This document shows, one piece after another, positions 1 through 33,944 of a stretch of 33,944 nt of DNA; position 1 is the stretch's first letter; the number at the start of each line of letters is the position of its first letter. The stretch is from Candidatus Stercoripulliclostridium merdipullorum (GTDB lineage Bacteria; Bacillota; Clostridia; Christensenellales; DTU072), in assembly GCA_018713745.1 (NCBI GenBank), contig DVOH01000010.1, positions 1 through 33,944 on the forward strand, given 5' to 3'. Both the position numbers and the translations under genes were made by a program. A model generated the notes under the pieces. The model was not told where the DNA came from. It was given only the letters and a program-made list of their open reading frames with translations, and did not search any database.

Positions 1-165
1 CGCGAATTTTGGTGTAAGGGATATTACGTAGATACCGTGGGTAAAAACGGACAGGCGATAAAGGAATACATAGCAAATCAGCTGAAGTATGATAAAGAAG
101 CAGACCAATTAAGTATATTTGACCCACGGGACCCGTTTACGGGTAAGCAGATAACAAATGCATGA
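1..165 (+). CDS. tnpA: IS200/IS605-family transposase TnpA, C-terminal fragment (cut by window edge)
   Basis: The frame is open from base 1 to a TGA at 163-165 and encodes the last 54 residues of a Y1 HUH single-strand transposase. The segment FWCKGYYVDTVGKNG followed by IKEYIANQ matches the C-terminal helix region of IS200/IS605 TnpA; the tyrosine of KEYIANQ is in the position of the catalytic nucleophile. A tail reading QLSIFDPRDPFTGKQ follows, an extension also known in clostridial copies from memory of the family. The HUH motif lies outside the window, so activity cannot be judged. Base composition is more AT-rich than the housekeeping genes to the right, as expected for a mobile gene. 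No tnpB follows. Confidence 0.85.
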   Translation, partial: REFWCKGYYVDTVGKNGQAIKEYIANQLKYDKEADQLSIFDPRDPFTGKQITNA

Positions 166-182
166 CTGGCAGTAAAAACAAA

Positions 183-252
183 GGCACTTGTGCCCCGCCG
201 GTAAAGATTAGGTTTATGCCCGAAAATGAAAAACCACCCGCTTGGCGGGTGG
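183..252 (+). mobile_element. Right-end hairpins of the IS200/IS605-type element
   Basis: Two hairpins follow tnpA. The first is GGCAC-TT-GTGCC at 183-194. The second is CCACCCGC-TTG-GCGGGTGG at 234-252, a perfect 8-bp stem with a 3-nt loop. IS200/IS605 elements carry subterminal imperfect palindromes that TnpA recognises as single strands, so the second hairpin probably marks the right end. The exact cleavage site cannot be placed; it should lie a little to the right of 252. The second hairpin could alternatively act only as a terminator, but it lacks a clear T-run. Confidence 0.55.
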
Positions 253-289
253 ATATTTATTGATTCGGGCGGCGGAAAAGACGATGCGT

Positions 290-316
290 AAGGCAAAAGA
301 CTTTTGATTGCCTTTT
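290..316 (+). terminator. Terminator-like hairpin upstream of dgt
   Basis: AAGGCAA at 290-296 pairs with TTGCCTT at 308-314 around an 11-nt loop, and the 3' arm runs into four Ts. It would end transcription arriving from the left. The 3' arm overlaps the proposed -35 box of the dgt promoter. The stem is short and AT-rich, so this is a weak call. Confidence 0.35.
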
Positions 317-336
317 CGGTCGCGGTATGGTAAAAT
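308..336 (+). promoter_or_regulatory. Sigma-A type promoter for dgt-pcrA-ligA
   Basis: TTGCCT at 308-313 and TAAAAT at 331-336 are separated by 17 bp. A TG dinucleotide one base before the -10 gives an extended -10 element. The predicted start lies near 343, about 26 nt before the GTG of the first gene. Confidence 0.5.
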
Positions 337-368
337 ATTTTTAACATTCGATTGCTGCGGAGGTCGGC

Positions 369-1354
369 GTGAAACAGGATTATCTCAGGTTCGAGCGGGA
401 GTTCCTTGCTCCGTACGCCTTTTTTTCGGAAAATACCGCAGGCAGGGCGACGCCCCTTGAGCCTTGCCCGTTGCGGACGGAATTTCAGCGTGATCGCGAC
501 CGGATTTTGCACTCCAAGGCGTTCCGTCGTTTGAAACATAAAACGCAGGTGTTTTTGTCGCCGCACGGCGATCATTATCGCACCCGGCTGACGCATACTC
601 TCGAAGTGACGCAGATTGCGCGCACGATCGCAAGAGCTTTGCGCCTCAACGAAGACCTGACCGAGGCGATCGCCTTGGGACACGATCTCGGTCATACGCC
701 GTTCGGGCATGCGGGAGAGCGCACGCTTAATCGAAAATCGGGACATTTTGCACACAACGAACAGAGCCTAAGGGTGGTCGACGTACTGGAAGAAGACGGG
801 AGAGGGCTTAATCTGACCGCCGAAGTGCGGGACGGAATTCTCCAGCACAAGTCGGACGGAACGGCAAAGACGCTCGAAGGCAACGTCGTCAGTCTTGCCG
901 ACCGTATCGCGTATCTCAATCACGACATCGACGATGCCATGCGCGCGGGGCTTTTGTCCGAGGACGACGTCCCCGCCGATATCGACCGACTGTTGGGCAG
1001 GGGAAAGGGGAAAAAAATCAACGCCCTGGTGGGTGACATCGTGCGGGAAAGTTACGGGAAGCCCGTCGTCATGCAATCCGAGCCGTACCGCAAAGCGATG
1101 CAGGATCTCCGCGCGTTTATGTTCGACGCCATCTATCTCAATCCCCGCGCCAAGGCGGAAGAAGCAAAGTCGGATCGTATGATCGCGTTGCTGTATGACT
1201 TTTACATGAGCAATCCCGCGGCGGTCCCCGCGGGGTATCGCGCCGTGACGGACGACCCCGCCGTATTTGTAGTGGATTATATTGCCGGAATGACCGACAA
1301 TTACGCAATCCGAATGTTCAACGATATTTTTGTACCGAAGGAATGGCAAATTTA

Positions 1355-1355
<1 letters not shown>
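369..1355 (+). CDS. dgt: HD-domain deoxyguanosinetriphosphate triphosphohydrolase-like protein
   Basis: This 328-residue protein belongs to the dGTPase-like HD hydrolases, which cleave a dNTP to the nucleoside and tripolyphosphate. The metal-binding HD signature is complete: H76 in LTHTLEV, H105-D106 in HDLGHTPFGHAGE, and D178 in LADRIAYLNHDID. The N-terminal segment RDRDRILHSKAFRRLKHKTQVF is cited here only in part (RILHSKAFRRL) and is characteristic of the family. The start is GTG at 369, chosen because GGAGGT lies at 359-364. The stop overlaps the start of pcrA, so the genes are co-transcribed. In many Firmicutes this gene lies upstream of dnaG; here it heads a helicase-ligase operon, which suggests a link to DNA repair or nucleotide-pool control. 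True substrate preference cannot be read from sequence. Confidence 0.92.
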
Positions 1356-5549
<4,194 letters not shown>

Positions 5550-5576
5550 AAGTTTGGTAAAAATGTGGATAACTCG

Positions 5577-5602
5577 AAGGGATTTTTGCAAATCCCTTTT
5601 TT
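5577..5602 (+). terminator. Rho-independent terminator after ligA
   Basis: AAGGGATTT at 5577-5585 pairs perfectly with AAATCCCTT at 5590-5598 around TTGC, and a run of six Ts ends at 5602. It closes the dgt-pcrA-ligA unit. Confidence 0.85.
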
Positions 5603-5619
5603 CTTGGCGCGCGCGTCGG

Positions 5620-5625
5620 TATAAT
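5620..5625 (+). promoter_or_regulatory. -10 box of the yicC operon promoter
   Basis: A perfect TATAAT lies 37 bp before the yicC ATG. The matching -35 position falls in the T-run of the ligA terminator (about 5597-5602) and is poor. TTGGCG at 5604-5609 is too close to serve. The promoter call therefore rests mainly on the -10 box and on its position just after a terminator. Confidence 0.5.
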
Positions 5626-5661
5626 AAGAACAGTTTAAGTTATTCGGCAGAGGAAATTCAT

Positions 5662-6534
5662 ATGTACAGCATGACGGGTTACGGCAAAGGAATCGCGGAG
5701 CGCGACGGGCGCAGAATCACCGTCGAACTGAAATCGGTCAATCATCGGTTTCTCGATCTGTTTTTCAAGTTGCCGCGCAGTCTGACGTTTTTGGAAGACG
5801 TCATCCGCAAGACGCTTTCGGCGCGCCTGAACCGCGGACATGTCGAAGTGTTTTTGCTATACGAAAATCTGCGCGAGGACCGCAGTACGGTATCGGTCGA
5901 CGCAGGGCTTGCCGCGCGCTATCTTGCCGCGGCAAACGAGCTTGCCGCAATGGGATTTGACAACAATTTCGGAGTCGCCGAGGCAATCAAAATCCCCGAT
6001 CTTCTGCAAGTGGTCCCCGAAGAGGATGACCAGGAGGCGGTTGTTGCCTTGACGACAGAAGCGCTCGGACGGGCGCTGGACGGATTGATCGAAATGCGCA
6101 GGACGGAGGGTGAAAAGCTGATTGCCGATCTGACGACAAAGGTTGACGCGGTTGCCCGAAAGCTGCAAGAGGTCGAACGCCGCGCGCCGATGGTTGCCGC
6201 AGAGCATCGGACCAAGCTTGCCGAACGGATTGCCGAAGCGCTCGGGGAAGTCAAGATCGACGAAACCAAACTTGCGTCCGAAGTTGCGTTTTTTGTGGAC
6301 AAAAGCAATATCGACGAAGAAATCACGAGGCTTCGGGGACACATCGCACATTACGGACAAATTCTGTCCGCGCCGGGACCCGTGGGCAAAAAGCTCGATT
6401 TTCTGACGCAGGAAACCAACCGCGAAGTCAATACGATCGGCAGCAAAAGCAACGATCTGATTCTGACGCAGGCGGTGTTGGATCTCAAAAATATTGTGGA
6501 AATGATCCGCGAGCAGGTACAAAACCTGGAATAA
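5662..6534 (+). CDS. yicC: YicC/YloC-family endoribonuclease
   Basis: The 290-residue protein begins with the family hallmark MYSMTGYGKG and ends with the conserved KLDFLTQETNREVNTIGSK segment and a helical tail. E. coli YicC has been described as an endoribonuclease acting on RyhB and other RNAs; the clostridial role is less clear. The open frame extends upstream to 5443 inside ligA, but ATG 5662 is chosen because it gives the family N-terminus and has AGAGGA upstream. It sits directly before gmk as in most Firmicutes. remA, which often lies between the two, is absent: only 33 bp separate yicC and gmk. Confidence 0.93.
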   Translation: MYSMTGYGKGIAERDGRRITVELKSVNHRFLDLFFKLPRSLTFLEDVIRKTLSARLNRGHVEVFLLYENLREDRSTVSVDAGLAARYLAAANELAAMGFDNNFGVAEAIKIPDLLQVVPEEDDQEAVVALTTEALGRALDGLIEMRRTEGEKLIADLTTKVDAVARKLQEVERRAPMVAAEHRTKLAERIAEALGEVKIDETKLASEVAFFVDKSNIDEEITRLRGHIAHYGQILSAPGPVGKKLDFLTQETNREVNTIGSKSNDLILTQAVLDLKNIVEMIREQVQNLE

Positions 6535-6567
6535 ACAGACACAATACAAAAGGTGAGGCAAGTAGAT

Positions 6568-7179
6568 ATGGAACGAAAAGGTATTTTGTTTGTCATCTCC
6601 GGTCCTTCGGGCGCAGGCAAGGGAACGGTGTTACGCAGGGTGCTGGAGCAGGAAACGGGTCTTGCGGTATCGGTATCGGCGACGACGCGCGCACCGCGTG
6701 CGGGCGAGATCGACGGGATTCATTATCATTTCAAAACGCAGGAAGAGTTTGACCGTATGATCGAAAACCACGAATTTTTGGAGTACGTTGCCAAATTCCA
6801 CAACAAATACGGGACGCCCAAAGCGCAGGTGCTGAAGATGCTGGACGAAGGGACCGACGTGATTCTCGAGATCGAAACGATCGGAGCCGCCAAAGTGCGC
6901 AAAGAGTTTCCCAAGGCGGTGTTGGTTTTTGTTACGCCCTCGTCGTACAGCGAGCTCGAAAAGCGTCTCGACCGTCGGGGGACCGAAGAGGAGGCGGTCA
7001 AAGCGATGCGCCTGAAGATTGCCAAGACCGAGTACAAAAGCATGAAATACTACAACTATATTGCCATCAACGACGATCTGGATCGTTGCGTCGATACCGT
7101 TTCGGCAATTATCCGAGCCGAGCGCGTCAATCTGAAGCGCAATCCCGAGACCGTCGAATATTTCCGTCATATCGACTGA
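6568..7179 (+). CDS. gmk: Guanylate kinase
   Basis: Gmk phosphorylates GMP to GDP with ATP in purine nucleotide synthesis. The P-loop SGPSGAGKGT is at residues 11-20, followed by the GMP-binding segment SATTRAPRAGEIDGIHYHF and the conserved FLEYVAKFHNKYGTPK. The 203-residue length is standard. ATG 6568 is preferred over an upstream GTG at 6553, which lies in the AGGTGAGG ribosome binding site. It is followed after 62 bp by rpoZ; that gap contains a 5-bp stem with a TTCG tetraloop at 7184-7197 without a T-run. Confidence 0.96.
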   Translation: MERKGILFVISGPSGAGKGTVLRRVLEQETGLAVSVSATTRAPRAGEIDGIHYHFKTQEEFDRMIENHEFLEYVAKFHNKYGTPKAQVLKMLDEGTDVILEIETIGAAKVRKEFPKAVLVFVTPSSYSELEKRLDRRGTEEEAVKAMRLKIAKTEYKSMKYYNYIAINDDLDRCVDTVSAIIRAERVNLKRNPETVEYFRHID

Positions 7180-7241
7180 TCCCACCGCTTCGGCGGTCAA
7201 GGTTCATATATATTATTATCGGACAGAAGGAGACAACTCTT

Positions 7242-7433
7242 ATGATGATCGATCCTCCCATCGACAAATTGATCAAAAAGGCACCTTGCCGTTATGCTTT
7301 GGTAGTGGGCATTGCAAAGCGCACCAAAGAGCTTCAGACCATGGAACCCGAACTGCTGGAAAACTCGGGTCTGAAAGCGGTTTCGTACGCAGCCAAAGAG
7401 ATCTGGGAAGACAAAATCAAAATCGTTCTGTAA
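7242..7433 (+). CDS. rpoZ: DNA-directed RNA polymerase omega subunit
   Basis: A 63-residue protein with the omega features IDKLIKKAPCRYALVVGIAKRTKEL and a C-terminal SYAAKEIWEDKI helix. Omega binds the beta-prime subunit and helps RNA polymerase assembly. The start is ATG 7242 with AAGGAGA about 8 nt upstream; a second ATG follows at once. Position between gmk and coaBC is the standard Firmicutes order. Confidence 0.93.
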   Translation: MMIDPPIDKLIKKAPCRYALVVGIAKRTKELQTMEPELLENSGLKAVSYAAKEIWEDKIKIVL

Positions 7434-7434
7434 C

Positions 7435-8607
7435 ATGAAAACGGTTATTCTCGGGGTAAGCGGCGGAATCGCCGCTTATAAGTCGTTGGAACTGGTCAGC
7501 CGTTTGCGCAAAGGAGGCTATGACGTCCGCGTTATTATGACGCGCAACGCCACCGAATTTGTTACGCCGCTGTCCTTCGAAACGATGAGCAACAACCGCG
7601 TGGTCGTTGAGACGTTCGATCCCAAGCGGGAGTTCGAGGTCGAGCACGTCAGCTACGCCAAGCTGTCGGCGTGCTTTGTCGTTGCGCCCGCAACGGCAAA
7701 CGTCATTGCCAAAATTGCCGAAGGGCTTGCCGACGATATGCTTACGACGACGATTCTTGCCACGACTGCGCCCAAGGTGATATGCCCCGCGATGAATACC
7801 AATATGTACGACAATCCCGCGGTACAGCGCAATCTCCAAATTCTCAGAGAGCGCGGCTATCATATCGTCGACGCGGTCAGCGGCATGCTGGCTTGCGGCG
7901 ATACGGGCAAAGGGAAGATGGCAGAACCCAAAGATATCTTTGACTATATCGACAATCTGCTGACGCCCGCCGGGGACTATCGCGGCAAACACGTTCTGGT
8001 GACCGCGGGGGCGACCAGAGAGCCCATCGACGGGGTACGGTTTATATCCAACCGTTCCTCGGGCAAAATGGGATTTGCCATTGCCCGCAAGGCGATGGAG
8101 CGCGGTGCGCGGGTGACGATTGTCAAAGCGTTTACGACGGCTACGCCGCCCGAAGGCGCGCGGATCGTTCCGGTCGAAACGACAGCCGAAATGTACGACG
8201 CCGTACTGCGCGAAATGGAGGATGCCGACGTCATTGTCAAAGCGGCGGCGCCTGCCGATTATCGCGTCAAAAATTATTCCGCCCAAAAGATCAAAGCCGA
8301 TCGGCTGACGCTCGAACTGGAAAAGAATCCCGATATCGCCGCGGCGGTCGGCTTGCGGAAAGGCGAACGGAAATTGGTGGTATTTGCGGCGGAAACCAAC
8401 GATCTGCTTGCCAATGCCGCACATAAGTTGCGTGCCAAAAATGCCGATCTGATGGTAGCAAACGATGTTACGCAAGCAGGGGCGGGATTTGACGTCGACA
8501 CCAATATTGCCACGTTGATCGACGCTTCGGGCGCTATGACCGCGCTCGAAATGATGACCAAAGAAGAACTTGCCGACGCGATTTTGTCGGCGGTTGCCGC
8601 GCTGTAA
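7435..8607 (+). CDS. coaBC: Bifunctional phosphopantothenoylcysteine decarboxylase / phosphopantothenate-cysteine ligase
   Basis: CoaBC performs two consecutive steps of coenzyme A synthesis. The N-terminal flavin-dependent CoaC domain (about 1-180) shows SGGIAAYKS, the catalytic H71 in EVEHVSYAKL, PAMNTNMY at 119-125 and the active-site cysteine C154 in LACGDTGKG. The CoaB domain follows from about 184 (GKHVLVTAGATREPIDGVR, NRSSGKMG) with the conserved IKAD/KNPDI region. Length is 390 residues. The ATG lies 1 nt after the rpoZ stop with no clear ribosome binding site, so translation is probably coupled. The stop overlaps the priA start. Confidence 0.96.
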   Translation: MKTVILGVSGGIAAYKSLELVSRLRKGGYDVRVIMTRNATEFVTPLSFETMSNNRVVVETFDPKREFEVEHVSYAKLSACFVVAPATANVIAKIAEGLADDMLTTTILATTAPKVICPAMNTNMYDNPAVQRNLQILRERGYHIVDAVSGMLACGDTGKGKMAEPKDIFDYIDNLLTPAGDYRGKHVLVTAGATREPIDGVRFISNRSSGKMGFAIARKAMERGARVTIVKAFTTATPPEGARIVPVETTAEMYDAVLREMEDADVIVKAAAPADYRVKNYSAQKIKADRLTLELEKNPDIAAAVGLRKGERKLVVFAAETNDLLANAAHKLRAKNADLMVANDVTQAGAGFDVDTNIATLIDASGAMTALEMMTKEELADAILSAVAAL

Positions 8608-10784
8608 TGGTATACGAGGTCATTGTCGACATCAGCAATTCCGAAGTCGACAAGATTTTTGACTACGGGGCGCCGTTTTCGGTACGGCTCGGGATGCGGG
8701 TTTTGGTCCCGTTCGGCAGACGGCAGGTCGAGGGCTTTGTCATCGGAACGAAGGAAAAATCGGATTACGACGTCAAAGATATAATTCTGAAGCTGGACGA
8801 AGAGCCTGTCGTATTGCCCGAAATGCTTGATCTGATGCGGTGGATGAGCCGCCGCAATCTTCGCTTGGTCGATTGCCTCCGTTTGTTTATTCCTTCCAAA
8901 CTGCGGGGCGGCAGGGTCAAAGTACTTCGTCGCAATTTTGTTTTGCTTGCCGACGGCGTGGACGTCGAAGCCCGACTGCCGGAACTGGCACGCGCACCCA
9001 AACAACAAGAGATTTTGCTGGCGCTGAAAGAGGGCGGAAATTTCGAGTCCGAATTGACGAAGCGTTTTTCGCCCGCCGCGATCAAAGGCCTGGAGCAGAA
9101 AGGTCTGATTCGCATCGTGTCCGAAGAGCGAGGCAGAACCCCGGACGCCATCCGCGCCGAGTCCAAGCAAATCGTGCTGACGGACGATCAGCGACACGCG
9201 ATCGAAACCATCGTGACGGGCAAGGAGTCGGCATATCTTCTGCACGGCGTGACGGGAAGCGGCAAAACCGAAGTTTATATGAACGTTATCGAATCGGTGC
9301 TGAACGAAGGGAAAACGGCGATTATGCTGGTGCCCGAAATTTCGTTGACGCCGCAGATGCTCGGGGTGTTCCGCGCAAGGTTCGGCGATCGGGTCAGCTT
9401 ACTGCACAGCGGACTGTCGGACGGTGAGCGATACGACGAATGGCGAAGGCTCCGATCGGGGAAAGCCCGCGTCGCATTGGGGGCGCGATCTGCAATTTTT
9501 GCGCCCGTTGACAATCTCGGCGTGATTATCATCGACGAGGAGCATGACAGCAGTTATGTCAGCGAAGGCAATCCCCGCTATTTTACTTCGGAGGTAGCGG
9601 AATTCCGCGCCCGATATCACGGCGCCAAGCTGATACTCGGCAGTGCGACGCCTTCGATCGATACCTATCTGAAAGCCAAAAACGGACAGTATCGTCTGAT
9701 TGCTCTTAAAGAGCGCGCCAATCGCAAGCAGATGCCTTCGATCGATACCGTCGATATGCGCAAAGAAATCCGAAGCGGCAATTTGTCGATCTTCAGTCGA
9801 GAGCTGCTGCGCGCTTTGGACAAGACGCTTGCCGAAGGCAACCAGGCAATGATCTTTGTCAATCGCAGAGGATATGCGTCCTTTGTCCGTTGCCGCTCGT
9901 GCGGATATGTTGCAAAGTGTACCGATTGTGACGTGTCGTTGACCTATCACAAGGAGGACAACCGCCTGAAATGCCATTACTGCGGCAAGCAGTTCGAGGC
10001 ATTGACGGCTTGCCCGGTATGCGGATTTAAGGGACTGAAAGAAGGGAAAGTAGGTACCGAAAAGGTGGTTGCCGAACTGAAACGTATTTTTCCGTCCGCA
10101 CGCGTGTTACGGATGGACAACGATACGACTTCTACCAAGAACGCCTATCTCGACATCCTCTCGACGTTTGCCGAAGGGAAGGCGGATATCTTGGTCGGGA
10201 CGCAGATGATCGCCAAAGGGCATGACTTCAAAAACGTCACGCTGGTCGGCATTCTCGACGCCGATCTTGCCCTGTATTTCAGCGATTATCGCAGCAACGA
10301 GCGTACCTTCCAGTTGATTACGCAGGTTGCGGGGCGCGCGGGGCGCGAACAAAAACCGGGGCGCGTCATCATGCAGACATACAATCCCAATCATTTTGTC
10401 TTCGGGTTTGCCGCGCATTACGATTACGAAGGATTTTTCGAAAAGGAAGCCAACGCGCGCGAAACGACCAAGTTTCCGCCGTACTCGAAGATTCTCAGGA
10501 TTCTCGTCTTGTCGCACGAAGACGAGCAGGCGATTGCGGGAGCGCGGACGTTGTACGAGCGGGTCAAAGCCTATGCCGCCGCGCATCCCGAAGCGATTAT
10601 TCGCGTACAAGTCATGCGTGCGCCCATTCGGCGGATTCAGAACTACTACCGCTATCAGCTGGTGGTATGGCTCAAAAAGGACGTTACGGAAGGGCATCTC
10701 GAAGCAATTTATGACGAAGTCCGAAGACTTGACGTCAAAAACATATCGGTTTTTACCGAAATCAATCCACAACAGATGGTATAG
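8607..10784 (+). CDS. priA: Primosomal replication restart helicase PriA
   Basis: PriA reloads the replisome at stalled forks. The protein has an N-terminal 3'-DNA-binding domain (VDISNSEVDKIFDYG), a helicase core with Walker A GVTGSGKTEVYM near residue 214 and DEEHD near 310, and a zinc-binding insertion with paired cysteines (CRSCG, CTDC, CHYCG, CPVCG) at about 429-475. The conserved GTQMIAKGHDF and VAGRAGRE follow. The 725 residues are a little short of the usual 730-800. The ATG shares one base with the coaBC stop (TAATG). Confidence 0.97.
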   Translation: MVYEVIVDISNSEVDKIFDYGAPFSVRLGMRVLVPFGRRQVEGFVIGTKEKSDYDVKDIILKLDEEPVVLPEMLDLMRWMSRRNLRLVDCLRLFIPSKLRGGRVKVLRRNFVLLADGVDVEARLPELARAPKQQEILLALKEGGNFESELTKRFSPAAIKGLEQKGLIRIVSEERGRTPDAIRAESKQIVLTDDQRHAIETIVTGKESAYLLHGVTGSGKTEVYMNVIESVLNEGKTAIMLVPEISLTPQMLGVFRARFGDRVSLLHSGLSDGERYDEWRRLRSGKARVALGARSAIFAPVDNLGVIIIDEEHDSSYVSEGNPRYFTSEVAEFRARYHGAKLILGSATPSIDTYLKAKNGQYRLIALKERANRKQMPSIDTVDMRKEIRSGNLSIFSRELLRALDKTLAEGNQAMIFVNRRGYASFVRCRSCGYVAKCTDCDVSLTYHKEDNRLKCHYCGKQFEALTACPVCGFKGLKEGKVGTEKVVAELKRIFPSARVLRMDNDTTSTKNAYLDILSTFAEGKADILVGTQMIAKGHDFKNVTLVGILDADLALYFSDYRSNERTFQLITQVAGRAGREQKPGRVIMQTYNPNHFVFGFAAHYDYEGFFEKEANARETTKFPPYSKILRILVLSHEDEQAIAGARTLYERVKAYAAAHPEAIIRVQVMRAPIRRIQNYYRYQLVVWLKKDVTEGHLEAIYDEVRRLDVKNISVFTEINPQQMV

Positions 10785-10793
10785 GAGAGTACT

Positions 10794-11246
10794 ATGGCGA
10801 TCAGAACGATTGTAAAAGAAGGAGAAGAACCGCTGCGGAAACGCTCGAAGGAAGTGACGGTGTTCGATCATCGTTTGTCCGTGTTGATGGATGATATGAT
10901 CGAAACGTTGCACAAAGCCGAAGGGTGCGGACTTGCCGCGCCGCAGGTCGGGATTCTGAAACGTGCGGTTATCGTCGAACCCAAAGTCGGCGAACCGATT
11001 ATCGAATTGATCAATCCCGTTATCGTCGAGCAATCGGGAGAACAGGTCGATTATGAGGGGTGTTTGTCGGTTAATCCTTCCAAGAATTGCAAGGTCAAAC
11101 GTCCCTATAAGCTGAAAGTGGAGGCGTATGACCGTTACGGCAAGCCGATGACCTTGGATGCCGAAGGCTGGACGGCGCGCATCGTCTGTCACGAACTCGA
11201 CCATCTGGACGGGATTTTGTTTATCGACAAACGTTACAAGGATTGA
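10794..11246 (+). CDS. def: Peptide deformylase
   Basis: Def removes the formyl group from nascent peptides. All three motifs are present in the 150-residue protein: GCGLAAPQ at 44-51, EGCLS at 88-92 with metal ligand C90, and HELDH at 133-137 with two histidine ligands and the catalytic glutamate. AGGAG lies about 6 nt before the ATG. It is paired with fmt, which adds the formyl group, the standard arrangement. Confidence 0.97.
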   Translation: MAIRTIVKEGEEPLRKRSKEVTVFDHRLSVLMDDMIETLHKAEGCGLAAPQVGILKRAVIVEPKVGEPIIELINPVIVEQSGEQVDYEGCLSVNPSKNCKVKRPYKLKVEAYDRYGKPMTLDAEGWTARIVCHELDHLDGILFIDKRYKD

Positions 11247-11256
11247 CGGAGCGGTT

Positions 11257-12174
11257 ATGAAAGTCATGTTTCTCGGAACGCCTGCGTTTGCCGTCCCGGT
11301 ACTGGACGGAATCGTTGCAAGCGGGCATCATGTGGTTGCGGTGGTTACGCAGCCCGATCGCGCCAACGCGCGCGGCAAAAAAATCGTGGATTCGCCCGTT
11401 AAGGCGCGCGCAATCCAATTAGGTCTGCCGATTTTGCAGTACGATCGCATCTCCGACCACGCGGCGGAACTCCGAGCCTACGGCGCCGATATTATGATTA
11501 CGGCGGCATACGGGCAGATTTTGTCCGACGAAATTCTGACGCTGACGCCGCACGGTGTCGTCAACGTTCACGCTTCGCTGTTGCCGCGATACCGGGGCGC
11601 ATCTCCCGTCCAATGGGCATTGATGGCAGGGGAGCGGGAAGTCGGCGTAACGTTTATGCAAACGGTCAAAGAAGTCGATGCGGGCGATATTCTGGATACG
11701 GCTTCGGTTGTGCTGAACGGGACCGAAAACGCCGCCGAAACGCTTGCCCTGCTTGCCGAAGTCGCCGGCAAACAGATCGGCGACCTTCTCGATCGGCTTG
11801 CCGAGGGTGCGATTGTGCCGCGTCCGCAAGACCATACGCTTGCAACCCATTGTCGCAAATTGAGCAAAGAGGACGGGCATATTTTGTTTGACTGCAGTGC
11901 CGAAGCCACGGTCAATCGGATTCGCGGGGTCAGTCCCGATCCTTCGGCGTATACGATGCTTCCGACCGGACGCTTAAAAATTCTGTCCGCCGAACTTGCC
12001 GACGGAGCGGGAAGCGCGGGCGAAGTGCTGGGACAAGACAAGCGCGGACTGATTGTCGCTTGCCAAAGCGGAGCGGTACGCCTTCTGCGCGTGCAAGGAG
12101 AAGGCGGCAAGGCAATGCCTGCGCCCGATTATCTGCGCGGCAAACCCATTCCTGCAGGCACGATTCTCAAATGA
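11257..12174 (+). CDS. fmt: Methionyl-tRNA formyltransferase
   Basis: Fmt formylates initiator Met-tRNA using 10-formyltetrahydrofolate. The N-terminal Rossmann domain begins MKVMFLGTPAFAVPVL; the catalytic residues N103, H105 and D141 are in VNVHASLLPRYRGASP and VDAGD. A C-terminal OB-like domain completes the 305 residues. The open frame extends upstream into def, but ATG 11257 gives the family N-terminus and has GGAG upstream. The stop forms ATGA with the start of rsmB. Confidence 0.97.
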   Translation: MKVMFLGTPAFAVPVLDGIVASGHHVVAVVTQPDRANARGKKIVDSPVKARAIQLGLPILQYDRISDHAAELRAYGADIMITAAYGQILSDEILTLTPHGVVNVHASLLPRYRGASPVQWALMAGEREVGVTFMQTVKEVDAGDILDTASVVLNGTENAAETLALLAEVAGKQIGDLLDRLAEGAIVPRPQDHTLATHCRKLSKEDGHILFDCSAEATVNRIRGVSPDPSAYTMLPTGRLKILSAELADGAGSAGEVLGQDKRGLIVACQSGAVRLLRVQGEGGKAMPAPDYLRGKPIPAGTILK

Positions 12175-13400
12175 GCGGCACGCTGAACGAAAGTTTTTGC
12201 ATTCTCAACAAAGTTCTGCGCGAAGGCGCATACGTCAATCTTGCGCTGAACGAAGATGCCGTCGGCGCCATGGCGCGGCGGATCGTGCTGGGTGTCCTCG
12301 AGCGCTACTATAAGTTGAATTATATGATATCCCGCCTTGTTCCCAAAGCACCTAAGGCGGTTGTGCGCATTGTATTGATGCAGGGGATCTATTGCCTGAC
12401 CGAAACGGAGATGCCGCGCTATGCCGTCGTGGACGAGAGTGTCAAATTGACGGGCGCGATCGGCAAAAAAGAACTCAAAGGTCTGGTTAACGCCGTATTG
12501 CAACGGGTCGCCGACGGCGAACGTCCCCTCCCCGACAAGCAGGATCCCGCTTACGAGGAAGTCGAACTCAATGCTCCGCGCTGGCTGATACAAATGCTGA
12601 AGAAAGAGTATCCGAAAGCCTACAAACGGATTCTGAAAGGGGACGAAACGCACCTCGAGCATATCCGTTTGCGCCGCGGAGAGGATGCCAAACGCTGGGA
12701 GAATGCGCCGGGAGTGATTGCCCGCACGGCAACGGGATTTTTTGTCCGTCCCGACGAAGGGATCCGCAAAGCATTTTCGGAAGGTCGCTTGACCTATCAG
12801 TCTCTGACTTCGACGTATGCGGTACTTGCGGCGGGCGCGGTCGAAGGAAAGCGCGTATTGGATCTTTGCGCGGCTCCGGGCGGCAAAAGCGTTTTTTATG
12901 CCGAGCGCGGCGCGGTCGTGACCGCTAGCGAAAAATATCCCCATCGTGCCGACTTGATCCGCGCGTATGCGGGACGGATGGGGGTCAGACTAAGCGCGAT
13001 CACGCTGTCGGACGCGACGGTTCTCCGACCGGATTTTGTCGGACAATTCGATGTTGTCGCCGTCGACGCACCTTGCTCGGGGTTGGGAGTGCTTGCCAAG
13101 CGGCAGGATGCCGTTTTGCGCAAGAAGCCCGAAGATATCGACGAACTCGGTTTGTTGCAAAGCAAAATTCTTTCCGTCGCGGCGCAGTATGTGAAAGCTG
13201 GCGGGATTTTGTTGTATACCACCTGTACGGTAACCGCAAAGGAAAACGGGGAGCAGATCGCCGCGTTTTTGGCAGCGCACAAAGAGTTCGCTCTTGACAA
13301 AATTCCCCTTCCCTATGATAATAAAGGTGAGTTGCAGTTTCTGCCCGACGGAAAAGGGCTGGACGGATTTTATATTGCGAGGATGAAACGGTTTGGATAG
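12171..13400 (+). CDS. rsmB: 16S rRNA (cytosine-5) methyltransferase RsmB
   Basis: RsmB makes m5C967 of 16S rRNA. Residues 1 to about 125 form the NusB-like RNA-binding domain (LREGAYVNLAL, VNAVLQRV). The Rossmann methyltransferase domain has the SAM motif DLCAAPGGKS at 231-240, DAPCSG at 299-304 and YTTCTVTAKENG at 349-360; the two cysteines serve in release and catalysis. The frame opens further upstream inside fmt, but ATG 12171, in a 4-bp ATGA overlap with the fmt stop, matches the usual length at 409 residues. The zinc protease gene found between fmt and rsmB in some Firmicutes is absent. Confidence 0.95.
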   Translation: MSGTLNESFCILNKVLREGAYVNLALNEDAVGAMARRIVLGVLERYYKLNYMISRLVPKAPKAVVRIVLMQGIYCLTETEMPRYAVVDESVKLTGAIGKKELKGLVNAVLQRVADGERPLPDKQDPAYEEVELNAPRWLIQMLKKEYPKAYKRILKGDETHLEHIRLRRGEDAKRWENAPGVIARTATGFFVRPDEGIRKAFSEGRLTYQSLTSTYAVLAAGAVEGKRVLDLCAAPGGKSVFYAERGAVVTASEKYPHRADLIRAYAGRMGVRLSAITLSDATVLRPDFVGQFDVVAVDAPCSGLGVLAKRQDAVLRKKPEDIDELGLLQSKILSVAAQYVKAGGILLYTTCTVTAKENGEQIAAFLAAHKEFALDKIPLPYDNKGELQFLPDGKGLDGFYIARMKRFG

Positions 13401-14457
13401 CCTGCAGGATTACGATTATCAACAGCTGAGCGCGCTGGTTGCCGAACTCGGTGTGCCGAAATTTCGCGCCGATCAGCTGTATTCGCTTGCCATGCGGCAC
13501 AAAAGTTACGACGAGGGGAGCAATCTTCCCGTCGCTTTGCGTGAGCAACTCAAAGGCGTCGTGCGCGACCGCGCCGTCGAAATCGTCGAGCGGCTGGAAG
13601 GCAAAGACGGCGTCAAGAAGTATCTGTATCTTTTGGCGGACGGCAATATTATCGAAGGTGTCTATATGCCGCACCGTTACGGCGATACCCTTTGCGTTTC
13701 GACCCAGGTCGGTTGTCGGATGGGGTGCGCCTTTTGCGCAAGCGGAATCGGCGGATTGGTACGCAATCTGACGGCAGGAGAAATTCTCGGACAAGTTCTT
13801 GCCGCCAATCGTGACAACGGCGGGACGCCCGAAAAGCGGAAAGTGACCAACGTCGTGCTGATGGGCAGCGGTGAGCCCCTTGACAATTATGACAATGTGA
13901 TACGCTTTCTGAAGCTGGTCGGCGATCCGCGCGGGATCGGGATCAGCCCCCGCAATATTTCGCTTTCGACTTCGGGGCTTGCCGATCGGATGATCGAGTT
14001 GGCTGACAGCGGGATTCCCGTCGTGCTGACCGTTTCGCTCCATGCCGCGACCGACCGAAAGCGTTCGGCACTGATGCCCGTCAACCGTAAGTATCCCATT
14101 GCGCGCGTGATCGAAGCGGCGCGCTATTATGTCAGAAAAACGGGACGCAGAGTTATTTTTGAATATGCCTTGGTGCGTGGCGAAAACTCCGATCGCAAAA
14201 GTGCGGAAGAGCTTGCCGCACTGCTCAAAGGACTCAATTGTCACGTCAATCTGATCAACCTCAATCCCGTAAAAGAAAAAGGCTTGAGCGGAGTTTCGCC
14301 CGAAGCGATCAAATCGTTTATTTCGGTATTGGAGTCCAAAGGGATTTCGGCAACGTTAAGGCGCAGTATGGGCGGAGACGTCGAAGGCGCGTGCGGTCAG
14401 CTTCGTCGCAAATACCTTCGCCAAAAAGAAGAAGGCGGTCAGAGCGATGCGGGCTAA
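13393..14457 (+). CDS. rlmN: Radical SAM 23S rRNA/tRNA adenine C2-methyltransferase RlmN
   Basis: RlmN methylates C2 of A2503 in 23S rRNA and A37 in some tRNAs. The radical SAM cluster motif CRMGCAFC supplies C108, C112 and C115. MGSGEPLDNYDNV varies from the usual MGMGEPL. C334 in GACGQL is the second catalytic cysteine. The start is a TTG at 13393, overlapping rsmB by 8 bp, supported by GAGGA about 9 nt upstream and by the family N-terminus. The 354-residue length is normal. Confidence 0.96.
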   Translation: MDSLQDYDYQQLSALVAELGVPKFRADQLYSLAMRHKSYDEGSNLPVALREQLKGVVRDRAVEIVERLEGKDGVKKYLYLLADGNIIEGVYMPHRYGDTLCVSTQVGCRMGCAFCASGIGGLVRNLTAGEILGQVLAANRDNGGTPEKRKVTNVVLMGSGEPLDNYDNVIRFLKLVGDPRGIGISPRNISLSTSGLADRMIELADSGIPVVLTVSLHAATDRKRSALMPVNRKYPIARVIEAARYYVRKTGRRVIFEYALVRGENSDRKSAEELAALLKGLNCHVNLINLNPVKEKGLSGVSPEAIKSFISVLESKGISATLRRSMGGDVEGACGQLRRKYLRQKEEGGQSDAG

Positions 14458-15316
14458 ACGGGAACGCGGACAGATTGTCAAAATCATAGCCAACCGCTAC
14501 ACCGTACGAACGGAGTCGGGGGATCGATTGATTGCGACGGCGCGCGGAAGGCTGCGCCTGGACAGCGACCCGTATGTCGGAGATTTCGTTACGATTACCC
14601 GCGGGAAGCCGGTTGCGACGATCGACGAGATTCTGCCCCGCAAAAACTCTCTTATCCGACCGTATGTTGCCAACGTCGACGCCGCTTTGATCGTCGTTGC
14701 CCCCGAACCCAAACCCGATCTTGTGCTGGCAGACAAAATCATTTTGAATTGCTATGCCGAAGGGATCGAGCCGGTGTTGGTTGCGACCAAAAACGACCTC
14801 GGCGATCTTGCTCCGGCGTTGCAAGAAGAATATCCCGGAATTGTTATTATATCGGTATCTTCAGCTACAAAAAACGGATTGAACGAACTGTCGGATTTGA
14901 TTCAAGGCAAGACGGTGTGTCTTGCGGGACAAAGCGCGGTGGGGAAAACCAGTCTGCTCAACGCCTTGTTGGACCTCAATCTCAAAACCGACGGGCTGTC
15001 GGCAAAGATCAAGCGGGGGAAAAATACCACCCGCCACGTCGAAATCTACGAGGCGTCGGGCGGCAGTATCGTCGACACCTGCGGATTCAGTATGCTGGAG
15101 TGCGTCGATCTGAAAGAAAACGAGCTGACATATTATTATGACGAATTTGTGGCGGTGCAGGACGGATGCCGTTACCGCGGATGTACCCACACGACCGAAC
15201 CCGATTGTGCCGTCAAACGCGCAGTGGCGGAGGGAAGCATCAATGCCGCGCGTTATCAGCGTTATCTGACAATTTTTGAAGAAATCAAAGAAGCCAGGAG
15301 GAAGCAATATGACTAA
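14447..15316 (+). CDS. rsgA: Ribosome small-subunit-dependent GTPase A
   Basis: RsgA is a late 30S assembly checkpoint GTPase. The order is an N-terminal OB fold (GQIVKIIANRYTV), a circularly permuted GTPase domain with G4 TKND near 114, G1 GQSAVGKTS near 162 and G3 DTCG near 210, and a zinc finger with CRYRGCTHTTEPDC from about 241. Length is 289 residues. The ATG overlaps the end of rlmN by 11 bp. In many Firmicutes the PrpC phosphatase and PrkC kinase genes lie between rlmN and rsgA; here the overlap leaves no room for them. Confidence 0.96.
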   Translation: MRAKRERGQIVKIIANRYTVRTESGDRLIATARGRLRLDSDPYVGDFVTITRGKPVATIDEILPRKNSLIRPYVANVDAALIVVAPEPKPDLVLADKIILNCYAEGIEPVLVATKNDLGDLAPALQEEYPGIVIISVSSATKNGLNELSDLIQGKTVCLAGQSAVGKTSLLNALLDLNLKTDGLSAKIKRGKNTTRHVEIYEASGGSIVDTCGFSMLECVDLKENELTYYYDEFVAVQDGCRYRGCTHTTEPDCAVKRAVAEGSINAARYQRYLTIFEEIKEARRKQYD

Positions 15317-15986
15317 GTATTTGGTATCGCCGTCGATTTTGTCCGGGGATTTTGCCGATATGGGCAGCAGCGTCAAAGCAATCGAGCGTTGGGGCGGCGA
15401 TCTTGTGCATTGTGACGTAATGGACGGCGTGTATGTCAAAAATCTGACGTTCGGGATGCCGATGATAGCGGCGCTTCGCAAAGTGACGACGCTTCCGCTG
15501 GATGTGCATCTGATGATTACCGAACCCGAACGCTACGTCGAAGAATTTGTCAAGGCGGGGGCGGATATCGTGACCTTCCATGTCGAAGCGAGTAAGGATC
15601 CTCTTAAAACGCTGCGTAAAATCCGCAGTCTCGGTTGCAAGGGCGGGATTGTGTTCAATCCGGATATTCCGTTTGAAGGGTACGAATATTTGGCGGACGA
15701 GAGCGATATGATATTGGTAATGAGTGTTTATGCCGGCAAGGGCGGACAATCGTTTATTCCCGAAACACTGGACAAAGTGAGAGCAATCCGAAACTATCTG
15801 ACCCAAAAGGGGCTGAATGTCCCCATCGAGATTGACGGGGGCGTCAACGAGCAGAACGCCGCGGCGTGCCGGGAGGCAGGGGTGACCGTGCTTGTTGCCG
15901 GCAGTAGCGTCTACAAGTCGGACGACCCCGCGCGCACGATCAGGATTCTGCAGGGTCTGAACGGAAGCAGCGGGCAAGAATCCTGA
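15309..15986 (+). CDS. rpe: Ribulose-phosphate 3-epimerase
   Basis: Rpe interconverts ribulose 5-phosphate and xylulose 5-phosphate. This 225-residue TIM barrel has metal ligands H34, D36, H67 and D176 (HCDVMDG, LDVHLM, EIDGGVN) and a phosphate-binding AGSSVYKS near the end. The loop usually read as PGFGGQ is AGKGGQ at 142-147, an odd substitution. ATG 15309 has AGGAGG at 15296-15301 and overlaps rsgA by 8 bp. The last 47 bp are overlapped on the other strand by spoVM. thiN, which often follows, is missing. Confidence 0.93.
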   Translation: MTKYLVSPSILSGDFADMGSSVKAIERWGGDLVHCDVMDGVYVKNLTFGMPMIAALRKVTTLPLDVHLMITEPERYVEEFVKAGADIVTFHVEASKDPLKTLRKIRSLGCKGGIVFNPDIPFEGYEYLADESDMILVMSVYAGKGGQSFIPETLDKVRAIRNYLTQKGLNVPIEIDGGVNEQNAAACREAGVTVLVAGSSVYKSDDPARTIRILQGLNGSSGQES

Positions 15987-16032
15987 CAACGGGTTTCAGC
16001 CAGCCGGGGCAGGCGAAGCAAACGATATGCAT
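15940..16032 (-). CDS. spoVM: Stage V sporulation protein SpoVM (30 residues)
   Basis: A 30-codon frame reads MHIVCFACPGWLKPVVRILA and then RCFRSDPAES. SpoVM is a tiny amphipathic helix that senses convex curvature of the forespore membrane and anchors the spore coat protein SpoIVA. The B. subtilis protein has 26 residues with proline at 9, leucine at 12 and arginine at 17; all three are at the same positions here, with alternating hydrophobic and basic residues after P9. A perfect GGAGGTG lies 5 nt before the ATG. Its place between rpe and rpmB is where spoVM occurs in Bacillus, but it is inverted here and its end runs antisense into rpe. Three cysteines are unusual. No coding alternative is visible. 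Confidence 0.8.
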   Translation of the reverse strand: MHIVCFACPGWLKPVVRILARCFRSDPAES

Positions 16033-16058
16033 GTAAACACCTCCAAGCGATATGCCCC

Positions 16059-16066
16059 ATTATATG
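16059..16066 (-). promoter_or_regulatory. Possible -10 element for spoVM
   Basis: On the minus strand CATATAAT lies 15 nt before the GGAGGTG of spoVM. It resembles both a sigma-A TATAAT and the sigma-E -10 (CATAnnnT type); spoVM of B. subtilis is made under sigma-E. No convincing -35 of either class was found, so the sigma factor is open. Confidence 0.4.
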
Positions 16067-16136
16067 CCGCAGGGACAAAAAGGTTGCAGCGATTCAGCCT
16101 TAGCAAAGCCCGAGGATAGGGATGCGGTCAAAACGG

Positions 16137-16165
16137 AAAAGGTACGGGTAAGCCCGTACCTTTTT
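16137..16165 (+). terminator. Bidirectional terminator after rpe
   Basis: GGTACGGG at 16141-16148 pairs with CCCGTACC at 16153-16160 around TAAG, extended by AAAA/TTTT and one more T. It ends the long yicC-to-rpe operon and, on the other strand, insulates spoVM from rpmB. Confidence 0.88.
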
Positions 16166-16198
16166 ATCGATTCCCTCTCGATTCGGTGTAAATACGAC

Positions 16199-16221
16199 AA
16201 AATGCCGCGCTTTGCGCGGCA
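16199..16221 (-). terminator. Terminator of rpmB
   Basis: On the minus strand TGCCGCGC pairs with GCGCGGCA around three bases, followed by TTTTGTCG. It begins 30 bp after the rpmB stop. Confidence 0.75.
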
Positions 16222-16251
16222 CTTCAAGCTCGAATGAATGAAAAAATCAGA

Positions 16252-16446
16252 TTAGTCGTTGCTGTTTTTTTTCAGCGTTCTCAGGCATCTCGTGCAGACG
16301 TATTGCTGAGAGACTGCGCCTTTTTCGTCCACAACCTGAACTTTTTGGACGTTGACACCCCAACTTCTTCTGGTTTTGATGTTGCTGTGGCTGACTTTGT
16401 TTCCGCTCATTTGACCTTTGCCGCAGATGCTGCATACTCTTGACAT
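16252..16446 (-). CDS. rpmB: 50S ribosomal protein L28, zinc-ribbon form
   Basis: The 64-residue protein starts MSRVCSICGKGQMSGNKVSH and contains the L28 core NIKTRRSWGVNVQKV. Cysteine pairs C5-C8 and C51-C54 form a zinc-ribbon, so this is the zinc-binding (C+) paralogue type. The frame is open further upstream, but ATG at 16446 has AGGAGG 6 nt before it. It is transcribed opposite to its neighbours from its own promoter with a leader of about 90 nt. In that leader TTCCGA and TCGGAA could pair around the region before the ribosome binding site; a regulatory role is conjecture. Confidence 0.96.
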   Translation of the reverse strand: MSRVCSICGKGQMSGNKVSHSNIKTRRSWGVNVQKVQVVDEKGAVSQQYVCTRCLRTLKKNSND

Positions 16447-16543
16447 TGTAACCTCCTGCTTCCGAACACGGCATGTTGCGACGGTCGGAATTCCGTTGTC
16501 TTCTTGGTTGCGGGCGCGCTTTCGGCACTTTAACCGCTTATAG

Positions 16544-16572
16544 ATTGTACTATAATTCACGACCTTTGGCAA
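16544..16572 (-). promoter_or_regulatory. rpmB promoter
   Basis: On the minus strand TTGCCA (16567-16572) and TACAAT (16544-16549) are 17 bp apart. Both boxes match five of six consensus bases. The predicted start near 16537 gives a 90-nt leader. Confidence 0.78.
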
Positions 16573-16601
16573 CACTTTTCAAGCAATTTCTTTTGATACA
16601 G

Positions 16602-16630
16602 TTGCAAAAAAAAATATTTTCATATATTAT
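16602..16630 (+). promoter_or_regulatory. Promoter of the yloU-fakA-recG operon
   Basis: TTGCAA at 16602-16607 and TATTAT at 16625-16630 have a 17-bp spacer in a very AT-rich stretch. Transcription would start near 16637, 25 nt before the yloU ATG. It is divergent from the rpmB promoter. Confidence 0.6.
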
Positions 16631-16661
16631 ATTTTTGTCTACTATATCTTAGGAGAGGATT

Positions 16662-17012
16662 ATGGCGCTTACGACATCCAACGTATACGGAGACATCACC
16701 ATCAGCAACGATGCCGTTTCGATGCTCGTCAGCCGCGTTGCCCTGGATTGCTATGGCATCGTCGAGCTTGCCGCGCGTCGTCTCTCCGACAGTCTGCTGG
16801 AGCTGTTCAACAAACCTTCCCCCAACAAAGGCGTAAAAATCGTAACCGAAAACAATAAGGTTTACGTTGACGTATATGTCATTCTCAAGGAGGGCGTCAA
16901 CCGCGAGGCGGTGGAGGAAAGCCTGCACAGCAGCATCGAGTATCATGTCGAACAGTTGACTGGTATGTTGGTGAAATCGGTCAAGATTCACATAGTAGGC
17001 ATCAAATTATAG
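16662..17012 (+). CDS. yloU: Asp23/Gls24 family protein YloU
   Basis: A 116-residue Asp23/Gls24-family protein with GDITISNDAVSMLVSRVALDCYGI and the C-terminal VKSVKIHIVGIKL strand. In staphylococci Asp23 family members are membrane-associated and linked to cell-envelope homeostasis; in most Firmicutes yloU precedes the fatty acid kinase gene, as here. AGGAGAGG lies just before ATG 16662. fakA follows after 20 bp. Confidence 0.92.
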   Translation: MALTTSNVYGDITISNDAVSMLVSRVALDCYGIVELAARRLSDSLLELFNKPSPNKGVKIVTENNKVYVDVYVILKEGVNREAVEESLHSSIEYHVEQLTGMLVKSVKIHIVGIKL

Positions 17013-17032
17013 GATTCCCGAAGGGATTTGCG

Positions 17033-18706
17033 ATGATTGAAACCTTAAATATAGATCAGATAAAAGCGATGTTTCGCGGCGGGGCGCAAAATCTCGCGCT
17101 GAACAAAGCTTATATCGACAGCCTCAACGTCTTTCCGGTACCGGACGGCGATACGGGCACCAATATGAATCTGACGATGGCGTCGACGATCCGCGAAATG
17201 GAGGGTGCGGAGTCCGATCGTACGGCAGATGTCTGTCAGGCAATCGCACGCGGCGCGCTGAAGGGTGCGCGCGGCAACAGCGGCGTAATTTTGTCTCAGA
17301 TTTTCAAAGGCGTCAGTGCAGAACTTGCCGAAGCCAAGGCGATTACTCCCAAAATTTTTGCAAGAGCCCTCAAAAACGGCAGTAATGTGGCATACGACGT
17401 CGTAACACGTCCCAAAGAGGGGACAATCCTGACCGTTATCCGCCTGATGAGCGATTATGCTTTGAAGGCGGCATCGCGCAAAGAAGATTTTCTGGCATTT
17501 TTCCCTGCAATTCTCAAAAAGGGCGAAGAAGTTTTGCAAAAAACGCCCGATATGCTCCCCGTTCTGAAAAAAGCGGGCGTCGTCGATGCGGGCGGCAGAG
17601 GGCTTTTGGTGATTCTGACGGGGATGTACAACGTACTTGCCGGGGTCGAAATGCAAAAGCTCGAGGAGGAAACGTCTTCCGCCGAGCAGGAAATCGACGT
17701 TGCCGATCCCGAGATCCACAATCTCGAGGACATCAAGTTTGCGTACTGTACCGAATTTTTTATCATCAATCTGCACAAAAAAACGACGATGGCGGACATC
17801 GACAAGCTGCGCGAAAAACTGGGCAAAATCGGAGATTGCGTCTTGGTCGTAGGGGATCTGCAGTTGGTCAAAATTCACGTTCATACCAACAATCCGGGCA
17901 AAGCGCTTGAATACGCTTTGCAGCTCGGCGAACTCGAACGCCCCAAAATCGAAAATATGCTGGAGCAGCACCGCGCACTTCAAAACGGCAAAAAATCCGC
18001 CGAAGTACCCGAACCCAAAGCGGCGCCTGCCGTTCGACCCGAGCCGATCAAAGAAGCCGGCATGGTCGCTATCTGCACGGGATCGGGGCTTAAATCGATC
18101 TTCGGCGAGTTGGGTGTCGATCTGGTGATCGAAGGCGGACAGACAATGAACCCTTCGGTCGACGATATTGTCAATGCCGTCGACAGCGTTCCGGCAAACA
18201 CCGTGTATATTTTGCCCAACAACAGCAATATCGTTTTGGCGGCAGAGCAGGCAAAAGAGCTGACTAAGGCAAAATTAGTAGTTATAGCTACCAAAAATAT
18301 CCCGCAAGGGATTGCCGCGGCAATCAGTTTCGATCCGGACGGAACGCTTGAGCAAAACGTCGAAGCCATGAGTGCCGCCGCCGCAAGAGTACGTTCGGGG
18401 CAAGTTACGCATGCGGTGCGCGAAACCGAGATGGACGGCTTTATGCTGAAAAACGGCGATATTATCGGCATCTATCACGGCGTGATCGTTGCGAAGGGCG
18501 ATGAAATTGCCGCCGTCACACGCGACGTGATCGACAAGATGACCGATGACGATACGGCGTCGATCACGTTGTATTACGGCGAAGGCGTGACCGAAGCCGA
18601 CGCCGAAGAGCTGGTCGCAAGCGTCCAGGAAGACTATCCGTTCTATGACGTTGTTGCCTGTCGGGGCGGACAAAATCATTATTACTACTATATTTCGGTC
18701 GAATAG
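17033..18706 (+). CDS. fakA: Fatty acid kinase catalytic subunit FakA (DAK2-domain, YloV)
   Basis: FakA phosphorylates fatty acids held by FakB, allowing their use in phospholipid synthesis. The N-terminal DAK2-type kinase domain has PDGDTGTNMNLT with metal ligands D38 and D40 and KGARGNSGVILSQIFKG near 80-95. A central domain (FCTEFFII-type CTEFFIINLHKK) and a C-terminal domain with NNSNI and the end CRGGQNHYYYYISVE complete the 557 residues. FakB is not in the window. The start is ATG 17033 with GAAGGGA upstream; recG starts 2 bp after the stop. Confidence 0.92.
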   Translation: MIETLNIDQIKAMFRGGAQNLALNKAYIDSLNVFPVPDGDTGTNMNLTMASTIREMEGAESDRTADVCQAIARGALKGARGNSGVILSQIFKGVSAELAEAKAITPKIFARALKNGSNVAYDVVTRPKEGTILTVIRLMSDYALKAASRKEDFLAFFPAILKKGEEVLQKTPDMLPVLKKAGVVDAGGRGLLVILTGMYNVLAGVEMQKLEEETSSAEQEIDVADPEIHNLEDIKFAYCTEFFIINLHKKTTMADIDKLREKLGKIGDCVLVVGDLQLVKIHVHTNNPGKALEYALQLGELERPKIENMLEQHRALQNGKKSAEVPEPKAAPAVRPEPIKEAGMVAICTGSGLKSIFGELGVDLVIEGGQTMNPSVDDIVNAVDSVPANTVYILPNNSNIVLAAEQAKELTKAKLVVIATKNIPQGIAAAISFDPDGTLEQNVEAMSAAAARVRSGQVTHAVRETEMDGFMLKNGDIIGIYHGVIVAKGDEIAAVTRDVIDKMTDDDTASITLYYGEGVTEADAEELVASVQEDYPFYDVVACRGGQNHYYYYISVE

Positions 18707-18708
18707 CC

Positions 18709-20703
18709 GTGGCAAAGCAACGGGAGGGGCTGGCCGCACTGAAAGGAGTCGGTCCCGTCACGCTTCTCAAACTCAACAAGCTCGGGATCGCTTCGCCCGA
18801 AGATCTGCTGCGCTTTTTGCCCAAAACTTACATTGATTTAGACGCCGTTTCCCTGCCGTCCGAGGCGGAGGAAGGGGCGTTTGTTTTGTTCGTTCTCCGA
18901 CTGACCTCGGTTTCAAAGCCCTTCCGAAAAGGAAAATTGCAGCTGTTCCGCGCCGTCGGAACTGCCGACGACGGCAAAAAGGTCAAACTCAGTTTTTACA
19001 ACGCTAATTATGTCGCCAAGCAACTAACGGTCGGGGCACGGGTGCGTTGCTACGGCAAACTCCGTACCGAAAAGGGGTACGAGCTGATCAACCCCGCCTA
19101 CGAAGTTTCGGACGGGGACAAGACGCAGTTCAGAGGGATCAAGGCGATTTATCCCACGCGAGGATATTTGCCGCAGGCGACGTTTGCCGCAATGATCGAG
19201 GACGCTTTGCAAAAAGGTTTCTTGTCCGATTCGATGATTCCCGAAGTGTTGTGTCTGAAGCACGGTACCATGCCGTGGAAAGACGCTGTCATTGCCGCCC
19301 ACAGACCGCAATCGACAGCGGATATCGTGCCGGCACGCAACCGCGTTTTGCTGGAAACAATCGTGACCGATATTCTTGCATATCGCTTGCTGAAAGCGCA
19401 TTCCAAGCGGGATTTCGTTTATCCTGCCGACCGGGCAACGCGCGATCGTCTGATTGCGGCGCTTCCCTTTCGGCTTACGCAAAGTCAGACGGAAGCCGTT
19501 GACGGGATTCGCGCCATTCTTGCTTCCGAGCGCCCCCTCAACGCCATGTTGACGGGCGATGTCGGCAGCGGAAAGACCGCCGTCGCGCTCGTGATTGCGG
19601 GATGTGTCGCCCTGGCAGGGCGGCAAGTCGCCGTCATGGCGCCGACCGAAATTCTTGCTAAACAGCATCTCAAAATATTTGCGGAAAGTCTTACAAAAGC
19701 GGGGGTTTCCACTGCGTTTTTGTCGGGATCGACGCCTGCCAAAGAAAAAAAAGAAATTCTGTCGCGCTTGTCGCAGGGCGAAATCGACGTTCTGATCGGG
19801 ACCCATGCCGTTTTGTCCAAAGGCGTGAATTTTTCCGATCTCGGGTTGATGATTGTGGACGAGCAACACCGCTTCGGGGTCGGACAGCGTACACGTCTGA
19901 TCGAAAAGGGGAAGGAAGTCGACGTTCTGACGCTGTCGGCGACGCCGATTCCGCGATCGTTGCGCCTGACGATGTTCGGCGATATCGATATTTTCGGGAT
20001 CGAGCGGCGGCATGCGGCAGATAACATCCACACCGCGATCGTCAGCCGTGCAAAGAAGGAAGAGATGATTGCATATGTTGCCGATGCCGCACGCAAGGGC
20101 GCCAAAGTCTTTGTCGTTGCACCGCGCATTACGGACGACGAAGCGATCGAAGGTTCATCGGTTGAGCGGATTGTGCCGGAATGGAGCAAAATATCCGATC
20201 TGTCGGTCGTTGCGTTGCACGGGAAAATGACGCCGAAGCAAAAGGATGACGCCATCGAACGCTTCCGCAGCGGAGCGGCTTCGGTACTGATTTCGACGAC
20301 GGTGATCGAAGTGGGGCTCGACGTACCCGACGCTTCGCTGATGATCATTTATGACGCGGAGCGGTTCGGGCTTGCATCCCTGCATCAGTTAAGGGGACGA
20401 ATCGGTCGCAACGGCAGCGAAGCCTATTGCTTTTTGTATACCGAAAAAGATAATCCGGAAGAGTTGATTCGGTTGCAGACTTTGGTGACGGAACGGGACG
20501 GAATCGCCATTGCCGAGCGCGATTACGAATTGCGCGGTGCGGGCGAGTGGATGGGAGAAAGTCAAAGCGGACACGGCGAAAGCGGTCTGACGATTGCGTT
20601 GATGAAGCAGGCGAAATCGATTGCGGACGAGATCGATGTTGCGGCATTGCAGGAGCGATTGGAGCCGTATGCCCGAAAGCTCACGTCAATCAGCCTGACT
20701 TAG
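18709..20703 (+). CDS. recG: ATP-dependent DNA helicase RecG
   Basis: RecG remodels stalled forks and branched DNA. The 664-residue protein has an N-terminal wedge/OB region (VGPVTLLKLNKLGI, then the OB strand region to about 150), Walker A GDVGSGKT near 283, APTEILAKQH, Walker B DEQHRFGVGQR near 384, and RGRIGRNG in motif VI. It ends with the TRG-like EWMGESQSGHGESGL segment. The start is GTG 18709, 2 bp after the fakA stop, with no ribosome binding site of its own, which implies coupling. A hairpin terminator follows. Confidence 0.96.
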   Translation: MAKQREGLAALKGVGPVTLLKLNKLGIASPEDLLRFLPKTYIDLDAVSLPSEAEEGAFVLFVLRLTSVSKPFRKGKLQLFRAVGTADDGKKVKLSFYNANYVAKQLTVGARVRCYGKLRTEKGYELINPAYEVSDGDKTQFRGIKAIYPTRGYLPQATFAAMIEDALQKGFLSDSMIPEVLCLKHGTMPWKDAVIAAHRPQSTADIVPARNRVLLETIVTDILAYRLLKAHSKRDFVYPADRATRDRLIAALPFRLTQSQTEAVDGIRAILASERPLNAMLTGDVGSGKTAVALVIAGCVALAGRQVAVMAPTEILAKQHLKIFAESLTKAGVSTAFLSGSTPAKEKKEILSRLSQGEIDVLIGTHAVLSKGVNFSDLGLMIVDEQHRFGVGQRTRLIEKGKEVDVLTLSATPIPRSLRLTMFGDIDIFGIERRHAADNIHTAIVSRAKKEEMIAYVADAARKGAKVFVVAPRITDDEAIEGSSVERIVPEWSKISDLSVVALHGKMTPKQKDDAIERFRSGAASVLISTTVIEVGLDVPDASLMIIYDAERFGLASLHQLRGRIGRNGSEAYCFLYTEKDNPEELIRLQTLVTERDGIAIAERDYELRGAGEWMGESQSGHGESGLTIALMKQAKSIADEIDVAALQERLEPYARKLTSISLT

Positions 20704-20731
20704 CGGAAAAAGCCTTGTTTTGTCGAAGCTA

Positions 20732-20760
20732 TTGAATCCGCCTCCGACGTAGGGTAGTAT
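20732..20760 (+). promoter_or_regulatory. Weak candidate promoter for the NPD-repeat protein gene
   Basis: TTGAAT at 20732-20737 and TAGTAT at 20755-20760 are 17 bp apart, each matching four of six consensus bases. Initiation would fall near 20767, inside the 3' arm of the hairpin described next, so the RNA would lack the 5' arm. Confidence 0.3.
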
Positions 20761-20778
20761 GAAGTCGGAGGTGTTTTT
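20739..20778 (+). terminator. Terminator of recG that also masks the next ribosome binding site
   Basis: CGCCTCCGAC at 20739-20748 pairs with GTCGGAGGTG at 20764-20773 (one G-U pair) around a 15-nt loop, followed by five Ts. This is a good intrinsic terminator. The 3' arm contains GGAGG at 20767-20771, the ribosome binding site of the gene starting at 20779, so read-through RNA would hide it. Confidence 0.7.
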
Positions 20779-22173
20779 ATGACCCGAAAAAATGCGCCTA
20801 AAATTCTTGCCGTATCCTTGTTGGTTATTATTGCCGCACTGATGGCGGTCGCGGGAAGCGGAACGCTCGGAACCTTGTGGGGGGATCCCGATCCCGTACT
20901 GGGCGAGCAGCCCGATGACCAAAACCCGGACGATCAGAATCCCGATGAACAGAATCCCGACGGTCAAAATCCGGATTCCGAAAACCCGGACAATCAGAAT
21001 CCGGACGAAGAAAATCCCGACGATTCGGATCCGGACGGAGAAGATCCCGGGGACGAAACCGACAAGCCCGATTCGCTTCCTTCGGTTTTCCCCAAAAAAG
21101 CGTCGGCGAGCGAGCGTTACCGCTTCGAGCAAAGTCTTTCCGTGAGCGGCGGCGCGGAACTGTTGGACGTCATGCAAACGGCGGAAGGAAACTTTACCGT
21201 TCTCCGGTTGCAACCTTCCGAAGGCGATATCAATGTAAAAGAGCCGTCCGTCGTCTTGCTGAAAAGCGACGCGGAGGGCACATTGCTGGATGCTTATGTT
21301 TTGAAGCAAGAAGGATATTTGTGTTCGCAGATCACGAGTAACGGAATTTCGCTTGCGCTGAGCGACGGTTCCAAGACGTATTTTTATACCGTTACAACCG
21401 ATCTGAACGACAGCGTCGTCATCGAATTGCCGTATTTCCGTTCGGGCAGAATTTTTGCGCTCAGCCAAGGCGCGATCTTTTTTGCCGAAGGCGCCGAAAA
21501 CAGAATTTATCATATCCGCGGCAACGCGGTATCCCGGTCGACTTCGGTACAATCGGGCAGTATCGTCGAAGTGTTCGACTTCGGTTCCCGCTTCGGTGTC
21601 GTGATCAACGGGCTGGACAGTTACTCTTATTTATCGCTGAATCTCAATCTCGAATGTTACGCGACCGTTACCGTCCCCGACCGTACGGCGATCAAAGTCG
21701 TACCCGTCAGCGAAAACGGTGAGCAAAAATTTATCGTCGTCGAACGCGGAAAAGACGGGATTACCGTTGCAAAGCATAAAGCATCCTTTTTGGCTTCGGA
21801 AGCGCGTCGCGTCGGCGTCGGACTTGCCGAACGCGCAAACGTTTACCTGAACGGCACGACAATCTTTTTACACCTTGCAGGCGAAAATTCCAGAATCTAT
21901 CTGATGGATCTTAATCTCGATTTTACGATGTCGAGTGCGGCGCACTTCAAAAACGTGGTCGACGTTCTCGGATGTCATACTTATCGCGGGGGCTATCTGT
22001 TCCTGACCCGCAATGCGGATGACGGGATGTCGCTGATCGACTTACGAGAAGACGGATCGGTGATGAGTAAGTATATCGACGTCGGCGGCGAAAACGCGGC
22101 GTTTGTCCGCGATAACGGCGGCGATACGGTTTTCGTTACGCAAGACGGTGTCTTCCGTATGTACGGATTGTAA
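20779..22173 (+). CDS. Membrane-anchored extracellular protein with acidic NPD pentapeptide repeat (function unknown)
   Basis: I do not recognise this 464-residue protein. It starts with a short basic segment (MTRKNAPK) and one hydrophobic helix at about 9-28, with no lipobox cysteine, so it is probably an uncleaved anchor or a signal peptide. Residues 46-90 are nine tandem pentapeptides of the form D-x-Q/E-N-P, ending GDETDKPD. This is a rigid, strongly acidic linker of the kind found in cell-surface proteins. The remaining 370 residues are rich in alternating hydrophobic strands with recurring motifs (RIYHIRGN, KTYFYTVTTD, RIYLMDLNLD), suggesting a beta-propeller-like or WD/quinoprotein-like fold; this is inference. 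GGAGGTG precedes ATG 20779 inside a hairpin. The stop abuts that of lplA with no gap. Confidence 0.85.
   Translation: MTRKNAPKILAVSLLVIIAALMAVAGSGTLGTLWGDPDPVLGEQPDDQNPDDQNPDEQNPDGQNPDSENPDNQNPDEENPDDSDPDGEDPGDETDKPDSLPSVFPKKASASERYRFEQSLSVSGGAELLDVMQTAEGNFTVLRLQPSEGDINVKEPSVVLLKSDAEGTLLDAYVLKQEGYLCSQITSNGISLALSDGSKTYFYTVTTDLNDSVVIELPYFRSGRIFALSQGAIFFAEGAENRIYHIRGNAVSRSTSVQSGSIVEVFDFGSRFGVVINGLDSYSYLSLNLNLECYATVTVPDRTAIKVVPVSENGEQKFIVVERGKDGITVAKHKASFLASEARRVGVGLAERANVYLNGTTIFLHLAGENSRIYLMDLNLDFTMSSAAHFKNVVDVLGCHTYRGGYLFLTRNADDGMSLIDLREDGSVMSKYIDVGGENAAFVRDNGGDTVFVTQDGVFRMYGL
20914..21048 (+). repeat. Nine tandem 15-bp units coding for NPD pentapeptides
   Basis: The units encode DDQNP, DDQNP, DEQNP, DGQNP, DSENP, DNQNP, DEENP, DDSDP and DGEDP. 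DNA units are similar but not identical and degrade toward the 3' end, as expected for expansion by slippage followed by drift. The number of units may vary among strains. Confidence 0.9.
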
Positions 22174-23130
22174 TCAAATGCCGAAATAACGCGACAAAAC
22201 GCGGTAAGTTTCTTCCCCCGCAATACCGTGCAGGGATAAGCGACTTTGAAGATCCGTTTCGGACAGTCCGGCATCCCGGACTGTCTTTTCTATGGCGGGC
22301 GCGATGGTCGGATCCATGGCGTCCGTAAAGATTTTGACGTCGTCGATCCGATTGCCGCGCGTCGCAACGCAAATTCGGAATTCTCCCGTCGGACAGACAA
22401 ACGTTTCGTCGATTTCGGCAGGCGGCGACTTGCCGAAAATCCAGTCCGAAGCGGCAAGTTCTTCGCTGACGGCTTTGACGCGGGACTCTTTGGGCGTCAC
22501 CGCCTCGACCGTTCCGTAAAAGGCGCGGAAGGCGTCGGAAAGCGCCGATATCGCGCATTCGACAGACAGGTCAGGGGCGATACTCGACAGATTGACGATC
22601 CGGGAACGGACGGAATCGACGCCTTTTGATTTCAACTTGGACAAGGAGGGAGTCAGCAAGGCGGAAGCCGCCGCGAGATCGGCATCGATCAGCAATGTGC
22701 CGTGATGCAGGCGATATCCTCCGCGCGTCAGAAACGCGTTGCCGCTGAATTTTGCGCCGTTGACGGTCAAATCGTTTCTGCCGCTTCGCTCGGCTGCGAT
22801 TCCGAAGCGGGCAAGCGCATTCTCGACGATGGTAAGATTGTCGTCGAGGCAATAGCGGTCGACGGGAGAAAAAAAAGAAAAATTCAAATTGCCCCGATCG
22901 TGGTAAACCGCTCCCCCTCCGGTCGTGCGTCGTGCCACAAAAACGTTTTGTTCTCGTGCTAAGGCGAGGTTGCACTCTTTGCGGGCGTCCTGGTTGCGTC
23001 CGATCACGACGACGGGGTCGTTTTGCCAAAGATACAGCCCGAAATCGTGGTCTCTGCCTTCGGGCAGGACCGCCTCAACGGCGAGATTGCGATAGGGGTT
23101 TCCGTTTTCGGCTCGGTAAAAATAATTCAT
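22174..23130 (-). CDS. lplA: Lipoate-protein ligase A
   Basis: LplA activates lipoate with ATP and attaches it to lysine of lipoyl domains (E2 subunits, GcvH). The 318-residue protein shows RRTTGGGAVYHDRGNLNFSF from residue 67, the catalytic K127 in NGAKFSGNA, and LHHGTLLID. A C-terminal accessory domain (FGKSPPAEIDETF onward) is present. The ATG at 23130 is the only start consistent with the family N-terminus, yet there is no ribosome binding site; a strong promoter places the +1 at this ATG (see next). It is divergent from lpdA and convergent with the NPD-repeat gene, with stop codons directly abutting. Confidence 0.94.
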   Translation of the reverse strand: MNYFYRAENGNPYRNLAVEAVLPEGRDHDFGLYLWQNDPVVVIGRNQDARKECNLALAREQNVFVARRTTGGGAVYHDRGNLNFSFFSPVDRYCLDDNLTIVENALARFGIAAERSGRNDLTVNGAKFSGNAFLTRGGYRLHHGTLLIDADLAAASALLTPSLSKLKSKGVDSVRSRIVNLSSIAPDLSVECAISALSDAFRAFYGTVEAVTPKESRVKAVSEELAASDWIFGKSPPAEIDETFVCPTGEFRICVATRGNRIDDVKIFTDAMDPTIAPAIEKTVRDAGLSETDLQSRLSLHGIAGEETYRVLSRYFGI

Positions 23131-23136
23131 AGCGAC

Positions 23137-23165
23137 AGTATAACCGATCTTTACGCATTTGACAA
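23137..23165 (-). promoter_or_regulatory. lplA promoter, predicting a leaderless mRNA
   Basis: On the minus strand TTGTCA (23160-23165) and TATACT (23137-23142) are spaced by 17 bp; each matches five of six consensus bases. Only six bases separate the -10 from the lplA ATG, so the usual +1 is the A of ATG itself. Confidence 0.75.
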
Positions 23166-23181
23166 TCCCTTCCCGCTTCTA

Positions 23182-23210
23182 TTGACAAGCGCGTTTCCAT
23201 TTTATACAAT
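23182..23210 (+). promoter_or_regulatory. Promoter of the lpdA-E1-ASKHA operon
   Basis: A perfect TTGACA (23182-23187) is followed after 17 bp by TACAAT (23205-23210). Transcription would begin near 23217, with a leader of about 23 nt. It is back-to-back with the lplA promoter within 110 bp, which would allow shared control; no operator was recognised. Confidence 0.85.
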
Positions 23211-23239
23211 GTAAGCAGTAAAGTACCTTCGGAGAATTT

Positions 23240-24637
23240 ATGCAAAGATTCGATCTGATCGTCATCGGCGGAGGACCCGCCGGGTATCATGCCGCTCTGT
23301 ATGCCGCCGCAAAAGGAATGTCGGTACTTCTTGCCGAAGCCCGTGCCTTGGGCGGCGTTTGTCTGAACGAAGGCTGTGTGCCGACAAAGTGCTTTTTATA
23401 TTCCGCCAAAATGCTCCGTCACGTCAAAGAGGCAAACCGATACGGCGTTGTCGGGCAGGAAGGGACTCCCGTGTTGGATCAGAATGCCGTCCGACTGCGC
23501 AAAAATAAAGCGGTCAAGCGTCTGACGCTCGGGGTGCGCAACTCTTTGAAGCAAGCAGGCGTAACGGTATGGACGGAGCGCGTCGAATTGCAAGGGAAAA
23601 GCGAAGCGGGCTTTGTCGTTGCCGCGGGGGACACGGAAGCGGAAGGTCGGTTTGTGCTGATTGCGACGGGATCTTCACCCGTAATTCTACCGATCGAAGG
23701 GCTTGCCGCGGCACTGGAACGGGGCGAGGCGATGACCTCTGCCGAAGCGTTGGAACTCACCGAAATCCCTGCGCGTCTTCTGGTGATCGGCGGGGGTGTG
23801 ATCGGGCTGGAAATGGCGGCATATTTTGCCGAAGCCGGTTCTGCCGTGACGGTGGCGGAAGCAGCGCCTGCAATCGCGGGGCGCTCGGATGCCGATATTG
23901 CGGCAAGACTCAAAAAAACTTTGACGAAAAAGGGAATCGAATTTTTGACTTCCTCTACCCTTCTTTCGGTCGGGCAGGGCGAAGCGACAATCGCTACTCC
24001 CGAAGGCAATCGCAGCGTCGTTTATGACAAGTTGCTGCTTGCCGTCGGGCGCAAACCCCGTTGGGAAGGCGCAGGGCTCGATCGTCTCGGCGTTAAGACG
24101 GAACGCGGGGCGGTTGTAACCGACGATCGGATGCAGACCAACATTAAAGGGATTTACGCTGCAGGCGACGTCAACGGTAAGTCCATGCTTGCGCATACCG
24201 CGTATCGCGAGGGCGAAGTAGCCGTCAACAATATGCTGGGAGATGAGGACAGGATGTCGTATGACGCCATTCCTGCCGTAATTTATACCGACCCCGAAGT
24301 GGCGAACGTAGGACTGACGGCGGAGGAAGCGGAACGGCAAGGGATTGCTTATCGCGAAGTCGTGTTGCCGATGTTATATTCGGGTCGGTATGCCGCCGAG
24401 GTTGCCGATCCCGACGCCGTAATCCGGATGATATCCGATCGAGAGACGGGACGGGTGCTCGGATGCCACGCGATCGGCAGTTATGCGGGCGAATATATCG
24501 CGCAGGTCGCGGCAATGATGACCTTGGGTACGACAACGAAGGAGGGGGCAGAAGTGGTGTATCCCCATCCGACCGTGGCAGAACTGATTCGCGAATGCCT
24601 GATCGAACTCAACCGAAAGGAATCTGCCGATGCCTAA
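23240..24637 (+). CDS. lpdA: Dihydrolipoamide dehydrogenase (E3)
   Basis: LpdA reoxidises dihydrolipoamide on 2-oxo acid dehydrogenase or glycine cleavage complexes, passing electrons to NAD+ via FAD. The 465-residue protein has the FAD motif VIGGGPAGYHAA near residue 8, the redox disulfide C41-C46 in GGVCLNEGCVPTK, the NAD-binding VIGGGVIGLEMAAYFAEAG near 185, AAGDVNGKSMLAHTA near 310, and the catalytic HPTVAE near the C-terminus. There is no N-terminal lipoyl domain. CGGAGAA precedes the ATG. The next gene overlaps its end by 8 bp. Confidence 0.96.
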   Translation: MQRFDLIVIGGGPAGYHAALYAAAKGMSVLLAEARALGGVCLNEGCVPTKCFLYSAKMLRHVKEANRYGVVGQEGTPVLDQNAVRLRKNKAVKRLTLGVRNSLKQAGVTVWTERVELQGKSEAGFVVAAGDTEAEGRFVLIATGSSPVILPIEGLAAALERGEAMTSAEALELTEIPARLLVIGGGVIGLEMAAYFAEAGSAVTVAEAAPAIAGRSDADIAARLKKTLTKKGIEFLTSSTLLSVGQGEATIATPEGNRSVVYDKLLLAVGRKPRWEGAGLDRLGVKTERGAVVTDDRMQTNIKGIYAAGDVNGKSMLAHTAYREGEVAVNNMLGDEDRMSYDAIPAVIYTDPEVANVGLTAEEAERQGIAYREVVLPMLYSGRYAAEVADPDAVIRMISDRETGRVLGCHAIGSYAGEYIAQVAAMMTLGTTTKEGAEVVYPHPTVAELIRECLIELNRKESADA

Positions 24638-27011
24638 GAGTCGTCCGATATTACCCCATATTCTGCAGGACAATCGCAAGATCCGCTATGCCGAAGTGCC
24701 GGTGTTTGCCTATCGGCAATCGTGCAAAAATCCGTTTGACGGTTACAGCCGCGGGGAATTGACGGGGTTGTATCGGGATATGTGCGTCATCCGCAGCTTC
24801 GAAACGGCATTGAAAGACGTCAAGGAGCAGGGCGCGCACGGCGGAATCGAAGTATCGTTTCACGGACCTGCTCATCTCAGCATCGGGCAGGAAGCGGTTG
24901 CCGTCGGGATGGCGTTTGCGCTGAAAGACGAAGACAAAATTTTCGGCAGTCACCGCAGTCACGGAGAGGTCATCGCGCGCGCGTTGCGGCAGATCGCAAC
25001 GCTTGATCCCGCCGAACTTGAAAAACGTCTGCAGTCCTTTCGAGGGGGATGTCTGTTTGCCAAAATGTCATCGGTTATGCCGCAGGGAAGTCTGTCGGCG
25101 CGTGCCGAACTGACTTTTTTGTACGGAATGTTTGCCGAAATCTTTGCGCGCAAGGATGGATTTCACGGCGGAATGGCGGGGGGGATGCATGTGTTTTTTC
25201 CGCCCTTCGGGTGCTATCCCAACAATGCGATCGTAGGGGCTTCGGCACCGATTGCGGCGGGCGCGGCATTGTTCAACAAAGTCAACGGAAAGCCCGGGGT
25301 CGTCGTCGCAAGCGTCGGGGACGGTGCGGCGGGGTGCGGCGTCGTATACGAAGCGATGAACTTTGCCGCGATGGCACAGTACGACGAACTTTGGGAAGAA
25401 AAAGGAAAGCTCCCCGTCATATTCCATTTTGTCGACAACGGATACGGAATGGGCGGTCAGACGATGGGCGAAACGATGGCATACGATCGTCTGGTGCGGC
25501 TGGGTGCGATTGCCGAGGACGGGTTTTCGGCAGAGCGCATCGACGGCAACGATATTTTTGCCGTGATCGACTGTTTCCGTCGCAAGAGGAGTCGGGCGGA
25601 GCAAGGCAACCCCGTACTGATCGATAGCGTGACCTATCGGACCGAAGGGCACTCGGTTTCCGACCGTGAGCGGTATCGCACGCAGGAAGAAGTCGGTGCC
25701 TGGCAGAAGCAGGATCCGTTGGCGCGGTTCGGCGCCGAACTGTTTGCGGGCGGTATCGCGGACGAAAAAGAACTTGCCGCAATCAAACGGGAAGCGTCGG
25801 AAGCAGTCGAACGTGCCTTCCGATATGCCGTCGATCCATCGTTCAGTCCGTATCGGAACGATGCGGATTATCTTACCAACGTAACGTTTTCCGACCGAAT
25901 CCGTCAATTTGACGATGCCGATCAAACGTATCCCGCAACCGCCCGTTCGGAGCGGATTGCCTCCAAAAAACGGATCGGGGAGGGATCTTTGACGATCGCG
26001 GACGCGTTGTACGAAGGGGTGATACAGGGATTTTGTCGGGATAAAACGTTGATTTCGTACGGCGAAGTCGCAAGAGATTGGGGCGGTATCGCAGGAGTCT
26101 ATGAAGGATTGGACGAAGTTCTGCCCTATCGCAGGCTGTTCAATTCGCCGGTGTCGGAAGCGGCGATGGTATCGGTTGCCGTCGGCTACGCGATGTGCGG
26201 GGGCGGCGTGATTGTCGATATGATGTTTTCCGATTTTATGGCGCGTGCCGGAGACGAAATCTTCAATCAGCTTGCCAAATGGCAGGCGATCGGCGGCGGA
26301 CTGTTGCAGATGCCGGTCGTTCTCCGCGTTATGGTGGGGAATAAATACGGGACACAGCACTCCCAGGAATGGACGGGATTGGTAGGGCATATCCCGGGAT
26401 TGAAAGTCGTCTATCCCGTGACGCCATACGACGCCAAAGGTTTGCTGAATGCCGCCCTTAAGGGGAGTGATCCCGTGGTATTTTTCGAGAGTCAGAAACT
26501 ATATAATATGGGTGAGCGGTTTTGCGAAGTCCCGCGGGAAGCCTACGACGTTGCCCTCGGCAAGCCGGCGTTACGGCGCGAGGGGAGGGATATCACGATC
26601 CTGACGGTGGGGGCAAGCCTTTACCCCGCACTGGAAAGCGCCGAGATGCTGAGTCGGCAAGGGATCGAAGCGGAAGTGATCGATGCGCGAAGCATTGTTC
26701 CCTTCGATTACGATCCCGTCGTCAAATCGGTCAACAAGACGGGACGGCTGTTGATTGCGGGCGAAAGCGTAACGCAGGGTTCGATCCTCAACGAATTTGC
26801 GGTGCAACTCACAGCCGCGTGCTTTGCCGCGCTGAAAGCGCCGCCCAAAGTGCTGGGCGCTCGCAATACGGTTGCGCCGCCTTGCGAATACGCCGACGAT
26901 TATTATCCTACGGCAAAGTCGATAGCGGCGCAGGTACTGGAACTGACGAAGTGCACGTCGGCTTCCGACCGTTCGGTCGGGAGAAAAAATCAAAAAACGG
27001 CAAGGAGGTAA
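24630..27011 (+). CDS. Fused E1 alpha-beta subunit of a 2-oxo acid dehydrogenase (thiamine diphosphate)
   Basis: This 793-residue protein joins both halves of a heterotetrameric E1 in one chain. The alpha half (about 1-430) has GSHRSHGEVIARAL, and the ThDP/Mg motif GDGAAG near 230 continuing to FVDNGYGMGG near 268. A segment of about 40 residues (ATLDPAELEKRL onward) separates the helix after SHGE from HGGMAGGMH, longer than in typical E1 alpha. The beta half (about 447-770) has TIADALYEGVIQGF, the ThDP-activating glutamate near 510 in FNSPVSEAAMV, and YGTQHSQEWTG. Whether the substrate is pyruvate, a branched-chain oxo acid or acetoin cannot be told. No E2 or lipoyl carrier is in the window, so the partner must be encoded elsewhere. 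ATG 24630 has AAAGGA upstream and overlaps lpdA. Confidence 0.9.
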   Translation: MPKSRPILPHILQDNRKIRYAEVPVFAYRQSCKNPFDGYSRGELTGLYRDMCVIRSFETALKDVKEQGAHGGIEVSFHGPAHLSIGQEAVAVGMAFALKDEDKIFGSHRSHGEVIARALRQIATLDPAELEKRLQSFRGGCLFAKMSSVMPQGSLSARAELTFLYGMFAEIFARKDGFHGGMAGGMHVFFPPFGCYPNNAIVGASAPIAAGAALFNKVNGKPGVVVASVGDGAAGCGVVYEAMNFAAMAQYDELWEEKGKLPVIFHFVDNGYGMGGQTMGETMAYDRLVRLGAIAEDGFSAERIDGNDIFAVIDCFRRKRSRAEQGNPVLIDSVTYRTEGHSVSDRERYRTQEEVGAWQKQDPLARFGAELFAGGIADEKELAAIKREASEAVERAFRYAVDPSFSPYRNDADYLTNVTFSDRIRQFDDADQTYPATARSERIASKKRIGEGSLTIADALYEGVIQGFCRDKTLISYGEVARDWGGIAGVYEGLDEVLPYRRLFNSPVSEAAMVSVAVGYAMCGGGVIVDMMFSDFMARAGDEIFNQLAKWQAIGGGLLQMPVVLRVMVGNKYGTQHSQEWTGLVGHIPGLKVVYPVTPYDAKGLLNAALKGSDPVVFFESQKLYNMGERFCEVPREAYDVALGKPALRREGRDITILTVGASLYPALESAEMLSRQGIEAEVIDARSIVPFDYDPVVKSVNKTGRLLIAGESVTQGSILNEFAVQLTAACFAALKAPPKVLGARNTVAPPCEYADDYYPTAKSIAAQVLELTKCTSASDRSVGRKNQKTARR

Positions 27012-27013
27012 GT

Positions 27014-28231
27014 ATGAGCGCGCTCTCTCATTACGGTCTTGCAGTCGATCTCGGAACGACGACGATCGAAGTACTGTTTGACAACCTCGATACGGGAGAG
27101 GTGGTGCGTTACACCATACTCAACCCGCAATACAAGTACGGCAAAGACATTGTCAGCCGAATCCGTTCGGCGGAAAACGGCAGGCTTCTCGAAATGCAAA
27201 AAGCCGTTGTCGACGCGCTGAACGAGCTGACGGCGTATCTCGTCGCGGACAAGCGGATTGCCAAAATCCCGCGTATGACGGTGTGCGGTAACAGCGTGAT
27301 GACGCATATCCTTGCCGGGGTCGATCCTTCGGGGATGGCGCGGGCGCCGTATATGCCGAAGTTTACCGATCTCAGGTTTTTGCGCGGGAAAGAAATCGGG
27401 CTGAAAGACGTCGAAGAGGTGGTGCTGCTCCCTGCCGTCAGTGCGTTTGTCGGCAGTGACGCCGTGGCGGGGTATGCCGCGGCGACCAACGAAAAATCGG
27501 AAGGCGCGACGCTTCTGGTCGATCTCGGGACCAACGGCGAAATGATAGTGGATAACGGAGCGGGCGAAATTTTTTGCACATCCGTTGCGGCGGGACCGAC
27601 GTTTGAAGGGGGCGGGATCGAGTGCGGAAGAGGCGCTTCGGACGGCGCGATCAAAAACATCGTTTATCACAAAGGGGAACTGAGATTCGAGACGATCGGA
27701 TCCCAAATCAAAGGGTTGAGCGGTTCGGCGCTGGTCGACGCGGTGGCAATTCTGTTGCGCCTGAGGATTCTCGATCGGGACGGAAGATTGAGCGGCTATG
27801 CCAAAGCTCCCTTTCAGGATCAGTTGCGCGGCGACCGTTTTTATCTGACCGAAAACGTGTATCTCAGTCAAAAAGACATCCGATCCTTCCAGACCTCCAA
27901 AAGCGCCGTTTACAGCGGAATCGTCGCATTGATCGAAAAAGCCGGACTCGATATGATCGATATCCGCCGCGTCGATATTGCAGGGGCGTTGGGGCATAAC
28001 CTCGATCTAGCAAACGCGATTGCGACGGGGTTGTTCCCGAGGCAGTTCGGGCGGTGTATTTCGCTGCAAGGCAACGCCAGCGCAAGGGGTGCACTTGCCT
28101 GTCTGCGATCGGAAAAATTTATCGAGACCTGCCTGTTGATTTCCAAAAAGGCCAAAACGGTCGAGCTTGCGACCGATCCCTTTTTCCAAAAGGAATTTAT
28201 CGCCAATATGGATTTTTTTGCGGCAAAATAG
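27014..28231 (+). CDS. RACo-like ASKHA-domain ATPase lacking the ferredoxin domain (DUF4445 family)
   Basis: The 405-residue protein matches the C-terminal ATPase part of RACo, the reductive activator of corrinoid proteins. Visible motifs are VDLGTTTIEV at 11-20 (phosphate 1), LLVDLGTNGEMIVDNG near 170 (phosphate 2), CTSVAAGPTFEGGGIECG, and AGALGHNLDLANAIATGLFP near the adenosine site. RACo proteins are about 600 residues or more, with an N-terminal [2Fe-2S] domain, a linker and a middle domain; all of these are missing here, and there is no cysteine cluster at the start. A perfect AAGGAGGT lies before ATG 27014 and overlaps the E1 stop, so it is co-expressed with E1 and E3. No corrinoid protein or methyltransferase is nearby. 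Its partner is unknown. Confidence 0.85.
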   Translation: MSALSHYGLAVDLGTTTIEVLFDNLDTGEVVRYTILNPQYKYGKDIVSRIRSAENGRLLEMQKAVVDALNELTAYLVADKRIAKIPRMTVCGNSVMTHILAGVDPSGMARAPYMPKFTDLRFLRGKEIGLKDVEEVVLLPAVSAFVGSDAVAGYAAATNEKSEGATLLVDLGTNGEMIVDNGAGEIFCTSVAAGPTFEGGGIECGRGASDGAIKNIVYHKGELRFETIGSQIKGLSGSALVDAVAILLRLRILDRDGRLSGYAKAPFQDQLRGDRFYLTENVYLSQKDIRSFQTSKSAVYSGIVALIEKAGLDMIDIRRVDIAGALGHNLDLANAIATGLFPRQFGRCISLQGNASARGALACLRSEKFIETCLLISKKAKTVELATDPFFQKEFIANMDFFAAK

Positions 28232-28253
28232 CGCGTTGCGTCGGGATTCCGTA

Positions 28254-28282
28254 TTGACTTCGACACTTTGCCGTGTTAAAAT
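28254..28282 (+). promoter_or_regulatory. Promoter of the GPH transporter gene
   Basis: TTGACT at 28254-28259 and TAAAAT at 28277-28282 are separated by 17 bp. The predicted start near 28289 leaves a 65-nt leader that contains the hairpin at 28321-28342. Confidence 0.72.
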
Positions 28283-28320
28283 GATGGTAAGGCGAGAGGG
28301 TGTTTATCGTTTCGCAATCG

Positions 28321-28342
28321 CCGCCGAAACCGGCGGTTTTTT
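28321..28342 (+). terminator. Terminator hairpin in the leader of the transporter gene
   Basis: CCGCCG at 28321-28326 pairs with CGGCGG at 28331-28336 around AAAC, followed by six Ts and then, within a few bases, the GGGAGA ribosome binding site. It ends transcription from the ASKHA operon. If the promoter at 28254-28282 is real it also lies in the transporter leader and could act as an attenuator. Confidence 0.72.
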
Positions 28343-28354
28343 CGGGAGAAAACG

Positions 28355-29824
28355 ATGGATAAAGCAAAAGGGCAGGGACTGAAAGCAAGCGAAAAATTTA
28401 TTTATTCCTTCGGGACGCTGGGCAAAGAAGTCAGTTACGGCATGATCAATACTTACGCTATGTTGTTTCTGACTGTTTTTATGGGGCTGAACGGCATTAT
28501 CGTCGGATTTGCGTTTTGTGCCGTCCGCTTGCTGTCTGCCGTTGCCGATCCCGTGATGGCAACGATCGTCAACAACACCAAAAGCCCGCTCGGCAAATAC
28601 CGTCCGTGGCTGATCGTCGGAGCACTCCTCAATACCGCCGCGCTGGTCGTTATGTTTTTGCCTTTTCCCGAATTTTCGACCGGCGCGAAATATGCCTATT
28701 ATCTTGCGGCGTATCTTGTGTGGGGCGTAACTTATACCGTCGTGGACGTTCCGCTGATGTCGATGATCCCTTCGATCGCCGATACGACCAACGAACGGTA
28801 ATCGGTCTCGAGCCTTTCCCGGTTGATCGGCGGATTCGGCGGTTTTGTCATCGGTTCGGGCGGTTCGGTGATCATTGCGCTGACGCTCGGTCAAAGCAAT
28901 CCTTGGAGTTATTTTATCGTTGCGTGCGTGGGCGGCGTCATTTTGACGGCAATGCTCCTGCTGGTTGTCTGCACACTGAAAGAGCGTTATGTCCTGCCTT
29001 GTCAGGAAGTTCGCTTCCGCGAAATTTTTTCGTTGTTCAAAAAGAACGATCAGGCACGCGCCTTCACGGGGAGTTATCTGCTCTTTACGATCGCCGCGAC
29101 GATTGCGACCCTTCAGATCGTTTATCTTTTTATTTACGACGCCCGTCTGAGTTTTGAATATTTTATCATTTTTAACGTCGTTGCCTGCACGGGGCAGGGT
29201 ATCGCAATGATTTTTTATACCTGGATTACCAAAAAGCTTTCGCGCGAAAAGGTGTTTTCGCTCACTTATATTTTGGCAATGATCGGACTTGCCATGATCT
29301 TTGCCGCGATGATTCCGGGCTTTATTCTGCAAAAAGATTCCGATCCGCTGGTCAACGTCATCATCGTTTCGATTGCAGGAAGCTTCTTGATGACGGCAAG
29401 CGGCGTCAATCAGATCAGCTCGATGGTGATGATTTCGGACGTTTGCGATTACGGCGAATATAAATTGGGCGTTCGTACCGATGCGGTGATGATGTCCGTC
29501 CAGACTTTATTGCTGAAAATTTCGGGCGCAGTCGCCATGCTGGTGCTGGGGATCGGGATTTATGTGTCGGGACTGCCGACAATCAATCTGCTGACCAATA
29601 CCTTCTCGGGCGAAGTGACGGACAAGATGATTCTGATCCTGCTGATCTTTATGTTTTTGGTGCCGATTCCGCTTTTGCCGATCGGTCTGATCTATTACAA
29701 AAAGAAATATCGTCTTTTCGGCAAATATTACGACGAAGTCAAAGCAAGCATCGACTTGAAACGGAAAGAAGCCGGCGTCGCGTGCGACGAAGCCGCTGCC
29801 GATCGGATATCGGACGATTGCTGA
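28355..29824 (+). pseudogene. GPH/MelB-type sugar:cation symporter interrupted by an in-frame TAA
   Basis: Together the two parts encode about 489 residues, the normal size of glycoside-pentoside-hexuronide:cation symporters. The first 148 codons show TLGKEVSYGM, ADPVMATIVNNTKSPLGKYRPWL (a GPH family signature) and TYTVVDVPLMSMIPSI. The TAA at 28799-28801 follows TNER; the same frame continues at once with SVSSLSRLIGGFGGF and about 340 more residues with several hydrophobic helices and the family motif ISDVCDYGEYKLGVRTDA. No frame change is needed, and there is no ribosome binding site for a restart (TTG 28823). One base change from CAA, AAA or GAA explains it. The sugar substrate is unknown. 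GGGAGA precedes ATG 28355. A sequencing or assembly error is possible. Confidence 0.85.
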
Positions 29825-29854
29825 TCGGTTTGCGCCTGCCATGGTCGGAACAAC

Positions 29855-29886
29855 AAAAAAATCGCTCCCGTCGGGAGCGATTTTTG
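29855..29886. terminator. Bidirectional terminator between convergent operons
   Basis: ATCGCTCCC at 29861-29869 pairs with GGGAGCGAT at 29873-29881 around GTC, flanked by A6 on the left and T5 on the right. It serves the transporter gene on the plus strand and the oxidoreductase gene on the minus strand. Confidence 0.9.
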
Positions 29887-29909
29887 ATGTTTGAAAAAAT
29901 ATGACGGGA

Positions 29910-31145
29910 TTATTCGATCGGAACGGCTTTTCCGCTTTTGCGGGATTCTTCGGCGGCAAACGCCATTTTGTGGGACATGATCGTTTGGCTCATCATGGAA
30001 AGGCGGGGCGTGATTTCACCCGTTTCCATCAGACGGATGAAATCGGCAACGACTCCCTGATCTCCGCCGAGGTGTCCGATCCCGCGCTTGACCCGGATGG
30101 TCCGAGGACGCTCGCCGAATACGCGTAACTTGAACGAACTCGAAGTATCGGTTCCCATGATTTCACCTTTGGTGCCTGAGATGTGGGTGCGACGATAGCA
30201 GAAAGCCGATTGCGCCGTCATTGTCAGCGTAGCGTTGACGTCGCCCATTTTGCAGCAAACGGTTTGATTTTCCATCACGTCGTTGTCACAGCGATATACG
30301 CATCTGCCGTACGGTCCGGTACGCAGGGCGTCTTTGACGTCTTTCAGCTTGGGTCTGCCTTTTCCCGTAATGACTTTCAGCTTGCCGATCAGCCAGGGAA
30401 TGGTTTTGAACGTGGGCTTATAGTAAAGCTTTGATACTTCGTACGGACAAGTGTCGGCATGCGGGCATCCGTCGGTACAGCGCGCGGGCGCGTCTTTCGG
30501 CGCGTTTTCGGGAAGGAATTCCCGCCGTTCGCCGATGGAATATACCTGTTTGCAGGGTTTGCCGGTGTAGTAATAAATCAGATCGAGGTCGTGACAGCAT
30601 TTGGCAAGAATCGAGGGACCGGTTTCGCTTTCCTTCCGCCAGTTGCCGCGAACATAGCTGTGCGAAAAATGCCAGTAGCCGACGTTTTCGGTTTGGATGA
30701 TATTGGTGATTTCGCCGATTGCACCCGAATCGAGAAGCTCTTTTATTCGATTGTAGTAGGGAGCATAGCGAAGGACGTGGCAAACTACCATTTTCAGCTG
30801 TTTACGGCGCGCCGTTTCTTCCAGTTCTTCACATTCCGCAAGATGGGGAGAAACGGGTTTTTCGCAAAGAAGATGGTAGCCGAGCTCCATCCCTGCCATT
30901 GCATGGCGGTAGTGGTCCCGATCCTGTGTTGCGATGACGAGTGCGTCGGCAAGTTTCCCTGCGGCAAAAAAGTTTTTTTCATCCAGAAAAGCTCTGTCTT
31001 CCGACAACCCGAGTTTTTTGCGCATATATTGCAGCATAACGGGATTCTTTTCGCAGATTGCCGTAACTTTTGCGCCTTGGGCGGTAAAGTTATGGGCGTA
31101 AATGCGCCCGCGATTGCCCAGTCCGATGATTGCTACCGTGACCAT
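29910..31145 (-). CDS. Gfo/Idh/MocA-family NAD(P)-dependent oxidoreductase
   Basis: This 411-residue protein has an N-terminal Rossmann fold with IIGLGNRGRIYAHNF at 6-20, the catalytic-lysine motif CEKPVSP near 94-100, and H185 in CCHDLDLIYY. Such enzymes oxidise or reduce sugars, inositols or their derivatives. A cysteine-containing insert, CTDGCPHADTCPYEVSKLYY (C223, C227, C233) followed by YGRCVYRCD, also occurs in some Firmicutes members and may be structural. The frame extends upstream to 31394 but ATG 31145 has AAGGAGA and gives the family N-terminus. It follows the PfkB kinase gene after 35 bp in the same operon, consistent with a sugar or polyol pathway. The substrate is not predictable. 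Confidence 0.9.
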   Translation of the reverse strand: MVTVAIIGLGNRGRIYAHNFTAQGAKVTAICEKNPVMLQYMRKKLGLSEDRAFLDEKNFFAAGKLADALVIATQDRDHYRHAMAGMELGYHLLCEKPVSPHLAECEELEETARRKQLKMVVCHVLRYAPYYNRIKELLDSGAIGEITNIIQTENVGYWHFSHSYVRGNWRKESETGPSILAKCCHDLDLIYYYTGKPCKQVYSIGERREFLPENAPKDAPARCTDGCPHADTCPYEVSKLYYKPTFKTIPWLIGKLKVITGKGRPKLKDVKDALRTGPYGRCVYRCDNDVMENQTVCCKMGDVNATLTMTAQSAFCYRRTHISGTKGEIMGTDTSSSFKLRVFGERPRTIRVKRGIGHLGGDQGVVADFIRLMETGEITPRLSMMSQTIMSHKMAFAAEESRKSGKAVPIE

Positions 31146-31180
31146 AATGTTCTCCTTCCGTTGCTGTGCCGATTGCAAAC

Positions 31181-32062
31181 TTAACGGTAAAATTGATCGA
31201 TATAGGCTTGAATATCCGATCGTGTGCCGCGATACGGTCCGCGATGTTCCATTTTGGCAGATACCGTTGCGGTTGCCCACAGGAGGGCGTCTTCGATCGG
31301 GGCGTTCAGACGTTCGGTAATGTAGGCGGCAAACGTAGTGTCCCCGCGGCCGCTCCGACCCGAAAGATTGCGGGCTTTGATCGGGCAGGTGCAAAGCGTT
31401 TTGCCGTCGAATGCCAGAACTTCGGTGTTATGCGTGATGACGATTTCTTTTGCGCCCCAGTCGTAAAGCATTTGGGCCGCTTTTTTGCGGTCGGTCGTCC
31501 CGGTCAGGATTTCGGCTTCTGCCGCGTCGGTCTTGAAATACGTCAGATAGGGCAGCAATTCTTTTTTGTCCGCCCAGTCCTCGAAATACATTGCGCCTTC
31601 GGGCGAAGCATGGCGCAGCATTGCCTGGACGTCTAAGGCGACTTTCCCGCGCTTTGCAAGGGATTTGATCAGCGCGCCGTCGAAATCACCGTAAATCAGC
31701 CCCGCCAGATGATAAATTTCGCATTCTACTTCGGGGATGTCTTCGATGCGGAAGGGATCTCCTTGCGAAATACAGGTGCAGGTGCGACGTTCTTTGTCGG
31801 CGGTATGATATTGGTTGCGAATGGACGTGGATTTTGCGGAAGGAATAAAATAAATGTCTTCTTCCGGCAAAACGAGCTGCGAGAGGCGGTCTTTGTCCTC
31901 GGGCGCGAGTTTCGTGACGGCTGCGACTTTGTGTCCCAGCGCGTAAGCCGCCGCGGAAGAATACAATACCGCGCCGCCGCATTCGATGACCAGCTGATCG
32001 AGATGATCAATGTTGTAGTCGAGCGAAATATGTCCGATGGTCAGGGTGTCGTAGTGTTTCAT
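31181..32062 (-). CDS. PfkB-family carbohydrate kinase with GRGD active-site motif
   Basis: The 293-residue protein is a ribokinase/PfkB-type kinase. It begins MKHYDTLTIGHISLDYNIDH, has the substrate-side GG at 29-30 (CGGAVLYSSAAAYALG) and the C-terminal signature at 234-247, RSGRGDTTFAAY, with the catalytic base D241. Most family members read GAGD here; the arginine in place of alanine is a known but minor variant and may mark a subfamily. The frame opens upstream to 32200, but ATG 32062 has AGGAAGG and follows a strong promoter. It lies upstream of the Gfo/Idh oxidoreductase in one operon. Candidate substrates include ketoses, inositols and nucleosides; nothing in the sequence decides. Confidence 0.9.
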   Translation of the reverse strand: MKHYDTLTIGHISLDYNIDHLDQLVIECGGAVLYSSAAAYALGHKVAAVTKLAPEDKDRLSQLVLPEEDIYFIPSAKSTSIRNQYHTADKERRTCTCISQGDPFRIEDIPEVECEIYHLAGLIYGDFDGALIKSLAKRGKVALDVQAMLRHASPEGAMYFEDWADKKELLPYLTYFKTDAAEAEILTGTTDRKKAAQMLYDWGAKEIVITHNTEVLAFDGKTLCTCPIKARNLSGRSGRGDTTFAAYITERLNAPIEDALLWATATVSAKMEHRGPYRGTRSDIQAYIDQFYR

Positions 32063-32090
32063 AAATACCTTCCTGTTTCCCTTTTTGATT

Positions 32091-32119
32091 ATCATATCAC
32101 AAAACGGCGCGTTTGACAA
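32091..32119 (-). promoter_or_regulatory. Promoter of the PfkB-Gfo/Idh operon
   Basis: On the minus strand TTGTCA (32114-32119) and TATGAT (32091-32096) have a 17-bp spacer, each with five of six consensus bases. The predicted start near 32084 gives a leader of about 22 nt. The 95 bp between this promoter and the divergent one at 32215 hold no feature I recognise beyond a short CCGATCGG palindrome near 32146. Confidence 0.8.
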
Positions 32120-32214
32120 GAAAATACCGAACGAATGCCCTTGATCCGATCGGAAGCTTCGTGGAAAAATCGGCGAAGAAAAGCAGGGGAAGTTCGGCAA
32201 AAAATTGACTTTCG

Positions 32215-32243
32215 GATCGGAATGTGATATAAACTTTATATTG
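32215..32243 (+). promoter_or_regulatory. Promoter of the alcohol dehydrogenase-hflX unit
   Basis: TTGACT (32215-32220) and TATAAA (32238-32243) are 17 bp apart. The leader of about 53 nt contains the inverted repeat TTCCGA (32257-32262) and TCGGAA (32276-32281), placed between the start site and the ribosome binding site. A regulatory role is possible but untested. Confidence 0.78.
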
Positions 32244-32302
32244 GAATTCCGATTTCGGGATTCATTCGGAAAGAAAACACCCTTGCGGAAAAGGAGGCAA
32301 CT

Positions 32303-33511
32303 ATGAACTCAATTTACAAAGCGTATTGCAGAACGTATCAGTTTGTGATGCGTGCGGCGGCTTGCTGTCTGCCGTGGCGCAAACCCGAACTGATCGAAGG
32401 GAAGGACAGCTTAAAGCGTCTGCCTGCCGTGATCAAAGAAAAAGGGATTCCTTCTGTACTGATCGTTACGGACAAAGGGCTGATGTCGCTGGGGATGCTG
32501 GATCCTTTATTCGATGGGTTAAAGCAGGAAGGTGTGGAGTATCGTCTTTATGACAAAACGGTACCCAATCCGACCATCGACAATATCGAAGAGGGCGTTC
32601 AGCTGTACAAAGAAGGGAACTGTGCGGCGATTATCGCATTCGGCGGCGGATCTCCGATGGATTGCGCCAAGGGGATCGGCGCGAGAATCGCGCGTCCCGG
32701 CAAGCCGATTGCCAAAATGAAAGGCGTCTTGAAAGTTCTTCGCAGATTGCCCCCGATTTTTGCCGTTCCGACGACGGCGGGTACGGGGAGCGAAGCGACG
32801 CTTGCCGCGGTTATCACCAACAGCGCGACGCACGAGAAGTATCCGATCAACGACGTTGTACTGATTCCGAAATACGCCGTACTCGATCCCATGCTGACGG
32901 TCAAGCTGCCCAAGCATATTACGTCGACGACCGGCGTCGACGCATTGACGCACGCGGTAGAGGCGTACATCGGTCACAGCACGACCAAAGAAACGCGGGC
33001 AATGAGCCTTAAGGCGACCGAACTGATTTTTGCCAATCTTAAAAAGGCGTATGACGACGGCGGAGATCTCGAAGCCCGGCAGAATATGCAGTATGCCGCA
33101 TTCTACGCAGGGGTAGCGTTTACGCGTTCTTATGTCGGATATGTGCATGCCATCGCCCATACGTTGGGCGGGTTCTACAACGTTCCGCACGGATTGGCAA
33201 ACGCCATCATTTTGCCGTATGTCCTCGAATATTACGGAGACAGTTGTGCCAAGCAGCTTGCAGAGCTTGCCGCGGTTGCGGGCGTCGGAACGGACGAAAT
33301 GAACGACTCCGATCGCGCCAAGGCATTTATCGCGGCAATTAAGGAACTCAATGCTTCGATGCAGATTCCCGCAAAGGTCAAAGGGATCAAAGAGGAAGAT
33401 ATTCCGCTGATGGTCAGCCGTGCGTTTGCCGAAGCCAATCCGCTGTATCCCGTACCCAAGTTTATGGGCAAAGAAGAAATCGCAGCGATGTACCGCACGA
33501 TCGCCGAATGA
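32303..33511 (+). CDS. Iron-containing (group III) alcohol dehydrogenase
   Basis: The 402-residue protein shows the NAD-binding FGGGSPMDCAKG at 113-124, TTAGTGSEAT at 157-166, and the metal ligands D213, H217, H282 and H296 in GVDALTHAVEAY, VHAIAHTLGG and PHG, as in FucO and AdhB. It would reduce aldehydes or oxidise alcohols or diols with NAD(P)H. A cysteine- and alanine-rich start (FVMRAAACCLPW) precedes the Rossmann domain; it is slightly longer than in FucO-type proteins. AGGAGG lies before ATG 32303. The stop forms ATGA with the start of hflX. The natural substrate is unknown. Confidence 0.94.
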   Translation: MNSIYKAYCRTYQFVMRAAACCLPWRKPELIEGKDSLKRLPAVIKEKGIPSVLIVTDKGLMSLGMLDPLFDGLKQEGVEYRLYDKTVPNPTIDNIEEGVQLYKEGNCAAIIAFGGGSPMDCAKGIGARIARPGKPIAKMKGVLKVLRRLPPIFAVPTTAGTGSEATLAAVITNSATHEKYPINDVVLIPKYAVLDPMLTVKLPKHITSTTGVDALTHAVEAYIGHSTTKETRAMSLKATELIFANLKKAYDDGGDLEARQNMQYAAFYAGVAFTRSYVGYVHAIAHTLGGFYNVPHGLANAIILPYVLEYYGDSCAKQLAELAAVAGVGTDEMNDSDRAKAFIAAIKELNASMQIPAKVKGIKEEDIPLMVSRAFAEANPLYPVPKFMGKEEIAAMYRTIAE

Positions 33512-33944
33512 GCAAAAAAGCGGTTCTCGTCAACGTAAGCGGCGACAAAGACGGCGAGCGCGTCCTCAAAGAGTTGGAAGCGCTTGCCGATACTGCGGGT
33601 TATACCGTGGAAGCGTCGCTCGTGCAACGCAAATCGATGCCGGATCGTCGCTATTATATCGGAAGCGGCAAGCTGGAAGAGCTTAAAAACGTAGTTATGG
33701 CTACGGAATCCGAGGTTGTTATTTTCGATAACGATCTGACGGGCAGCCAGTTTCACAACCTGGAAACTTATCTCGGCGTGACGGTGATTGACCGTGCGAC
33801 GCTGATTATCGAAATTTTTGCCGCGCACGCAAGGAGCAACGAAGGCAAGCTGCAAGTCGAACTTGCCGCAAAGCGCCAGGCATTGCCGCGGGTGATCGGC
33901 AAAGGGATTGCGATGTCGCGCCAAGGCGGCGGAGGCGGCGGGGG
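33508..33944 (+). CDS. hflX: GTPase HflX, N-terminal part (cut by window edge)
   Basis: The frame is open from ATG 33508 to the end of the window, about 145 residues. It carries the HflX N-terminal domain: ELEALADTAGYTVEASLVQRK, YYIGSGKLEELK, IFDNDLTGSQFHNLE, VIDRATLIIEIFAAHARS and the glycine-rich linker LPRVIGKGIAMSRQGGG. HflX splits and rescues stalled or heat-damaged ribosomes; the GTPase domain lies beyond the edge. The ATG overlaps the alcohol dehydrogenase stop by 4 bp, so translation is probably coupled. Confidence 0.95.
   Translation, partial: MSKKAVLVNVSGDKDGERVLKELEALADTAGYTVEASLVQRKSMPDRRYYIGSGKLEELKNVVMATESEVVIFDNDLTGSQFHNLETYLGVTVIDRATLIIEIFAAHARSNEGKLQVELAAKRQALPRVIGKGIAMSRQGGGGGG

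Follow-up and report, generated by a model that had tools for sequence, protein, structure and literature searches.

Does a hairpin decide from which RNA a gene is translated? The question arises in Candidatus Stercoripulliclostridium merdipullorum, on a stretch of 33,944 nucleotides that was analysed as a whole (the window), where a gene for a 464-aa protein starts after a gap of 75 bp behind recG and has its Shine-Dalgarno sequence inside a stem. The answer that we prefer, with a probability of about 0.6, is a two-RNA switch, in which the hairpin restricts translation of the gene to RNA from a Spo0A-type promoter of its own (for the features involved see Table 1).

Table 1. Features at the junction of recG and the 464-aa gene, in window positions
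Feature	Position	Strand	Basis and remarks
recG	18709..20703	+	ORF; RecG_wedge and helicase domains (domain search); housekeeping gene, proposed source of read-through RNA
Spo0A-type box TTTGTCGAA	20719..20727	+	sequence; 10-bp-phased position in orthologues; holds core TGTCGAA (20721-20727)
hairpin 5' arm (anti-Shine-Dalgarno arm)	20739..20748	+	sited between box and -10
-10 element TAGTAT	20755..20760	+	4/6 to TATAAT; in hairpin loop; positional counterpart of orthologue -10s
hairpin 3' arm	20764..20773	+	GTC + Shine-Dalgarno GGAGGTG (20767-20773)
T5 run	20774..20778	+	separates hairpin from ATG; may be a terminator tail
464-aa gene	20779..22173	+	membrane helix at the N terminus, acidic linker (low confidence) and predicted beta-propeller

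The hairpin over the Shine-Dalgarno sequence

From a structural perspective, the stem consists of ten consecutive pairs, one of them G-U, around a loop of 15 nt, with an energy of -17.4 kcal/mol when folded alone, and the five Ts that follow it lead directly into the ATG. Both this arrangement and the double use of the 3' arm as the GGAGGTG of the next gene had been noticed in the first-pass annotation of this DNA and are borne out. The same annotation had supposed that RNA reading through from recG hides the ribosome-binding site, and the folding prediction agrees, since in read-through RNA the Shine-Dalgarno sequence lies in the stable stem with a mean unpaired probability of 0.01, against 0.24 in the RNA from the predicted start, where the sequence is itself mostly engaged in a weaker pairing with the gene's own codons, a point against the switch. 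A scan of the window with Rfam at gathering score gave 0 matches, and with them no known structured RNA family.

Such a hairpin could also be mainly the intrinsic terminator of recG, in which case its overlap with the Shine-Dalgarno sequence would reflect the economy of a tight gap and not translational control. This account, the best placed of the alternatives, is judged unlikely. It can point to the GC-rich stem with its favourable energy and a T-run directly behind it, to the finding of no other terminator in the gap between recG and the gene, and to terminator-like hairpins before the gene in other orthologues (seven clear, two weak). However, the loop lies beyond the limits of both terminator scans (loops of 3-8 and 3-10), and in relatives, where comparable stems likewise cover the Shine-Dalgarno sequence, a T-run behind the stem is missing; the hairpin could act as a terminator in this genome alone, where the T5 run adjoins the stem. 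None of the five strongest masks is accompanied by a separate terminator-like hairpin, which is no more than suggestive of an either-or pattern of terminator and mask; the scan spanned 200 bp in orthologues and 120 bp in control genes (13/126 with such a hairpin), so that the two rates are not comparable.

Among the orthologues, the stem was set against shuffled upstream DNA. A significant stem (p<0.05) was found in 8 of 31 orthologues vs 9 of 126 control genes, the latter taken from the family genomes and the window by a crude ORF finder (rank test p 4e-4), and near-full masking in 5/31 vs 4/126 (Fisher p 0.016); as the genomes are related, the orthologue counts are not independent. The eight include the near copies G032, G033 and G038 and amount to six separate cases in four genera, while in a fourth near copy, G027, the stem is not significant. 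These counts keep the near copies G032, G033 and G027; G028 and G029, which have no Shine-Dalgarno sequence, stand outside the 31, and the start codons of G003, G011 and G001 were corrected by hand. In an alternative stem test with other leader limits and no control genes, 9 of the 31 fell below 0.05, with G015 at the limit, and the set was partly different.

The pairs found in the relatives involve unrelated sequences, with eight consecutive pairs in G030, fourteen in G008 and eight in G010; in G003, two arms of fifteen positions, judged by eye, pair throughout except for a single mismatch and include one G-U. When read-through RNA is compared with own RNA over all orthologues, the difference is borderline (p 0.053), and in 8 of the 31 it has the opposite sign. 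In other families of the order no masking trend was found, with a significant stem in 1/18; 19 of 20 loci of this sample were examined (G055 was excluded, its match being short of the N terminus), and G041 has no Shine-Dalgarno sequence for the stem test. The predicted masking recurs with unrelated sequences, but it is not universal. The first-pass annotation had held that loss of the pairing in orthologues would speak against its proposal; the outcome is mixed, the pairing being not significant in 23 of the 31 and present with other sequences in four genera.

A still less probable explanation is chance, by which a GC-rich Shine-Dalgarno sequence would happen to match part of the unoccupied spacer that separates the box from the -10; the hairpin would then be functionless and the gene dependent on its Spo0A-type promoter alone. 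Stem length is indeed common by chance, at least ten ungapped pairs being reached in 675 of 5000 shuffles; the fold of positions 20704-20800 (97 nt) is mildly unusual (z -1.49; 13 of 200 shuffles equally good), and most orthologues have no significant stem. By contrast, when the leader is paired with upstream DNA, the energy of its best match is seldom equalled (p = 0.002 with 500 dinucleotide shuffles; p = 0.007 with a wider leader and 1000 shuffles), and stems are in excess in the orthologues over the control genes. The window hairpin is real, strong in energy and unremarkable in length. That its inverted repeat is a DNA operator bound by a repressor around the -10, which the arms do flank, is very improbable, since the layout is found again in other species with arms of unrelated sequence, and a shared operator would be expected to keep its sequence.

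The promoter and its Spo0A-type box

A weak promoter had been placed at 20732-20760 at first pass; its -10 is supported and its -35 is not, the conserved upstream element being the Spo0A-type box at 20719-20727. The pair concerned, TTGAAT (20732-20737) and TAGTAT with a 17-nt spacer, matches the consensus in four of six positions each and remains below the promoter scanner's 9-of-12 limit. The -10 of the window is weak, and its position matches that of the family orthologues: the best -10 match (the script's best in a 49-position range of the orthologues alone, so that one is always found) ends 16 to 24 nt 5' of the ATG in 27 of 33 orthologues, with the window at 18, and at 6 nt in two (G028, G029) and 26 to 38 nt in four. 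It lies within one mismatch of TATAAT in 31 of the 33, the exceptions being the window and G001. TTGAAT was rejected as a sigma-70 -35, as the orthologues have no clear TTGACA-like excess at spacers 16-18 (mean match 2.73/6 vs 2.51 in shuffled sequence, sd of the mean 0.17; at least four matches in 6/30 orthologues vs 4.2 shuffled).

With the transcript start set 7 nt past the -10, own-promoter RNA would begin near 20767, about 12 nt before the ATG, and would lack the 5' arm of the hairpin. With a leader so short, almost no pairing with upstream sequence can form in own-promoter RNA; the part of the masking logic that is specific to read-through RNA would thus follow from the position of the promoter. 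In G028 and G029 (L005 and L010, ATG at 1498), where the Shine-Dalgarno sequence is missing and the -10 is so close to the ATG, translation may start almost without a leader; behind recG, a terminator-like hairpin extends there into the box.

Counted after TTTGTC, the window box stands 30 bp from the -10. Exact TTTGTC boxes were found in 17 of 30 orthologues, one in each, and all 17 lie 29-30, 39-40, 49-50 or 60 bp upstream of the -10; the count scanned all spacings from 8 to 61 and, like the -35 test, dropped G032, G033 and G027 as near copies of G038. Shuffled controls gave 1.3 such boxes on average and 5 at most, five control hexamers gave 0 to 2, and if a single mismatch is tolerated, 37 of 44 boxes are in phase. 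This 10-bp period places the boxes on the same face of the helix. An exact box is missing in 13 of the 30 orthologues, and it is present in G007, G034 and G036 though their genomes gave no Spo0A match; outside the family, exact boxes occur at 2 of 19 loci.

The window box resembles those of Spo0A promoters in Bacillus and Clostridioides, for which PMC3485338 gives TGTCGAA as the core and spo0A itself among the targets: a box with this core stands upstream of the gene. Most orthologue boxes, unlike the published core, diverge from the full sequence after TTTGTC. The genome of the window encodes Spo0A (two Spo0A_C matches in G000), and we infer that the gene at 20779 would be Spo0A-controlled, through binding and activation.

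At a larger scale, the bare TGTCGAA shows no excess over the window as a whole (8 vs 7.3 expected). A looser box-to--10 pattern had 245 matches vs 142 for the reversed control in 31 genomes with Spo0A, a modest enrichment, and 64 vs 87 in 9 genomes without it; a strict pattern of TTTGTCGAA followed by a -10 at the window's distance gave, in 40 genomes, 28 matches vs 12 for the reversed pattern, the spacing limits of both patterns having been set after the orthologues were viewed. The strict pattern precedes spo0A in G014, G015 and G016 (L155, L156 and L175, near 1501), and spo0A behind a box of its own type fits self-regulation, as expected; in G014 the frame behind this arrangement spans just 95 aa and may be broken.

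Some further genes behind these boxes were observed. One, of about 120 aa, follows the strict box and -10 in six genomes, three of them near copies, its likeness being judged by eye (L161:1501-1950, which in the window's own genome is G000:C51, from 5802; L158, L162, L163, L164 and L167); the one member scanned had no Pfam match, and the gene is a candidate for a second Spo0A target. In G007 and G010 (L151 and L153, at 1501) the strict pattern is followed by a gene of TetR-type regulator appearance, so labelled by eye, in G007 although no Spo0A match was found.

The gene product and its link with sporulation

The 464-aa product is modelled with a mean pLDDT of 84.6 over the whole protein and contains a confidently predicted all-beta domain, whose fold matches in the PDB are generic beta-propellers, e.g., the designed eight-bladed Tako8 and BamB. 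The prediction is of a membrane-anchored beta-propeller, with no specific function or blade number claimed. The protein had initially been called a surface protein, a label that fits the sporulation-linked, membrane-anchored beta-propeller to which association and model point. No Pfam match was found for it; three NCBIfam families, each matching 1/30 members at E about 1e-4 and none of them the window protein, were taken as composition matches. The linker (window 20920-21060) holds acidic NPD-type repeats, which vary in length and content among relatives.

Of the 40 family genomes, 33 have a relative of the gene, as do 61 of the 396 in the order sample, some of these 61 with weak scores; the window's genus is represented in the analysis by one genome. 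Ten named records among the relatives are metagenome genomes, three of them from animal colon, with the labels Clostridia, Eubacteriales, Clostridiales, Christensenella or Stercoripulliclostridium. Among plasmid records no match was found. SpoIVA is present in 33 of the 40 family genomes, namely in 32 of 33 with the gene and 1 of 7 without it, so that the two agree in 38/40 (32 both, 6 neither); the mismatches are G014 (gene only, 79% complete) and G031 (SpoIVA only, 60% complete). Gene and Spo0A agree in 34/40 (29 both, 5 neither; Fisher p 0.003), with 4 genomes having only the gene and 2 only Spo0A. In the order sample, a cross-count by hand gave SpoIVA in 57 of 61 gene carriers vs 330 of 396 overall. 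The gene appears to track sporulation, as an association among related genomes and not as independent events.

Nine relatives share recG with the window as upstream neighbour, and elsewhere other housekeeping genes take its place, murG-like (two tested) or rnc (one tested), with several more appearing murG-like or rnc-like by eye from their C-terminal ends. Since the upstream genes differ among relatives, the promoter travels with the gene and not with the neighbour.

Two proposed transcripts, their precedents and their meaning

In the two-RNA switch that we favour, a Spo0A-controlled, sporulation-linked membrane protein would be encoded behind the housekeeping gene recG. RNA presumably reading through from recG would contain both arms and fold, the Shine-Dalgarno sequence would be hidden, and vegetative translation would not take place; in this genome the hairpin with its T5 run may additionally end part of the recG RNA. 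Once Spo0A is active, RNA polymerase would start from the -10 in the loop, at the short distance from the ATG given above, and the resulting RNA, without the 5' arm, would be translated. The two-transcript interpretation offered at first pass is partly supported. The hairpin, its overlap with the Shine-Dalgarno sequence, the phase-conserved box and the co-occurrence with sporulation genes are all legible in the DNA.

The closest precedent is sigG (spoIIIG) of B. subtilis, where a hairpin was proposed to block translation of spoIIG read-through RNA and cannot form in own-promoter RNA (PMC5942855). There too, a sporulation gene lies behind another gene, and in both cases the mask would be restricted to read-through RNA. 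In contrast, the sigG hairpin described there has 20 or more pairs and that of the window ten, with a T-run after the stem; sigma F and sigma G serve the sigG promoter, whereas the window promoter is of Spo0A type; a sporulation-specific operon lies upstream of sigG and a housekeeping gene upstream in the window, and the products are unrelated. In phage T4, a hairpin hides the ribosome-binding site of I-TevI in the long RNA from an upstream promoter, the late-promoter RNA being too short for it, and soc, e and other late genes are named as repressed by similar structures (PMC2988022). The likeness is that in the window, too, the ribosome-binding site would be hidden in the long RNA alone; the T4 cases, however, involve phage late promoters and were tested in the laboratory, whereas the window has a Spo0A-type bacterial promoter and its case is predicted from sequence. 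Kinship with the sigG and T4 masks is a matter of anatomy, which supports it, and the window offers a plausible new example of a mechanism already known. Work on Rho in B. subtilis (PMC5540618) suggests that read-through RNA matters for cell fate. The literature searches covered the mechanism and the Spo0A boxes, and no claim is made that the 464-aa gene is absent from print.

More tentatively, and with clearly less confidence than for the switch itself, a guard extending over the lineage can be imagined, in which a Spo0A-driven sporulation gene repeatedly found behind housekeeping genes (recG, murG, rnc) would be shielded from vegetative read-through by means that differ between species. An intrinsic terminator would serve in some, an anti-Shine-Dalgarno arm newly evolved in the free promoter spacer in others, and in G028 and G029 a start almost without a leader, while in the window one hairpin would do both jobs. 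Selection would then act on the pairing and not on the sequence.

If the two-RNA reading is true, the read-through mask of the sigG type would be no Bacillus curiosity, as uncultured Clostridia would have it too, before another gene and with arms of separate origin, and the short leader could be a simple route by which such masks arise, nearly any upstream pairing being specific to read-through RNA. It would also point to a sporulation-linked membrane beta-propeller outside the Pfam families, with a Spo0A-type promoter, and the rule of a 10-bp-periodic distance from box to -10 could help to read Spo0A targets from metagenome genomes.
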